DNA of 64,000 bases from Candidatus Saccharimonadota bacterium. Its GTDB lineage: Bacteria > Patescibacteriota > Saccharimonadia > Saccharimonadales > Saccharimonadaceae. The notes under the pieces were generated by a model that searched no databases, had not been told where the DNA came from, and saw nothing but the letters and a program-made list of their open reading frames with translations. A program made the translations under genes and the position numbers. The number at the start of each line of letters is the position of its first letter. Within the stretch, counting starts at the first letter, position 1. The stretch is from positions 124,001-188,000 of the forward strand of contig JAFUEB010000004.1 in the NCBI GenBank assembly GCA_017464135.1, in the 5' to 3' direction. This document shows positions 1 to 64,000 of this stretch, one piece after another.

Positions 1-2
1 TA

Positions 3-476
3 CAGCCACTGGGTAGAGGACTGGTGATTGGAAATCTTACTTCGCAATTCTTTTCAAACGTTTATCTGGATTCGCTAGACCGATTTATTGAATTTGATTT
101 AGGATACCACTTCTATGGCCGATATGTTGATGATTTTTATGTTTTAGTGCGGGAAGAAGAAATCCCACAGACGAAACGGGACGTACGTGAGATTGCAACT
201 TTTTTACAAGGCATCGGTCTTACATTAAACTTCAAGAAGACAAGAATAATACCGGCATGGCAGGGCATTCCGTTTCTTGGTATGGTCGTAAAAAATGACG
301 CCGTGATACCGGGCAAGAGAATGGTGAACAATTTTTGTGAGTCATCGCGTGAGCTCGTCTCTGGAACTGGCTCTTTGGAATCTGTAATATCTTATCTTGG
401 GATGCTACATAATTATGATTCTAAGAAAGTAGTGGAAGACGTGTTCAAACAGGTTGGCTGGGAATACCGCTATTAA
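3..476 (+). CDS. Reverse transcriptase, C-terminal part, of a diversity-generating retroelement (cut by window edge)
   Basis: The reading frame is open from base 3 to the TAA at 474-476, so only the C-terminal ~157 residues of the enzyme are present. Seen: IGNLTSQFF, which fits the IGxxxSQ-type motif of DGR reverse transcriptases (group II intron enzymes usually have QGxxxSP), then the catalytic YVDD box in GRYVDDFYVL, then GLTLNFKKT and PFLGM, matching the later palm motifs. The adjacent asparagine-codon-rich template repeat at 589-783 supports a DGR rather than a retron or intron. The enzyme would copy the template RNA into cDNA with errors opposite adenines. The N-terminal palm and any accessory avd-type gene must lie to the left of the window. 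The frame stays open to base 3, so the true start is not visible. Confidence 0.85.
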   Translation, partial: QPLGRGLVIGNLTSQFFSNVYLDSLDRFIEFDLGYHFYGRYVDDFYVLVREEEIPQTKRDVREIATFLQGIGLTLNFKKTRIIPAWQGIPFLGMVVKNDAVIPGKRMVNNFCESSRELVSGTGSLESVISYLGMLHNYDSKKVVEDVFKQVGWEYRY

Positions 477-540
477 CCTTTGTGGGCTTCTCTCGCTTTA
501 AACTTCTAGCCCAATCTCGTGAGATGCTTTTATCTTTTGC

Positions 541-554
541 CGAGTACGGGGAAG
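541..554 (-). other. Downstream flank motif shared by TR and FISUMP protein 3 gene
   Basis: On the minus strand this reads CTTCCCCGTACTCG, 34 bases after the stop codon that closes the TR reading frame. The same 14 bases occur at 48373-48386, 16 bases after the stop codon of FISUMP protein 3. The sequence between stop and motif is also alike in composition (CCTTTTCC against CCTTTCC). This suggests that the TR and that gene's 3' end share ancestry beyond the protein-coding repeat, and possibly a target-recognition or homing element. The function is inference. Confidence 0.5.
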
Positions 555-588
555 AAACATACGGAACGAAGGAAAAGGGAGTCACAAT

Positions 589-783
589 CTACTTCAGTAC
601 GCACCGTATAGCGTTCCCGTTGTTGCGGTTGTTGTTATTGGCCGGATTGACATTCGACGTATTGAGGTTCAGGTTGTACATATTCGTGTCATTGTTCCTA
701 GTAGAAGACCAGTAGTTGCCGTTTGACCCCTGATTCGCCGGAGCGGCATTGTTGAAGTTGCCAGCGAGAGCGAAAGCAGCTCC
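589..783 (-). repeat. DGR template repeat (TR)
   Basis: Read on the minus strand, this encodes the last ~64 residues of a FISUMP domain (GAAFALAG ... YWSSTR ... IRCVLK stop), but with no gene in front of it. Variable positions are nearly all AAC or AAT: the peptide contains NFNN, SNGN, NNDTN and NNNNRNNGN. That is the expected signature of a TR, since AAC/AAT codons give the greatest diversity under adenine mutagenesis without creating stops. The closest variable regions in the window are 47424-47606 and 48162-48356. The TR lies 112 bases after the reverse transcriptase stop and is in the opposite orientation. The coding-sense RNA must therefore come from a minus-strand promoter, for which 1087-1092 is a candidate. 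Confidence 0.88.
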
Positions 784-1086
784 GGTGGGAATGATGCACG
801 ACTGGTTTTTAGGTGTTGGCACGGCGCTAATCTTTTTGGCGCGGTATACGCATATGTAATACGCATAAACCTAAATAACAAAGTCTATGTCATTCGGTCC
901 AAAGGATGTTTAGAATACCCCGCCCTGCCGTAACTAAGCGGGGTAGGCTGGGAGACATAAAACCAGCTAATACTCTACTTTTTAGCTTGCAAAGTACATC
1001 CTTTGTACTCGACTGAAAAGTGCTTGCGGAGCGATGAAGACTCACTATCTTGCTGTCGCTGACGCTTGCGCTATCCTCACGATTTT
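784..1086 (-). ncRNA. Putative structured leader of the TR transcript
   Basis: This stretch of about 300 bases has no convincing gene. Between the candidate minus-strand promoter at 1087-1092 and the TR it can fold extensively. AAAGGATGT (901-909) is complementary to ACATCCTTT (996-1004). Inside that pair, ACCCCGC (917-923) is complementary to GCGGGGT (938-944). AGTACA/TGTACT form another small hairpin around 993-1009. If transcribed toward the TR it would be the 5' part of the template RNA. It could instead be an independent small RNA. The fold was judged by eye only. Confidence 0.4.
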
Positions 1087-1092
1087 ATTATA
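1087..1092 (-). promoter_or_regulatory. Candidate -10 box for the TR RNA
   Basis: The minus strand reads GAGTATAATAAAATC here, a consensus TATAAT. No clear TTGACA is present 17 bases upstream. It points toward the TR and away from the phosphodiesterase gene starting at 1179, so the two would be divergently transcribed. Confidence 0.4.
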
Positions 1093-1178
1093 CTCCAACA
1101 AGTCGTTGCTTGTATGGGTGCGATAATTATGGTACAATTCTTGTGCTTTATTATGACGTATAAAGTAGGAGAAAACGA

Positions 1179-1658
1179 ATGATTTACTATGTCTTTTCGG
1201 ATTCCCACGGCTATAGTAGTAATATGCTGGCCGTACTTCAACAGAAGTTGCCGGACGAGCTGATATTCCTTGGAGACGGGGAATTAGATCTTTTAGACGT
1301 CAGAAAGAAATATCCAGACCTCACCATATATAATGTGCGCGGGAATTGCGACGTCGCATCAACGGCAAGGCTTCAAATGGTCATAAAGTGTGGCAGAAAA
1401 AAGATCTTCTTATGCCATGGACATACGATGGGCGTTAAAGACTCGCTGGATACTCTTGTCGACAGCGCTTTTGCTGCAGAGGCGAGCGTGGCCCTGTTTG
1501 GCCATACGCATGTGCCGTATACCGGGTTCTCTATGGCGATGGATATAATGAATCCGGGCACTATCGGAGAATGCCCGGACCCGACATATGGCGTTTTATC
1601 CATTGAAGGATTTAAAGTAGATACGAGAATCGTTCATGTAAATTCATTAAAAAAATGA
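1179..1658 (+). CDS. YfcE/MJ0936-type metallophosphoesterase
   Basis: A 159-residue protein with the calcineurin-like phosphoesterase motifs in order: DSHG near residue 8, GDGELD around 33, GNCD around 56 and GHTH around 110. These ligate a pair of divalent metals, and enzymes of this family hydrolyse phosphodiesters. Length and motif spacing match the YfcE/MJ0936 family; the natural substrate is not known. A GGAG-type ribosome binding site (TAGGAGAAAACGA) fits the ATG. A strong terminator follows at 1742-1774. The gene stands alone between the DGR template region and the IS3-type transposase. Confidence 0.85.
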   Translation: MIYYVFSDSHGYSSNMLAVLQQKLPDELIFLGDGELDLLDVRKKYPDLTIYNVRGNCDVASTARLQMVIKCGRKKIFLCHGHTMGVKDSLDTLVDSAFAAEASVALFGHTHVPYTGFSMAMDIMNPGTIGECPDPTYGVLSIEGFKVDTRIVHVNSLKK

Positions 1659-1687
1659 TAGACACGGCAAAAAATGGGGTGCAGTTC

Positions 1688-1698
1688 AATTGAGGCGC
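1688..1698 (+). repeat. 11-bp direct repeat, left copy, flanking the transposase
   Basis: AATTGAGGCGC occurs here and again at 3075-3085, bracketing a 1.38-kb segment that holds the transposase. The similarity continues for a few bases (CATTGAGTG against CTTGGAGTC). The spacing fits an insertion sequence, but 11 bases is longer than the usual IS3-family target duplication of 3-5 bases, so its origin is unclear. Confidence 0.4.
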
Positions 1699-1741
1699 AT
1701 TGAGTGATACGCCCCACGCGGATAACAATATTTTTATGAGA

Positions 1742-1774
1742 AAATTCCAATTTAACAGATTGGAATTTATTTTT
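1742..1774 (+). terminator. Rho-independent terminator after the phosphodiesterase gene
   Basis: A 10-bp stem AAATTCCAAT/ATTGGAATTT with a 7-base loop is followed by a run rich in T. Confidence 0.75.
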
Positions 1775-1876
1775 ACTACATGTGCATTTCCTTTAATTTA
1801 TCGTGTGAGTATTTCGAAAACTATACTTTTCGAACCACCGATATTCTGTTTTTCAGCCTGTAATGCTACCATTATT

Positions 1877-2992
1877 CTATTTATCGATTTCAGATGGCGT
1901 TTTGTATTTGGGATATTTATGCAGCCGCTCTTCATTATAATATTTTATATATTCTTGTAACCTCTTCCTAAGTTCCTCCTCCGAACGGAAATCATACCTA
2001 TACAGGAGTTCTTGTTTAAGCGTATTAAAGAATGATTCCATAGCCGAGTTATCTAATGGTGTGTTGGGAGTCGAGAAAGATTGCTTGAATCCGTAATGCC
2101 CGACAAGTCTTCTCATAGTATAGGATGTGAAAGCAGCGCCATTATCTGTATGTATTATCAAGCCAGGGTCCGGATGCTCCGAGACAATCGCGTCCCGTAT
2201 GGTCGCAAGTGCAAGGTTAGTACTGCAATTATGCCCACAACGAGCGGCAACTATCTTTCTGGAGCAAAGATCTAAATAGGCGCATATGTGTATGCGCCTA
2301 TTCTTTACCACTATTGATGTCATGTCACTCACCCAGACCTTGCCGGGAGATGAAATGTCAAAATGCTGTTTTAGCCTATTTACTCTTTTTTCTGCCACTC
2401 CTAATAAATAGTGCGTTTCTTTTATTCCTATCCTGCTACCAGTGATATTCAACTCACGCATGAGTTCCGATACTAATCGTTCGCTTACATGTATGCCCTT
2501 ACGCTGCAAGGCTGCACGTACTCGTCTTATTCCATATGTCCGATGGCTTTCATTAAAAACCTGCATTATTTCGTCTTTTAATTCTTTTCGTCTTTTGTTA
2601 TACCAAGCATTTTTGCCTTTGGCGCGAAGTTTGTAATTATAGAAGGTACCGGTGGGAAGAAGAAATGCCTCACATAACGTATGAACACTATAATTACCGT
2701 ATTCTCGATCTACCGCTTCTTCTTTTTCTTTGATAGACATGGACGATATTTGTATAGAAGACTGTAAGACGGCAACAATATCTTCCAGCTTCTTAATACG
2801 CCTTTTAGCTGAATCTAGATCTTTGGGAGTTACAGTTCCGAACCTTGTGCTGTATGTCCTATATTGTTTGATCCAGCGATAGAGCGTGCTCTGCTTAACA
2901 TTATATTTTGTATATAATTCTGCTGGCGAGATGCCTTTCATGTGTTCGGAGACGATTTTTCTTTTCTGTTTTTCGGTTTTACGCTTTGCCAT
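1877..2992 (-). mobile_element. IS3-family transposase, single-ORF form
   Basis: A 371-residue protein starting at MAKRKTEKQ, with AAAGGAGG just before it. Residues 1-60 form a helix-turn-helix DNA-binding region, followed by a leucine-rich coiled segment, then the HTH_21-like region and an rve integrase core. The catalytic triad is visible: Asp in VWVSDMTS, Asp in HTDNGAAF and Glu in NSAMESFFNTLK. Most IS3 elements make this protein by -1 frameshifting between orfA and orfB; here it is one continuous frame. All catalytic residues are present, so it may be active. Terminal inverted repeats could not be fixed with confidence. Confidence 0.85.
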
Positions 2993-3074
2993 GCATCCTC
3001 CTTTTCTTCCAAAATAACAGAAAAATAGTATAGGAGCATAAATATTAATAGACAATGCGGTTGCTTTTTGATAG

Positions 3075-3085
3075 AATTGAGGCGC
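3075..3085 (+). repeat. 11-bp direct repeat, right copy, flanking the transposase
   Basis: Second copy of AATTGAGGCGC (see 1688-1698). The following bases GCGCTTGGAGT (3082-3092 region) recur once more near 3211-3221. Confidence 0.4.
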
Positions 3086-3221
3086 TTGGAGTCCGGTGTG
3101 TCAAAAACGGCCCAAAAACAGGGAAATGTGTCAAAAATCCTTATCGTATAAAATGGGGATTTTTACATCAAATGGGCGTCAGTTTTACAGAACATTGAGC
3201 GTTAATGATGTAGCGCTTGGA

Positions 3222-3253
3222 GTAAAATCCCCGTGGAAATACGGGGGTTTTAC
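3222..3253 (+). terminator. Bidirectional terminator-like hairpin
   Basis: A 13-bp stem GTAAAATCCCCGT/ACGGGGGTTTTAC (one G-T pair) with a 6-base loop GGAAAT. T-runs are built into both arms. Confidence 0.65.
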
Positions 3254-3432
3254 TTTATCCATCTGATTTCTTTATATTTTTCATGGTCGCAGCTATATAA
3301 AACTGTTTTTTTCGAAAGCTCGATACTATTTAGTATGCACAGGTTTAGGTTAAAAATTGGTTCAGCTATACTTGCTATAACAGTCTTTAAATTAACTATT
3401 ATATCGTATAGTTTTTTAAACCAAAAGCATGA

Positions 3433-3438
3433 TATAAT
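3433..3438 (+). promoter_or_regulatory. -10 box of FISUMP protein 1 gene
   Basis: TATAAT lies 9 bases before the ATG at 3448. This supports 3448 as the original start of the gene, upstream of the frameshift at 3555-3562. Confidence 0.6.
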
Positions 3439-3447
3439 AATAAGTGT

Positions 3448-6400
3448 ATGAAGTTAGGTGGTAGGAAACGAAATAGATTTCTTGATTTTGTTAGATTCCT
3501 ATTTTATTATCCAGATAGAGTTTTGATGGCTATCGTTATTTTAGGTGCTTTTTCTTTTTTTTGCTTCACAATCATTACTACTTCAAGGAAAATCAATTAC
3601 GGACGCAGAAATTATTTCTGGTGATACTGACGGTTGCTCTTTTACTTCTTCCGTTACATCCGAACATACTAAAAATATGAATCCTGGCACCACCCAAAGT
3701 GATATCGGGACAACCAAAATAACGACCAAATGTGCGAATTCTACGGATCATCAGGTTTATGCCGTGGGATATTCAAGTAATACGGATGGGAATACGAATC
3801 TAGTTAATTCATCTTCCAATACGACCATTCCTACCGGAACAGAAACGACTGGTAATATCTCCAATTGGGCTATGAAAATCGCAAAAGATAGTACCTCATA
3901 TCAACCAAACAACCTTACGATTCAGAACAGTTTTGGATCATACCATGCTGTCCCAAGCACGACAACACAGATTTCGTCGTATGCCGGCGGAACGGATAGT
4001 GCTACCGGTTCTTCTATTACTACAACTTATCGAGCCAAGCTTTCAGATTATCAGATTGCAGGAACATATGTGGGAAAAGTTAAATATACTCTCGTTGCTA
4101 CAATGGTTTATAACATCACCATTAAAACAAGCACCGGAATCTCCAAAGTTTCCCTGAACGGTATTGAATGTACCAGTACGTCCGGATGTGTTGTAACTGG
4201 GCTAACGGAAGGTGAAACATATAATCTTGTCGCTACCGTGGCAGATGGCTACGTATTTACTAGTTGGGGCAGTATCTCGAACGGATCGTTTGATAATTCA
4301 GCACTTGCCACTACTACATATACGGTAGGTGGTGGTCCGGAAACCCTCGTTGCAAACGCCATTCGCCAAATTCAGAATCTTAATTCTGAAGAATGCACTT
4401 CTACGACCAGACAAGTGATAGATGTTCGTGATAATCACATTTATACTATAAAACGTCTAAATGATGGTAACTGTTGGATGGTGGAAAACCTAGTTCTTGG
4501 CAGTACAAATCTTACTACAAATCTTACTTCTACGAATACAAATCTCTCCACTACTATTACTGCTTCCACCTTCAACGGTTGGAAGAAGACATCCGGATCG
4601 ACATCCTATATAGATGGAGCCTATATCTCAACCACAGGCACCGACGCTGTAAACGGTATAGCTTACGGCACTCTGTATAACTATTTTGCAACCACTGCCG
4701 GTACTATCTCTGGGAATCCAAATACAACTGATGCTGTTTACGATATTTGTCCTGCAGGCTGGAGGTTGCCACAGATTGGCGAGTTCCAATCTTTAAATGG
4801 GAACAGCTCGTATAATACATTTTCAAGCATGAGAGCAAAAATATCCGATGGAGGAGCTCAATTCACGCTTGCTGGTTATTTTGGTAGTGGCAATGTTGCG
4901 TCTCAGGGCGGATATGGGTATTATTGGACAGCTAACCAAAAAAGTGCAACCTATAGATACCGCATGACTATGACCAACAGTACCCAAACAGTGAATACCA
5001 ACGATTCTGGTATCAGGGTTAATGGTATGTCCATAAGATGCATCATGAAAAAAACAAAACAGACTTTAACGGTTAACTATGGCGAGGGAGTTTCGGATGT
5101 AAAGATTGATGGCACAACGATTTCTGACGGAGGGACAATTAGTTTAGAGCCGGGGGTGGCCCATGCGATTACTATGACTCCAATACTTAATTATGCTTTT
5201 TCAAGCTGGTCTGCTACTTCTGGAACAATTGGCTCAGCTAGTACTCAGAGTACTACGTACTCAATAGGAAGTTTAGGCGCAACGCTCACTTTAACCACAT
5301 CCTACAATGGCCCAAATATCCAGAATCTTCCCCAAGAAAGTTGTACTGCAACTGTCTCGAATGCGAAAGATGTGCGCGATGGCCGCGTATACACTATTCA
5401 GCGCCTTAATGACGGCAATTGCTGGATGATGGAGAATATGGATCTTGGACGCACTAATTTGACAGTTAATCTCACTAGTGCTAACACAAACATTGCTTCC
5501 ACTGTAACCGCAGCCACTTTCAATAGTTGGAGAAGTACTACCGGCAAAAACACTCAGGAACCGGTCTTTATTCCGGTAGATGGCAAAGACGGAACGTCAA
5601 AAAATCCGTATGGCACATTGTATAATGTTGTCGCAGCTTCAGCAGGGAGCGTCCTAAATAATAGCGTGGTCGATACATTCTATTATGATATCTGTCCAGC
5701 TGGCTGGAGAATGCCGACAGGTGGAAATGGCAATGAACAGAAAAATCTTTACTATACAGAACAGTACCACAGTGTAGCCCGAATGCGGGCGCCCGCCAGT
5801 GAGAATGGCGCGGCTTATTCTCTTTCTGGAACTTTTTCTGCGACCGGAGCACCAACACAAGTTGGATCATATGGATATTATTGGTCATCTACACATCGTG
5901 GCTCTGGGGCATTCTATCGCCTCGTTATTAGTACTAGTAGTGTTAACCCCGTAAATTACAATTCTTATCTTGGTGGTATGTCTGTACGCTGTTTAATGAT
6001 TAACTCAAAAACAATTTCAGATTTAACATATCTCCAAGATTTCAATGATCTTTCTGAAGATGACTATTACGATGTGCTTGACTCTATGGATAATAACACT
6101 ACCTATAGTTTAATCGACAATCGTGATAATAAATCCTATGCTATCGCAAAGCTTGCAGATGGTAGCATTTGGATGGCTGAGAATCTAGATTTGGGTCGGA
6201 CTGCACTAAGTACTGATCTATCTCCTACTAATACGAATATTAATACAACTATTCAGGCCAGTACATTTAATAGCTGGAAAAAGGATACCGGCACTAACAG
6301 TATGACTTCTGGCGAATACATTTCTGTTGACGGAACCGATTCAACTTCCGGGACGGCTTATGGAACGCTTTATAATTATTACGCCGCTACTGCTAGTTTA

Positions 6401-8449
6401 GTTACTGGTGCAACTTATGAGGGCGACGCACATTATGATATTTGTCCAGCTGGCTGGAGAATGCCGACAGGTAGCTCGTATGGTGAAGTAAACAGTCTTA
6501 TGGTTGCTTATAACAGTCAGTCTACTACCTTGCGCACACCGGTGACCAGTGGTGGCGCCTCTATTGCGCTTGGTGGCTATTTTAATTCAGCCGCCCCAAC
6601 ATACCAGGGGCAAACTGGTTATTTATGGACTTCTACGGCCAAATCTAACACCAGCTTTTATCGTTTCTTCACTGGCTCTTCGGTTAATGTCACCAATAAT
6701 GCGACGCGTGGGGCTGGTTCCTCAATTAGATGTATAGCCAAGAAGCCTACTTCAACACTTACTGTTTCTTATAATGGTACAACTTCTTCCGTCAAAATTA
6801 ACGGTACAGCTGTCCAAAATGGCGGTACTATTGTGCTCGAACGTGGTGTTAATGCCTCAATCGAGGCGACTATGGCTTCGGGGCATGTATTTGTTGCTTG
6901 GACTGCCACATCCGGTACCGTTGCTGATTCAACGATGAGCTCTTCATACTATGCGATTGGGGATACCAATGCGACACTCACGGCTTCTGGACACTACGTA
7001 AGCACTACCATCCAAAACATCGCCCAATCCAGCTGCACTTCAACTCCATCTTACGCTAGAGACTCTCGCGACGGACAAGTATACAGTATCCAACGGCTTG
7101 CGGATGGTAACTGTTGGATGATGGAAAACCTAAACCTTGGTGCAACAGATATTTCCACTGATCTTACAAAGGCTAATACAAATCTGGTCACTACAGTTAC
7201 TGCCAGCACCTTTAACAGTTGGAGAGTGACTTCTGGTACTAGCTCATACACCGTCGGTGAGTTCATAAACTCTCCTGGCACCGATACGACATCGTTAAGT
7301 AAATATGGCATGCTTTATAATTTCTATGCTGCATCTGCTGGTACTGTATCTGGTACGTCCTATGCCTCAAATGCACAATATGATATTTGTCCAGCCGGTT
7401 GGAGACTCCCGATTGGCGGCACAGGCGGTGAATTTGAAACTTTGTACGCCAATTCTTCATATAATACATATGCTAAAATGCGTGCGCCGGTAGCCAGTAG
7501 TGGTGCCGCCTTTGCTTTGGCTGGCTATATATATACTGGCTCTACGACCCTTTCTGGCAGTTATGGCTACTATTGGTCTTCGACTAGGAGCGCTGCCGGC
7601 TCGATGTATTCGATTTACTTTACTTCTTCGGCCGTAACCGCTTCTTCGGCTAGGACTCGTTTTTATAAGCAATCTATCCGTTGTGTGAGAAAGAACAATA
7701 CGGTCAATTCAATTTCGGAGCTGACATATATGCAAGACTTCAGAAATCTGACAGACGATGACATATCTGCCGTCTTTGCTTCGATGTCAGATAGCACGGT
7801 CTATACTTTGACCGATAACCGTGACAATAAACAGTATTCCATTGCTGCACTTGAAGATGGCAACATCTGGATGGCGCAAAACCTGGATCTCGGTCGTACT
7901 ACACTCTCAACTAATCTTACTAGCTCCAATACAAATCTCTCTACTACTATTACAGCTTCTACGTTTAATGGTTGGAAGACTACAACCGGCGTTGAAACTA
8001 ATACGACTGGTAAGTTTATGTTGCTCACTGGCACTGATTCAACTTCATTGAACGCTTATGGTGCTCTTTATAACTACTACGCCGCATCTGCCGGCACGAT
8101 CTCTGGCAGTACAAACAGTAGCGATGCGAGTTACGACATCTGCCCGGCTGGTTGGAGACTCCCGACTGGCGGCTCAACTGGTGAGTTTACACAGCTAAAG
8201 AATGCCAAGTACGATACTCCTGAACTATTACGTGCCCCTATCACAAATGGTGGCGCCGCATTTGCCTTTGCGGGCAGATTCTATTCGAGTTCCGCAGAAG
8301 AGCTCGGCACTGGTGGCTACTATTGGTCTAGCACCTACGGCGGAAATGACACTTATATGTACTACTTCCGTTTAGGATCGACCTATGGTTATATCTCTAA
8401 CGATGGTCAGCGCACTAGTGGCCGTTCCATTCGTTGCATTGTTAAGTGA
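3448..8449 (+). CDS. Giant five-module FISUMP surface protein 1, apparent frameshift in T8 tract
   Basis: The gene appears to start at ATG 3448, which gives an anchor peptide (RFLFYYPDRVLMAIVILGAF) like that of FISUMP protein 3. That frame is lost in a run of eight T at 3555-3562. Removing one T joins it to the long downstream frame (usable from GTG 3545), giving ~1666 residues. After the anchor comes a Cys-containing beta-rich domain, then five FISUMP modules (PF09603-like) ending near 5047, 5997, 6735, 7690 and 8446. Each carries RDxxxYxIxxLxDGxxWMxENLDLG, DICPAGWR and a C-terminal ..IRC. segment resembling the TR product. Divergent InlB-like repeats separate modules 1/2 and 3/4. Modules 3 and 5 open with an ISxLTYxQDF linker. 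It is predicted to be N-anchored and extracellular. The frameshift could be phase variation, decay or a sequencing error. Confidence 0.75.
3555..3562 (+). repeat. T8 homopolymer at the frameshift point
   Basis: Eight T lie in the codons for the membrane anchor. Seven T would restore one continuous frame from ATG 3448 through to 8449. Confidence 0.7.
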
Positions 8450-8452
8450 ATT

Positions 8453-8678
8453 ACTGAACCGCTAACTATCGCCGATATGAACTAACTTCAGGATTTTGCA
8501 GATTTATCAGTGGATCTCAAAACAAATAGTTAACTCTGGTTCAGTAGGTTATTGGTGGTCCTCAACAGCCAGTGATGCACTTTACCGCTACTATCTAGTC
8601 TACTGGGGTGGATCGCTTACTACGCCAGTCGGTTATGGTAGATTTGCCGGCATTCATGTCCGTTGCGTTTTGAAATAG
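8453..8678 (+). pseudogene. Decayed FISUMP module remnant
   Basis: Just after the stop of FISUMP protein 1, frame pieces recall a sixth module. I-A-D-M-N-stop-LQDFADLSVD matches the ISDLTYMQDFxxLSxDD linker. Then, after a deletion of most of the module, the frame from 8496 gives SGSVGYWWSSTAS and ends IHVRCVLK stop, as in the variable C-terminal segment. The middle of the module, including DICPAGWR, is missing. The remnant ends at 8678, immediately before the promoter of the next gene. It is most simply a broken terminal module of the upstream gene. Confidence 0.7.
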
Positions 8679-8685
8679 AATCGTA

Positions 8686-8714
8686 TTGACATCGCATTAG
8701 CGTTTTGTTAATAT
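8686..8714 (+). promoter_or_regulatory. Sigma-70-type promoter for the small secreted protein
   Basis: TTGACA (8686-8691), a 17-base spacer and TAATAT (8709-8714). It is one of the clearest complete promoters in the window. Confidence 0.7.
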
Positions 8715-8751
8715 TATTTTAAGGTTATAAAAATCAAAAGTGGAGGAGTTT

Positions 8752-9273
8752 GTGAGTAGAAAAATATTGGGTGCTTCGGCTGTATCGCTCTCTATTTTAA
8801 TGCTTTCTGGTAGCGCCATGGCGGCTTCTAATCCAACAGCTGTAGTTGATAATCTCAGCGTGAACGTTGAAGAAATTTGCACATTCACGCGTACGGCTGG
8901 TACTGGTTCGATTTCTAAAACTATGACTGCAAACAAGGGCGCGACTGGTATGGGTGGTAGCACTTTTACTGCGATTTGTAATGCTGACAGTGGTTATTCT
9001 GTAGCAGCTACTTTTACTGCTCTATCTGGTGGTAGTGGTTCTGCAACATTTGCTTATTCAACTCCTTCTAAGGGTTATAATAGATACTCGGCTTATCTCG
9101 GTGGTTCTTCCAGTACGACTCGTGTGGCCGCCGGCGGCAATATCATTGATACTTCTGAAGCGGATGACAGCACTGGCACTTCGCAAGAGATTTACTATAA
9201 GTGTTCCACGGCTTCTGACGTGCCTTATGGTACATATACTGGCACTGCCACTTATACTTTGACGCAGAAATAA
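8752..9273 (+). CDS. Small secreted Cys-containing beta-rich surface protein
   Basis: A 173-residue protein starting at GTG, chosen because GGAGG lies 5 bases upstream. Residues 1-25 form a signal peptide (KILGASAVSLSILMLSGS, then AMAAS as a likely signal peptidase I site). The mature part has cysteines in EEICTFT, AICNAD and YYKCST, is rich in Gly, Ser and Thr, and ends GTYTGTATYTLTQK. The pattern C..F(x)n..C and the ending YxGxxxxTLxA is shared with the N-terminal domain of FISUMP proteins 1 and 3. It may therefore be a free-standing version of that domain, for example a fibre or coat subunit. No function can be assigned. Confidence 0.75.
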   Translation: MSRKILGASAVSLSILMLSGSAMAASNPTAVVDNLSVNVEEICTFTRTAGTGSISKTMTANKGATGMGGSTFTAICNADSGYSVAATFTALSGGSGSATFAYSTPSKGYNRYSAYLGGSSSTTRVAAGGNIIDTSEADDSTGTSQEIYYKCSTASDVPYGTYTGTATYTLTQK

Positions 9274-9286
9274 TATTATTGTATGG

Positions 9287-9315
9287 TATAATTAGCCCTA
9301 TATAATATATAGGGC
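9287..9315 (+). promoter_or_regulatory. SUF operon promoter with palindromic operator over the start site
   Basis: TATAAT at 9287-9292 is followed by a perfect palindrome at 9295-9315, arms GCCCTATATA and TATATAGGGC around one central A. The expected transcription start (near 9299) lies inside it. The arms could bind a dimeric repressor, perhaps an Fe-S or redox regulator, or form a 5' hairpin in the mRNA. There is no T-run, so it is not a typical terminator. Confidence 0.55.
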
Positions 9316-9319
9316 ATTT

Positions 9320-9955
9320 ATGTTAGTTCTAAGAGATATTTCATACAAGGTAGGGAATAAGACGATTTTAAATAATATTTCTTTGGAAGTTTCGAATGCG
9401 GATTTTTTGATTATTACTGGCCCGAATGGCAGTGGTAAATCGACGCTCGCGAAGATTATTATGGGCATTATTAAGCCGACTACTGGTAGGATTCTTTATA
9501 ATGGCAAGGATATTACTAATCTAGACGTGACTGAAAGAGCCAAACTTGGCGTTAGTTATGCTTTCCAACAACCAGTGAATATTAAGGGCCTTCGCGCGCG
9601 CGACTTAATTGAAGCCGCTGTCGGCGCTCCGATCGGAGATACTTCGGCAGGCAAATATTTAAAAGCGGTCGGCCTGAATCCTGTTGAGTACTTGGATCGC
9701 GAACTCGACAATTCGTTATCTGGTGGCGAGAAAAAACGCATCGAAATTGCTTCGGTACTCGCTAGGAATGCCGAGTTGACCGTATTTGATGAGCCGGAGG
9801 CTGGGATTGATCTTTGGAGCTTCTCTGATCTACTGAAAGTTTTAAAGAAACAGCAGGCCAAGGGTAAGACACAGATTGTAATTTCCCATCAAGAGAGAAT
9901 TATTAATGCCGGTAATAAGTTAATCGTTTTGAAGAATGGAGCAATCGATGGTTGA
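9320..9955 (+). CDS. sufC: Fe-S cluster assembly ATPase SufC
   Basis: A 211-residue ABC ATPase. Walker A GPNGSGKST is at residues 34-42, the signature LSGGEKKR near 134 and Walker B with Glu in TVFDEPEAGID near 157, followed by the H-motif in VISHQER. Length and the EPEAGID variant are typical of SufC, which drives conformational change in the SufB/D scaffold during Fe-S cluster assembly. It overlaps the start of the next gene by 8 bases, so the two are translationally coupled. Only these two SUF genes are present here; a SufS-like desulfurase is far away at 61675. This fits a minimal SUF (SMS-like) system. Confidence 0.9.
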   Translation: MLVLRDISYKVGNKTILNNISLEVSNADFLIITGPNGSGKSTLAKIIMGIIKPTTGRILYNGKDITNLDVTERAKLGVSYAFQQPVNIKGLRARDLIEAAVGAPIGDTSAGKYLKAVGLNPVEYLDRELDNSLSGGEKKRIEIASVLARNAELTVFDEPEAGIDLWSFSDLLKVLKKQQAKGKTQIVISHQERIINAGNKLIVLKNGAIDG

Positions 9956-10874
9956 ATTTTCGGAAATTGAGAAACGGATTTTGAGGGAAACGATTGATTT
10001 TTATGAGATCCCAGAAGGCGCCTACAACTTCCGCATCAACGGCAAATCTGTCGCCAAAAAATCAACTGCGAATATTGATGTAATGCTGAAACCGAATGGT
10101 AAAGGCCTTGAGATTAGAGTGAGGCCTGGCACTAAGAACGAGAGTGTCCATATCCCAGTAGTGATTTCGGCTAGCGGCATGAGGGAAGTGGTCGAGAATG
10201 ATTTCTATATTGGTAAGGGTGCTGAGGTTCTAATTATTGCTGGATGTGGCATCTATAACTGTGGCGGCGAATCCTCTAGGCACGACGGAATTCATAGGCT
10301 GTATGTCGAGAAGGGCGCGCATGTGAAATATATAGAGAAGCATTTCGGCTTCGGGGAAAGACTTAGCAAGAAAGACATTAATCCAACAACTGAGGTCTTT
10401 GCTGAGCCAGATAGTTTAGTCGAAATGGAACTCGAGCAGCTTAAAGGTGTCTCTTCGACTATTCGCATCACTAGCGCCGAACTTAAGGATAATGCAAAGC
10501 TTATCATTAAAGAGCGTCTCTTTACACATGGCCGTCAGACGGCCGAGAGTAAAATTAAGGCCGTACTAATTGGCAAGGATTCAACCGTGGATATTTCTTC
10601 GAGGGCGGTAGCGCAAGATTATTCAGTTCAGAACTTCTCGTCCAACATTATCGGTGAAGGGGAATGTCGTGGCCATTCAGAATGCGATGCGATTATCATG
10701 GACCACGCCAGGGTCACGGCCTTGCCATCACTAACGGCAAATTCGCTCGACGCCGAGCTGATTCATGAGGCCGCGATTGGCAAAATTGCTGGCGAACAAA
10801 TAACTAAGTTGATGTCGCTAGGCCTAACAAGGGCCGAAGCCGAGTCAAAAATCATCAATGGATTCTTAAAATAA
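9948..10874 (+). CDS. SufB/SufD-family scaffold protein
   Basis: A 308-residue protein starting at ATG 9948 (GGAG 7 bases upstream) inside the end of sufC. It has the SufBD beta-helix core: CGIYNCGGESSRHDGIHRLY, GAHVKYIEKHFG, and the conserved GHSECDAIIMDHA and HEAAIGKIAGEQI segments near the C-terminus. The C-terminal half holds the conserved Cys of GHSECD and the His of HEAAIGKIA, which in SufB/SufD help bind the nascent cluster. It is shorter than typical SufB (about 470 residues) and lacks the N-terminal domain, so one subunit may form a homodimer with SufC, as in archaeal-type minimal systems. Calling it SufB rather than SufD is uncertain. Confidence 0.85.
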   Translation: MVEFSEIEKRILRETIDFYEIPEGAYNFRINGKSVAKKSTANIDVMLKPNGKGLEIRVRPGTKNESVHIPVVISASGMREVVENDFYIGKGAEVLIIAGCGIYNCGGESSRHDGIHRLYVEKGAHVKYIEKHFGFGERLSKKDINPTTEVFAEPDSLVEMELEQLKGVSSTIRITSAELKDNAKLIIKERLFTHGRQTAESKIKAVLIGKDSTVDISSRAVAQDYSVQNFSSNIIGEGECRGHSECDAIIMDHARVTALPSLTANSLDAELIHEAAIGKIAGEQITKLMSLGLTRAEAESKIINGFLK

Positions 10875-10919
10875 GACTATTTGTTGTATTTTTTACAAAT
10901 TTAGCATAAAAGTCTTGAA

Positions 10920-10968
10920 TTACTATATATAGTGGTGTATTATAGAAACAAGACACTAAATGTAGGGT
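10920..10968 (+). promoter_or_regulatory. Two candidate NrdR boxes upstream of nrdD
   Basis: TTACTATATATAGTGG (10920-10935) and ACACTAAATGTAGGGT (10953-10968) resemble the NrdR box (ACACWATATATWGTGT). Their centres are 33 bases apart, close to three helical turns. NrdR represses ribonucleotide reductase genes when dATP is high. No nrdR gene lies in this window. The remaining leader (10969-11058) ends in a strong AAGGAGG site. Confidence 0.6.
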
Positions 10969-11058
10969 TACTGCAAATCAGCATTACCACAGTAGTTGCC
11001 CGGCAGGTCATATATAAATTAACGAACCAAATGGAATACATTTAAGGAGGTATATTTC

Positions 11059-13254
11059 ATGTTCAAAAGAATTATTAAGCGGGATGGGAAGATTGTAAAA
11101 TTCGATCCCGAGAAAATCGTGGACGCCATCGCGAAGGCTGGGCTTGCGACTGAAGAATTCAAGGCAGACCGCGCTAGAGCACTCGCGGAAAAAGTTGTAG
11201 AAAGAGCTGGGGAGAAGATTACGGCGCGCACTCCGAACGTTGAGCAGATTCAGGATATCGTAGAAGAAGTTTTGATGGAGTCTTCGTTTAAGAAGACCGC
11301 TAGGGCTTATATCCGCTATCGTCAGGAACGTTCTAGAATCCGCACTGCTAAATCCGACCTGATGATGATTTATCGTACGATTTCGCACGCTGATGCGTCT
11401 GAGGATTCTGACGTAAAGCGCTCAAATGCTAACGTTGACGGTAACTCCGCTATGGGTAAGATGCTTCAATTCGGCGCAGAAGGTTCCAAGGTCTTTGCAA
11501 AAACCTTACTCCTTCGCCCAGATATCGCAGCCGCCCATGATGCTGGCGAGATTCATATTCATGATCTTGATTTCTACGCTACTGGCACCCTAACTTGTTG
11601 CCAATCCGATCCGTTTGTATTGTTTGAAAATGGCGGATTTAACACTGGGCATGGTCATCTACGTACACCGAACTCAATTAGCTCTTATGGTGCACTTGCT
11701 GCGATTTTGCTTCAAGCTAACCAGAATGAGCAACACGGTGGTCAATCCATTCCGAACTTCGACTACGCGATGGCTCCAGGCGTAAATAAATCATTCCGCA
11801 AGGCCCTGAAGCGCAATCTTGAGAAATACAACAAGTTTACTGGTAAGAAACTCGAGCTGGATGTCAAAGACAGCTATGAATACGGTGATGATAAGAAACT
11901 CGCTAAAGAGAAATGGCCACAAGAAGTAATTGATGCTTCGAATGAGGATGTCGAGAAAGAAACTCTCCAAGCCATGGAGGGCTTCGTCCACAATCTTAAT
12001 ACGATGCATTCACGTGCTGGTGCACAGGTACCATTTACTTCGATTAACTTCGGTACTGATACCACTCCGGCTGGTCGTTTGGTTTCACTTGATCTTCTTC
12101 AAGCAACTGAGAATGGCCTTGGTAAGGGCGAGACGCCAATCTTCCCAATTTCGATTCTTAAAGTCAAGGAAGGCATCAACTATAATCCTAAGGATCCGAA
12201 CTACGACATCTTTAAGCGTTCGATGGAAGTATCCGCTAAGAGATTATTCCCAAATTTCTGTTTCATCGATGCGCCTTATAATTTGAAATACTACAAGAAG
12301 GGCGATTACCGCACCGAGATTGCAACCATGGGTTGCCGTACGCGTGTATTTGCTTCCGTCTTCCCAGAATCTGATGGCATCGTCACTGGTCGTGGCAACT
12401 TATCCTTTACGACGATTAATATTGTTAGAATCGGTATTAAGCACGGTATTTGCCTTGGTGAGCGCAAAGAGGCCGACTGGGATGGTTTTTATCATGAACT
12501 TGATGAGAAACTCGATCTCGTGAAGGATCAGCTCCTTGAGCGCTTCGAATTTCAGGCTAACCAACATGTCCGCAACTTCCCATTCCTGATGGGACAAGGA
12601 AACTGGTTTGGCTCTGAGAAGCTTGGCCCAAACGATACGCTCCGTGATGTGATTAAACACGGTACACTTTCAATCGGTTTCATCGGTCTTGCTGAGACGC
12701 TCGTTGCTATGACTGGCAAGCACCATGGCGAAGACGAAGATGCTCGCGACCTTGGTCTTGATATCGTCACTCATATGCGTGAGAAATGTGATAGCTATTG
12801 CAAGAAGTACAAACTCAACTTCTCGCTCCTCGCCACTCCGGCCGAAGGTATTGCAGGTAGATTTACCAAGATTGACCGCAAAGAATTTGGTAAGATTAAG
12901 GGTGTAACCGATAGGGATTTCTACACCAACTCCTTCCATGTGCCAGTTTACTATCCAATTTCTGCCTTTGATAAGATTGAAATTGAGGCACCTTACCATA
13001 ACCTCTGTAATGCTGGTCACATTACCTACATTGAGCTTGATGGCGATCCTTCTCAGAATATTGCCGCCTTCGAAGCCGTGATTCGTAAGATGCATGATTG
13101 TGGTATTGGCTATGGCTCTGTAAACCACCCGGTTGACCGCGATCCTGTTTGTGGTTACTCCGGTATCATCAAGGGCGAGAGGTGTCCACATTGTGGTCGT
13201 CTCGAAGGTGATGTGCCTTTCGAAAAAGTTTGTAACTGTGCAAAGGGTAAATAA
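11059..13254 (+). CDS. nrdD: Anaerobic (class III) ribonucleoside-triphosphate reductase
   Basis: A 731-residue protein. Residues 1-95 are an ATP-cone domain (FKRIIKRDGKIVKFDPEKI), the allosteric overall-activity site. The rest is the glycyl-radical barrel, ending with DPVCGYSG, where Gly699 would carry the radical, followed by zinc-binding cysteines in CPHC and CNC. It reduces NTPs to dNTPs and works only without oxygen, so the cell makes its DNA precursors anaerobically. The strong AAGGAGG site fits the ATG. The stop codon overlaps the start of nrdG by one base. Candidate NrdR boxes lie upstream. Confidence 0.95.
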   Translation: MFKRIIKRDGKIVKFDPEKIVDAIAKAGLATEEFKADRARALAEKVVERAGEKITARTPNVEQIQDIVEEVLMESSFKKTARAYIRYRQERSRIRTAKSDLMMIYRTISHADASEDSDVKRSNANVDGNSAMGKMLQFGAEGSKVFAKTLLLRPDIAAAHDAGEIHIHDLDFYATGTLTCCQSDPFVLFENGGFNTGHGHLRTPNSISSYGALAAILLQANQNEQHGGQSIPNFDYAMAPGVNKSFRKALKRNLEKYNKFTGKKLELDVKDSYEYGDDKKLAKEKWPQEVIDASNEDVEKETLQAMEGFVHNLNTMHSRAGAQVPFTSINFGTDTTPAGRLVSLDLLQATENGLGKGETPIFPISILKVKEGINYNPKDPNYDIFKRSMEVSAKRLFPNFCFIDAPYNLKYYKKGDYRTEIATMGCRTRVFASVFPESDGIVTGRGNLSFTTINIVRIGIKHGICLGERKEADWDGFYHELDEKLDLVKDQLLERFEFQANQHVRNFPFLMGQGNWFGSEKLGPNDTLRDVIKHGTLSIGFIGLAETLVAMTGKHHGEDEDARDLGLDIVTHMREKCDSYCKKYKLNFSLLATPAEGIAGRFTKIDRKEFGKIKGVTDRDFYTNSFHVPVYYPISAFDKIEIEAPYHNLCNAGHITYIELDGDPSQNIAAFEAVIRKMHDCGIGYGSVNHPVDRDPVCGYSGIIKGERCPHCGRLEGDVPFEKVCNCAKGK

Positions 13255-13817
13255 TGACTACCCAAAAAATAGATTGGGACAAAATGGCTGTCGAGCGGAT
13301 TCTATCTGCTCCACAGCCACCTAAGGGCTTAATTCGGTTGTCTGGGCCATGCGAGCACGATAATATAGTGAATGGTGACGGCTTAAGAGCAGTGGTCTGG
13401 ACACAAGGATGCCCAAACCACTGTAAAGAATGTCAGAATCCAGAAACTTGGGATTTTAATGCTGGCAAACTTGTACCAATTGATGAGCTTAAAGAAGAAC
13501 TGAAGAAATACCGTGGTCAGGCTGGCCTTACCTTCTGCGGTGGCGAGCCGTTCGTGCAACCGGCTGCCTGTAAGGAATTAGCCGATTGGGTACGCAAGGA
13601 ACTCGGTTGGAATGTTTGGAGTTTTTCTGGCTTTACCTATGAGCAAATCAAAATGGCTGGCGGTGACGCTTGGGAGTTTCTCAAATCTCTCGATGCTATT
13701 ATTGATGGGCCATTTATTATTGGATTAAAAGATTTGAGTCTGCGCTATCGTGGCTCAAAAAACCAAAGGCTGCTCCACCTAGAATACGGGACCGGTAAGA
13801 TACTCTCCATCGAGTAA
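13254..13817 (+). CDS. nrdG: Anaerobic ribonucleotide reductase activating protein
   Basis: A 187-residue radical SAM protein. The cluster motif CPNHCKECQNPE (CxxxCxxC) lies near residue 52, followed by FCGGEPF, the GGE motif that binds S-adenosylmethionine. It generates the glycyl radical on NrdD using a [4Fe-4S] cluster, presumably loaded by the nearby SUF proteins. Its ATG overlaps the nrdD stop (TAATG), the standard nrdDG arrangement. Compared with short NrdG proteins (~155 residues) it has an N-terminal extension of ~30 residues before LSGPCEHDN. Confidence 0.95.
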   Translation: MTTQKIDWDKMAVERILSAPQPPKGLIRLSGPCEHDNIVNGDGLRAVVWTQGCPNHCKECQNPETWDFNAGKLVPIDELKEELKKYRGQAGLTFCGGEPFVQPAACKELADWVRKELGWNVWSFSGFTYEQIKMAGGDAWEFLKSLDAIIDGPFIIGLKDLSLRYRGSKNQRLLHLEYGTGKILSIE

Positions 13818-13859
13818 TCGTGATATAATATATTTAATATATCTAATCATGGAGGTTTG

Positions 13860-14720
13860 GTGAATTCTGATAGCTCATTTGTCATCTCTCCGATGACGAA
13901 GCGAATTGAACTGAATGCCGGTGAGGTTTATCACGGTACGCTTTCGATTTCCAACCCTGCAAATGCAACCAACGATTTCAAGTTTAAGGTTTCGGTGTCG
14001 GCTTACTCTGTATCTGGCGATGACTATAGCGCTGATTTTTTGACTGAAAACGATCGAACCCTAATTACTAATTGGATTACACTTGATAAGGATTCCGGCA
14101 CCTTGAAGCCAAACGAGACTGCTAAAATCAATTACACGATTACCGTTCCAGAAAATGCTCCTGGTGGTGGGCAATATGCAGCCCTGCTCGTCACTTCTGA
14201 CGCTGATTCAGGCAATACTGATGGCATTGCAGTTGAAAACGTCTTCGAAATGGCAAGCCTGATTTTTGCAAAAATTGAGGGCGAGATTGAGCATGGTGGC
14301 GAAATCAAAGAAAACAATATTCCGGGATTTGTGACTGAGCTCCCAATCACAGTGGATGCCTATGTGTCAAATTCTGGTAATGTTCATGATATCGCACGTG
14401 TAGCAGTAGAAGTAAAGAGCATTTTTTCAGCTGAGCCAATCTATCCGAAAAGTTATGAGAACAACACGATTGAAGAAACCATCATGCCAGATACATCGAG
14501 GTACATCATTCGCGAATTGGATGGATTTTCACCACTTGGGATTTATACGATTAAGCAGACTATCACCTATTTAGACGACGTGTCTGTGGTTGAGAAGACC
14601 GTGATTGCGTGTCCGATTTGGTTCATGGTTCTGCTCAGTGTGACTGTGATTACAATAGTTTATTCAATTTTTAAATCATTAAAGAGACATCGCCGTCGCA
14701 AGCAGATGTTTAGGGATTAA
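13860..14720 (+). CDS. Membrane-anchored Ig-like (DUF916-like) surface protein, no visible signal peptide
   Basis: A 286-residue protein from GTG 13860 (GGAGG 4 bases upstream; TTG 13857 is an alternative). It opens directly with NSDSSFVISPMTKRIEL, then FKVSVSAYS and PENAPGGGQYAALL, a layout seen in DUF916/Fn3-like cell-surface proteins. A C-terminal membrane helix (WFMVLLSVTVITIVYSIF, about residues 256-273) is followed by a basic tail KRHRRRK, as in type I membrane proteins. Such a topology normally needs an N-terminal signal peptide. None is present, and an in-frame stop lies at 13821-13823. A TATAAT at 13824-13829 suggests its own promoter. The N-terminus may have been lost. Confidence 0.6.
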   Translation: MNSDSSFVISPMTKRIELNAGEVYHGTLSISNPANATNDFKFKVSVSAYSVSGDDYSADFLTENDRTLITNWITLDKDSGTLKPNETAKINYTITVPENAPGGGQYAALLVTSDADSGNTDGIAVENVFEMASLIFAKIEGEIEHGGEIKENNIPGFVTELPITVDAYVSNSGNVHDIARVAVEVKSIFSAEPIYPKSYENNTIEETIMPDTSRYIIRELDGFSPLGIYTIKQTITYLDDVSVVEKTVIACPIWFMVLLSVTVITIVYSIFKSLKRHRRRKQMFRD

Positions 14721-14728
14721 GGAGTAAT

Positions 14729-15508
14729 ATGAAAATAGGTGTAATTGGGGCTGGGGCTTACGGGACTGCACTGGGTGGCGTACTCGAAGAAAAAGGACAC
14801 GAGGTGGTTTATTATGATCCGGCAATTACCGATAAATTTGTGCATGATTTAGTTTGGGATGCTGAGATGGTGCTTCTAGCTGCTCCTTCTACGGCGGTAC
14901 CAGAGTTGCTACTTCAACTTGATGTACATACACCACTAATCATAGCGACTAAAGGGATTTTGAAAGATGACATTTTTGCCGATTTCCATGACGTGATGGC
15001 GCTCTCTGGTCCAAGTTTTGCGGATGATATGAAGGCCAAGAAAGAAACCTTCTTAACTGTAACAGATGATAGATTGGTAAAGCTATTTGACACGGATTAT
15101 ATTTCGTTTGACCATACGAAAGATCTCCGTGGTGTTTTGATGTGCGGTGCGCTAAAAAACGTCTATGCAATTAGGGCTGGCTATCTTGGATTAAAGCCTG
15201 ATATGACCGAACACCAGCAATTTATTACGGATGTCGCTAAGGAAATGGAAGAAATCTTGCTTGCTAATGGGGCAATGCGTGATACAGTTTATCATTATTG
15301 TGGTGTTGATGATTTGAAGCTTACTTGCAATCTACCTTCTAGGAATTATGAATTTGGTATGAAGAAACGTGAGAATCCGGATTATCAGCCGGAGAAGACC
15401 GTCGAGGGCGTTGCGACGCTGGCACGAATTGTGGCTGGAGAAATTGAAGTGCCGCTTGAAGCATCGATTCTAAAAGAGATTATTAATATGAACGTGATTG
15501 GAGGATAA
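14729..15508 (+). CDS. gpsA: NAD(P)-dependent glycerol-3-phosphate dehydrogenase, short form
   Basis: A 259-residue protein with an N-terminal Rossmann fold (IGVIGAGAYGTALG), then APSTAVPELL, ATKGI, SGPSFADD and the catalytic lysine region CGALKNVYAI, as in GpsA. The C-terminal helical domain keeps CNLPSRNYEFG and VEGVATL. The family usually has ~330 residues; here loops are shortened, common in reduced genomes. It makes sn-glycerol 3-phosphate from dihydroxyacetone phosphate for phospholipids. AAGGAG precedes the ATG, and the next gene begins at the base after its stop. Confidence 0.85.
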   Translation: MKIGVIGAGAYGTALGGVLEEKGHEVVYYDPAITDKFVHDLVWDAEMVLLAAPSTAVPELLLQLDVHTPLIIATKGILKDDIFADFHDVMALSGPSFADDMKAKKETFLTVTDDRLVKLFDTDYISFDHTKDLRGVLMCGALKNVYAIRAGYLGLKPDMTEHQQFITDVAKEMEEILLANGAMRDTVYHYCGVDDLKLTCNLPSRNYEFGMKKRENPDYQPEKTVEGVATLARIVAGEIEVPLEASILKEIINMNVIGG

Positions 15509-18500
15509 ATGCCTTTAAACGAGAATCAGAGAAAAGCAGTTGAATATCTAGACGGTCCACTTCTGGTTCTGGCTGGTCCTGGTACTGGTAAAACTCAACT
15601 CCTTTCCGAAAAGGTTGCCTATATCTTAAAGCATACGGATACTAACCCAGAAAACATCCTCTGTCTAACCTTTACCGATGCTGGTGCGATGAATATGCGC
15701 GAGCGCTTAAAAACCGTAATTGGGCAGGACGCTTTAAAGGTGAATATCGGCACTTACCATGCGTTTGGCTCTGAGGTTCTCGCTCAATACAAGAATTATT
15801 CCGAAGATTATGATCGCCAACTTGATTCGCCGATTGATGATATTACACAGTTTAAGATTATCAAGGAAATTCAGGACAATCTCCCAGGCAATGATATTCT
15901 GCGTGGCGATAAGATCAAAGATATCATGGGTGTGATTTCGGAAGCGAAAAAAGCTGGACTCACCGAAGATGATCTAGTAAAAATCGCCAAGAAAAACATG
16001 GAGGATTCCGAGATTTTAAGTAATGCGATTTCGCCGCTTCTCCTTAATGTTGTTCCATATAAGTTCAAAGAGTCACTTGAGGGTGCTTATCAGCCGATTC
16101 ATGAGCTTCTAAAGGATTATTCGGACTTGAAGCCGATTACCAAGAATATTGAGCGTTCGATTGCAGCAATGGCTAGAGAACTGAATGAAGCGATGGCGAT
16201 AGCCTTAGACAAGGGTAGCGTTGGAGCACTTTCAAAATGGAAAGACGATTATTTTGAGAAGGATGAAAAAGGGAATTATCGCTTGAAGGATCGCATTCGC
16301 AACAAGAAGCTGCTCTCGGTTGCAAATGTCATGAAACAGTATGAGGATTATCTAAACGAGAATGGTTTGTTCGACTTTAACGATATGATTGAAGAGGCGG
16401 TCCGGATTCTTAATACCGATACCGGCTTCAAACTGACTCTTGAAGAGAGATATCAATTCATCTTACTCGATGAGTTCCAGGATACAAACCCGTCACAGTT
16501 TGCAATTGTGAAGGCAATTACTGATTACGAAAAGCCAAACATCATGGCAGTAGGTGATGACGACCAGGCAATTTTCGAATTCCAGGGTGCACTCTCTTCG
16601 AATTTATCCGATTATCAGAAGTATTATAGTGCGGAGGTAATTCCACTAGTTGAGAATTATCGCAGCACGCAAGAAGTGCTTGATTTTGCGCGAAAGATTA
16701 TCAACCAAGCGCCAGATCGCTTTGCGGATAAGGAATTAATTGCACACAAAGAGCCGCTCACTAAGTCCGGCTTACATCGGATTGAATTCCTTTCTTCCGA
16801 TCAGGAATACGGCTTTGTTGCTGATAAGATTTCGGAGCTCGTGAAATCTGGCGTGAAGCAGAATGAAATTGCGGTGATTTCCTACAAGACTAAATACTTC
16901 GAACCACTTTTACCTTACCTAAAGGAGCATGAAGAAATCAAGATTGCTTACGAAAAACGTGATGATTTATTCCTGGATGACAAGATTCACCAGATTATCT
17001 CGATTATCAGATATATTGATGAGATGGCAAGACAAAAAGTGCCATCCGTACAAATTATGGAGATTTTGTCATATCCATTCTTTAAGGTACCGATGGTCGA
17101 GGTAATTCGTTTAATTGGGCAAGCAAGAGTCGCCCACGAGTCAGCCTTTGATTATCTCGCGAAATCCGAAGACGAAGCCGTAGCCGACGCGATGGCATTT
17201 CTGGCTGATTTGGTCGCTAAAACGTTTACCGAACCACTTGATATCATCATTGATGCAATTGTAAAGAAGATGAATATCGATAGTCTAGATGCTTACGAAC
17301 GGTTTATATTCTACGACAACCTGGCTTCGCTCAAGGGTAAAATCGCTAAGCACTTCGGTGAAAAACAACTAAAGGCCAGTGATTTGGTTGAACTTGTGGA
17401 TGATTACACAAGTGCAAATATGCCGCTAACGGTCACTAGCCCATACCGAGACGCCGATGAGGCCGTCCAGATTCTGACTGCGCATAAAGCCAAAGGGCTC
17501 GAGTTTGAGTATGTCTTCATCTTGACCGCCGACCATTCGGCCTGGGGCTCTGGCAAAGGTAATAACAATCTTTTACTCTTGCCAAATAACCTGACGCAAA
17601 TTCGTCACACCGGTATGACCGATGGTGAGAGAATCCGTATTCTCTATGTAGCATTGACTAGAGCAAAACATACGATCTATATTACCAATGCGCTCCATGA
17701 TTACAATAACAAGGAACAAGATCGTCTTGAATACTTTGCCGAGAACATCGTGAAAGTCAATGGCGAAGAAAAACTAGCATCGCCATATCTGCCGTCTGGA
17801 TTTGGCGAGACGAGATACGCGATTCCTTCCGTCGAAGTGCGTGAAAAGAGTGTTAAGAACTGGGTTTCATCGTATGTCGATAAGACACCAGACGTCAGAC
17901 TACTCTATAAAGAACGTATTAAGAACTGGAAGATGTCAGCATCGGCACTTACTTCATTTATTGATATCGTCTACGCTGGACCACAGAGCTTCTTTAAGAG
18001 CTATGTACTAAATACGCCGCGTGAGCCAGAAACTGAGTCGCTCGTGACGGGCACTTTGATGCACTCGGTATTTGAGGCAGTGACGAACAAAGGCATCTCA
18101 AATGATGAAGCAATTCAATTGTTCCTAGAGGAGCTCGATAAATATGATGTCGAGAGCCAGATTAAGCAAAAGATCCGCGAAAAAGGCCCAGAATACTTAC
18201 TTGTAGCACTTAACGAATTCGGTGATATTCTAAAAAATGGTGAAGCCGAAGTTAATCTCGGTCCAGACAAACTCGTAGTTGATGGGATTCCGGTCACAGG
18301 TAAGGTTGACCACATTACGATTGACGAAGAGAATAAAACAATCGAAATTTATGACTTTAAGACTAGCCAATATCATAGTAATAAGTGGCGCTCGCATAAT
18401 ACTCTCTATAAATATATGTTGCAGCTCGAATTCTATAAATTACTTCTGAAGAATTCACCGAGATATTCTAAGTATAAGATTGAGAAAGCCCACATTTTAT

Positions 18501-18721
18501 TCGTGATTCCAGATAATGATGGTTTAGTCTACGATAAGGAATATATCTTTAACGATGACGACGAGGCTGAGTTACATGCTCTCATGCAAGCGGTTTACAA
18601 GCAGGTGACGTCGCTCGATTTTATTGATGACCCAGAGCTATTTGTCGAGCCAAATACTGAGCTTGGTATTAAGGACATCATGAAGTTCATTGAGCTTTTG
18701 CTTGCAAAAAGTACAGAGTAG
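15509..18721 (+). CDS. UvrD/PcrA-like superfamily 1 helicase with C-terminal RecB-type nuclease domain
   Basis: A 1070-residue protein. Helicase motifs: Q-motif NENQRKAV, Walker A GPGTGKT (residues 23-29), motif Ia FTDAGAMNMRER, motif II LLDEFQDTNPSQF, motif III VGDDDQAIFEFQGA, motif IV NYRSTQEVLDFA, motif V TAHKAKGLEFEYVF and motif VI YVALTRAK. The last ~200 residues contain GKVDHI and EIYDFKTSQ, the metal-binding and catalytic part of a PD-(D/E)XK nuclease as in AddA/AddB and RecB. It probably unwinds and trims double-strand breaks for recombination. It follows gpsA without a gap. No partner addB gene is visible, so it may act alone. Confidence 0.9.
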   Translation: MPLNENQRKAVEYLDGPLLVLAGPGTGKTQLLSEKVAYILKHTDTNPENILCLTFTDAGAMNMRERLKTVIGQDALKVNIGTYHAFGSEVLAQYKNYSEDYDRQLDSPIDDITQFKIIKEIQDNLPGNDILRGDKIKDIMGVISEAKKAGLTEDDLVKIAKKNMEDSEILSNAISPLLLNVVPYKFKESLEGAYQPIHELLKDYSDLKPITKNIERSIAAMARELNEAMAIALDKGSVGALSKWKDDYFEKDEKGNYRLKDRIRNKKLLSVANVMKQYEDYLNENGLFDFNDMIEEAVRILNTDTGFKLTLEERYQFILLDEFQDTNPSQFAIVKAITDYEKPNIMAVGDDDQAIFEFQGALSSNLSDYQKYYSAEVIPLVENYRSTQEVLDFARKIINQAPDRFADKELIAHKEPLTKSGLHRIEFLSSDQEYGFVADKISELVKSGVKQNEIAVISYKTKYFEPLLPYLKEHEEIKIAYEKRDDLFLDDKIHQIISIIRYIDEMARQKVPSVQIMEILSYPFFKVPMVEVIRLIGQARVAHESAFDYLAKSEDEAVADAMAFLADLVAKTFTEPLDIIIDAIVKKMNIDSLDAYERFIFYDNLASLKGKIAKHFGEKQLKASDLVELVDDYTSANMPLTVTSPYRDADEAVQILTAHKAKGLEFEYVFILTADHSAWGSGKGNNNLLLLPNNLTQIRHTGMTDGERIRILYVALTRAKHTIYITNALHDYNNKEQDRLEYFAENIVKVNGEEKLASPYLPSGFGETRYAIPSVEVREKSVKNWVSSYVDKTPDVRLLYKERIKNWKMSASALTSFIDIVYAGPQSFFKSYVLNTPREPETESLVTGTLMHSVFEAVTNKGISNDEAIQLFLEELDKYDVESQIKQKIREKGPEYLLVALNEFGDILKNGEAEVNLGPDKLVVDGIPVTGKVDHITIDEENKTIEIYDFKTSQYHSNKWRSHNTLYKYMLQLEFYKLLLKNSPRYSKYKIEKAHILFVIPDNDGLVYDKEYIFNDDDEAELHALMQAVYKQVTSLDFIDDPELFVEPNTELGIKDIMKFIELLLAKSTE

Positions 18722-18765
18722 TATTAAAATACTGCCAAGTACTTTAGATAAAGGGGGTGGAATGA

Positions 18766-18945
18766 TTGACTTGGAGTTGCGAGAGGTGCGGTAAACCTTT
18801 TCTGACCGAGGAAGAGCGCGACCGGCATCAAGCCAAGTGTGGTCTCACCTATGAGCCCAGTAAATGTCTCCACTGCGGTGGTACTGGTAAAACGGTTGAT
18901 CACATGAAATGCCCGTATTGTGGCGGCTCTGGTTACAAGGTGTAA
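18766..18945 (+). CDS. Tiny zinc-ribbon protein with DnaJ-like CxxCxGxG motifs
   Basis: A 59-residue protein. TTG is taken as start because AAGGGGGTGG lies 5 bases upstream and an in-frame TGA precedes it. The nearby ATG at 18762 is in another frame and stops after ten codons. Cysteine pairs are SCERCGK, CLHCGGTGK and CPYCGGSGY. The last two are CxxCxGxG repeats as in the zinc domain of DnaJ, which binds unfolded protein. The rest has no J-domain. A terminator follows at 18963-18991. It could be a stand-alone chaperone fragment or a nucleic-acid-binding ribbon; this cannot be settled here. Confidence 0.7.
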   Translation: MTWSCERCGKPFLTEEERDRHQAKCGLTYEPSKCLHCGGTGKTVDHMKCPYCGGSGYKV

Positions 18946-18962
18946 AGCACCTCAAGTCACCC

Positions 18963-18991
18963 ATGGCAAGACTTAGTTCTTGCCATTTTTT
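18963..18991 (+). terminator. Rho-independent terminator
   Basis: Stem ATGGCAAGA/TCTTGCCAT with a 6-base loop, followed by TTTTT. Confidence 0.85.
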
Positions 18992-19018
18992 ATAGAGTAT
19001 GGTAAAATGTAAAGAATC

Positions 19019-19228
19019 ATGGCAAAAAAGAATAACACTAAGCGTAAACTCGTAGGCCTCGTTTCTGAGGAGTCTGGTGTTCGTGCTTACTATACCAAGA
19101 AGAATACGATGAATACTCCTGATAAGCTAAGCCTTAAAAAGTATGATCCAGTTCTTCGCAAGCACGTTGTCTTTACTGAAACCAAGAAAAACCTCGGTCG
19201 TAACGAAGTCAAGGAAAAGAAGCGCTAA
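19019..19228 (+). CDS. rpmG: Ribosomal protein L33
   Basis: A 69-residue basic protein: [31 protein letters not shown] and [10 protein letters not shown] align with L33 (TKKNxxNTPxxLELKKY). The four zinc-ligand cysteines of the C+ form are absent, so it is a zinc-independent version. It has a C-terminal basic extension NEVKEKKR. A -10-like TAAAAT lies 10 bases before the ATG. It is monocistronic, closed by a hairpin terminator. Confidence 0.9.
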
Positions 19229-19236
19229 ATAAGTTT

Positions 19237-19264
19237 AAAAAGCCCCTCTTCGGAGGGGATTTTT
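19237..19264 (+). terminator. Bidirectional terminator between rpmG and the GH57 gene
   Basis: CCCCTC-TTCG-GAGGGG with the stable UUCG loop, flanked by A-run and T-run. It can serve the convergent gene at 19273 as well. Confidence 0.85.
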
Positions 19265-19272
19265 ACTATTTA

Positions 19273-20478
19273 TTAGTATCTGAGGATGTTATTGACACGG
19301 TATTCAATATCACGAAGTACGTTCATGTAATACATGAAGCTCTCGTATGGTGAAGCATAGGCTGAGAAGTAGGCATGGACGTCGCCGTCATTCCAGTATT
19401 TAGTGCACATCGAGTATGGGTGGTCGGAAGTCGTCATATAGCGCCAGTCGGAAATCAGCTGGCCATCATGAGTCGACAAAACCTGCTCGCGCATACCAAA
19501 GATTTGGCCCATGGCGGACGATTGCATGGAATTAGATAGCCAAGCAGACAAATCGCGTTCAGTATCAGCCCAAGTCACGGTTTCTGGCATTGAGATTTCA
19601 CCGGCTGGTTCTTCTAGGTCGGCAGCTTCGGATACAGTCACGAATTTATTCTCGTATTCACTCAGCCATGAATCAATAAAGGTATCCATGAAATCAAAGA
19701 TGCCGGTATCTTTCCATTGGTGTTCACCGAAGGTCTCAAAATCCATGAAAAGATTGATAAGATTACCACGAAGACAGTCATCATCAATCCAGCGTTGGTA
19801 TTTTGGTACCGTGAGTGGCCATTCAGTCCAGGCGCGGTTTGAAAAACGAAAAGCAATATCATCGGATAAACGATAATTTTTAAGAAGTAGACGAAGTTCC
19901 TTACAGCCAGCCGGACGATAGACATGATTTGGGCTGCGCCAACCGAGGACCTTGTCCCAACCTTCAGCCAGGATAGCCTTGTAGCCCTGTGATTCGGCCC
20001 AGTGAGCGAGCGAATCGTTGTAGGCGAACTCGGTATTACGAAAGACCTTTGGCGTGACACCAAATAATCTCTCGATCATACCAGCATGCATCTTGACTTG
20101 ATCATTAAATTCGTCGAGATTATAAAAGTAAGCCAGTGAGTGATAATAGGTTTCGCCAACAATTTCGGCTTGGCCACGATTTACCATATCACGAATGATA
20201 TTAATAAGATCTGGTGCCCATTTCTCGGCTTGTTCAAGCCAAGTACCAGTAATCGAGAAGGAAACCTTGAATTCTGGATGCTCAACCATGTTTTTGTAGA
20301 GCAAATTCAGCATTGGATAGTAGCTTTTGTCGGCTACTTTGCGGAAAATACGTTCGTTTGATTGACGACCGCTGTAATTATCATAGAAATAATTGGAGTT
20401 ATTGCCAACGTCAAAAATCGAGTACTCGCGGTAGCGGATTGGCTGGTGAATGTGTAGGTATAAACAAACTGCTCGCAC
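19273..20478 (-). CDS. Glycoside hydrolase family 57 alpha-glucan enzyme
   Basis: A 401-residue protein starting at GTG (VRAVCLYLHIHQP). The GH57 motifs are visible: HIHQP at residues 9-13, GQAEIVGETYYH, the nucleophile region FRNTEFAYND with Glu, and FMDFETFGEHQ with the acid/base Asp. These enzymes act on alpha-1,4-glucans as amylases, 4-alpha-glucanotransferases or branching enzymes; the exact activity cannot be told. There is no signal peptide, so it is cytoplasmic. It starts one base after the stop of the upstream GT4 gene, so the two are co-transcribed. This pair suggests synthesis or remodelling of a glycogen-like polymer. Confidence 0.9.
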   Translation of the reverse strand: MRAVCLYLHIHQPIRYREYSIFDVGNNSNYFYDNYSGRQSNERIFRKVADKSYYPMLNLLYKNMVEHPEFKVSFSITGTWLEQAEKWAPDLINIIRDMVNRGQAEIVGETYYHSLAYFYNLDEFNDQVKMHAGMIERLFGVTPKVFRNTEFAYNDSLAHWAESQGYKAILAEGWDKVLGWRSPNHVYRPAGCKELRLLLKNYRLSDDIAFRFSNRAWTEWPLTVPKYQRWIDDDCLRGNLINLFMDFETFGEHQWKDTGIFDFMDTFIDSWLSEYENKFVTVSEAADLEEPAGEISMPETVTWADTERDLSAWLSNSMQSSAMGQIFGMREQVLSTHDGQLISDWRYMTTSDHPYSMCTKYWNDGDVHAYFSAYASPYESFMYYMNVLRDIEYRVNNILRY

Positions 20479-20479
20479 C

Positions 20480-21709
20480 CTATTTCCTCTTATGTTTTAT
20501 TGTATAATTGTAAACCTTGATACATTTTTTTGCAACATCATTCCACGATATTTTGTTGTATTCGTGCTTGACGTTGGTTTGCAATGCCTCGCGAAGTTCT
20601 GGGTTCTTTGAGATTGAAACAATCTCGTCGGCGAGCTTTCGCTCATCCCAGAAATCGTAGGTCATGGCGGACCAAATTACTTCGGCAACGCCAGATTGTT
20701 TAGTCAGGATTAATGCATCGCCATGGTGAGCGGCTTCCAGTGCAGTTAATCCAAACGGCTCAGAGATTGAGCTCATCACGAAAATGTCAGAAACAGCATA
20801 AATGTCGCGAAGTCTGCGACCGCGAATGAACCCGGTAAAGATAACATTCTTCGAAATGCCGAGATCGGCCGCCATTTCGATTAATTCATTTCTTTCTTCA
20901 CCATCACCAGCAAAAACAAAGATCAGTTTCGGATTCTTAGACACGGCAAGAGCGGCTGCCTCCATGAGATTATGCAAACCTTTTTGAACTGTAAAACGTC
21001 CAACCGTCGAAACGATTGTGCAACCATTTTCTTTTTGCTTGAGTAGGAATTTGTAGGTTTGTTCCTGGAATTGATAATCCGAATTTTCGTAATTTTCATC
21101 GAGGGAATTATAGACGACATCGATTTTGCTCAGTGGGATATTGTACTTTTGGTGAACGATGCGCTTGGTGGCTTCAGAAACGGCAATAATGCGGTCTGCC
21201 ATCATTAAACCTTCGTATTCAATCTCATGGATGATTGGATTGCCGGAGTGCATGCCGGCGCGATCAAATTCGGTCGCGTGGACGTGGGCAATCATCGGAA
21301 TATCATAATTCTTTTTTGCAATCATGCCTGCTTCGTAGGTTAGCCAGTCGTGAGCGTGCACGACTTCTGGTTTGTGGTCAATCAGATATTTATCGACAAA
21401 CTCACAGTAGGATTTCTGGACATCGCGAATCGAAACCATGTCTGGCTTGTCGCCATTTAACGGAATGATTTTATCGAGAAGCCTCAGCGATTCGTAGGCG
21501 CCGCCGCCATAACGGTAAATTGGATCAAGATGGGTGGCAGAAAGCACTTTCATGAACTTAATGTCAGGATGTTCGGCTGCATATGGCACTACAAAATCAA
21601 TGTCAACGCCCTGACGCGCAAGCGCTCTGGCCATATTTAGGCACGCGACACCAAGTCCTCCACTATTGTGAGGTGGTAGTTCCCAACCTAACATAAGTAT
21701 TTTCATCAT
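20480..21709 (-). CDS. GT4-type glycogen synthase-like glycosyltransferase
   Basis: A 409-residue protein, start placed at the MMKILML methionine (21709; 21706 is equally possible). It has the N-terminal WELPPHNSGGLGVACLNMARAL loop typical of glycogen/starch synthase-like enzymes, HAHDWLTYEAG, AHVHATEFDRAG, the donor-site SKIDVVYNSLD, TVGRFTVQKGLHNLMEA and SEPFGLTALEAAHHG with the conserved E-x7-E. It transfers glucose or another sugar from a nucleotide sugar to a glucan. It is followed directly by GH57. Its promoter must lie in 21710-21790, beside the tRNA-Trp promoter on the other strand. Confidence 0.85.
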   Translation of the reverse strand: MMKILMLGWELPPHNSGGLGVACLNMARALARQGVDIDFVVPYAAEHPDIKFMKVLSATHLDPIYRYGGGAYESLRLLDKIIPLNGDKPDMVSIRDVQKSYCEFVDKYLIDHKPEVVHAHDWLTYEAGMIAKKNYDIPMIAHVHATEFDRAGMHSGNPIIHEIEYEGLMMADRIIAVSEATKRIVHQKYNIPLSKIDVVYNSLDENYENSDYQFQEQTYKFLLKQKENGCTIVSTVGRFTVQKGLHNLMEAAALAVSKNPKLIFVFAGDGEERNELIEMAADLGISKNVIFTGFIRGRRLRDIYAVSDIFVMSSISEPFGLTALEAAHHGDALILTKQSGVAEVIWSAMTYDFWDERKLADEIVSISKNPELREALQTNVKHEYNKISWNDVAKKCIKVYNYTIKHKRK

Positions 21710-21795
21710 ATTAATTCTACCACGAATTAAAACATTTGTGCTAATTTTTAATGATTTTTTGCACAAAATATGGTAAAATTAGGTATGTACTTTGT

Positions 21796-21871
21796 AGGGG
21801 TGTAGCTCAGTTGGTAGAGCACTGGTCTCCAAAACCAGGTGTCGCGAGTTCAAGTCTTGCCGCCCCTGCCA
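21796..21871 (+). tRNA. tRNA-Trp (CCA anticodon)
   Basis: 76 bases including the encoded CCA end. The acceptor stem AGGGGTG/CGCCCCT closes with one G-T pair, the D-loop reads AGCTCAGTTGGTAGAGC, the anticodon stem is CTGGT/ACCAG with loop CTCCAAA (anticodon CCA) and the T-arm is GCGAG TTCAAGT CTTGC. A TAAAAT box lies just upstream at 21774-21779. The 3' end is five bases from the convergent pyrG stop. Confidence 0.95.
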
Positions 21872-21875
21872 TTTT

Positions 21876-23489
<1,614 letters not shown>

Positions 23490-23553
23490 TTACCTCACTT
23501 TGACCTTAAACTATTTTTTTATTATAGCATATGCAGATAAAGCGTATGGTATT

Positions 23554-26500
23554 TTATCTAACTATGCATCTGACGGATGCTGGGCCGTCGCGATAAACGC
23601 CACCGGTTGAAAGAACTCCAGTCTTATCAAGTACAAACCCGTACATACTTGTCTCATAGCGGACCGTAGACGAGAAGTAATAGCCCCAGTTGCCTTGGGC
23701 GCCGGAATTAACGCCGGAGAGTGCGAATTGTGCGCCGCCATTATAAACTGGTCCGCGGATCGAGTCGTATGAAGAATTGTAGGCGAGATATAGGTTACGA
23801 TATTCACCATTATTCCCGCCAGTCGGAAGTCGCCAACCAGCCGGGCAGATATCACTGGTAGAATCGACGGTATTCTCTTCTCCAGAAATAGTTCCGCCTG
23901 TGACGGCATAGAAATTATATAGCGTACCATAGGCAATATGTGATGTAGAGTCCGTTCCACTTATAGGAACAAATTCGCCAGCGGTATAAGTATTAGTCGC
24001 CGATGTTTTTCTCCAGCCATTAAAGGTGGCAGCCGACACGGCCGTGGTCATATTAGTATTCGTGTAATTTAGGTTCACGGAAATGTCAGTTCGTCCAAGA
24101 TCTAGGTTTTCTGCCATCCAGATTCTTTCGTCTTTAAATCTCGCAACCTTGTAGGTCTTATTATCACGAATATCAATTAAGTCATAGGTAGACGTGGCAT
24201 ACATTGATTCAAGAACAGATGCTTTGGTTTCTTCAGTAAGGGTATTAAGGTCCTGCATATAAGTGTAGTCTGAGATTTTCTTCGGTTTCATTTTCGCAAC
24301 ACAACGAATTGAGAAGAGGTTAGAGCGGTTATCGCTTGTATCGGCACCAACACTGGTCTTATTCATACTGAGGCGATTTGCGAGAGTGTCGGTTTGACGA
24401 GTAGAGGACCAATAGCTAGCGAAGTAGGTGGTATATTCTGGGGTGCCAGTCCAGACGACACCCGCAAGGGCGAAGGCGGCACCGCCATTGGCGACAGTGG
24501 CCCTAAATTTATCTGGAGTGCCGTAGGCGCTATTATTATACAGTTTAATCAATTCACCATAAGGACCGCCGGTCGGGAGTCTCCAGCCGGCTGGGCAGAT
24601 ATCGTAACTGGCATTAATCGAACTATTTGCGCCTGAAATGGCGCCGGCTGAGGCAGCATAATAATTATATAGGGAACCATATGAGGTACCATTTAGCTCG
24701 TCTGTGCCACTTACATTATAAAACTCGCCTGCCGTTGTCGTGCCAGTGCCAGATGAAGTTCTCCATCCATTAAAGGTGGACGCCGTGATAGTGTTAGTAA
24801 TATTGGTATTTTCATTAGTCAGATCTGTAGTTAAGTTAGTCCTACCGAGGTCAAAGTTTTCGGTCATCCATATATTATTATCGCGCAACTTTGCAACGGA
24901 GTACGATTTATTGTCGCGATTATCGATAAGGGTGTAAGTTGTGTCGTAAGCCATAGATTTTAATAGTGAGTTATAGTCGGACATGCTTAAATTGTTAAAG
25001 TCTTGCATATAAGTCATATCGGAGATTTTCTTTGAAGTATCTAAGACGCACCTAATTGAAAGACCGGAATTACGATTATAAATATGGTCGGTGTATGGTA
25101 AGACTTCATTTGGCATAATTTTTAGATAATTATTTTTGTAAACATCCCAAGCAGTTGAACTCCAATAATAACCTTGGGTTTCTGCGAAGATTTGCCCGGC
25201 ATAGTCAAACATGCCGGAAATTGCAAAGGCGGCACCATTTTCCGAAATTGGCGCTCGCATGTTGGCGGCCGAATTATAGTATGTATACAGATTCTGAAAC
25301 TCGCCGGCGGCACTACCAGTTGGGAGACGCCATCCAGCCGGGCAGATATCCTGCGTTGCATCGTTGTTGTTTGAAGTGCCAGAAATCTCGCCGGCAGTGG
25401 TTGCGTAGAAATTATACAATACGCCATAGTCAATTCCGGCGACAGAATCAGTGCCCGAAGTAACCAAAAACTCGCCATTATCATAGAGCGCACTGCCATT
25501 ACCTTCATCGGCAATTTTCCAACTATTGAATGTGCTGGCAGCAAGAGTACCGGTAATATTAGTATTTGCACTGGTGAGATTTGTGGAAAGAGTAGTTGCG
25601 CCAAGTGCGAGGTTTTCCGCCATCCAGATTTTGCCGTCTTTAAGTTTAGCTACATTGTAAACTTTGCTGTCACGATTATCGGTGAGTTGATAGGTTTGCC
25701 CTTCAAACATACTAGTGGCGACTTCGGCTTTTTCTTCATTTGAGAGAGTGGCAAAATCTTGCATATAGGTCAGGTCGGAAATCGCTTTTTGATCAAGCAC
25801 ACAACGAATGGAGGCGCCAGTCCTACGGTTCACTGTACTTGCATCATTTGCGCCGGTTGAGAACGTAATTAGGTATCGCATATTCGTATTTGATGAACGC
25901 GTGGAAGACCAGTAATAACCATTGCCGTTAGGGTTTACGGTTGTACCATTAAAGCTGCCCGTCATGCCAAAGGCTGCACCGCCTAGGGCAAGTGGCGCTC
26001 TAATCTTTGCATAATCTACATAGGCATCAGTGATTACGCCGAGCTCGCCTGCAGAACCGCCGGTCGGGAGACGCCACCCAGCTGGGCAAATATCATAGGT
26101 CGAATTATTGGCATTAGAAGACCCAGAAATAGTGCCGCCACTAGCCGCATAAAAGTTGTAATAGGTGGCTTTTGGTATATTGGATGATAGCTCTATACCC
26201 TCTACTGGCACTACTACGCCGGCGCTATAGTCGGCAGTTGGCGAATTCGTAATCCAGCTATTGAAAGTGGATGCTGTAACCGTAGTAGATAGGTTTGAGT
26301 TTGCACTCGTTAAATCAACCGTGAGATTGGTTGATCCTAGATTCAGGTTTTCCATCATCCAGCATTTACCATCGGCGAGACGTTTTACAGTATAAACTTG
26401 GTTGTCACGAATGTCTTTATACTTTGCTGGTGTAGTTGTACAGCTTTCCGGTTCAAGATTTTGGATGGCATTTCCAGTGAACACGGCACCGTTAGCAGTA

Positions 26501-28377
26501 AGCGTCGCATTTGATGTACCGATAGTATAAGTTGTGAATTGTTCACTAGCTGAATCGATTGTGCCCGAAGTAGCAGTCCAGTTATTAAAGTCATAATTCT
26601 TATTGAATAATACTTTGATTGGCAGCGGGAAGCCCTCCTCAGCTACAACCGTGCCGGAGTTCGCGACGAGGTCGCCGTTAACGTAGACGGCTTGGACGCC
26701 GGTGCCATAACTAATTGTAAGTGTGTGGGCTGGTTTCTTTCTAATACAACGGATTGAAATGCCAAGCGTGCGATAATCGGAATCGCCTAGGTAAACCGCT
26801 GGTTCTTCAATCACGACTGGTTCTTCAGTAGCATCCGTGATATACAACTCCTGCATCATGACATCAAATTGAGCAGCGGTCCACAAACTTGAGGTTGCGA
26901 CCGTTGAAGCCCAATATATTCCTGATAATCCATTACCTTCTGGCGCAGATTGCGCGAAAGCACCCGAAAGTGGGTAGGCTAAACCGCCACTGGATTCTGG
27001 TGCACGCATATTGTTGAACGAATCGTGATAGGCATAAACAGTGGCAAACTCGCCACTGGTGCCGCCAGTTGGCATTCGCCATCCGGCCGGGCAGATATCG
27101 TTCACGGCGTTGTTGGTATTTGTATACCCAGAAATTGTACCGGCTGAGGCGGCATAAAAATTATATAGTGTGCCATAAGGAACGTTTGATACCGGATCGG
27201 TACCAGTTACGGGTATTAATTCACCAGCACTAACCGTCCAGCCACCAGTTTGCTTAATCCAGCCATTAAATGTTGAATATGAAAGCGTTGAGGAGATATT
27301 AGTGTTTGTTGACGTCAAATCTGCAGTTAGAGTAGTGCGTCCTAGATCTAGATTTTCCATCATCCAACACCTACCATCTTCAAGGCGTTTGACTTGGTAA
27401 ATTCTTTCATCGCGAGTATCAATGGCGAGGCTGGCGGTGGTTGTACAATTGGCATCACTGAGGTTTTGGATATTTGGGCCGCTAAACAACCCTGTTGCCG
27501 TTAAGGTAGCGTCGGCGGATGTTATTATGTAGGTGGTTGAGGCCGAACTAGCGGAAGCAATTGTGCCCGTAGTAGCAGCCCAACTCGGAGTTGAGAAATT
27601 TGCCTCTGTCGACATAGTGATTGGATATGAGACGCCGACAATGAGCTTAACGGTTTCACCATTTGTAACTGGCGTGCTACCAATGGTTACCCCGGTCACG
27701 TGCGGGCCGTAATTAATCGTAAGAATTGCCGTTGGTACGGTATTAGCAACGGCTTCAAGAATAAAATTATCATTAATGTAGCTGCCGGATGGGAGCGAAG
27801 AATCCGCTCTTGCGCCTAGTGAGATGGTGTAGTTTTTGGCAGTACTATTGGCGACTGAGGTTTGATCAAGTGTTACGGCTGTAGTGGAAGAACCAAAGTA
27901 TCTAGTGTTTTCTTCGGAATTATAGAAACTTGGTTTGTAACCCCAGCGGTTATTAAGGGTGGTATTGTTGGCGTTGCCAAATTGTTCGGCTGTAACTCCA
28001 GACACCAGGGAAGCGAACGAACCAGCGACGCCTTTGTCGAGCGTAGTCTTCGTACTGCGGGCGGTCAATCTGTAACCGGTATAGTTAGTAGTGGAAACTG
28101 AGAAGGCAATGTCACCAGCGCCTGAGGTAGTTTCAAATACACCAGTCATAGTTGGGTCAATCGTAACCGTGGCGGAATTCTTGCTAGATGTCATCGTAAT
28201 AGTCGAATCGCCGGTTAGGTCAATTAATGCTTCTACACCAACTTGCGTTCTAGCAAATGGCAGGAGAAAACCAATGGCGAGAATAATGATTAGGGAATAA
28301 AGACTGAGGACCGAAAGCCTCCGGATTTTGTAAAATTCGGATAGTTTCATCCCTCCTTTTTTATTTCTCAAAAACAT
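23554..28377 (-). CDS. Giant five-module FISUMP surface protein 2
   Basis: A 1607-residue protein from ATG 28377 (GAAGG 2 bases upstream; ATG 28350 sits right behind an AAGGAGGG). Residues 23-42 form a membrane anchor or signal helix (SVLSLYSLIIILAIGFLLPF). A beta-rich N-terminal domain differs from that of proteins 1 and 3 and instead resembles the start of the 48727 protein. Five FISUMP modules follow. The first two carry RLxDGxCWMMENLxLG after a divergent InlB-like repeat; the last three open with ISDxTYMQD. Each has DICPAGWRxPTGG and ends xRCV/xRCI. C-terminal segments are aligned with the TR product but are less similar to it than those of protein 3. No LPxTG signal is present. Likely an extracellular binding protein. 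Confidence 0.88.
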   Translation of the reverse strand: MFLRNKKGGMKLSEFYKIRRLSVLSLYSLIIILAIGFLLPFARTQVGVEALIDLTGDSTITMTSSKNSATVTIDPTMTGVFETTSGAGDIAFSVSTTNYTGYRLTARSTKTTLDKGVAGSFASLVSGVTAEQFGNANNTTLNNRWGYKPSFYNSEENTRYFGSSTTAVTLDQTSVANSTAKNYTISLGARADSSLPSGSYINDNFILEAVANTVPTAILTINYGPHVTGVTIGSTPVTNGETVKLIVGVSYPITMSTEANFSTPSWAATTGTIASASSASTTYIITSADATLTATGLFSGPNIQNLSDANCTTTASLAIDTRDERIYQVKRLEDGRCWMMENLDLGRTTLTADLTSTNTNISSTLSYSTFNGWIKQTGGWTVSAGELIPVTGTDPVSNVPYGTLYNFYAASAGTISGYTNTNNAVNDICPAGWRMPTGGTSGEFATVYAYHDSFNNMRAPESSGGLAYPLSGAFAQSAPEGNGLSGIYWASTVATSSLWTAAQFDVMMQELYITDATEEPVVIEEPAVYLGDSDYRTLGISIRCIRKKPAHTLTISYGTGVQAVYVNGDLVANSGTVVAEEGFPLPIKVLFNKNYDFNNWTATSGTIDSASEQFTTYTIGTSNATLTANGAVFTGNAIQNLEPESCTTTPAKYKDIRDNQVYTVKRLADGKCWMMENLNLGSTNLTVDLTSANSNLSTTVTASTFNSWITNSPTADYSAGVVVPVEGIELSSNIPKATYYNFYAASGGTISGSSNANNSTYDICPAGWRLPTGGSAGELGVITDAYVDYAKIRAPLALGGAAFGMTGSFNGTTVNPNGNGYYWSSTRSSNTNMRYLITFSTGANDASTVNRRTGASIRCVLDQKAISDLTYMQDFATLSNEEKAEVATSMFEGQTYQLTDNRDSKVYNVAKLKDGKIWMAENLALGATTLSTNLTSANTNITGTLAASTFNSWKIADEGNGSALYDNGEFLVTSGTDSVAGIDYGVLYNFYATTAGEISGTSNNNDATQDICPAGWRLPTGSAAGEFQNLYTYYNSAANMRAPISENGAAFAISGMFDYAGQIFAETQGYYWSSTAWDVYKNNYLKIMPNEVLPYTDHIYNRNSGLSIRCVLDTSKKISDMTYMQDFNNLSMSDYNSLLKSMAYDTTYTLIDNRDNKSYSVAKLRDNNIWMTENFDLGRTNLTTDLTNENTNITNTITASTFNGWRTSSGTGTTTAGEFYNVSGTDELNGTSYGSLYNYYAASAGAISGANSSINASYDICPAGWRLPTGGPYGELIKLYNNSAYGTPDKFRATVANGGAAFALAGVVWTGTPEYTTYFASYWSSTRQTDTLANRLSMNKTSVGADTSDNRSNLFSIRCVAKMKPKKISDYTYMQDLNTLTEETKASVLESMYATSTYDLIDIRDNKTYKVARFKDERIWMAENLDLGRTDISVNLNYTNTNMTTAVSAATFNGWRKTSATNTYTAGEFVPISGTDSTSHIAYGTLYNFYAVTGGTISGEENTVDSTSDICPAGWRLPTGGNNGEYRNLYLAYNSSYDSIRGPVYNGGAQFALSGVNSGAQGNWGYYFSSTVRYETSMYGFVLDKTGVLSTGGVYRDGPASVRCIVR

Positions 28378-28478
28378 AACCTTCTTTTGTATTTATTTTA
28401 CCATGAATGTTTCTGTTTTATGTCATTTTTATAGATGGAAATATGTGAAAAATATGTTAAAATATATTAAAGGATTCT

Positions 28479-29582
28479 ATGGAAGACCAACCTGTTACTG
28501 AACAGCCAATCGTAGAACAACCACCAGTTGAGCAGCCGGTTATCCAACAACATGTTGCGAGCCAGCCGAAATCTAGGCGTCACTGGTTTAGAACCATTCT
28601 TTTAATTTTACTTATAGTCGCGTCACTGGCGACAATTGGCTGTTTTACAGCCACAAGCGAGTTTGATAAGCATATAAGAGAAAAGGCCGAGGGAACGGCA
28701 GAAAGTTTTTGTAAGACTTCCGATGAGGAAGCACCAGAAATTACGCTAAAAGGAAATGGCGCAATTACTCTGAAAGTTGGTGAAACATACGAAGAACAAG
28801 GCGCAACGGCCGTGGACAGTTGTGAGGAGGTCGAGGTGGCGGTTTCAGGCGAAGTCGATACATCAAAAGCCGGCACCTATAAGATTACTTATACATCCAT
28901 GGATAGCTTGCAGAACATCAGTAAAAAAGAGCGCACCGTGACTGTAGTGCCACAATATGCTGGCGTAATTTATCTGACTTTCGATGATGGCCCGTGGACT
29001 AATACCGGAGCGCTTCTTGATGCGTTGAAAAAATACAATGTGAAGGCCACTTTCTTTGTCACGAGAAATGGCGACGACGCCATGATTAAGCGCGAATATG
29101 ACGAAGGCCATACAGTTGCTTTACACACTTGGTCGCACGACTATTCCTATGTTTATGCGAGCATTGAGAATTATTTCGCTGATCTTGCAAAAGTTCAGGA
29201 GCGTGTGAAGAGAATCACTGGCCAAACTACCACGTTAATCAGATTTCCGGGCGGCAGTTCAAACACGGTCAGCCGCAAATATGATGGTGGTACCAGAATC
29301 ATGACTAAATTAGTGCAGGAAGTGACTAATCGTGGATATACCTATTTCGATTGGAATATTTCGTCTGGCGATGCTGGCTCTACGACCGATCCATACATCG
29401 TCTACACGAATGTGATTGATAATTTATATGTTGGTGGCGAATTCGTGGTGCTTCAGCATGACACAAAGAATTATTCGATTGAAGCAATCGAGAGTATCAT
29501 CCAATTTGGTCTTAAGAATGGTTTTAAATTTGAGCGCTTAACGGCCGACTCACCTACAGCACATCATCACGTTAATAATTAA
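28479..29582 (+). CDS. Membrane-anchored polysaccharide deacetylase with Ig-like domain
   Basis: A 367-residue protein. A proline/glutamine-rich N-terminal cytoplasmic stretch (repeated VEQP) is followed by a membrane helix (FRTILLILLIVASLATIGCF, residues ~37-56), a DUF5011-type Ig-like domain (ITLKVGETYEEQGATAVDSC ... GTYKITYT) and a NodB homology domain from about residue 165. The NodB motifs TFDDGPW (catalytic Asp and metal Asp), HTWSHDY (metal His pair) and RFPGGSSN are present. It probably removes acetyl groups from peptidoglycan or a surface glycan outside the membrane. AAAGGA precedes the ATG. It is divergent from FISUMP protein 2. Confidence 0.88.
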   Translation: MEDQPVTEQPIVEQPPVEQPVIQQHVASQPKSRRHWFRTILLILLIVASLATIGCFTATSEFDKHIREKAEGTAESFCKTSDEEAPEITLKGNGAITLKVGETYEEQGATAVDSCEEVEVAVSGEVDTSKAGTYKITYTSMDSLQNISKKERTVTVVPQYAGVIYLTFDDGPWTNTGALLDALKKYNVKATFFVTRNGDDAMIKREYDEGHTVALHTWSHDYSYVYASIENYFADLAKVQERVKRITGQTTTLIRFPGGSSNTVSRKYDGGTRIMTKLVQEVTNRGYTYFDWNISSGDAGSTTDPYIVYTNVIDNLYVGGEFVVLQHDTKNYSIEAIESIIQFGLKNGFKFERLTADSPTAHHHVNN

Positions 29583-29603
29583 AATGTGATATATAATTAA
29601 GTT

Positions 29604-30512
29604 ATGGAATATAAGGATGTTGAGAAAGCGCGTCAAGTTTATCATGATAAACTTGTTCATGCTTGGATAGTTGCATTAATAGTAAGTTTAGTGATTGGCG
29701 GACTCTGTTTTCCGTTTGCTTCATTGATGGCGATCATGATTGCGCTTTTTGTGCTTGGTATGGGTGCCGTCATTCTAGCTTTTGCGACAAACAAGGAAGC
29801 TAATGCTTATCGCGATGCTTATAAGGAATACTTTATTAAACGAAATTTAGCCAGTGTGTTTACGAACTTGCAGTATCATCAAAATGTCGGCTTGAACAGC
29901 GGGCTACTTCGAGCCAGCGAGATGGTAAATACCGGTGACATTTATCATTCAAATGATTTAGCGCAGGGCACTTATAAAGGCGTCAACTTCGTCCAAGCTG
30001 ATGTTCATATCGAGGAAGAATATTACGATTCGGATGGCAATCGCCAAGAAGTCACCATTTTCCGTGGTAGATTCATGGTATTTGAATTCCCAAAGAAGTT
30101 TAGCTTTAAACTAGAACTTATCGGCAAGAGATTCGGTCGTGCGTACAGAGTACCGGGCAAGGATTCGAAGACTGGTCGCAAAATGAATAAACTTGAAACC
30201 GAATCGACCGAATTTAACAAGGCTTTCAAAATTTACGCACAAGATGGTTTTGAAGCATTCTATATCCTAGATCCTGCCATCATGGAAAAAATTCAAGCCA
30301 TCAATACGTCGCATAATGGTCGCGTGCTATTTGGCTTCCTTAACAACACGCTTCTAATTGGACTAAATGACGGCAAGGATTCATTCGAGCCGCCAAAGTC
30401 ATCCAAGCCAATTGACGAAAAGGCGGAAATTGAGAAGGTTTCGAAAGAAATCCGCGTAATTACGGATTTTGTGGACCTACTCAGCCTTGACAAAAAACTC
30501 TTCACCAATTAA
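29604..30512 (+). CDS. DUF3137-like membrane protein
   Basis: A 302-residue protein with two adjacent membrane helices (residues ~20-65: AWIVALIVSLVIGGLCF, MIALFVLGMGAVILAF) and then a soluble domain with FVQADVHIEEEYYDSDGN, FRGRFMVFEFPKKF and QDGFEAFYILDPAIMEKI, consistent with DUF3137. Function is unknown. A TATAAT lies 6 bases before the ATG, so the message would be leaderless. It sits between the deacetylase gene and a kinase gene on the same strand, each with its own promoter. Confidence 0.75.
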   Translation: MEYKDVEKARQVYHDKLVHAWIVALIVSLVIGGLCFPFASLMAIMIALFVLGMGAVILAFATNKEANAYRDAYKEYFIKRNLASVFTNLQYHQNVGLNSGLLRASEMVNTGDIYHSNDLAQGTYKGVNFVQADVHIEEEYYDSDGNRQEVTIFRGRFMVFEFPKKFSFKLELIGKRFGRAYRVPGKDSKTGRKMNKLETESTEFNKAFKIYAQDGFEAFYILDPAIMEKIQAINTSHNGRVLFGFLNNTLLIGLNDGKDSFEPPKSSKPIDEKAEIEKVSKEIRVITDFVDLLSLDKKLFTN

Positions 30513-30554
30513 TTTTTGCACTAATAGATAAACTTGTGCTACAATGGAATTATT

Positions 30555-31052
30555 ATGGAAGGTAAGAAATCTAAGCCGCGCGCGCTTCTGGTTTTCGGTG
30601 CACCCTGCAGCGGTAAAACAACTTTTGCGATGAAATTCGCAAACAAATTTAATTTGGCATATTACGATTTAGATGATATCGCCAAGAAAAACAAGTTTTC
30701 GAGAGAGAATATTCTCGCGATTCTAGAATTGCTCACGCATACACGTCAAACTGTAATTATTGAAGGCGGACTCGATACCGAGAAGCAACGCCAAGAAGTA
30801 AAAAACATTTTTATCGTTGCTGGATATGTTGTCGATTTATTGTGGATTCAGACTGATATTGCCACCATTCGCAATCGTATGAAATACCGCTATAAATCCG
30901 TTGCCAAGGCGAAAAGCGCCTATGACGAAGCGATTGAAAAGCTCGAAGCCCCTTCCGAACTCGAGCGCCCAATTATCCTTTCTGGTAAACATACTTTTGA
31001 AACACAAACCAAACACGCAGTTGCTGGCCTAGCTGATGCTCATAATAAATGA
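30555..31052 (+). CDS. P-loop ATPase/kinase-like protein
   Basis: A 165-residue protein starting at ATG 30555, 9 bases after a TACAAT box. Walker A GAPCSGKTT lies at residues ~15-23, and YYDLDDIAKK follows as in small nucleotide- or zeta-toxin-like kinases. VIIEGGLD provides the second acidic motif, and RNRMKYRYKS resembles a lid with arginines. It is similar in build to AAA_33 kinases that phosphorylate small molecules or nucleic-acid ends; the substrate is unknown. It overlaps the following protease gene by 17 bases. Confidence 0.7.
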   Translation: MEGKKSKPRALLVFGAPCSGKTTFAMKFANKFNLAYYDLDDIAKKNKFSRENILAILELLTHTRQTVIIEGGLDTEKQRQEVKNIFIVAGYVVDLLWIQTDIATIRNRMKYRYKSVAKAKSAYDEAIEKLEAPSELERPIILSGKHTFETQTKHAVAGLADAHNK

Positions 31053-31584
31053 TCCTGAATTTGGCGAAGTAAAAGTTAGAAAGAGCCCGCTTTCTAAATC
31101 GGTTCGTTTTTCGATTTCGACTTCCGGACGATTACAAATGAGTGTACCGAAATACACTTCGGATTTTTTAGCGAAAAGATTTCTAAATACCAATCGTGAT
31201 TTAATTCGTGAAAAACTGCCCGTAAAAGACCCGAAAGAACAACGTGCTCGCGACTACCAGAAAAAAGTCTTAATGAAGAAAGCCAAAGAATACCTTCCTT
31301 ATCGCTTGGAATACCATGCGAAACTCTATGGCTATGAATATGATAAATGCCGCTTAACCCATGCGAACACAAGATGGGGAAGTTGCTCATCTAACCGGGT
31401 GATTTCACTTAATATCGGTCTCATGAAAGTGCCAGAGCCACTACGTGACTATGTGATACTGCACGAACTGGCGCATTTAAACCACATGGATCATTCCAAA
31501 GCCTTTTGGGCGGAGGTAGGTTCGCACGACAAAAATTACAAGGCCCACGAAAAGAAATTGAAATTATTTAGTCCTGGTGTTTAG
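31036..31584 (+). CDS. YgjP/DUF45-type metallopeptidase
   Basis: A 182-residue protein with NTRWGSCSSNRVISLNIGLM followed by YVILHELAHLNHMDHSKAFW, the HExxH zinc motif with a third ligand histidine downstream. This matches the YgjP/WSS1-like DUF45 metallopeptidases, cytoplasmic proteins of poorly known role. It starts within the end of the kinase gene. Its last 17 bases overlap, tail to tail, the end of the minus-strand gene at 31568. Confidence 0.85.
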   Translation: MLIINDPEFGEVKVRKSPLSKSVRFSISTSGRLQMSVPKYTSDFLAKRFLNTNRDLIREKLPVKDPKEQRARDYQKKVLMKKAKEYLPYRLEYHAKLYGYEYDKCRLTHANTRWGSCSSNRVISLNIGLMKVPEPLRDYVILHELAHLNHMDHSKAFWAEVGSHDKNYKAHEKKLKLFSPGV

Positions 31585-31915
31585 CTTGAATTGTCACAGT
31601 AGTACCGAATCCGAGACGAGATTCGACTTTGACATGCTCTGTCGATAATAAGTCGCAAGTGGTTTTTGAAAGAACCGTACCGTTATCTTTAATGATAATT
31701 TTGCCTTTTCTAACCTGAATAACAATGCGTCCGTTATTTTTAGCGCGTTTCACGGCTGATTCCATGGTCTTATCAAGGTCGCGCTCAACGCGTTCTTTTT
31801 CGCGAATGGTGAGGGTAGTGTCTGGAAAATCAACATCAAGGGTCACACCAATTCGTTTCACTATTGGTAGATATTTCAAATAGATTTTATTGATGGTTTC
31901 GGATATGCGTTCCAT
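31568..31915 (-). CDS. Small GHKL ATPase-like protein
   Basis: A 115-residue protein from ATG 31915, 7 bases after a minus-strand TATAAT (31923-31928). The C-terminal part, GKIIIKDNGTVLS ... VESRLGFGTTVTIQA, resembles the G1/G2 region of histidine-kinase-type ATPases (KDNG, GFGTTVTI), while the N-terminal 60 residues look like a charged helix pair. The N-box asparagine region is not evident. It may be a degenerate or partial ATPase domain used as an interaction module. It is divergent from the sortase gene and convergent with the DUF45 gene. Confidence 0.55.
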   Translation of the reverse strand: MERISETINKIYLKYLPIVKRIGVTLDVDFPDTTLTIREKERVERDLDKTMESAVKRAKNNGRIVIQVRKGKIIIKDNGTVLSKTTCDLLSTEHVKVESRLGFGTTVTIQAKHQD

Positions 31916-31950
31916 TAACAAAATTATAGCATGCTTTTAAATACTTATGC

Positions 31951-31973
31951 TATAATGAATTAAAAGGAGGTCT
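31951..31973 (+). promoter_or_regulatory. Promoter and ribosome binding site of the sortase gene
   Basis: TATAAT (31951-31956) is followed by AAAAGGAGG, which fixes the GTG start at 31974. It lies back to back with the minus-strand -10 box at 31923-31928, giving two divergent promoters within 58 bases. Confidence 0.65.
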
Positions 31974-32465
31974 GTGGAGATAAGGCATTCATTTGATGTA
32001 AAAAAATGCATCCTGTGTGCTTATTTTGTGACCTTTCTTGCTTATCTTATCATCGGCTTTGTACCGGCTGGCGCAACAGATTACATTGTTTCGGCCAGGA
32101 TTAGTATTCCAGCGATTAATTTGTTGTCTGACGTCACTACGCTCGAAAAAGATGGGCGCACGCTCCATACACCGGATACGATTGTTGGCAGTTATTCGGA
32201 GTCCGAAAATAAAACACTTTTAATTGGCCACTCGTCGACTGTATTTAAGAATCTAGACGAAGCCGAAGTTGGTGACGCAATTTGGTATAATGGGCACGGT
32301 TATCAAATCGTTGAGGCTGACACACTTCTAAAAAGTGAAATCAATATGGATAAACTGCTTAAACCAGAAGAAACTGATACCCTAGTCATTATGACTTGCG
32401 CCGGCGAAGAATTAGATAATTACGATGCTACACATCGACTTATTTTGACCGCGAAAGCCGTATAG
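31974..32465 (+). CDS. Sortase
   Basis: A 163-residue protein from GTG with a strong Shine-Dalgarno site. An N-terminal membrane helix (residues 12-33) is followed by the sortase barrel. His86 in LIGHSS, Cys142 in IMTCAGE and Arg155 in THRLIL form the catalytic set. It would cut sorting signals of secreted proteins and join them to the envelope or to each other. No LPxTG-like C-terminus is seen among the surface proteins in this window, so its substrates lie elsewhere or carry an unusual signal. Its 3' end overlaps the convergent GH97 gene by 26 bases. Confidence 0.85.
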   Translation: MEIRHSFDVKKCILCAYFVTFLAYLIIGFVPAGATDYIVSARISIPAINLLSDVTTLEKDGRTLHTPDTIVGSYSESENKTLLIGHSSTVFKNLDEAEVGDAIWYNGHGYQIVEADTLLKSEINMDKLLKPEETDTLVIMTCAGEELDNYDATHRLILTAKAV

Positions 32466-34401
32466 CAAAGCCACCACCTGGCGCCATATATAATTCAATG
32501 GATTCGTTTTTACTGACATTTTTAGCTGTGATAGTATGACCGAATTGGTTGTCGCGGTAGTGAGCGTCATTCGAATCGGCATAGATTTCGGCGCGGTAGA
32601 TACCTTCGTCGAGGAAGTTGAGCCCGATATTGACCTTGCGGCCGGTCTCGTCGGTCACGCCGCCAATATACCAATCGCCATTCCGGGCTTTTCTGGCCAC
32701 AACATAGTACTCGCCAACTTCGCCTGCTAATGGTACAGTGCGTTCGAAATTGGTTGGAACATCACGGAGGAACTTCAACATATCTTTAAATCTTTCTTCG
32801 TAGATATATGGGCGATCCGCCGCCATCGCCATACCGGAATAGATGGTGATAAAGTAGGCGATTTGACGGGTAAGCGTGGTTGACATACGTTTAACACTAT
32901 TCGCCAAATCGAAAATACCATTCGTGTAATCCATGCCGCCAGAAAGTAATCTCGTATAAGGCAGATAACAAGCGTGAGACGGCGAAATGGCGCCACCTTC
33001 ATACTCCTGACCACGCGCGCCTTCACGCGTTAAGAGATTTGGCCAAGTTCTTTCAATGCCAGTGCCTTTAATTGGTTCGTGAATATCAAGACAAATATGT
33101 TTCTTAGCGGCCAGCTCAACGGTCTTTTGATAGTGGTTAACGCCAGCTTGAGAGTGGTGATACTCGCGGCGACCATGAATTAAAATTTGACTGCCAGCGT
33201 AGCCGGTCTTAATGTAATGTACGCCGTTTGCAGCGTAGAAATTGTAGGCTTCCTCGAGTTGTTTTTCATAATTATCGACAAAGCCAACGGTTTCGTGGTG
33301 CCCGACAATTTCAACCGATCTAGCCCTAGCATAACGAGCAACTTCAGGGAGGTCGAAATCAGGAGTTGATTTGGTAAAGCTATTATTAATGCCGTTTTCA
33401 AGCCAGTCACCTTCCCAGCCGTCATTCCAGCCCTCAATCAGGACTCCCGGAATACCTAGTCTAACAGCAGCGTCAATGTATTCTTTAGTGTGCTGAGTAG
33501 TAGCGCCGTGACGTTCGCCTGGAGCCCAAGTCCATTCACCAACATACATTGCCCACCAGATACCGATAAATTTCAAGGTTCTTACCCACGAGAAATCGCC
33601 TCGCGGTGGATCATTCAAGCAATACATCACACGATTCGTGGTAAGTTCAATTGCAGAATCTGCAATCATAATTAAACGCCATGGGGTTTCAAACGGTAGG
33701 GAAACATGGGCTTTGGTGCCGTCTGAGAGTGGCGTAATATCAGTTTTTAGTTTATTCTCGGCGCTCAGTTTAATGGTAGCGGCACCGTAGTTATAAAGCG
33801 CAGCTTCATGTAGTGAAAGATAGCAACCATTTGGCGTCTTCATCGTGAGTGGTGTATGCACGGAATGATTCAAATCATAAACAGTGGCTTTCTCGTAATT
33901 ATATTCATAGCGATCCGGTTGATAGGCTGGGATTTTCCAAACTGTAGTGTTCAAATCGATATTAAACTCAGTGAGCTCGTCAGCAATCGTGATTTGTTGG
34001 AATTTTGGTTGTGGTGGAATTTCGTAACGGAAGGCGACGGCATTATCGTAGACGCGAAATCTTAAAGTAAAAATCCGTTTTGGCTCTTGGTCTTCAGCGC
34101 AGTAGAAGGCAACCTCTTGACATTTGTTTTTAATTAAACGATCTTCGCCCCAAAGCATCTCGACAGTTTCGTCGATGTTTTTCGTGACAATGCGGATAAC
34201 GCGCAGATTGTTGCCGAGCATCTTTTCGCCGCAGATATCAAAACCAAGCCGGGAGAGCCCGACGATTGGTTTATTGTCGCGATCAACTTTATAGAAAATC
34301 TGTTTACTCTTAAGTGCGACCGTGCATTTGTTCCGACCATTTGGCGATACGATTTCTTTTTCGGTATCTTTGCCGTTAAGCCATTTTGCCCACTTAAACA
34401 T
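32440..34401 (-). CDS. Glycoside hydrolase family 97, inverting type
   Basis: A 653-residue protein starting at MFKWAKWLNGK, 7 bases after a minus-strand TATAAT. The N-terminal beta-sandwich (FRVYDNAVAFRYEIP) is followed by a TIM barrel with WWAMYVGEWTW, GVLIEGWNDGWEGDW, HYIKTGYAG, HEPIKGTGIERTWPN and REGARGQEYEG, then a C-terminal beta domain. The KTGY segment, with Gly in place of the nucleophile Asp, and the two Glu in HEP and GQEYE match the SusB-like inverting alpha-glucosidase subgroup. There is no signal peptide, unlike most GH97 enzymes, which are exported; it probably acts on cytoplasmic glucans. Confidence 0.85.
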   Translation of the reverse strand: MFKWAKWLNGKDTEKEIVSPNGRNKCTVALKSKQIFYKVDRDNKPIVGLSRLGFDICGEKMLGNNLRVIRIVTKNIDETVEMLWGEDRLIKNKCQEVAFYCAEDQEPKRIFTLRFRVYDNAVAFRYEIPPQPKFQQITIADELTEFNIDLNTTVWKIPAYQPDRYEYNYEKATVYDLNHSVHTPLTMKTPNGCYLSLHEAALYNYGAATIKLSAENKLKTDITPLSDGTKAHVSLPFETPWRLIMIADSAIELTTNRVMYCLNDPPRGDFSWVRTLKFIGIWWAMYVGEWTWAPGERHGATTQHTKEYIDAAVRLGIPGVLIEGWNDGWEGDWLENGINNSFTKSTPDFDLPEVARYARARSVEIVGHHETVGFVDNYEKQLEEAYNFYAANGVHYIKTGYAGSQILIHGRREYHHSQAGVNHYQKTVELAAKKHICLDIHEPIKGTGIERTWPNLLTREGARGQEYEGGAISPSHACYLPYTRLLSGGMDYTNGIFDLANSVKRMSTTLTRQIAYFITIYSGMAMAADRPYIYEERFKDMLKFLRDVPTNFERTVPLAGEVGEYYVVARKARNGDWYIGGVTDETGRKVNIGLNFLDEGIYRAEIYADSNDAHYRDNQFGHTITAKNVSKNESIELYMAPGGGFAIRLSRSK

Positions 34402-34434
34402 ACAATATATTATAGCATATGTTATAATAAAAAT
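34402..34434. promoter_or_regulatory. Divergent leaderless promoters in a 33-base gap
   Basis: Two -10 boxes point outwards: minus-strand TATAAT at 34409-34414 and plus-strand TATAAT at 34423-34428. They sit 7 and 6 bases from the respective start codons. Any -35 contacts must lie inside or across the start of the opposite gene. Confidence 0.7.
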
Positions 34435-35919
34435 ATGGTAGGGAAGAAAAAACATTCCTTTTTAAAGCGATTCTTCGTGGGATTATTCTGCTTTTTAATT
34501 GTGGGGGGCGGAGTTTTCTTTGGCGTCCAATTCTTTACGAAGACTGGTATCTTTAGAATCCCGGGCGTCGTTTACTACGATGAGTCCTTAACTGAAGCCG
34601 AGAAAAAAGAACTTGCGAAATACTTTACCGAGGAACTTGACCTCGATAAAGATGTTACGATTTCGGCACGAAACGAATTAAAGATTCCGGAGCTCGAAGA
34701 AGGCGAATTCTTAATTAATATTAAAGTGCCGGTTGTCGATTTCTTTGAATTTGCACTCGACAATGTGGACGCCGAGACGGCTGATGCTTTACTTGCAAAC
34801 CCAATTGTTAAGCTGATTGATTTAGACGAGCTTGATAGTAAGAAGAATTTGATCAAGATTAATAATAAATACTATCTTGATTCGTTTGACGAAGGTGGCG
34901 TTTATAGAATTATGAGTTTTAGGTCTGAAAAATATGAGGACGAGATTAAGCCACTCGTAGCTGAGGCCTATACAAAGACATTTCCAACGAAAGACACAGT
35001 ATTAACGTTCGCTCAGACTGGCGTGACGGCACTTTCTCGTGGCATGAACACAAAACTACGTAATGTCGGAGGCGATGCGACTTATTTTGCCGCTAATATC
35101 AAGGATTATCTTTCCAGTTTTGATATCACACATACATCAAATGAATCATCCTTTACCGACTACGCTAGTTCAAGCAATATTTGCTCTGACAAACGATTCA
35201 TTAATACACTCCTTGCGATTGGTCTAGACGTTGTAGAGCTGACTGGTAACCACAATGTCGACTGTGGGGCGCAGGCAGCCATTGACACGGTTGAAACTTA
35301 TCTAAATAATGGCATGAAGATTGTTGGTGGCGGCAGAAACGCTGAAGAGGCCTATGTGCCACTTCGCATTACCGAGAAGGGCACGAATATTACTTTTCTC
35401 GCCTTTAACCAATCGACTGGTGGTGCGACTTATGGCTCGAGACCTGGCGCTAACCAATATTATGAAGAAGTCATCGGGCCGCAAATCCAAGACGCTAAAA
35501 AGCAGGGAGATTTCGTGATTGTTGATATTCAATACTACGAGTGTAATGCCTATGCCTCAACTTATGAAGATCCAACTTGTGACCGTGCTAATTCTTCGGC
35601 TGGCGACCAAGTCGGTCTATTTAGACACATTATCGACCTCGGCGCTGATGTAGTGGTTGGTACTTCCGCACATCAACCACAAACCTTTGAAGTTTATGGT
35701 AATGGTGTGATTTATTATGGCCTTGGCAACCTCTTCTTTGACCAGGTTTGGTGGCCTGGTACCACGAGAAGCCTCGTCCTTGCCCATTATTTCTACAATG
35801 GAAAATTGCTCCAAACAAAAATGGTTCCGACCGTTTATGGTAATGAAATGCAAACCAGATTACTAGATAAGGAGACATCAGTATGGTTTCTAAACAGATT
35901 AGCAAGCGTGCATCCATAA
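34435..35919 (+). CDS. CapA-family (poly-gamma-glutamate capsule-type) metallophosphatase-like protein
   Basis: A 494-residue protein. A basic start and a membrane helix (residues 12-30) anchor it. An uncharacterised domain of ~170 residues is followed by the CapA fold: VLTFAQTGVTALSRG, VVELTGNHNVDCG, VGGGRNAEEAYVPL, VDIQYYECNAY, VVGTSAHQPQTFEVY and YYGLGNLFFDQ. This order matches PGA_cap proteins, related to metallophosphatases and tied to capsule polymers. Which polymer is handled is unknown. Its end overlaps the next gene by 37 bases. Confidence 0.85.
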   Translation: MVGKKKHSFLKRFFVGLFCFLIVGGGVFFGVQFFTKTGIFRIPGVVYYDESLTEAEKKELAKYFTEELDLDKDVTISARNELKIPELEEGEFLINIKVPVVDFFEFALDNVDAETADALLANPIVKLIDLDELDSKKNLIKINNKYYLDSFDEGGVYRIMSFRSEKYEDEIKPLVAEAYTKTFPTKDTVLTFAQTGVTALSRGMNTKLRNVGGDATYFAANIKDYLSSFDITHTSNESSFTDYASSSNICSDKRFINTLLAIGLDVVELTGNHNVDCGAQAAIDTVETYLNNGMKIVGGGRNAEEAYVPLRITEKGTNITFLAFNQSTGGATYGSRPGANQYYEEVIGPQIQDAKKQGDFVIVDIQYYECNAYASTYEDPTCDRANSSAGDQVGLFRHIIDLGADVVVGTSAHQPQTFEVYGNGVIYYGLGNLFFDQVWWPGTTRSLVLAHYFYNGKLLQTKMVPTVYGNEMQTRLLDKETSVWFLNRLASVHP

Positions 35920-36851
35920 AAGGATTCATTAAGATTTTTCTATTATTTGCCATTGTGGCATCTTTTACGGCACTCGTAATCCATGTTTGTGTAAACTATT
36001 GGCCAAATAAGGAACCGGATCAGTCGCAAAACCAGGAGCCAGAGCCGGAGCCAGAGCCGGAGCCAGAGCCGATTATTCCAGAAATCAACTTTCAACCAAC
36101 CGTCGACGCTTGGGTTAATTCAGTGGGCGGCAATAAGGGTGTGATTGTTTACGATATTGACCTTGATAAGGTGGCTGGCATTTACAATGCTGATGCGAAA
36201 TTCGCGACTGCATCGCTTTACAAACTCTATGTTGTGTACCATGGCTACCGTTTAGTGCAAAAGGGCGAATGGGACCGCAACGCGGTGGCAAATGGGCGGG
36301 GAAATACGATTCTGGAATGTCTAGATGCCGCGATCCGCTCATCTGATTCGGGTTGCGCGGAGCCACTCTGGTCTAAGATTGGCCATAGCCATCTGGATGA
36401 TGTCGTGAACTATGAATTCAATATGATGAGTGTGACGGTTTCGAGTTTGTCAGCGACGGCAAGAGAAATTAAAGACATGATGTTAATGTTCTACAATCAT
36501 ACCGAAATCACTGATGAATCATTAATTGCCGTGATGAAGGATTCATTCTTGAATCAGCCAGTTACGACCTACAACTGGCGCCAAGGTTTGCCAACCGGCT
36601 TCTCAACGGTTGCTAAAGTTTATAATAAAGTGGGTTGGAATTACAGTCCGGATGCGAGAGCTTGGACTATTTATGATGATGCCGCTATTGTGGAATTCCC
36701 AGCCGAGAACCGCCACTTTATCGTAGTAGTGATGTCTAGCTACGTACCATACCAACAAATTGCCCGTTTTGGCTCAGAATTTGAAGCTGCTTATCGCGCT
36801 GGTATTACCGCTGCCGCATCTGCTGATTTGGCATCTGATTCCCAGAATTAG
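35883..36851 (+). CDS. Membrane-anchored class A beta-lactamase-like serine hydrolase
   Basis: A 322-residue protein: membrane helix (residues 16-36), a spacer of repeated Glu-Pro (residues ~50-61) that may cross the wall, then a serine-hydrolase domain. The SxxK motif is SLYK in ATASLYKLYVVYHG, SDSGCAEPLW fits the SDN-like loop and KVGWNY fits the KTG position. This is the plan of class A beta-lactamase-related proteins; with a Lys-Val-Gly motif and no known partners, a peptidoglycan role is as likely as antibiotic hydrolysis. It starts inside the CapA gene. Its 3' end overlaps the convergent 36805 gene by 47 bases. Confidence 0.75.
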   Translation: MVSKQISKRASIKGFIKIFLLFAIVASFTALVIHVCVNYWPNKEPDQSQNQEPEPEPEPEPEPIIPEINFQPTVDAWVNSVGGNKGVIVYDIDLDKVAGIYNADAKFATASLYKLYVVYHGYRLVQKGEWDRNAVANGRGNTILECLDAAIRSSDSGCAEPLWSKIGHSHLDDVVNYEFNMMSVTVSSLSATAREIKDMMLMFYNHTEITDESLIAVMKDSFLNQPVTTYNWRQGLPTGFSTVAKVYNKVGWNYSPDARAWTIYDDAAIVEFPAENRHFIVVVMSSYVPYQQIARFGSEFEAAYRAGITAAASADLASDSQN

Positions 36852-38364
36852 AACCGACCGTCGTCACAATACCACTAATCGTAAAGGTTTCGGTTTTTGT
36901 GCCGTTTAGATATAAAGTATAGGTTTCGCCTTCTTCAAATTTTTCGGTGCCGGCCGCAATATGGTTAAAGGCCTTGAGCGACGTATGGCCAAGAACTGTT
37001 TCACCGGCTGAATTCTTGATTTCGATCTTGGTGCCGGCTTTTTGGGTTGATGTTAAGAAGATACTGACGTTATTAATCGACGATGATGTGCCGAGTGATT
37101 CAGCCATACCGCTGGCTCCAACCGCAATCACCGAGCCGCCGTTAAAGGAAATTCCAGAGCCAGAATCAAGTGCGCCGTTGCCGTTGTTGGTCGGACCATC
37201 AACTACGACTTCACCACCGTTAAAAGTGAGGAAACCGTTACTATCTAGGCCATCTCCGGCCGCGTTAACATAAATCTTGCCGCCATTGATAGTGAGCGTG
37301 CAGCTCGTGTCAGCATCAAATGGATTAGCGCCCGGGCGGTTGTTGGCCGAGGCGTCATTACCGCCACCAGCGTTCATACCATCGTCTGACGCGACGACCG
37401 ATGTCTCACCACCGTTGATGGTAATCGCCTTCGCTTCTAGGCCTTCATAGCTCTTTAAAACGCTGATTACGCCGGCATCAACGATTAATTCTTTGTCAGC
37501 ATGGATACCGTCGTCTCCGGATGAAATTTCGATATTTGCGCCCATAATACCAACGTAGTTATTCGAATGAATGCCATCGTCTTTGGATGAGATGGTGAAG
37601 TTCCCATCATGAATCAGAATGCTATTAATTGCCTTAATACCTTTAGCACTGGCCGTGATATTAAAGGTGCCTTGTTCGATCAAGACAAAGCCTTTACCGG
37701 CGGTGGTTTCGTTAGTTGATTTCATGCCGTCACCACCAGCTTCGATTGTAAAGGCACCGTCTACGACATAAATTGAATCCTTGCCACGAATACCATCGTC
37801 TTTGGCCGTAATGGTGTACTCGCCACCATTGAACTTTAAATCATCTTTTGAAACAATGCCGTCTTGATATTTAGCGGTAACTAAGAGTGAGCCTTCACCA
37901 ATGAAAGTAAGATCAGCTTTGGAGTAGACTACGCCTTTGACATCCTCATCAAGATTCGCGGCATAATTTTCGCCATCTTCTAGAGTGTTTTTGCCAACTA
38001 ATTCAATCACTAAATCATCTGCTTCGTAGCAGACAATGGCCGGACCATACGGATTCTTGATTGTAACATTATCGAGGATCAGTTTCACCACGCCGTCTTT
38101 TACATTGATACTAACGAGACCATTTTCGAGCTCGCCGGTTAAATGATAGACTCCGGATTTGTTGATGGTATAACTTTCGCCTAGCGCCACGTTAGTGGTT
38201 TCGTATTTATCCCAATTAATCTTTAGATCACCATTATCAGCATTAATGGAACGTTCGATTTTATTACCATTGTCGTGCCCAACATTGATAACAATAGTCG
38301 AGATTAAGGCTGTGGCCACCATGGCACCGATAGCAAGCCACTTATAATCGATTTTCGAGCTCAT
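36805..38364 (-). CDS. Cthe_2159-like beta-helix carbohydrate-binding surface protein
   Basis: A 519-residue protein with an N-terminal membrane anchor (LAIGAMVATALISTIVINV), a short pre-domain (GVYHLTGELENG) and then repeated right-handed beta-helix turns with DDGIH, DDGIRGKD, DGMKS and GDGLDSNG motifs, rich in Asp-Asp-Gly. This is the pattern of Cthe_2159-type proteins (PF14262) that bind polysaccharide and calcium. It is the last gene of a three-gene operon with VTC and DUF4956 proteins, overlapping the latter by one base. The trio probably forms a surface or polyphosphate-linked unit; a direct role is not established. Confidence 0.8.
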   Translation of the reverse strand: MSSKIDYKWLAIGAMVATALISTIVINVGHDNGNKIERSINADNGDLKINWDKYETTNVALGESYTINKSGVYHLTGELENGLVSINVKDGVVKLILDNVTIKNPYGPAIVCYEADDLVIELVGKNTLEDGENYAANLDEDVKGVVYSKADLTFIGEGSLLVTAKYQDGIVSKDDLKFNGGEYTITAKDDGIRGKDSIYVVDGAFTIEAGGDGMKSTNETTAGKGFVLIEQGTFNITASAKGIKAINSILIHDGNFTISSKDDGIHSNNYVGIMGANIEISSGDDGIHADKELIVDAGVISVLKSYEGLEAKAITINGGETSVVASDDGMNAGGGNDASANNRPGANPFDADTSCTLTINGGKIYVNAAGDGLDSNGFLTFNGGEVVVDGPTNNGNGALDSGSGISFNGGSVIAVGASGMAESLGTSSSINNVSIFLTSTQKAGTKIEIKNSAGETVLGHTSLKAFNHIAAGTEKFEEGETYTLYLNGTKTETFTISGIVTTVGSNSGNQMPNQQMRQR

Positions 38365-39035
38365 TAAATCTCCTCATCAGCACATGGTTCAGAAAGTAAA
38401 ACTTTTAGATTCATATTCTTCACGCGAATTTCGTCGAGAAAGTCTTTTTCCTTCACACCGTGTTTGATTCTGACGTCATAGGTTAGTTTGTAGAGGCTAC
38501 CCATATTCATGGTCTTCATGCGGACAAGATTGTGCCTTGAAGTGTATTTCTTGAAGATTTCGTCAAAGACTTCATCATAATCCATATCTTCTGGAATTAC
38601 CACTTTAAGGATTTTGTCATGGTGATCTGGCTCGAGGAATTTGGTGTAGCTAAATAGAACAATAGCGATGACGGCAATAATTGTAATTACCGTGCCAAAT
38701 AGGACATGCCCCATGCCACAAGCAAGGCCAATCATCATCGCGAAGAAAATCGCGAGTAAATCTTTCGCACGGCCTTGAAGGGAACGGAAACGAATTAGTG
38801 AAAAGGCACCGAGAATTGCAATAGAAGTGCCGAGATTGCCGTTAATCATAATCATCACGGCCATCACGAGTAGTGGCAAAACGGCTAGCGTGATTAAGAA
38901 GCCCTTCGTCGTTTGCGAAGTCTTCATGTGCGTGAGAGCAAGCACTAGGCCAAGGCCGAGGGCAACTCCTGCTGAGATTAAGGCTGTCGTGATTTCTAAT
39001 CCAGTCGTGCTGGCGTCAAATATACTGTTAAACAT
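38364..39035 (-). CDS. DUF4956 membrane protein
   Basis: A 223-residue protein with four to five membrane helices in residues 12-130 (ALGLGLVLALTHMKTS, TLAVLPLLVMAVMIMI, LACGMGHVLFGTVITI, IAVIAIVLFSYT) around GNLGTSIAILGAFSLIRFRS. It ends in a soluble domain (residues ~145-223). The GAFSxIRFRS stretch is typical of DUF4956. The gene overlaps VTC by 8 bases upstream and the beta-helix gene by one base downstream. DUF4956 genes commonly accompany VTC-type polymerases; the function is unknown. Confidence 0.85.
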   Translation of the reverse strand: MFNSIFDASTTGLEITTALISAGVALGLGLVLALTHMKTSQTTKGFLITLAVLPLLVMAVMIMINGNLGTSIAILGAFSLIRFRSLQGRAKDLLAIFFAMMIGLACGMGHVLFGTVITIIAVIAIVLFSYTKFLEPDHHDKILKVVIPEDMDYDEVFDEIFKKYTSRHNLVRMKTMNMGSLYKLTYDVRIKHGVKEKDFLDEIRVKNMNLKVLLSEPCADEEI

Positions 39036-39750
39036 TTTGCTCCTTTCTTAATATTCCGTATACTTTACCGATTTTAGAAAAACGCTGTGGGTAAGCATGT
39101 TCTTTCGAGAGTGCGTGAACGAGCCACATTGGATAACTCCCTTGGGCTTTAATTTCCATAATCAGCTCGCCCCGTTTTAAAGCTGATTTATCTTTCTTAT
39201 TCTTCGTAAATTTTAAGTTGCGGTTGCGATATTTCAGGCTCGAGTCAAAGGTAATCCGTAGATTATTTTCGCCTTTGTAACTTTCGCGATTGTAATAGAC
39301 TAAGATCTTTGGTTTTAAATTATATTGTTTAATAAAATAGTCTATTTCGCGGGCGATTTGCATGTCGGTGGGAGTTTCAACTTTCCGCCCAGCAATCTCG
39401 ACGAAATCAGCTTTCTTCTTAATAAAGTCATTGTAGTCTTTATGCGTCACAAGTACGCGGCGTTTATAGCCAACATTGTAGTCCTTACCAAGTAGTTTGG
39501 TCTTGATTTCGAAAAAGGCTTTACTGTAGCCATAATATGAACGCACGCGCAGCTTTTCTTTAAAGACTGGATGATCGATGGATTGGATAATGAAATCGTA
39601 GTTGTCGTTGTCAAAATAAATATTAAATACACCGGACTTGTGGAACTTATCCTTCTTCATATTCTTCTTAATGACCTTTAGGAGTTCCTTTTTCTGTGCG
39701 GATGTAATTAAATATTTCTTTTCAACTCGATCAAATGTTTTTTCATCCAT
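39028..39750 (-). CDS. VTC-domain protein, likely polyphosphate polymerase
   Basis: A 240-residue protein consisting of the VTC tunnel domain: VEKKYLI, YFDNDNYDFI, KEKLRVRSYYGYS, FFEIKTKLLGKDYNVGYKRR, RITFDSSLKYR, ELIMEIKAQGSYP. The basic residues lining the tunnel and the Glu that binds metal are all recognisable. In yeast Vtc4 this domain makes polyphosphate from ATP. As first gene of the operon it would make a polymer that passes near the DUF4956 membrane protein. No membrane segment is present in this subunit. An inverted repeat upstream (39774-39810) may regulate it. Confidence 0.85.
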   Translation of the reverse strand: MDEKTFDRVEKKYLITSAQKKELLKVIKKNMKKDKFHKSGVFNIYFDNDNYDFIIQSIDHPVFKEKLRVRSYYGYSKAFFEIKTKLLGKDYNVGYKRRVLVTHKDYNDFIKKKADFVEIAGRKVETPTDMQIAREIDYFIKQYNLKPKILVYYNRESYKGENNLRITFDSSLKYRNRNLKFTKNKKDKSALKRGELIMEIKAQGSYPMWLVHALSKEHAYPQRFSKIGKVYGILRKEQNV

Positions 39751-39773
39751 ACTCTCTCTATATTAAACCACGA

Positions 39774-39810
39774 AACTTAAAATATTTTTAAATATTAAAA
39801 ATTTTAAGTT
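39774..39810. promoter_or_regulatory. Inverted repeat between VTC operon and two-component operon
   Basis: Perfect 10-bp arms AACTTAAAAT (39774-39783) and ATTTTAAGTT (39801-39810), with a 17-base spacer, in the divergent 92-base gap. A likely operator, perhaps for the response regulator encoded next door. Confidence 0.5.
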
Positions 39811-39819
39811 TTCCAAATT

Positions 39820-39836
39820 AGCACATGTGCTATGAT
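39820..39836 (+). promoter_or_regulatory. Palindrome overlapping the -10 box of the response-regulator gene
   Basis: AGCACATGTGCT (39820-39831) is a perfect 12-base palindrome that runs into the -10 box TATGAT (39831-39836), 6 bases before the ATG at 39843. A protein bound here would block initiation. Confidence 0.5.
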
Positions 39837-39842
39837 GAAACT

Positions 39843-40514
39843 ATGAGAATACTATATGTTGAAGACGAAAAGTTCTTGGCGGAAGCCGTAATTCATTTAT
39901 TAAAGAAAGAAAAAATCATGGTCGACTGGGCTGCGGATGGCGAAGAAGGTCTGAGCCTCGCTCTGAAGCCTAACTACGACTGTATCGTGCTAGACATTAT
40001 GCTGCCAAAGATGTCTGGGCTCGATATTTTAAAGATTGTGAGAGCGCGGGGAATTAAAACTCCAATCATTATGTTATCTGCATTAAATGAAGTCGAGGAT
40101 AAGATTCGTGGGCTAGAAGATGGCGCCGACGATTATCTCGCCAAGCCATTTAAGACGGCAGAATTAATTGCGCGTATCAATGCTTTGACGCGTCGTCCGC
40201 CACTAGTGGAGCAGAAGGAAATCACATTTGGGGATTTGACTTTTGATCCGGCGAATCGTACGTTAAATGACGTGCCTCTCACCGACAAGGAAGCGGAGAT
40301 TTTCTTAATGCTCGTGAAGAGTCCGGATGCTGCCGTTACGAAAGCACAGATTCTCGCACATGTTTGGGGCGCGGAATCGGAGCTTGAAGAAAACTATGTT
40401 GAAGTCTATATGAGTTATTTACGTAAAAAGATGAAAGGTCTAAAATCGAAAGTGTCGATTAAGACAATTCGTAACCTTGGGTATAAATTAGATGTTCAAA
40501 AAGCTTCGAAATAG
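39843..40514 (+). CDS. OmpR/PhoB-family response regulator
   Basis: A 223-residue protein from ATG 39843. Receiver domain: acidic pair ED at 7-8, phospho-acceptor Asp51 in IVLDIMLPKMSG, LSALNE and YLAKPFK with the conserved Lys. A C-terminal winged helix (TDKEAEIFLMLVKSP, VEVYMSYLRKKM, IKTIRNLGYKL) binds DNA. It overlaps the histidine kinase gene by 23 bases and is followed by an ABC exporter, the usual setting for envelope-stress or peptide-sensing systems. Confidence 0.95.
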   Translation: MRILYVEDEKFLAEAVIHLLKKEKIMVDWAADGEEGLSLALKPNYDCIVLDIMLPKMSGLDILKIVRARGIKTPIIMLSALNEVEDKIRGLEDGADDYLAKPFKTAELIARINALTRRPPLVEQKEITFGDLTFDPANRTLNDVPLTDKEAEIFLMLVKSPDAAVTKAQILAHVWGAESELEENYVEVYMSYLRKKMKGLKSKVSIKTIRNLGYKLDVQKASK

Positions 40515-41406
40515 ATTAATCTTAATTAACTTCGGCATCTCAACGGTAGTCATTTTGATTACTTTTACGGCGATTTATATTACTTCGACGCGTTCAGCCG
40601 ACATGCGGCCACCGATGATGGAAGTAAGTGTCGATTCGGAAGCTAGCAAATTATTTGATGCTTGGATTCGAAGCGAACGCGAGGAGGCGGCTAGGAATCT
40701 GTTGCTATCGCTCATTGTTTCCGGTATCGGAATTGAACTCGCCGTAGTATTTATTTCATATTATCTTGCCGAGGAGGCGATTAAGCCAGTACGGGAAGCC
40801 TACGAATCGCAAAAGGTCTTTATCGCCAACGCTTCGCACGAGATTAAGACACCACTTGCCGCGATTTCGGCGAATCTTGAAGCCGCTGACATTAAGAATA
40901 ACCACTGGATTGATAACGTCGCGATGGAAACCGAGAAGCTAACCGCCCTTAATTCGGAGCTTCTGACGCTCGCACGAACCGATTTGATAAACACTGTGAC
41001 TAGTGAAGAAGTAAATGTGAAGGAGTTGGTCGAGAAACAGCTCAAAAGTTTTGAGCCAAGAATGAATGATATTAAGTTCAGAAAGGAGCTTAATGTTTCC
41101 GATAAAGCCAAAGTGAATGCAAGCGATTTTTCGCAACTGCTTGGTATTCTGATGGATAATGCGATTAAATATTCTGACAAGAAGATTACTCTGACGCTCG
41201 AGGACCACGTATTAAAAGTCACGAACGATGGCGCGACAATTAGTAAGGATGCACTCCCACACGTTTTTGATCGTTTTTACCAGTCGGATAAGAACTCCGA
41301 AGGGGTAGGGCTCGGACTTTCGATTGCCAAATCTCTGGCTGATCGCAACCATTGGAATCTAAGCGTGAAATCGAATAGTAATACCACATTTACGCTGAAT
41401 TTCTAG
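40492..41406 (+). CDS. Sensor histidine kinase
   Basis: A 304-residue protein with two membrane helices (residues ~10-30 and 70-92) flanking a short external loop of ~40 residues. The HisKA box FIANASHEIKTPLAAI holds phospho-acceptor His116. The ATPase domain has LLGILMDNAIKYSD (N-box), VTNDGATIS (G1 variant, VTNDG for VxDNG) and GVGLGLSIAKSL (G2). The short sensor loop suggests detection within or through the membrane, perhaps with the adjacent ABC transporter, as in BceS-like kinases. Confidence 0.92.
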   Translation: MFKKLRNRLILINFGISTVVILITFTAIYITSTRSADMRPPMMEVSVDSEASKLFDAWIRSEREEAARNLLLSLIVSGIGIELAVVFISYYLAEEAIKPVREAYESQKVFIANASHEIKTPLAAISANLEAADIKNNHWIDNVAMETEKLTALNSELLTLARTDLINTVTSEEVNVKELVEKQLKSFEPRMNDIKFRKELNVSDKAKVNASDFSQLLGILMDNAIKYSDKKITLTLEDHVLKVTNDGATISKDALPHVFDRFYQSDKNSEGVGLGLSIAKSLADRNHWNLSVKSNSNTTFTLNF

Positions 41407-41445
41407 CATTCTACTCCCATTCTTTTTATGCTAAAATAATTATGT

Positions 41446-44400
41446 ATGCTAGAGCTTAGGAGTGTGACGAAAGTCTACGAGACTGGTGGTATTAAGCGCA
41501 CCGTTCTTGATGGTGTTGATCTAAATTTTCGTACATCCGAATTTGCCGCTATTCTAGGTCCGTCAGGCTCCGGCAAAACGACGCTTCTTAATATTATTGG
41601 TGGACTCGATCATTACACTTCTGGTGATTTAATTATCAACGAGAAGAGTACAAAAAAGTTTAAAGATAAGGACTGGGATAGTTATCGCAATCATCGCATT
41701 GGTTTTGTTTTTCAAAGTTACAATTTGATTCCGCACCAGACGGTTCTACAAAACGTCCGTCTCGCGCTCACTCTTTCTGGCATTTCGAAACGTGATTCAA
41801 TTATTCGTGCGAAAAAGGCCTTAAAAGATGTCGGTCTCGCCGATCACATCGATAAACGCCCAAGCCAGCTTTCTGGTGGGCAGATGCAACGTGTCGCAAT
41901 CGCACGTGCACTAGTTAATAATCCTGATATTTTACTCGCCGATGAGCCGACCGGTGCACTCGATTCCGAAACAAGCCTCCAAATCATGGAGCTTCTAAAA
42001 GAGATTGCCAAAGACAAACTCGTAATCATGGTGACGCACAACCCGGAGCTTGCCGATAAGTACGCTACCAGAATTATTAAGTTGAAAGACGGTAAAATAA
42101 CCGCTGATTCGTCCAGCTATGATGGTAGTGTAAAAACCGATCTTGATGAAATTAAAGCCGGCAGCAAGAGCAAGAAAACTAAAATGTCATTCTTCACGGC
42201 TTTGTCATTATCTTTAAAGAATCTACTAACGAAGAAGGCCCGTACAATTCTGGTCGCTTTTGCAGGCTCAATCGACATCATCGGGATTGCTTTAATCTCG
42301 GCTGTTTCAACTGGTTTTCAAAATTACATTGATTATATTGAAGAAAACACTTTAACTTCATATCCTTTGATTCTTTCAAAGGAGTCTGCCGATATTACCG
42401 GAATGCTCCTAAGTCTAACCGGCAATGTCAGCAATAACCTAGAGGGTGATTTCGTAAATGAGAACCGACTACTAACTTCGATGCTCGGAAGCGTTTCGTC
42501 GAATGATTTGAAAGCCTTTCAAGAACATATGGACAGACATAGCAACGAAATTAAAGATGATATTAAAGTCGTTAATTATACCTATAATGTTGATCCACCA
42601 ATTTACACAATCGATGCGACGAAAAAGGTGGCTAAGCTAAATCCAAATTCTTTGTTTGAATCATTCTATGGTGGTAGTAACATTACGAGTTCTTATTCAA
42701 ATCTAACGTCCGTATTCGAACAGTATGATATTAAAGTTTTGCAGGACACCACAAAGGTATTAACCGGTCGCTTCCCGGAGAAATACAACGAAATGGCATT
42801 AATTCTATCGGACCCGCACGCGATTTCCGATTTGCTCGCCTATTCACTTGGCTATCATGATACCAGTGAGTTATCTAAACTTATCACCAATGTAATGAGC
42901 GGGGAAAGCGTCGAGATTGAAGGGGAACCGCTTAAGCTGTCCTACGACGATCTGATGAGCAAAGAATATAAATTAATCTATCCTTATGATTTATATAAAT
43001 ATAATCCAAAGTATGAAGTCTATGAGGATATGAGTGAAAATGAGGAATTCGTAACTAAATTATATGAAAATGCGGAGCCACTCAAAATTGTTGGCATTCT
43101 GACACCAAAGGACAATGTGTCGCTCGCAAATAGTGGCGTTGCATATCTACCTAGCCTCGTTGAAAAAATCATCGAAAAAGCTAGTGTTTCCGATATCGTA
43201 AAAAAACAGATTGCAAAACCAACCATTGATGTGTTCTCAAATACCAAATTCGGCGAAAAGAAGAATGATTATAATTTCCAATTTTCGGACTTGGTGTCGG
43301 TCGATTCAAATAAGTTGGCGCAGGCATTCAACATTAAGATTGATCAAAATATGGTAGCCGCTAAAACAATGGATTATATGAACCAAATCTCCGACTCAAT
43401 TGATGCTGATATTCGGCCGATTCGCAAAGAATTGTCGGATAAGCTAACTGAACTAGCGCCAGAAATGATGACCTATATTGGCACTAAAGCAATGGAGCCG
43501 GATTATGATCCGACTAAGGTGCCAGATTATATTGACGAATTTGTCGCGACAAAAGATTTTTCAGAATTCGAAACTAAGTATCTCATTCCAAAAGACAGAT
43601 TCGCATTGGCCTACTCTGGAATGCTGAAACTTACTATCACAGGGAACCAAGACGACCTTCTGAACAAAACACTTGATGAATTTGCAATTGCGATTCTAGA
43701 AGTTCGAATGAAATCAGACATCTTAACGAAAGTTGGAGGTTTATCGTCGTATCTAACTAGTAGTTTTGCCAATGCGTTTTCAGTGGATGAATCGGCAATT
43801 ATCGGTGCATTTAAGCTTAATTTTACGGAAGATGAGCTTGCGAGAGTAGTAACCGCAATGTTCACAAAAACCGAGTCAACATACGAAGCTAATCTTTCGG
43901 CGATGGGCTATCAAAAGCTTGATGAGCCAACCTATATGCAGTTTTACTTTAATAGCTTTGAAGGCAAGAACCATTTTGTTGAATTCCTAGATAGCTATAA
44001 TGAAACCTTTAAATCGATGGGGCAGGATGAAAAAGAGATTAAATATACCGATATTACGGGCGTACTAATGTCGAGCGTAAAAACGATTGTGGACGCCGTT
44101 TCTTATGTACTAATAGCCTTTGTTTCAATCTCTCTAGTAGTTAGCTCTATTATGATTGGCGTTATTACTTACATTTCCGTATACGAACGTACGAAAGAAA
44201 TTGGTATTTTGCGCGCAATTGGCGCTAGTAAACGCAATATCTCAAATATCTTTAACGCAGAGACCTTTATTATTGGCTTCTTGTCTGGAATATTTGGAGT
44301 CGGCATTTCTTATCTATTAATCCCTATTATCAATGCCGTACTACATCACTTCACTGGTGATATCCCACTATCGGCTGCACTAGCTCCAACTACGGCTGTA

Positions 44401-44502
44401 AGCTTGATTGTTCTTAGTATTATTCTTACCTTAATTGGTGGTCTCATTCCGGCTCGCTCGGCTTCAAAGAAGGATCCAGTCGAAGCGTTGAGAAGCGAAT
44501 AA
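41446..44502 (+). CDS. MacB-like ABC transporter, ATPase and permease fused
   Basis: A 1018-residue protein. Residues 1-220 form an ABC ATPase of the LolD/MacB type (Walker [10 protein letters not shown], signature [15 protein letters not shown], Walker [14 protein letters not shown]). Then comes a membrane helix near 270 ([20 protein letters not shown]), a very long extracytoplasmic domain (~600 residues) and a C-terminal FtsX-type permease with three helices ([18 protein letters not shown] onwards; [17 protein letters not shown]). It may export peptides or lipids, or act in mechanotransmission. It lies just behind the two-component genes that probably control it. A TAAAAT box near 41433 provides a separate promoter. 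Confidence 0.9.
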
Positions 44503-44564
44503 AAGCATATATAATATATATGTAGTTTTTTCTGGGTTTTTGTGGTATAATATATCTATCCTGA

Positions 44565-44639
44565 TGGGGATTCGCCAAGTGGTAAGGCAGTGGGTTCTGG
44601 TCCCACCATTCGGGGGTTCGAATCCCTCATCCCCAGCCA
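44565..44639 (+). tRNA. tRNA-Gln (CTG anticodon)
   Basis: 75 bases with encoded CCA. The acceptor stem is TGGGGAT/ATCCCCA, anticodon stem GTGGG/CCCAC with loop TTCTGGT (anticodon CTG) and T-arm GGGGG TTCGAAT CCCTC. A TATAAT near 44547 lies upstream and a terminator at 44652 follows. Confidence 0.93.
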
Positions 44640-44651
44640 CGAATCAAATGT

Positions 44652-44684
44652 GGACATTTTGTAGAATGAAATGTCCTATTTTTT
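44652..44684 (+). terminator. Terminator after tRNA-Gln
   Basis: Stem GGACATTT/AAATGTCC with a 9-base loop, followed by TATTTTTT. Confidence 0.8.
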
Positions 44685-44770
44685 ATCTGTTATTTTTATT
44701 TTTCATAACTTTTTAGATAAAAACTTATTATTTGGATATTTCGGAATTTTGGTGCCAAATGCCACGCTAT

Positions 44771-44837
44771 TTGTGATATTTTGTAAAACGTGTTACATTA
44801 TTACACTTTTTAACGATAAATCACAATATAATATAAT
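44771..44837 (+). promoter_or_regulatory. Promoter and operator-like repeats of the XRE gene
   Basis: TTGTGAT (44771-44777) and ATCACAA (44820-44826) form an inverted pair enclosing the near-palindrome GTGTTACATTATTACAC (44790-44806). A TATAAT at 44832-44837 ends 8 bases before the ATG. This fits autoregulation by the encoded HTH protein. The core TTACATTATT is almost repeated at 48494-48504, far downstream. Confidence 0.5.
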
Positions 44838-44845
44838 ACAATTAG

Positions 44846-45391
44846 ATGAACTTTTTTCTGCGCAACAATGAAACGGATTTTACTAGGTGGTATCGGCATA
44901 TTGTTCCATATGTTCTTGTGCAATTGAAAGTATATGAGGGTGATACGGTTAGACTGATTCTTCATGATGATGAATATCACGAGCTCCTTATCGTTAAAGA
45001 TCAGCTTGCGACTATGAGGGAACTATTAGATGCCGAGCATCTCGATTTCTTTGAGGAAAGCATTTTGAAGAAAAATCTCCCAGCATGGGGAGATAAAGAA
45101 AACTGGAAGTTATATGATGATATATTCGTTTGTTGGCAGAAAGTATGTTTTCCTGAAGGCAAGAGTAGAGTAAAGGATCTAAATGCCGTTATTCTCGGCG
45201 GTGAGCTTAAGAGATTAAGAATTATAAGGGGGATGAATGTTAAACAGGCTGCAGAGATAATTGGCATATCACCGAAAGCTTTATATGCCTACGAAGAAGG
45301 TACGAGAGAAATGAGAGCCAGCGTGCTTTACAAACTTTGCCAAATATATAAAACGACCGTCAATGAAGTTGTGGACTCTTTGAATCCGTGA
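44846..45391 (+). CDS. XRE-family HTH regulator with unknown N-terminal domain
   Basis: A 181-residue protein. Residues 1-110 match no family I recognise. Residues ~118-178 form a HTH_3 domain (LGGELKRLRIIRGMNVKQAAEIIGISPKALYAYEEG ... YKLCQIYKTTVNEVV in outline). It would bind DNA as a dimer and probably regulates itself through the repeats upstream, and perhaps the neighbouring FISUMP protein 3 or the structured RNA at 48.5 kb. Both are speculation based on a shared short motif. The codon use looks similar to its neighbours. Confidence 0.75.
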   Translation: MNFFLRNNETDFTRWYRHIVPYVLVQLKVYEGDTVRLILHDDEYHELLIVKDQLATMRELLDAEHLDFFEESILKKNLPAWGDKENWKLYDDIFVCWQKVCFPEGKSRVKDLNAVILGGELKRLRIIRGMNVKQAAEIIGISPKALYAYEEGTREMRASVLYKLCQIYKTTVNEVVDSLNP

Positions 45392-45521
45392 AGCGACCCA
45401 AATGCGATAAACAGGATGTTTTGTCTGATTCCGTGGCATACCCGGGATCACTGGAGGTTTTTTCAGTAGTTCTTGCTAGCATACCATTATTCTTCAAAAA
45501 AGACATCCGTTTTGGTACGGG

Positions 45522-45713
45522 ATGGACGATAAAACGTGGGACGAGGTATTCGGAATGTTCTGCTTTGGATTCCAGGAAGCTTTAAAGCGGTGGGCTAAAA
45601 AAGATTTCGACGAGGACGAAACGAATGAAGTATTCCAGCGCTTGAAAGCTTGGATTGCGGCGGGAGATGGATACCGGTGCGTATTGCACCATGAATGGGA
45701 GGAGGAAGAATAG
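45522..45713 (+). CDS. Small acidic hypothetical protein
   Basis: A 63-residue protein (MDDKTWDEVFGMF ... HHEWEEEE), strongly acidic and rich in aromatic residues. No good ribosome binding site is visible. It lies between the HTH gene and FISUMP protein 3 and resembles the sort of small partner often found next to XRE regulators, but no family is recognised. It may not be a real gene. Confidence 0.4.
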   Translation: MDDKTWDEVFGMFCFGFQEALKRWAKKDFDEDETNEVFQRLKAWIAAGDGYRCVLHHEWEEEE

Positions 45714-45800
45714 ATTTCCAGAGATGAAAATAGTTATTTAATGACTTGAGGGAATACCAACCATTGTATTTGTTCTACTATATAGTAAAATATAAGCAGA

Positions 45801-48356
45801 ATGAATTTAGATGTTGCTAAACAGACTAGATTTGGAAAACTGATTTTATTTTTACGCTTTTATCCGGAGAGAATACTAACCGGTTGCGTTTTGGTGCTTA
45901 CTCTTATTTCCGCTATGAGCATGGGGTTATCTTCGGACGGCTTTGCCATCTTGGGCACGGATTTAATTTCTGGCAATTCCGAGAGCTGCTCTTTTTCCTC
46001 AACCGTTACATCCGCACATACCACTAACCTTAGTCCGGGTGGTTCTGCTGAGAATATCGGTTCCACCAAAATCACGACGATATGCCCGAATTCCGTGGAC
46101 CATCAGGTATACGCAGTTGGCTATACGAATGACACAACAGGTAACACAGACCTTATTAGCTCTGATAATAATACCATTCCAACCGGCACTGGAACCGGAA
46201 ATGTCTCAAACTGGTCCATGAAAATCGCAAAAGACACGACGTCCTATTCTCCAGCAAATCTTACAATTGATACCGGGTATGACGCTTATCATGCTGTTCC
46301 GGCAACCACTGCCAGAATCGCGTCTTATACTGGTGGGACAGACAGCACGACCGGTTCTGCTGTGCTAGCGACATACAAAGCAAAGGTTTCGGATTCACAG
46401 TCATCCGGGGCTTATACTGGAAAAGTGAAATTCACTTTAACTGCTACCATGCTATACAGCGTGACCATCGCCACCACGGCGGGAATAGCAAAAGTATCAC
46501 TAAACGGCGTGGAGTGCACAACTACTGCTGGGTGTACCGTAGCAAATCTAACATCCGGACAATCATATGCGCTGGTGGCGACTCCGGCCAGCGGCTCATC
46601 TTTTGTGCGTTGGAATCCCGGCCAAAACGGAACGTTAGCGAGCGCGACATCCGCCAGCACAACTTATACTGTGGGGGATGGGAGTAGTCTCATTACCCCT
46701 ATTGCGGAACTGAGTACCAGTACGCTGCAAATCCAATATGGCACAGGCGTTGCCAGCATGACTGTAAACGGAAATGCTGTGACAAATAACGGAACCGTGA
46801 ATCTATCATATGGTACGCCGTTAAACATCAGCGCAACTCTGAATCCGGGATATAGTCTTTCTGATTACACATTTACACCGCTTAGCGTGACGAGCTCGAG
46901 GATTGCCGCCAATGCTTCGTTTACCGGCACCTACATGCAGAACCTCGATGCCTCCGGCTGTACTACTACCGCAAGAACCGTTTTTGATAGTCGTGACAAC
47001 CATGCCTATATTATCCAACGTCTCGCGGATGGAAACTGCTGGATGATGGAGAACCTGGATCTGGGCAGAACCACGCTCACTACAGACCTTACCAGCGCTA
47101 ACACCAATCTTTCTACCACGGTAACTGCTTCCACCTTCAATGGATGGAAGAAAACATCTGGTTCACAAACGTATACTGCCGGTGAATTTATCAATGTTTC
47201 TGGCACGGATGCTACTTCAGGTACGGCATATGGAACATTGTATAACTACTGTGCTGCTTCTGCTGGAACTATCTGTACGAGCTCCAACAGTAGTGATGCT
47301 TCATATGACATCTGTCCAGCCGGATGGCGTCTTCCAACCGGCGGTAGCTCCGGAGAATTTCAAACCCTTTACACGCAGTATAATTCAAATGCCCTTATGA
47401 GAGCACCAATCGCAAGTGCCGGTGCTGCCTTCGCTCTCGCTGGCTACTTCTATCATAGTACTCCGGCCAATCAGGGTAGCTACGGCTTCTACTGGTCTTC
47501 TGCCAGGAGCAATGACGCGAATATGTACGGCCTGTTCCTCGGTTCGAGTGTCAATCCGGCCAGTAGCAACGAACGATACTACGGGCGCTCTATCCGTTGC
47601 TTGCTGAATGAACCGCCTACCATTTCAGACCTCACCTATATGCAGGATTTTAATGGTCTCTCTGCAGACGACAAAGCCTCCGTCCTAGCCTCGATGGAGG
47701 ACAGCACCACCTATACTCTCATAGATAACCGTGATAATAAATCCTATGCCATTGCCAAAATGAAAGACGGCAGAATCTGGATGGCGGAAAACCTGGATCT
47801 CGGTCGCACTACTCTAACCACAGATCTCACATCTGCCAATACTAATATCGCTACCACCGTTACTGCTGCTACCTTCAATGGATGGAAGAAAACATCTGGT
47901 TCACTAACGTATAATGCCGGTGAATTTATCAATGTTTCTGGCACGGATGCTACTTCCGGTACGGCATATGGAACACTGTATAACTACTATGCCGCATCTG
48001 CCGGTACTATCTCCGGAAGCTCCAACAGTAGTGATGCCTCATATGACATCTGTCCAGCCGGATGGAGACTTCCAACCGGTGGATCATCTGGAGAATTCCA
48101 AGCCCTTTATGCCGAATATAATTCCAGCGCTCTCATGAGAGCACCAATTGAAAATAATGGAGCTGCTTTCGCTCTCGCTGGCCGCTTCCTCAATAGTACT
48201 CCGGCCAGTCAGGGTAGCATCGGCAACTACTGGTCTTCTACGAGGGGCAATGACGCGAATATGTACGGCCTGTTCCTCTATACGTCGAGCGCCAGTCCGG
48301 CCAATCACGACGGTCGCTACTGCGGGTACTCTATCCGTTGCTTGCTGGGTAGTTAG
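45801..48356 (+). CDS. Two-module FISUMP surface protein 3, likely DGR target
   Basis: An 851-residue protein. An N-terminal anchor (RFYPERILTGCVLVLTLISA) resembles that of FISUMP protein 1, followed by the Cys-containing beta-rich domain, two InlB-like repeats (residues ~215-380) and two FISUMP modules (46930-47606 and 47625-48356). The modules share nearly identical DNA in their frameworks, so they arose by recent duplication. Their C-terminal segments, aligned with the TR, differ at 18 amino-acid positions, and 17 of these are codons that contain A in the TR. Module 1 carries an unusual Cys pair (YNYCAASAGTICTSS) where module 2 has Tyr and Ser. The gene ends in the segment most like the TR and shares a 14-base downstream motif with it. 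Confidence 0.9.
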   Translation: MNLDVAKQTRFGKLILFLRFYPERILTGCVLVLTLISAMSMGLSSDGFAILGTDLISGNSESCSFSSTVTSAHTTNLSPGGSAENIGSTKITTICPNSVDHQVYAVGYTNDTTGNTDLISSDNNTIPTGTGTGNVSNWSMKIAKDTTSYSPANLTIDTGYDAYHAVPATTARIASYTGGTDSTTGSAVLATYKAKVSDSQSSGAYTGKVKFTLTATMLYSVTIATTAGIAKVSLNGVECTTTAGCTVANLTSGQSYALVATPASGSSFVRWNPGQNGTLASATSASTTYTVGDGSSLITPIAELSTSTLQIQYGTGVASMTVNGNAVTNNGTVNLSYGTPLNISATLNPGYSLSDYTFTPLSVTSSRIAANASFTGTYMQNLDASGCTTTARTVFDSRDNHAYIIQRLADGNCWMMENLDLGRTTLTTDLTSANTNLSTTVTASTFNGWKKTSGSQTYTAGEFINVSGTDATSGTAYGTLYNYCAASAGTICTSSNSSDASYDICPAGWRLPTGGSSGEFQTLYTQYNSNALMRAPIASAGAAFALAGYFYHSTPANQGSYGFYWSSARSNDANMYGLFLGSSVNPASSNERYYGRSIRCLLNEPPTISDLTYMQDFNGLSADDKASVLASMEDSTTYTLIDNRDNKSYAIAKMKDGRIWMAENLDLGRTTLTTDLTSANTNIATTVTAATFNGWKKTSGSLTYNAGEFINVSGTDATSGTAYGTLYNYYAASAGTISGSSNSSDASYDICPAGWRLPTGGSSGEFQALYAEYNSSALMRAPIENNGAAFALAGRFLNSTPASQGSIGNYWSSTRGNDANMYGLFLYTSSASPANHDGRYCGYSIRCLLGS
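47424..47606 (+). repeat. DGR variable region 1 (module 1 of FISUMP protein 3)
   Basis: Aligned with the TR, AAC/AAT codons are replaced by TAC, TAT, CAT, TTC, AGC, GGC, GGT, CGC and others, while flanking codons such as CTCGCTGGC, TACTGGTCTTCT and AATATGTAC are kept. One codon (ACG in the TR) is missing. A few non-adenine differences (for example GCCGCT against AGTACT) are shared with variable region 2, so the immediate template may be another TR copy. Confidence 0.75.
48162..48356 (+). repeat. DGR variable region 2 (module 2 of FISUMP protein 3)
   Basis: By hand alignment to the TR about 26 template adenines are changed (AAC to CGC, CTC, ATC, GGC, TTC, CAC, GAC, TAC, TGC) against about 13 changes at other bases. 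It ends at the gene's stop codon, as expected for a C-terminal variable region. Confidence 0.8.
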
Positions 48357-48372
48357 CCTTTCCGCTGTCTTC

Positions 48373-48386
48373 CTTCCCCGTACTCG
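48373..48386 (+). other. Downstream flank motif shared with the TR locus
   Basis: CTTCCCCGTACTCG, identical to the minus strand of 541-554, 16 bases after the stop codon. See that entry. Confidence 0.5.
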
Positions 48387-48520
48387 AACCCGGAATGGAG
48401 CGCCCTAAGCCTCAAGCGAAGGGATATTTGCTTCTGAGCTCATACTATGAAAAGTGATAAATTGACAAAATATCACTTTTTGTATTTAGCATTTTACATT
48501 ATTCTAAAAAATATATCGCC

Positions 48521-48663
48521 GTTTTACATTTTATCACTTTACTAAACGAAAAATGTAAAACAGGGGTATAAACGGACTACTACTCTGTCATTTTGACAGA
48601 AGATTGAGTAATACTAGTCCGTTTTAGTCGGAACAAAGCCCCTGTTATTGCAGGAGCTTTGTT
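48521..48663 (+). ncRNA. Putative structured RNA with alternative terminator pairing
   Basis: The gene-free interval 48357-48726 holds a chain of strong inverted repeats: GTTTTACATTTT (48521-48532) with AAAATGTAAAAC (48550-48561); AAACGGACTA (48570-48579) with TAGTCCGTTT (48615-48624), enclosing CTGTCA/TGACAG; and AACAAAGCCCCTG (48632-48644) with CAGGAGCTTTGTT (48651-48663). CAGGGG at 48561-48566 can also pair with CCCCTG at 48639-48644, which would break the last hairpin. That is the layout of a switchable terminator. No plus-strand gene follows, so it may be a free small RNA. No known family was recognised. Confidence 0.5.
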
Positions 48664-48665
48664 TT
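48632..48665 (+). terminator. Terminator hairpin of the structured element
   Basis: A 13-base stem AACAAAGCCCCTG/CAGGAGCTTTGTT with one mismatch, loop TTATTG, then GTTTTAT. It is nearly symmetrical and could also stop transcripts coming the other way. Confidence 0.65.
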
Positions 48666-48726
48666 ATCTAAGGGTGGTGCATACATGATATATGTGTGCT
48701 TCTAAGACAGAAATCAAGTTATTAGA

Positions 48727-51369
48727 TTAATCGCCTGGATCTGGCTCCGGATCTGGCTCTGGTGCTGGCGTTGGGTCATTAATCGCAATCTTGAAGTTGC
48801 TGATTTGGCCAACAAAGAAGCGGCGTGGTGTGATGCCATTGTCGCTAGCGGCAGCACCAACCCAAACCTCAGTATTAAATGGACCGGCGAGGTTAGCATA
48901 ATTAATAATCATTTGTTCAGTACCATTATTTAGCTTTCCGTAGAGAATATTATTCACTCTCTTGATTGACACTTTGTTTGATTCGCCAGTGAAGTACTTC
49001 CTGACGCGGTCGCTACTAGCTGACGAAGCATTGGCGGCAAATTCGTATTGACCAGTCTCACCAAGCCTGAAGCAGAAGCCTGGCCATGGTTGACCAGTTT
49101 CGTCCATTGACGAGACGACTGTATTCTGGACGGCATTAGTACCCATACTGTCGATGCTGAAAATGATTTCAAAGTCTTTTCCGAAGTTAGTAGTGTCGAA
49201 CAGACGGACGCCAGTATTAAGATAATTCGTACCATCAAACGTCAGGACGTTTTGATCTGGCTCATAGACGCTGTCGGCCCAGATTGCGTAAAGATCAACC
49301 GTATCATTGGCCGTTTCGGTAAGGCCAGTTAAGATTTGTTCTTCATCGAAGTAGTCTTTGCCGGTGCCATCCGCGGTAGTACTCCACTTTACAAACTGCT
49401 TCGTGCCGTTTGTAAATGTATTGGCATCTAAGGTTTGACCGTCACCATAGACTAATTCTTGTTCTACCGTGTTGTCGGCAACTGTGTTGTCGTGGAAGAC
49501 TACGGTGTAGCTAACTGGAGGGACCCATATAGCGTAGAGTGTAACCACACCACCTGGAGTACCAATATGATCAACAGTTTCTCCAGGATTATAACAGGCG
49601 CCAGTGCCATCCGGCATGGTATTCCAACATTCAAACATGTTGTTGGCTTTGGTAGGAACAATAATCGATAGTTCACCGCCTTCAACTTCCATGCGATGGC
49701 TAGCTGGTGGCGTACTGCCGCCTTGTGTATCATATTGAACGAGATAAGAGGTTGCTTCTTGAATCTCAAGTTTAAAGTCAGAAATAGATGCTTCAATGAA
49801 GCGAGCCGGGGTTCCGCTACTATTGATGATACCGCCGATGGTTGCAGTATAGTTGAAATACCTGTTAAAGCCAGAAAAGTCTATTAATTTCGCAAATGTA
49901 GTACCACCATTCGTACTGTAAGAGAGCTCACCATCTTTTTTCTTGATAATGATTTTAGTGCCGGCAGTAGTAGGAACAGTTTTGGCAGTAGTTGATCCAG
50001 TATATGCAGCACGAATCTGAAGAGTAGTCGGGTTGCTGGCTCTTAGATGGACGCCTGGCCATGGCGAACTGCCATTCTCATCCTTGTTCGAGAATAGAGT
50101 TGCTTGAGTAGTTTGAGACGTACCAAACGAGTTAATGGTCAATTCAACCGTAAAGTCCTTAGTGGCATTAGTTTGATTAAATAGCGCAACACCAGTATTA
50201 ATGACGCCGCCAGTTGCATATTTCGCACAATCACCAGTCACATTGCCGTTACCATCAAAGACACAAGAACCATCAAATTTGAAACCATGGAACCACTGAG
50301 CATAGAGTGTAATTGTGGCATTATTAGTGGTCGTAAGGTTGTTAACTTGTTCGGCATCTTCATACGCTGTGCCAGTACCGTCGGCGCTAGTGTTCCAACC
50401 TAGGAATTGATAATCGGTAATTCCGTATGCATTAGTAGTGAGAGCTTGTGCTGTACCATAGGTGAAGTTTTGATTACTCATTGAGCCTGTAACGGTCGTA
50501 TTTTGTGGGGCATTACTATTAAAGGCAATTTGATAAGTAATTGGTGTCCAAATTGCATATAAGTTCACCGTTGTACCGTCATTGAGATCTAGGAGCATCG
50601 TATCGCCAGGTTCGTAGGTTGCAACTGAGGCGTTCTGATCCTTACTCCAGCCAAGGAAGACATAGCCAGTCCTAGTCGGTACTTGGCTCGGGATAGTTGT
50701 TTCAGTGGCCGATATGGCTTCAGACACTGGCGAAGTCGGCATGTTTAATACAGAATCCGTGGTGTTTGGCTCATAATAAATGCCATATCCGGACGGGTTA
50801 GCAGTAATTAATAGCTGATACGTTCTAGTGTACTGACCATACGGAATACCAATGTCTACATAAGCACCAAATGAAAGTGAATAAGTGTTTGTGCCGGCGG
50901 CTGTTGTCTGAATTAGACCTTGCCCACCAGCAGTTAATGCGGCATCGGAAATCGGTAAGTAATTGGTACCATTTAAACTATAGCCATAAGCCGTAGAATC
51001 AAAGTTTGCCAATGGGATACCAGTAGTATTGCCGCTTGGCAGCGTCACGGTCGGGATGGTGGCATTATTATCACCAACATAACTAAGGCTGGTACCGCCC
51101 GTGGTTTTGATTGCTATGTTATATCCTGAAAGATTTGTGGTGGAGGCTGTGATTGTTTCTGTTACTGAGTTTGTCATTCCTTGGTCGACACTGAAAGCGA
51201 GACTGCCTCCCGAGGAGATAGATATTGATAGCGAGTCTTCTGCAAACACCTTGATCGGATTAAGAATTGTAGCGCAGAGAGCAAAAACCACTGGTGAAAA
51301 CCAGATCATTTTCTTCGAAAAACTTGCATTTTTCGAATGCCAAAAATTTGCCAATTTTTGAATTAACAT
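48727..51369 (-). CDS. Secreted surface protein with InlB/Flg_new repeats and two LamG-like domains
   Basis: An 880-residue protein from ATG 51369 (AAAGG just upstream). Residues 20-43 form the signal peptide (MIWFSPVVFALCATILNPIKVFAED). A beta-rich domain (residues ~45-190) is related to the start of FISUMP protein 2. Listeria/Bacteroides-type repeats follow (FLGWSKDQNAS, FLGWNTSADGTG, FECWNTMPDGTG, FVKWSTTADGTG), each ending LYAIW or LYAQW. Two concanavalin/LamG-like domains (starting FDGSCVFDGNG and LTFDGTNYLNTG) probably bind sugar or protein. It ends in a Pro-Glu-Asp tail without an LPxTG motif or C-terminal helix. An adhesin role is inferred. Confidence 0.8.
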   Translation of the reverse strand: MLIQKLANFWHSKNASFSKKMIWFSPVVFALCATILNPIKVFAEDSLSISISSGGSLAFSVDQGMTNSVTETITASTTNLSGYNIAIKTTGGTSLSYVGDNNATIPTVTLPSGNTTGIPLANFDSTAYGYSLNGTNYLPISDAALTAGGQGLIQTTAAGTNTYSLSFGAYVDIGIPYGQYTRTYQLLITANPSGYGIYYEPNTTDSVLNMPTSPVSEAISATETTIPSQVPTRTGYVFLGWSKDQNASVATYEPGDTMLLDLNDGTTVNLYAIWTPITYQIAFNSNAPQNTTVTGSMSNQNFTYGTAQALTTNAYGITDYQFLGWNTSADGTGTAYEDAEQVNNLTTTNNATITLYAQWFHGFKFDGSCVFDGNGNVTGDCAKYATGGVINTGVALFNQTNATKDFTVELTINSFGTSQTTQATLFSNKDENGSSPWPGVHLRASNPTTLQIRAAYTGSTTAKTVPTTAGTKIIIKKKDGELSYSTNGGTTFAKLIDFSGFNRYFNYTATIGGIINSSGTPARFIEASISDFKLEIQEATSYLVQYDTQGGSTPPASHRMEVEGGELSIIVPTKANNMFECWNTMPDGTGACYNPGETVDHIGTPGGVVTLYAIWVPPVSYTVVFHDNTVADNTVEQELVYGDGQTLDANTFTNGTKQFVKWSTTADGTGKDYFDEEQILTGLTETANDTVDLYAIWADSVYEPDQNVLTFDGTNYLNTGVRLFDTTNFGKDFEIIFSIDSMGTNAVQNTVVSSMDETGQPWPGFCFRLGETGQYEFAANASSASSDRVRKYFTGESNKVSIKRVNNILYGKLNNGTEQMIINYANLAGPFNTEVWVGAAASDNGITPRRFFVGQISNFKIAINDPTPAPEPDPEPDPGD

Positions 51370-51533
51370 AATCCTTTGTTTTATTTGCCTCCACACTAAC
51401 GTGACCTTACCTCGCTTTGTAAAAATCACATTACTGCTTATATTTAATGATACATGATTTTTAACATAAATGTAATAGTTTTTATTAATGTTTTTAATGT
51501 TCTTATACTTTCTTTTTTTAGATGAAAGTGGTA

Positions 51534-51566
51534 TAATCACCGATGGCTTGGCGGGTAATACCGCCA
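51534..51566 (+). promoter_or_regulatory. Pyrophosphatase promoter and 5'-end hairpin
   Basis: TATAAT (51534-51539) is followed, at the expected 5' end of the mRNA, by the hairpin TGGCGG/CCGCCA (51549-51554 with 51561-51566). AAGGAGG then fixes the start at 51593. Confidence 0.6.
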
Positions 51567-51592
51567 TGTACTTTTACAAGGAGGTAGAGTAT

Positions 51593-53749
51593 ATGGTCTA
51601 CTCATTGACGTTGGTAATAGTCTGCATTACGTTCATCCTGATCTGGCGTAACTTTATCGACCTTCGTAACCACAACGAAGGTACGGAGGAGATGCAAGAG
51701 CTGGCTGGCATAATTCGGGCTGGAGCCAAAACCTTTCTGAAACGAGAATACCGAATCATTGCGCCGACCGTTTTAATCGTCGCCTTGATGTATTCACTGT
51801 TTCGTGAAGTAGGTTCCGGAATAACTTTTATTTTCGGTGCCTTACTTAGCATGACCGCAGTGGAAATCGGTATGCGTGGCGGAACATATGCCAATGTGCG
51901 GACAACAAATGCAGCACGAGTAACCGGCGCGATGAGCAGAACGATGCGTATCGCGCTTCTTGGTGGGAGCCTAAGTGGTTATTCGGTTCCGGCATTTGGA
52001 TTGCTTGGCTTTTTAATCGTATGGCTAGTTTCCGGTGGTGCTCATTCGGACATCGTTGGATACGGCCTTTTAATTAAGAATCCTTGCAATGCCGTCACTA
52101 TGAGACTGACGACCTATTCGCTAGGCTGTTCAGTCGTAGCAATGTTTAACCGCGTTGCCGGTGGCAACTACACAAAAGCTGCCGACATTTCTGCGGACAT
52201 AGTTGGCAAGAATGTCCACAACATGCCTGAAGACGATTCCAGAATGCCCAACTCACTCGCCGATTTTATTGGCGATTGCGTCAACGACATCGCTGGAAAC
52301 ATCTCCGACCTTCTGGAGAGTTTTGTTGCAACACCGACTGCATGTATCCTGATTTCGATGCAGGTGTTCAAAAACAATCCGGAAGCACTCACTGCGGCCT
52401 GCATGTTGCCATTTATTCTAGCAGCGGGCGGGCTATTTAGTAGTATCATCGGTGTCAATCACATTATCGTCAAGAACAAGAAGCAAACTGCTTATGTTCA
52501 AGTCGATGGCAAGATGGTACCACACGAATACTCGCGTGAAACGAACGACCCTGGTGAAGAACTCAACCGAGCGACATACCTTTCGGCAATTGTCGTAATC
52601 GCGGTGGCTCTTTATGGCGCACATGCAATTTTTGGAAAAGTCTCCGGCTTGGAAGACGTTTTTAAGATTGGATGGGTCTCGCCATGGGTAGCGGCCGTAC
52701 TTGGTATGGTTAGCTCGGTAGCCGTAGGCAAGATTACTGAATACTACACTAGTATGAAGTACAAGCCGGTCAAACGGCTAGCCCAAATGGCAACCGAAGG
52801 TGAGGCCTTTGTGGTGACCTATGGTGATGCAATCGGAGCCCGTTCAGTGCTCCTGCCGGTACTTGTGATTGGTATTTCTATCATCTTGTCCGGTATCCTT
52901 TGCGGAACCTATGGTATCGCAATCGCAGCTCTTGGTATGCTGAGCTTCGTTGGTACGACTGTCTCGATTGATGCTTTTGGCCCCATCGCCGATAATGCTG
53001 GTGGTATCGCCGAGAGTTGTCATCTCGAGGAAAGTGTCCGTAAGATTACCGATGAGCTGGATGCCGTCGGTAACACCACAGCAGCTATTGGAAAAGGCAA
53101 CGCAATCGGTTCGGCAGCCTTTGCAACCGTCGCACTGATTATGTCCTACATCGGTAGTTATCCCGCTTCAGACTACAGCAACCCCATGGTTATTATCAGC
53201 GTAATCGTTGGTGGCATCATCGGCGGTGCTCTCATCGAATTCTTTATTTCGATCCTGACCGAAAACACCATCAACTCCGCAAAACTGATGGCTGACGAAG
53301 GAGAGCGTCAGCTGAAGATTCCTGGAATCATTGAGGGAACGAAAAAACCTGATTATGAAAAGGTAATCAAAATGGCAGCCGATGAAGCCCTACGCTGTAT
53401 GCTCCTGCCATCCATCCTGGCACTTGTTTCGCCTATCGTCTTTGGGTTCCCGTTTGGACCCGAAATCGTGCTCGGTCTCCTGGGCGGTAGCACCATTGTA
53501 GCAATTAGCCGTGCCATCTTTAACGGCAACTCTGGCGGCGCCTTCGACAACGCGAAGAAGTTGATCGAAACTGGCGGTCTGCCGGGCCACCCGAAAGGCT
53601 CTGCGGCGCATAAAGCTGCAGTAGTCGGTGATACCGTTGGCGATACACGTAAGGACGTTGTGGGTGTGGCGCTTGATATCTTTATCAAGACCATGTCGAC
53701 CGTCGCAAATACTCTGGCACCGGTTTTCTATACCTACCGGTTGTTCTAA
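51593..53749 (+). CDS. hppA: Membrane-bound ion-pumping pyrophosphatase, K+-dependent type
   Basis: A 718-residue protein from ATG 51593, chosen for the AAGGAGG 7 bases upstream. About 16 membrane helices. Signature segments: KAADISADIVGKNVHNMPED (catalytic loop), DNAGGIAESCHLEE, GNTTAAIGKGNAIGSAA and GDTVGDTRKDVVG. The Ala and Gly in GNTTAAIGKG mark the K+-dependent subclass (K+-independent enzymes have Lys there). It couples pyrophosphate hydrolysis to H+ or Na+ export; which ion cannot be told. In a cell without visible respiratory genes it could energise the membrane from biosynthetic pyrophosphate. A terminator follows. Confidence 0.93.
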   Translation: MVYSLTLVIVCITFILIWRNFIDLRNHNEGTEEMQELAGIIRAGAKTFLKREYRIIAPTVLIVALMYSLFREVGSGITFIFGALLSMTAVEIGMRGGTYANVRTTNAARVTGAMSRTMRIALLGGSLSGYSVPAFGLLGFLIVWLVSGGAHSDIVGYGLLIKNPCNAVTMRLTTYSLGCSVVAMFNRVAGGNYTKAADISADIVGKNVHNMPEDDSRMPNSLADFIGDCVNDIAGNISDLLESFVATPTACILISMQVFKNNPEALTAACMLPFILAAGGLFSSIIGVNHIIVKNKKQTAYVQVDGKMVPHEYSRETNDPGEELNRATYLSAIVVIAVALYGAHAIFGKVSGLEDVFKIGWVSPWVAAVLGMVSSVAVGKITEYYTSMKYKPVKRLAQMATEGEAFVVTYGDAIGARSVLLPVLVIGISIILSGILCGTYGIAIAALGMLSFVGTTVSIDAFGPIADNAGGIAESCHLEESVRKITDELDAVGNTTAAIGKGNAIGSAAFATVALIMSYIGSYPASDYSNPMVIISVIVGGIIGGALIEFFISILTENTINSAKLMADEGERQLKIPGIIEGTKKPDYEKVIKMAADEALRCMLLPSILALVSPIVFGFPFGPEIVLGLLGGSTIVAISRAIFNGNSGGAFDNAKKLIETGGLPGHPKGSAAHKAAVVGDTVGDTRKDVVGVALDIFIKTMSTVANTLAPVFYTYRLF

Positions 53750-53755
53750 CTCCTT

Positions 53756-53782
53756 GCCCCTGGCTAATGCCGGGGGCTTTTT
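53756..53782 (+). terminator. Terminator after hppA
   Basis: Stem GCCCCTGGC/GCCGGGGGC with loop TAAT, then TTTTTC. Confidence 0.85.
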
Positions 53783-53803
53783 CATGTGTGTTATAATGGT
53801 TTT

Positions 53804-54763
53804 ATGGCAAAGAAAAAGCTTTTCACAATCGATGAATTAAATAATCTTTCTGCAGAAGAAATCATCGATAAAATGCAACACGAAAACTATTCACTTCTTA
53901 ATACATTAGGTGCAGAGAAGCTCCGCAAAGAAATGGTACCGGTTGGCAAAGCCTGTAATGCTGCAATTAATTATTTCTTTAAGACGACTGGACCGAAGAA
54001 GGATCCAGTGAAACACGCGCAAGCGGCACGTCGTAAACTCGTAAAGATCTTGTCTAAACTTACACCTGGCTCGTATGAGGGCATGCCGCATGACCAGAAA
54101 AATGGCCTAGTCGTTGGTTTTAACCATCCGTCACTCGGTGAGATTGCCCGTATATTATTAATGAAGGTTGATATTATGGGCGAAAAGCCAATGTATTTCC
54201 CGGTGAATTTGCCGTGGTACGAGGCACTCGCGCCGAATTATGACCGCATCAAAAAACTAGGTATCATTATTACGCCAACTATCACGCCATCGACTTGGAC
54301 TAAAATTGGCTTAAAAGAAACTGACGAATTATATGAACCAGCTAATCGCTTAAAACATGACTTTCGCGATGTTTATACCAAGATTTCGCATGATGGCGTC
54401 AAAAATGGTGGTGTAATTTTCGTAGCGCCATCCGCCACGCGCCAAGCGACCGTATTTAAGACTAAGGCTGTCTATGATAAAAAAGAAGATATTATCCCAA
54501 CCATGTCCGTTCTAGCTTTGAAGCTTTATCAGGATAAAGATATTAAATGCGATTTCTTGCCAATGGCAGTCTTGCCGCCAGAAAACTATAAGCGCGGGCT
54601 AAATTTCCGAAAAAAATATAAATTGATTCCGGGTGAAATGATGACCGCCGACGAAATCAAGAAGAAGTATTTCAAGACTAAAAATCCGAAGCGACTCGAG
54701 GGATTTGATTACGATTTTCACATGCGCATTGCTAAGAAACTCCCGAAAAAATTTTGGTATTAA
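53804..54763 (+). CDS. Putative PlsC-like acyltransferase
   Basis: A 319-residue protein from ATG 53804, 6 bases after TATAAT. The stretch LVVGFNHPSLGEIARIL resembles the NHxxxxD active site of glycerolipid acyltransferases, but with Glu after His-x4 (HPSLGE). VIFVAPSATRQATVF lies where the family's substrate-binding EGTRS-like motif is expected. No membrane helix is clear. With gpsA also present, a role in phospholipid synthesis is plausible but not proven. It might be a divergent or inactive member. Confidence 0.45.
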   Translation: MAKKKLFTIDELNNLSAEEIIDKMQHENYSLLNTLGAEKLRKEMVPVGKACNAAINYFFKTTGPKKDPVKHAQAARRKLVKILSKLTPGSYEGMPHDQKNGLVVGFNHPSLGEIARILLMKVDIMGEKPMYFPVNLPWYEALAPNYDRIKKLGIIITPTITPSTWTKIGLKETDELYEPANRLKHDFRDVYTKISHDGVKNGGVIFVAPSATRQATVFKTKAVYDKKEDIIPTMSVLALKLYQDKDIKCDFLPMAVLPPENYKRGLNFRKKYKLIPGEMMTADEIKKKYFKTKNPKRLEGFDYDFHMRIAKKLPKKFWY

Positions 54764-54793
54764 GCATTCGTTCGTGCTATAATCATAAGCATA

Positions 54794-56536
54794 ATGCAGG
54801 ACGAACCGTATTTTTATCATCCGCTCGAAAATATCGAGGATATTGATGATTTTGAGACTGCCGTTAATAGGACACATTTAACGAAGAGCCTATCGCCGGA
54901 ACGTCCATACACTTATTGGACACTCGAGATTTATGATCAAGAAAATGGCATTCGTGGTGGCGGTGGCTTGGGTGTGCTTGCAGCTGATACGCGGCGCGTG
55001 GCTGAACAAATGGGCGTACCATTTGCCTTAATCACGCCATTCTATCCAAGTGAAGGCCATCAAAAAATGGATGGCAATCGTGTGATTGACGAACATCGTC
55101 CGGTTGACTATCGTAATTTTGGTTTTAAATATATTGATTCAGTCAACATTAAATGTTGCGGCACGCTCTGTCATCTTGATGTAGTCGAGAAATGTTTCCG
55201 TTCGTCACGAATTATTTGTATTACGGAGCCGAACTTTGGTGAGCTCTATTCTGGCATGAGTGGTTCAGATCATCGTTTATATCAGGAAGTTTCGCTTGGA
55301 TTTGGTGGATATGCTGCCCTTAAATTACTTGGGCTCAAACCGGCCATTATGCAGTTAAATGAAGTAGCCACTTTCTTTGCGGCGCTCGCCCGCCTCGACG
55401 AGCTCGCTTCAAATGGCATGGATTTTTACGAAGCTGTCGTTTACACTAGAAAGCATACTTTGTACACAAACCATACACTTGTGCAAGCTGCCGAGGCCGA
55501 GTTTAGCATTGAGCAATTTGAACGTTTTGTTTATCCAAATCTCAAATCGCCGGCTGTCCGGAAGTGGATTAACGATAAATTCATAAACGGCAAGATGAAA
55601 TTATCGTCGGTTGCGATTGAGATTGCGGAACTTAGAAGTGGCGTTTCAAAACTTCACGCGAGAGTTGCCAACTACCATGATATTGCTGGCAATAAGGTGA
55701 AGTTTAAAGCCATCACGAATGGTATCGATATGAATAAATGGGTGATGCCAGAAATCATGAAGTTTTATCACGAAAATAATATTGTTGATAGTATTAATTA
55801 TCCGACCGAGAAGTTCATCGGAAACCTTAGCGCGATTACTGCCGACAAAATTCGCGAGCTAAAGCGCCGTGGTCGCGCGATTCTAAATGAAGCTTTAGCT
55901 AATCGTCCGGATCAGAATGGTAAGATTTTGCATTTTGACGATGATGAATTCATCTTTGATTTTAAGCGTCGCTTTGTCGACTATAAGCGCCCAGAGCTAC
56001 CGTTTAAGAATCTTTCGAGACTGAAGCAAATTCTAGAAAGTGCCAACGCACATTATATTCTAGCCGGTCGCATTCACACTGGTGACGACACCATGGCCGG
56101 GAAACTTTACAAACTCCTCGACGAGATTAAAAAAGATGAATTCCTAAATTCGCATGTCCATTACATTGCTGATTACGACGAGAAACTCGCCTACGGGCTG
56201 TCTTGTGGTTCGAATACGGCGATTAACGTGCCAATTGTTGGGCTCGAAGCCTGTGGCACCTCCTGGATGAAGGATATCGCCAATTTAAATCTTCTCATCT
56301 CGACTCATGATGGTGGTGTAGCGGATGCATCCTATGATAATTATTTATCAGTCCGTGGTGCGTCTGAAAATGATGAACTTGAAGAACTCTATCGTCGCAT
56401 GGAGGAGGCCGTGAACGCATGGCAAAATGACTTCGATCTCGAATTCTTAATGCAAAAACAACTTTCTGCTTACATTCCGGTGATTTCTGGCTCTAGAATG
56501 ATGCGCGATTATCTTGACTATTTATTCCCGGCGTAG
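54794..56536 (+). CDS. Alpha-glucan phosphorylase (GT35)
   Basis: A 580-residue protein. Conserved blocks in order: GGGGLGVLAADT, QLNEVATFFAALARL (LNEGH-like), LYTNHTLVQAAE, SGVSKLHARVA, ITNGIDMNKWV, DFKRRFVDYKRPEL, YILAGRIHTGDD, GSNTAINVP and LEACGTSWMKDIANL, where Lys493 would hold pyridoxal phosphate. This is the short, archaeal/Thermotoga-like form (~550-600 residues, versus ~800). It releases glucose 1-phosphate from alpha-1,4-glucan. With GT4 and GH57 at 19-22 kb it completes a store-and-mobilise cycle. The usual LNEGH is altered to LNEVA, which may affect activity. Confidence 0.8.
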   Translation: MQDEPYFYHPLENIEDIDDFETAVNRTHLTKSLSPERPYTYWTLEIYDQENGIRGGGGLGVLAADTRRVAEQMGVPFALITPFYPSEGHQKMDGNRVIDEHRPVDYRNFGFKYIDSVNIKCCGTLCHLDVVEKCFRSSRIICITEPNFGELYSGMSGSDHRLYQEVSLGFGGYAALKLLGLKPAIMQLNEVATFFAALARLDELASNGMDFYEAVVYTRKHTLYTNHTLVQAAEAEFSIEQFERFVYPNLKSPAVRKWINDKFINGKMKLSSVAIEIAELRSGVSKLHARVANYHDIAGNKVKFKAITNGIDMNKWVMPEIMKFYHENNIVDSINYPTEKFIGNLSAITADKIRELKRRGRAILNEALANRPDQNGKILHFDDDEFIFDFKRRFVDYKRPELPFKNLSRLKQILESANAHYILAGRIHTGDDTMAGKLYKLLDEIKKDEFLNSHVHYIADYDEKLAYGLSCGSNTAINVPIVGLEACGTSWMKDIANLNLLISTHDGGVADASYDNYLSVRGASENDELEELYRRMEEAVNAWQNDFDLEFLMQKQLSAYIPVISGSRMMRDYLDYLFPA

Positions 56537-56587
56537 TATACTATTGACAAGTCTGGTATCAGACTTTTTTTAATAACAAGGAGTAAA

Positions 56588-56995
56588 ATGGCTAAACCTA
56601 AAATAACCCGTATCAAGGCTGGCGAAGCTTCCAAGGAAACCAAGGAAGAGGAGCAAACGCCTATTACTCGGAAAAAAGTTGTCGTCAAAGACAAAAAGCT
56701 TGAGAAAACCAATCGAAAAGAAGATAAAAAAGCCGCTAAAGCAGCGAAGAAAGAAGCAAAGAAATTAGCCAAAGAAAACGGCGAAAAGAAACCTTTTATT
56801 CTATTCCGTCCGTTTGTCGCACTTTTCCGTTACATTCGCGATTCCTGGCGTGAAATCCGCCAAGTTCGCTGGCCAAACCGTAAGGCCACTTGGAAAATGG
56901 TGCTCGCTGTGCTCGTTTACACAGCAATCTTTGTCGTAGTTATCATGCTACTTGATATGTTCTTTACATGGCTATTTAGTATTATTTTAGGATAA
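56588..56995 (+). CDS. secE: Preprotein translocase subunit SecE with long basic N-terminus
   Basis: A 135-residue protein. The last 60 residues are SecE: amphipathic FRYIRDSWREIRQVRWPNRKATWK, then one membrane helix (VLAVLVYTAIFVVVIMLLDMF). The first ~70 residues form a Lys/Glu/Ala-rich extension (KKAAKAAKKEAKKLAKE), not found in most SecE proteins and probably disordered or coiled. SecE stabilises SecY in the membrane. AAGGAG precedes the ATG. It is 16 bases from nusG, the usual order. Confidence 0.93.
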   Translation: MAKPKITRIKAGEASKETKEEEQTPITRKKVVVKDKKLEKTNRKEDKKAAKAAKKEAKKLAKENGEKKPFILFRPFVALFRYIRDSWREIRQVRWPNRKATWKMVLAVLVYTAIFVVVIMLLDMFFTWLFSIILG

Positions 56996-57011
56996 AAGAA
57001 AGGAATTATAG

Positions 57012-57560
57012 ATGGCTGTAAACCGTTATGATGCAACTCGTTCGTGGTATGCAATTTCCACATACAGCGGTTACGAGGACAAGGTAGCTGATAGTATTAA
57101 CCAGCGTACCAACACTGTCGAAATGGCAGACAAAATTTTCGAAGCAATCGTGCCAAAGGAAAAGCAAATCGAAATCAAAAATGGCAAGCGCAAAGTCGTA
57201 GATCGCAAGATTCTCCAAGGTTACGTGCTCGTTGATATGAAGCTTTCGGATGAAACCTGGTACATTATTCGTAACACTCCAGGCGTGACTGGCTTTATCG
57301 GTACCGGTACTCAACCAACCCCAGTTTCCGAAAAGGAAATCGCCAAAATCAAGAAGCGTATGGGCGTGGAAGATCCAAAGTTCTCCGTAAAGTACGAAAT
57401 TGGCGAAGTTGTTTCCATTACCGATGGCCCATTCAAGGGCTTTGATGGTACCGTTTCTGAAATTGATGCCGCGAAGGGCAAACTCAAGGTTATGGTGTCA
57501 ATGTTTGGACGCGAAACACCCGTCGAACTTGATGCGCTTCAAGTAAAGCAATTAAACTAG
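57012..57560 (+). CDS. nusG: Transcription elongation factor NusG
   Basis: A 182-residue protein with the NGN domain (RSWYAISTYSGYEDKVADSI, LQGYVLVDMKLSDETWYIIR, TPGVTGFIG) and a C-terminal KOW domain (YEIGEVVSITDGPFKGFDGT). It binds RNA polymerase and couples it to ribosome or Rho. It follows secE with AAGGAA near its start. A large nested hairpin element closes the unit (57564-57679), separating it from rplK. Confidence 0.97.
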   Translation: MAVNRYDATRSWYAISTYSGYEDKVADSINQRTNTVEMADKIFEAIVPKEKQIEIKNGKRKVVDRKILQGYVLVDMKLSDETWYIIRNTPGVTGFIGTGTQPTPVSEKEIAKIKKRMGVEDPKFSVKYEIGEVVSITDGPFKGFDGTVSEIDAAKGKLKVMVSMFGRETPVELDALQVKQLN

Positions 57561-57563
57561 AAG

Positions 57564-57679
57564 AAACAAAAATACTCTCTTAGAGGAGCTTTCGCGACCA
57601 ACGGGGAGCGAGTGAGCGAAGATTCGCCCGTAACGACGGGCTGAATCGAGCGTCTCCGAGAAGAGAGTTTTTTTGTTTT
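57564..57679. terminator. Large nested terminator-like hairpin after nusG
   Basis: The outer stem AAACAAAAA-ACTCTCTT pairs with AAGAGAGT-TTTTTGTTT. Inside it lies GATTC/GAATC stacked on GCCCGT-AACG-ACGGGC (57626-57641). The whole element is ~115 bases, far larger than ordinary terminators. A similar element follows rplL. Confidence 0.65.
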
Positions 57680-57766
57680 CTCTTGCATTTTATTTGTTTT
57701 CTTGATATAATAGTGTTGTTACGTAAATGCTTCTAAATTATTAATTTTAATGGGAATTTTAATTCG

Positions 57767-58195
57767 ATGGCAGAAAAGAAAGTTATCGGTAATTTGAAAC
57801 TTAGAATCCCTGGCGGTCGTGCAACTGCAGGTCCTCCGGTTGGTTCTACGCTTGGTCAATGGGGTCTTAACATGATGGATTTCATTAACCCATTCAACGA
57901 AAAGACCAAGGAATTCATGGGTAAGAACGTAATTGTTCACATCCGTGTCTTTGAAGATCGCACCTTTGATTGGAAGTGTCTCGGTCAACCAGTCGATGAT
58001 CTCATTCGCGAAGCAATCAAGATTGAGAAAGGCTCTGGTAAACCAAACGTTGAGAAGGTTGGCAAAATCAGCCGCGCTCAGCTCGAAGAGATTGCTAAGG
58101 CTAAGATGGAACAACTCAACGCAGTTGACCTCGATGGCGCAGTCAAAATCGTGGCCGGCACTGCTCGCTCGATGGGCGTAGAAGTTACCGACTAA
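57767..58195 (+). CDS. rplK: Ribosomal protein L11
   Basis: A 142-residue protein: KLRIPGGRATAGPPVGSTLGQWGLNMMDF (N-terminal domain, thiostrepton-binding prolines) and the C-terminal RNA-binding domain ending GTARSMGVEVTD. It forms the GTPase-associated stalk base on 23S r[10 protein letters not shown] near 57706 and a ~50-base leader precede it. A terminator at 58203 separates it from the rest of the ribosomal genes, so the usual rplKA pair is split here by two small unknown genes. Confidence 0.97.
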   Translation: MAEKKVIGNLKLRIPGGRATAGPPVGSTLGQWGLNMMDFINPFNEKTKEFMGKNVIVHIRVFEDRTFDWKCLGQPVDDLIREAIKIEKGSGKPNVEKVGKISRAQLEEIAKAKMEQLNAVDLDGAVKIVAGTARSMGVEVTD

Positions 58196-58202
58196 GTATT
58201 TA

Positions 58203-58231
58203 AAAACAGGTCCGAAAGGGCCTGTTTTTTT
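58203..58231 (+). terminator. Terminator after rplK
   Basis: Stem AAAACAGGTCC/GGGCCTGTTTT with a GAAA loop and T-run. Confidence 0.85.
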
Positions 58232-58309
58232 GTTCCCGATTTGACCGTCCCCTCTATTAATGATATAATGTATCTGGGTTTACCCAGAGATTTTAGTTAG
58301 GAGGCTAAA

Positions 58310-58489
58310 ATGGAACTTTTAAATGCAAGCCATGACTCTTTGATTGAAGAAGCCATAGAACTATGGGCAACGTATGCGGAGACATATAGGACAGCGATTT
58401 ATCGCTATTTGTTTCTCATCGACTGGAAGGCTGAGGCATGTAGTGGCAAAAGAAGGTACGCGTGGGGAGAATACCTAAGTATATTCTAG
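58310..58489 (+). CDS. Small hypothetical protein between rplK and rplA
   Basis: A 59-residue protein (MELLNASHDSLIEEAIELW ... AWGEYLSIF). It has a TATAAT (58263-58268), a 5' hairpin CTGGGT/ACCCAG (58274-58287) and a strong GGAGG site 5 bases before the ATG, so it is probably translated. It overlaps the next gene by 28 bases in another frame. No family is recognised. It is rich in acidic, Tyr and Trp residues. Confidence 0.55.
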   Translation: MELLNASHDSLIEEAIELWATYAETYRTAIYRYLFLIDWKAEACSGKRRYAWGEYLSIF

Positions 58490-58779
58490 ATGCCTATCCG
58501 GAACTACCATTGTTTCAGTTTGTCGATAAATGTACGACTAGAAATTGGCTTGAAAAGCTGCGATCTTCGGAAATTCGGTATATGATAAATATGACCAGGT
58601 ATGAACTGGAGTGCAATCATGCATATAGAACCGTATCTGAACGAATTACCGAACTCGCATACGAGATGGCACATTTCAGTGAACGAAATTGCCATACCTT
58701 TGGTGTCGTAGACACCGACATGCATAACGTCGGTCCATATTACAGTCGAAGAAGATCGCGGCATGCAACTGAAGGGTAA
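58462..58779 (+). CDS. Hypothetical protein overlapping the preceding small gene
   Basis: A 105-residue protein starting at GTG (MGRIPKYILDAYPELPLF), with AGAAGG 5 bases upstream. The C-terminal part includes TRYELECNHAYRTVSERITELAYEMAHFSE, helical, and ends with basic RRRSRHATEG. It resembles no family I know. Overlap with the gene at 58310 suggests translational coupling, or a single gene split by a frameshift. A terminator follows at 58793. Confidence 0.5.
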   Translation: MGRIPKYILDAYPELPLFQFVDKCTTRNWLEKLRSSEIRYMINMTRYELECNHAYRTVSERITELAYEMAHFSERNCHTFGVVDTDMHNVGPYYSRRRSRHATEG

Positions 58780-58792
58780 TAACCCAACACCC

Positions 58793-58817
58793 GGGGGCTG
58801 AAGCAGCCCCCATTTTT
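58793..58817 (+). terminator. Terminator before rplA
   Basis: GGGGGCTG-AAG-CAGCCCCC followed by ATTTTT. Confidence 0.88.
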
Positions 58818-58910
58818 CTTGCGTTTTTAGTAAAAATTTGTTATAATTATCAAATACAATTTAATTTGATGGGAGGGGAAATCCCCGTTAAGACCACAGA
58901 AAGGAAATTC

Positions 58911-59816
58911 ATGGCTGAAGAAGAAGCCAAAAAACTTGATGCAGTCGAAGCTCCAGAAGCTCCAGAAACTGCCGAACCAGAAACTTTTGCAAAGTCTGGT
59001 AAAAAATCAAAAAAGCATATCGAAGAGGTGAAGGCCGAGGAAGAGCGCCAAGCTCGCAAGGCTGAGCGTGCCGCTAAGGAAGGCGAGGAGAAGCCAAAAG
59101 GCGCTAAGCCAGTCACTCGTCCACGCATTGAGCGCCGTGGCAAGAAATACCAAGAAGCTTACAAATTAGTTGAAAAGGGCAAGACTTACAGCCTCGAAGA
59201 TGCTATCGCACTTGCTGTTAAAACTAACCCAACCAAATTTGATGCTTCCGTTGAAGCTCATGTCCGCCTTGGCGTTGATCCACGCCAGGCCGATCAAAAC
59301 ATTCGTGCCACCTTGGTGCTTCCAAATGGCAATGGTAAGACTGTGCGTGTCGCCGTCTTTGCTCCACTTGATGTTTGTAAAGCCGCTAAAGCAGCCGGTG
59401 CTGATGTGGCTGAAGATGAAGATTTCTTGAAGCAACTCGACAAGGGTGAAATCAACTTTGATATCTTGATTTCAACTCCACAATACATGCCAAAGCTTGG
59501 TAAGTATGCTCGTTTACTTGGCCCTAAGGGTTTGATGCCAAATCCAAAGGCTGGTACTGTTACGATGGACGTTGAAAAAGCCGTCAAAGAGTCTAAGGCC
59601 GGCAAGGTTGAGTATCGTGTTGATAAGCAGTCGATCGTCCACATTGGCCTTGGTAAGGTTTCATTTGGCGAAGCTAAACTCCTTGAGAACGCCAATGCCT
59701 TCTTTGATAGCCTTAAGTCACAGAAGCCAGCTTCACTTAAGGGCACCTATGTAAAGTCAGTCTTTGTGACGACGACCATGGGTCCTTCAATCTCGGTTGA
59801 AAATCTCTACAACTAA
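58911..59816 (+). CDS. rplA: Ribosomal protein L1 with N-terminal extension
   Basis: A 301-residue protein from ATG 58911 (AAAGGAA upstream). Residues ~80-301 are L1: KYQEAYKLVEKGKTYSLEDA, LVLPNGNGKTVRVAVFA, MPKLGKYARLLGPKGLMPNPKAGT (RNA-binding) and GPSISVEN. The first ~75 residues are an Ala/Glu/Lys-rich, low-complexity extension (EAPEAPETAEPE, then basic) that ordinary L1 (~230 residues) lacks. Together with SecE this shows a lineage habit of adding charged tails. Confidence 0.95.
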   Translation: MAEEEAKKLDAVEAPEAPETAEPETFAKSGKKSKKHIEEVKAEEERQARKAERAAKEGEEKPKGAKPVTRPRIERRGKKYQEAYKLVEKGKTYSLEDAIALAVKTNPTKFDASVEAHVRLGVDPRQADQNIRATLVLPNGNGKTVRVAVFAPLDVCKAAKAAGADVAEDEDFLKQLDKGEINFDILISTPQYMPKLGKYARLLGPKGLMPNPKAGTVTMDVEKAVKESKAGKVEYRVDKQSIVHIGLGKVSFGEAKLLENANAFFDSLKSQKPASLKGTYVKSVFVTTTMGPSISVENLYN

Positions 59817-59825
59817 TTGAACTTG

Positions 59826-59854
59826 AAATAGCCCCAATCCGGGGCTATTTTTTG
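59826..59854 (+). terminator. Terminator after rplA
   Basis: A 10-bp stem AAATAGCCCC/GGGGCTATTT with loop AATCC, then TTTTT. Confidence 0.88.
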
Positions 59855-59878
59855 TGTTTATGCTATAATGAAATTATC

Positions 59879-60439
59879 ATGAATTTCAATCTTATCAATG
59901 TACAAATACCAGAAATAATCGTGATGGCCCTTTTTGGTGTCATCTTGCTCCTTTTTGGATATCGAGTGAAGCAGGTTGCGTTCTTCGTGATTTGGTTCCT
60001 CATCGGTTACACTTTAATGCAAAACTTTATGCCGACGCTCATGAAATGGGTGCCACAAATGGATACGCAACTCTTCCATATTCTGATGCCGATTGCTGGC
60101 GGTTTACTACTCGCGATGATGGGTCTTTCGATTGAAAAGCTCTGCGTGGGTGGTCTCGTATTTGGCCTTACTATGATTATTACAATGAAATACTTTGGCA
60201 ACGATGTGCCGACACTTTGCGTGGGCGCAATTATCGGCGTAATCCTCGCCGCGGCGGCGGTCAACATGATGAAACCAGCGATTATTATTACCACAGCACT
60301 TGCTGGTGCTTACTGTCTCACGGTGGCCTTACTGACCTGGCAAAAGGGCATCGATCCAACCATTTTCTACTTCCCGATTTTGATTGGCTTAACGGCTGTC
60401 GGCGCAGTGTTCCAATTGAATTCAACAAAACACTTGTAA
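59879..60439 (+). CDS. Multi-pass membrane protein of unknown function
   Basis: A 186-residue protein from ATG 59879, 9 bases after TATAAT. About six membrane helices (IIVMALFGVILLLFGY, VAFFVIWFLIGYTL, ILMPIAGGLLLAMMG, VGGLVFGLTMIITM, LCVGAIIGVILAAAAV, AGAYCLTVALLTW). The pattern recalls DUF4203/TMEM198-like proteins, but I cannot assign it. It lies between rplA and the L10 leader, with its own promoter. Confidence 0.6.
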   Translation: MNFNLINVQIPEIIVMALFGVILLLFGYRVKQVAFFVIWFLIGYTLMQNFMPTLMKWVPQMDTQLFHILMPIAGGLLLAMMGLSIEKLCVGGLVFGLTMIITMKYFGNDVPTLCVGAIIGVILAAAAVNMMKPAIIITTALAGAYCLTVALLTWQKGIDPTIFYFPILIGLTAVGAVFQLNSTKHL

Positions 60440-60456
60440 ACAAACTCCTCTTGTGG

Positions 60457-60593
60457 TATAATGTTTGAAGTTACCAAAGACAGTGGCGGTGTTTTTCACT
60501 TAATCATGCCACCGAGGACAATTCTTCAATTTATTTGGTGACGCTATTTAACAATTAGCTAGCTTTTATATTAAATAACCAAAGGAACTTTTT
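60457..60593 (+). promoter_or_regulatory. rplJ promoter and candidate L10 leader RNA
   Basis: TATAAT (60457-60462) starts a leader of ~125 bases. GTTACCAAA (60470-60478) pairs with TTTGGTGAC (60534-60542), enclosing GTGGC/GCCAC (60483-60487 with 60508-60512) and an apical GTG/CAC. This matches in outline the L10 leader, where the L10-(L12) complex binds and shuts down its own operon. Assigned by eye, not by a covariance search. Confidence 0.6.
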
Positions 60594-61094
60594 ATGGCAA
60601 TTTCAAGAGATAAAAAGAACACGTTGGTTGCAGATCTCACTGAGCTCCTTAATGATTCAAAGATGGTCGTCTACGCTAAATACGAAGGCTTGACCGTAGC
60701 TGAACTTCAAGAGCTCCGCAAACTCGCACGTGAATCTGGCGTTAAAATTAAGGTCGTGAAAAACCGTCTTGTGAAAGTTGCAATGAAAGAAATTGCAGCC
60801 TACAAGAATACGGATGTTTCCGCTCTTACAGGCCAGCTTCTTTACGCTGTGGGTAGCGACGAAGATTTCGATGCAGCAAAGGTCCTTGCGAAGTTTGCAA
60901 AGACTCACGCTAAAATGGAACTCGTTGGTGGTTTCAATGCTGAGGGTACCACTCTCTCCACTGAAGAGGTCAAAACGCTCGGCTCACTTCCATCCAAGAA
61001 CGAACTTATCGCCCAGGTTGTGGATACACTCCTTTCTGGCATCAATGGTATCGTTTCTGGACTCGAAGAACACGCAGAGAAAGCAACCGCTTAA
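60594..61094 (+). CDS. rplJ: Ribosomal protein L10
   Basis: A 166-residue protein: MAISRDKKNTLVADLTELLN, VYAKYEGLTVAELQELRKLA, VKIKVVKNRLVKVAM form the N-terminal rRNA-binding domain, and the C-terminal helix holds L7/L12 dimers. AAAGGAAC lies before the ATG. It is followed after 37 bases by rplL, the conserved pair. Probably autoregulated through the leader RNA. Confidence 0.97.
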   Translation: MAISRDKKNTLVADLTELLNDSKMVVYAKYEGLTVAELQELRKLARESGVKIKVVKNRLVKVAMKEIAAYKNTDVSALTGQLLYAVGSDEDFDAAKVLAKFAKTHAKMELVGGFNAEGTTLSTEEVKTLGSLPSKNELIAQVVDTLLSGINGIVSGLEEHAEKATA

Positions 61095-61131
61095 TTATTA
61101 TCGGGTTTAACCCACTATTGAAAGGATAAAT

Positions 61132-61506
61132 ATGGCAACTGATATCAAGAAGTTGGCTGAAGAGCTTGTCAAATTGACTGTGCTTGAAGTTAACGAACTT
61201 AAAACTGTTTTGAAAGATGAATATGGCATTGAACCAGTCGCAGCTGTAGCTGTTGCTGCTGCTGGCGCTGATGGTGCCGCTGCTGATGAAGGCAAGTCTG
61301 AATACGATGTCGTTCTTAAGGACGCTGGTGCTCAGAAGATTGCAGTCATCAAGGCTGTGAAGGAAGCTACCGGACTTGGTCTTGGCGAAGCTAAGGCTAT
61401 CGTTGATGGTGCTCCTGCTACCGTTAAGGAAAAGGTCGCTAAGGCTGACGCTGAAGCGATGAAGAAAGCCCTTGAAGAGGCTGGTGCGACTGTCGAGCTC
61501 GCCTAA
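61132..61506 (+). CDS. rplL: Ribosomal protein L7/L12
   Basis: A 124-residue protein: N-terminal dimer domain ([21 protein letters not shown]), an Ala/Gly-rich hinge ([16 protein letters not shown]) and the C-terminal factor-binding domain ([27 protein letters not shown]). It recruits GTPase factors to the ribosome. AAAGGAT precedes the ATG. The large nested hairpin at 61533 closes the operon. Confidence 0.98.
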
Positions 61507-61532
61507 ATCTTCGATGCTAGCTAATTGAACTT

Positions 61533-61657
61533 AACAAAAACCGGAACAGCACTTTTCGGGCCGCGTCCGTCCGGCCCGTCGCCACGGGCGGACGGCGCTA
61601 ACTCTCGCGCTGCCGCGCTCCGAAATGCCCTTAAAGTGCCGTATCCGGTTTTTTGTT
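61533..61657. terminator. Large nested terminator-like hairpin after rplL
   Basis: The outer stem AACAAAAACCGGA pairs with TCCGGTTTTTTGTT. Next comes GCACTTT/AAAGTGC, then GGGC/GCCC, and inside CCGTCC/GGACGG stacked on GCCCGT-CGCC-ACGGGC (61574-61589). About 125 bases, GC-rich core. It shares the GCCCGT-N4-ACGGGC hairpin with the element after nusG. Confidence 0.65.
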
Positions 61658-61674
61658 GTGTTATAATATCTAGC

Positions 61675-62838
61675 ATGGAAGATTTTGACTATTTAGGTGA
61701 GGGAGAGGTATACCTCGACGGCGCATGCCAGAGCTTGCGTCCGCGTCCAGTAATCGACGCAATCAACAACTATTATTCTGAACATAATTCCTGTGGTGAG
61801 CGCGTGAAATACAAGTGGGGAAGAGTGACCGATGAAAAAGTTGAAGCCACCCGCGAGAAGGTTCTGAAATTCTTGAAGCTGAAACCGAAGAAATATACTG
61901 TTTCATTTACTCTTAACACGACCTACGGCATTAATTTAATTTTGAACCAAATCAAGGCCGATAGATTTAACAAGATCATGACGAGTGACATTGAGCACAA
62001 CTCGCCATTTCTGGCATCGCTTGCGTTTTCCGAGCGCACTGGTTTACCACGCGAAGTGATGGTACGAAATGATGATGGTTCGATTGATCTAAAGAAATAT
62101 GATTTTAAAAAAGCAATTGTCGTTGTAAACTGCGCTTCGAATTTTGATGGGCGCAAGTTATTAAATATCAATGAACTTGAAAAGGCCGTTCATAAGGCTG
62201 GTGGTATTTTAATTATCGATGCGGCGCAGGCCATGGCACATTCCGCCGATATTGTACGTGGCGTGGAAGTCGATGCGATTTGTTTCTCAGCCCACAAACT
62301 CTATGCCCCATCACTCGGTGTGATTGTTTGGAGAGACGAGCTCGACGATGTGTTAGATGTGCGATTCGTTGGTGGCGGTATGGTGGATGACGTCGACAAG
62401 GAAAAATACGTTTTGTCGGCCAATAATAAAGAACACCGCTACACACGTTTCGAATCCGGCCTCCAGGCTTGGGGCGAAATTGTGGGGCTAGGTGCTGCGC
62501 TCGATTGGCTGGAAAAACTCCCGAAAAAAGATTGGCAGAATCTCGAAAAGAATACGAAAGAATTATTCGATTTCCTAAATAGCTCGAAGAAAGTTCATTT
62601 AATTAATAAAGAGCCGAATCCAACTATGTCATTCTTCATTGAAGGACTTGATTCGCATTTAGTCGGCGAAGCGTTGTCGCGCGAGAGTATCATGGCAAGA
62701 ACCGGTTATTTCTGCGTGCATTATTATCTTGATCATGTGAAGGGCTTCCCGCCACTTATTCGTTTTTCACTTGGGCTTCATAACCGTCCGGAAGACATTG
62801 AAAAGATCAAGAAAGTCCTCGGAAAGGTTATTAATTAA
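61675..62838 (+). CDS. SufS-like cysteine desulfurase / class V aminotransferase
   Basis: A 387-residue protein from ATG 61675, 7 bases after TATAAT. VYLDGACQSLRP resembles the SufS opening, TLNTTYGINLI and IIDAAQAMAHS (Asp for the pyridine N) follow. Lys208 in CFSAHKLYAPSLG would bind pyridoxal phosphate. Cys347 in ARTGYFCVHYY sits where SufS carries the persulfide. It probably supplies sulfur to the SufBC proteins at 9.3-10.9 kb, though not in the same operon. Other class V enzymes cannot be excluded. Confidence 0.8.
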   Translation: MEDFDYLGEGEVYLDGACQSLRPRPVIDAINNYYSEHNSCGERVKYKWGRVTDEKVEATREKVLKFLKLKPKKYTVSFTLNTTYGINLILNQIKADRFNKIMTSDIEHNSPFLASLAFSERTGLPREVMVRNDDGSIDLKKYDFKKAIVVVNCASNFDGRKLLNINELEKAVHKAGGILIIDAAQAMAHSADIVRGVEVDAICFSAHKLYAPSLGVIVWRDELDDVLDVRFVGGGMVDDVDKEKYVLSANNKEHRYTRFESGLQAWGEIVGLGAALDWLEKLPKKDWQNLEKNTKELFDFLNSSKKVHLINKEPNPTMSFFIEGLDSHLVGEALSRESIMARTGYFCVHYYLDHVKGFPPLIRFSLGLHNRPEDIEKIKKVLGKVIN

Positions 62839-62865
62839 TCTCTTTGTGCTACAATAATATATATT

Positions 62866-63915
62866 ATGGTGTGTATTGCTGCATTTATCATTTTGGCACT
62901 AATTGGAATTTTTGTGGCCATTATTTCTATATTCAAACCAAAAGTAGGTAAGGCTTATCTCAAAGCGATGAAGAAGGCTTGGGGCTGTCTTTGGAAAAAA
63001 GTACGTCTCCAAAAATGCGAAACCGGTTTTAAAGACGATGTAAAAAACACTTTGCTTAGTCGCGTAATGCTTAAACATCCAAGTTGGGTCAGACCACTTT
63101 CAATTGTGATTGAGTTTTTGTCGATTGTGATTGTAGTGGTGGCAGTGTGGGCTTTGCTCACGGCGATTAAATCACTGCTTGCGCTCTGGGCGCTTGGTAG
63201 TTGCAACGTGACGAAGCCTTCGGCTTGCACTATGGGCGCCGAAATGTGTTCGATTGACGAAGATGAACCGAAAAATGTCTTTGAAGCAACTGGCCGTTGG
63301 TTTACGGAGTGGGGCGAAATCTTTGAGGCCATCCCGGACAAATTCAGAACGTACAACATTGATGATTATGGATTTGCGTATATTGTAGTTGGCGAGGAAG
63401 ATGAGAATAAAAAGACGGCGGTCGACATTTTCGATCCGGGTTGCTCGGTTTGTATGACATCATACAAGAATCAGAAAGCCTCTGGCTTCTTTGAAAATAA
63501 TAATGTCAGACTCGTACCGTTTGCGATTCAAGGCGCCGATGATTCGTATAAGTTTAAGAATTCAGAAATTGTTGTGCGATATATGTATGCCGCTAATAAA
63601 GCTAAAGCTGAATACGCGATTGCAATCATCGACAAGATTTACACTGGCAAGAACCATGACGATTATTCATACCAAGATCTAATCAATGATGACTATAGCA
63701 AAGAGGACACTGTGAAACATTTGGAAACATGGCTAAGGAACGCTGGTGCGACCGAAAAAGAGATTGAAAGAATCCGCGGTAACGCCGATTCGCAAGAAGT
63801 TACCGATATCATGGCAAGGAATCGTCAAATTGTCGAGAACGAATTAAGAGTCAAAGGCATTCCAACCATGCTTTATGACGGCAAGAAGCATACTGGGCTT
63901 TGGAAAGCGGAATAA
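62866..63915 (+). CDS. Membrane-anchored thioredoxin-like protein
   Basis: A 349-residue protein from ATG 62866, 10 bases after TACAAT. Two membrane helices (residues 1-22 and about 84-110) are followed by an outside domain. FDPGCSVCMTSY contains a CxxC (CSVC) redox pair, and GIPTMLYDGKKHTG gives the cis-Pro loop and following strand of a thioredoxin fold, with an inserted helical region between them as in DsbA-like proteins. It probably makes or breaks disulfides in exported proteins. Possible clients include the Cys-containing FISUMP and small surface proteins in this window; this is inferred. Confidence 0.7.
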   Translation: MVCIAAFIILALIGIFVAIISIFKPKVGKAYLKAMKKAWGCLWKKVRLQKCETGFKDDVKNTLLSRVMLKHPSWVRPLSIVIEFLSIVIVVVAVWALLTAIKSLLALWALGSCNVTKPSACTMGAEMCSIDEDEPKNVFEATGRWFTEWGEIFEAIPDKFRTYNIDDYGFAYIVVGEEDENKKTAVDIFDPGCSVCMTSYKNQKASGFFENNNVRLVPFAIQGADDSYKFKNSEIVVRYMYAANKAKAEYAIAIIDKIYTGKNHDDYSYQDLINDDYSKEDTVKHLETWLRNAGATEKEIERIRGNADSQEVTDIMARNRQIVENELRVKGIPTMLYDGKKHTGLWKAE

Positions 63916-64000
63916 CGCTTACGCTTTATTGTAAAATTTACAACATTTTTGCATTGACCGCTGTTAATTTGGTGGAAAACTTTTGAAGAAAATTCTTGAC

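Follow-up and report, generated by a model that had tools for sequence, protein, structure and literature searches.

The variable segments VR1 and VR2 of an 851-aa FISUMP protein from gut Saccharibacteria are very probably DGR target sites, which lie in old tandem paralogues and were probably written from a sister or an ancestor of the TR now present in the genome and in addition reshaped by recombination between the modules. In DGRs the RT misincorporates at adenines when copying the TR RNA, and the cDNA replaces the VR DNA. The window, i.e. the whole stretch of DNA that was analysed, comprises 64,000 nucleotides and corresponds to positions 124001-188000 of contig C2 in assembly G000 (668,675 bases in four contigs, estimated to be ~72% complete). 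Positions without contig label refer to the window, and contig labels without genome refer to G000. All sequences compared are single consensus assemblies, and P-values were computed with sites taken as independent. The target locus is composed as follows:

45801..48356 (+): 851-aa target protein with two FISUMP (Fib_succ_major) modules, detected by Pfam and NCBIfam matches
46971..47609 (+): FISUMP module 1 (internal), framework 25% diverged from module 2
47421..47606 (+): VR1, differing from the TR at 27/56 TR-A and 20/133 non-A sites, one codon deleted
47706..48353 (+): FISUMP module 2 (C-terminal), AlphaFold2 model with pLDDT 97 and C-type-lectin-like matches
48159..48347 (+): VR2, differing from the TR at 28/58 TR-A and 16/134 non-A sites

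The N-terminus of the target protein contains a hydrophobic, signal-like segment, and a full-length orthologue with 76.6% identity is encoded in genome G131. FISUMP modules are numerous in G000 (~45) and are gathered in few very large proteins of up to ~3850 aa; within the window, FISUMP proteins are located at 3545-8449 (+), 23554-28377 (-) and 45801-48356 (+). Only seven of the ~45 modules possess VR DNA that can be traced to the TR, and the remaining ones look like older, diverged modules. When these other modules were compared with the present TR in 29 tests, adenine bias was mostly non-significant, with a few weak cases such as C2:131058 (P~9e-4) and C2:147563 (P~2e-4), both uncorrected for the number of tests.

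The DGR cassette is cut by the left edge of the window and consists of the following elements:

C2:120774-122237: cognate target with one FISUMP module
C2:122355-123320: accessory protein, 321 aa, whose modelled C-terminal bundle is Avd-like
C2:123313-124476, C-terminal part at window 3..476 (+): DGR RT, 387 aa, with YVDD catalytic motif and GLVIGNLTSQ stretch
592..783 (-): TR, 192 nt, non-coding, with 21 AAC/AAT codons, matching seven VR modules of the genome

The RT matches PF00078 (E=5.8e-11) as well as the reverse transcriptase family phrog_1423 (E=3e-65). Its best solved relative is the DGR RT in 8ub7 (E=1.5e-19), which by its title belongs among the DGR ribonucleoprotein entries. The nearest named relatives are from Candidatus Saccharibacteria of the goat gut and share at most 72% identity. 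A scan of viral contigs detected no RT relatives of viral origin, and a viral source of the RT was rejected on this basis. The TR is located on the strand opposite to the RT, ~115 nt past the RT stop codon. An IS3-type transposase-like ORF, classified by appearance, is present at 1877-3055 (-), ~1.1 kb beyond the TR. The assembled genome yielded one TR, seven VRs and one DGR RT, and no second TR was found in it; the G000 assembly may be missing a second DGR. A further RT, a 331-aa ORF at C3:66443, was discarded as a candidate, as it lies outside the cassette and is unlike a DGR RT in appearance. The genus is rich in relatives of the DGR RT, of which several genomes carry two to four, accompanied by different TRs. 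Genomes G128, G131, G136 and G143, the latter being 98% complete, contain similar VRs with no RT detected.

The accessory protein produced no Pfam or NCBIfam match and no sequence match, and a Foldseek search retrieved no match at E<=0.001, neither for the accessory model nor for the model of the FISUMP module. The accessory model comprises a C-terminal four-helix bundle (residues 205-315, pLDDT ~90), which resembles Avd chains with Z 14.1 over 108 residues (8ub7_C) and Z 13.9 (4dwl). As helical bundles easily reach high Z scores, unrelated ones from Z ~11, this likeness provides support at the level of the fold, at which the accessory may be regarded as a putative Avd-type protein. On its N-terminal side, the Avd-like bundle is joined to an alpha/beta domain (residues ~65-175) in a fusion protein. 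The accessory occurs beside many RTs of the genus, without family match; two relatives with stops and a few others were left out of its alignment.

The action of the present TR can be read from its cognate VR, which deviates from the TR at 26 of 56 adenine sites and at none of the 133 non-A sites (P=1.1e-16). The VRs at C4:120068 and C4:130422 exhibit 23 A and 1 non-A mismatches and 24 A and 5 non-A mismatches, respectively. This adenine pattern is the DGR signature. Genome G136 carries a cassette fragment nearly identical to the cassette of G000. In this pair, which compares the cognate gene between two species and not VR1 and VR2 within a population, the VRs differ at 30/58 TR-A sites and at 1/134 non-A sites (P=9e-29), while the flanks differ at 4/116 sites upstream and 6/456 sites downstream (10/572 in total). 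The G136 locus (L133, G136:C6:28001-31709) has lost 2.39 kb comprising RT, TR and the larger part of the accessory gene; the deletion is joined at a TATTATA-like stretch found at both ends, and the cognate target is kept along with its mutated VR. This loss is apparently recent.

Next to these cases, VR1 and VR2 were compared with each other in a codon alignment with the TR. In line with what had been read from the sequence alone, the C-terminal segments of the two modules differ almost only where the TR has an adenine, namely at 26/56 TR-A sites versus 9/133 non-A sites (Fisher P=1.2e-9). Within AAC/AAT codons of the TR, the two VRs differ at 10/20 first, 12/20 second and 2/20 third positions. 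Nine of these codons are changed differently in VR1 and VR2 and six are changed in one VR only, three carry the same change in both and two are unchanged. Most changed AAC codons now encode Tyr, Gly or Ser. The sequence-only reading had counted 18 amino acid differences, 17 of them at adenine codons, and had missed a 3-nt deletion in VR1. Since VR1 is short of one codon, the tally depends on placement of the gap and amounts either to 17 substitutions and a codon deletion, or to 18 substitutions when the gap is shifted. The earlier count is therefore about right in number and wrong in detail. With the gap as chosen here, ~15 substitutions fall on AAC/AAT codons and the others on ACT, on ACG and on one GTC codon (Val/Ala).

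The same reading had portrayed the modules as recently duplicated, with near-identical framework DNA. However, their frameworks differ at 117 of 465 nt (25%), including 64 of 155 third positions, and at 34 of 155 amino acids. A recent duplication was rejected because of this divergence, and near-identity exists in patches only: identical runs of 42 and 34 nt are embedded in the 22-25% diverged module pair (shuffle P=0.0028). At their non-A sites, the VRs diverge less (9/133) than the modules do in the framework (117/465; P=5.8e-7), and modules 1 and 2 of the G131 orthologue show the same contrast (10/134 non-A sites versus 115/465 framework sites). VRs that are alike at non-A sites and scrambled at A sites, within old repeats, are the outcome when one template is copied repeatedly.

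A mutated 32-nt block (GCAATGACGCGAATATGTACGGCCTGTTCCTC) with identical changes, among them ACG to GCG, AAC to GGC and AAC to TTC, is common to VR1 and VR2. Their TR-A states are identical over a run of 13 sites (P=1.5e-4 versus independent draws), in a test that assumes equal mutation odds at every TR adenine; this is untrue and a simplification, as adenines outside AAC/AAT codons mostly change less. In other VR pairs, runs of identical TR-A states comprise at most 8 sites. These observations point to movement of sequence between the two modules. Mutagenic retrohoming acting independently on both modules, as proposed earlier, holds in its main part: retrohoming is strongly supported by the RT, the TR, the Avd-like accessory, the cognate VR with its 26 A and 0 non-A mismatches, and the G136/G000 cassette pair. 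As to independence, the nine codons changed differently in each module support separate histories at these positions, but the shared mutated block and the near-identical framework patches show that VR1 and VR2 are not fully independent. Taken together with the codon missing in VR1, the shared block indicates that template copying acted jointly with exchange between the modules.

Another multi-module protein is encoded at G000:C4:128709-132767, and its orthologue in G128 is represented by L131/L135. Here, module 1 is 4.7% diverged and modules 2 and 4 are 21-25% diverged, which suggests module-wise transfer between species. The VR of module 1 is nearly the same in both genomes (2/58 A and 1/134 non-A differences); this may simply reflect recent exchange, given that the module is only 4.7% diverged overall.

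Both VR1 and VR2 show an excess of mismatches at adenines of the present TR (P=3.4e-6 and P=1.3e-7, respectively), accompanied by 20 and 16 non-A mismatches. The latter argue that the present TR was not their direct template, a role that had been ascribed to the TR in the window. Moreover, these non-A differences recur in other modules. VR1, VR2, C4:132123 and C4:129693 have in common AGT ACT in place of GCC GCT, GCC in place of GCG, and GGT or GGC AGC in place of GGG TCA; three of the four also have TCT ATC in place of GCT ATA. The first group, forming the core of these differences, is shared by all three VRs of G128. At the corresponding places, the TR of G015, which accompanies the closest other RT (72% identical), reads AAT AGT ACG, GGC AGC and AAC TCT. 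From these shared states we infer that the template of VR1 and VR2 was probably either a sister of the present TR or an ancestor of it. A search of 174 genomes of the genus with a 189-nt reconstruction of the sister template as query retrieved no exact case, the nearest sequence being the G015 TR. In the G131 orthologue the two VRs belong to the present-TR type, unlike those of the window protein, and C4 module 2 is of the present-TR type while the orthologous G128 module 2 is not. Judged by these states, orthologous modules carry different template types between species.

The sequences following the VRs were also inspected. A stretch of ~60 nt beyond the VR is common to the cognate VR, to C4:120k and to the TR; after this shared flank, an inverted repeat (GCGCCCTT/AAGGGCGC) follows the cognate VR only and is absent from the TR. 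Downstream of VR2, the following feature was recognized by eye:

48357..48435 (+): degenerate copy of the cognate VR 3' flank (CTTCCCCGTACTCGA ... CCCTAAGCCTCAAGCGAAGGG), hairpin weak by energy

By folding energy, a conserved stem-loop was not significant (z -1.1); in phage BPP-1 the stem-loop helps and is not strictly required (PMC12875486). Downstream of VR1, inspection by eye revealed no IMH-like flank or hairpin. Because VR1 is internal and lacks the cognate 3' flank, direct retrohoming into VR1 is less certain and would be one possible route.

According to the model that we favor, the RT together with its Avd-like partner would copy the TR RNA with misincorporation at adenines, and the cDNA would replace VR DNA in FISUMP modules. 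These modules would be old tandem paralogues whose frameworks drifted to 75% identity; overwriting from one common template would have kept the non-A bases of their VRs alike and left the A sites scrambled. A sister or ancestral template would have written VR1 and VR2, as judged from AGT ACT for GCC GCT, AGC for TCA and TCT ATC CGT for GCT ATA CGG, and the present TR would have written some other VRs of the genome. Recombination between modules would then have copied patches, including the 32-nt block in VR1 and VR2. That one RT-TR cassette serves many modules, that the modules of the genome record successive templates and that internal modules without IMH/hairpin take part as well is an extension whose chances we regard as evenly balanced. 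A layered record of this kind could arise within one genome as the template changes with time or through exchange between species, and internal modules lacking an adjacent IMH/hairpin could join either through retrohoming directly into them or through recombination with terminal modules as the source.

Recombination could in principle account for more than patches. If it acted among the ~45 FISUMP modules, VR1 and VR2 might have received pre-mutated segments with no retrohoming taking place at these sites, a scenario that we consider rather unlikely. It fits the framework mosaic with its 42- and 34-nt identical runs, the mutated block shared by VR1 and VR2, and VR1 lacking the 3' flank that is found after the cognate VR. 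However, no donor is present in the assembly, where runs of matching TR-A states between VR1 or VR2 and other VRs comprise at most 6 sites; donor modules could be missing, as the G000 genome is incomplete. In addition, shuffling still requires a DGR to generate the A-only pattern. Such a DGR is dispensed with if ordinary diversifying selection, free of any template, altered the binding face after duplication. The varying residues are indeed located in the C-terminal lectin-like part, where binding residues are expected, but this explanation is extremely improbable and was rejected on the basis of codon positions and of the G136/G000 cassette pair: third positions of varying codons are nearly fixed (2/20) compared to 64/155 in the framework, the cognate VR has mismatches at adenines exclusively, and the cassette pair separates A from non-A sites at P=9e-29.

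The remaining question concerns the template. The present TR might itself have written VR1 and VR2, with the shared non-A differences arising later or representing old sequence that was not replaced. TR and VRs share most non-A bases, and replaced tracts can vary at their 5' ends, which would accommodate this possibility. Nonetheless, it is improbable: the same non-A differences occur in four modules at two places of the genome and partly in G128, they are situated at both ends of the VRs and in the middle, and the next closest TR (G015) has the AGT/AGC/TCT states. A sister or ancestral template, combined with module recombination in old paralogues, is the explanation that we retain.

The system resembles the DGR of Bordetella phage BPP-1 (bRT, Avd, TR, VR, IMH, stem-loop) in its related RT sequence (8ub7), the Avd-like bundle, the adenine-directed changes, the AAC-rich template, and in sequence common to TR and VR beyond the VR end, followed by an inverted repeat on the side of the cognate VR only. 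It is unlike BPP-1 in residing in a cellular Saccharibacteria genome with several remote targets and FISUMP modules, in the position of the TR, which lies downstream of the RT and on the other strand, and in fusion of the Avd-like part to an N-terminal alpha/beta domain. Several VRs per protein, remote targets diversified in trans and unequal VR activity have their counterparts in Thiohalocapsa PB-PSB1 (PMC10907252), from which the present case differs in host, in target architecture and in template turnover that can be read across species. In Treponema denticola, the VR of remote target SP32 likewise agrees more closely with a different template type than with the TR found in that genome, and was interpreted as the remnant of an earlier DGR (PMC4891356); here, by contrast, one genome contains several modules belonging to both template types. 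Fib_succ_major domains are also DGR targets in human microbiomes (PMC4159848), where, in the available part of that report, they are given as domain counts without tandem modules or template lineages. DGRs of the Candidate Phyla Radiation, multi-VR targets, remote targets and leftover VRs have all been described (PMC8144416, PMC10907252, PMC4891356), and a search of the available literature found no paper joining DGR and 'FISUMP'. The kind of DGR is already known, and the additional interest is the readable template turnover. The locus provides a natural example, clean and quantified, of a DGR at work in gut Saccharibacteria: in the closest cassette pair, adenine-directed rewriting is observed nearly without background change, and in orthologous proteins VRs switch template type from species to species. 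It opens tests of the access of a DGR to many targets and of the turnover of templates, in hosts that are small-genome bacteria and probably dependent on surface contacts with other cells.

Finally, the fold of the module bears on what diversification may achieve. The best structural match of the module model (pLDDT 97) is the C-terminal domain of Legionella Lcl (Z 7.3), followed by C-type lectins at Z ~6 (6.1), both being below the caution level of Z 8. The expected product of the DGR would be a binding face of lectin-like type with changes at Asn codons, and the likely effect a varied ligand face of C-type-lectin-like domains in a secreted or surface protein. For BPP-1, a bias towards Tyr and Ser was reported (PMC12875486), with which the outcomes of AAC codons seen here (Tyr, Gly and Ser) partly agree.
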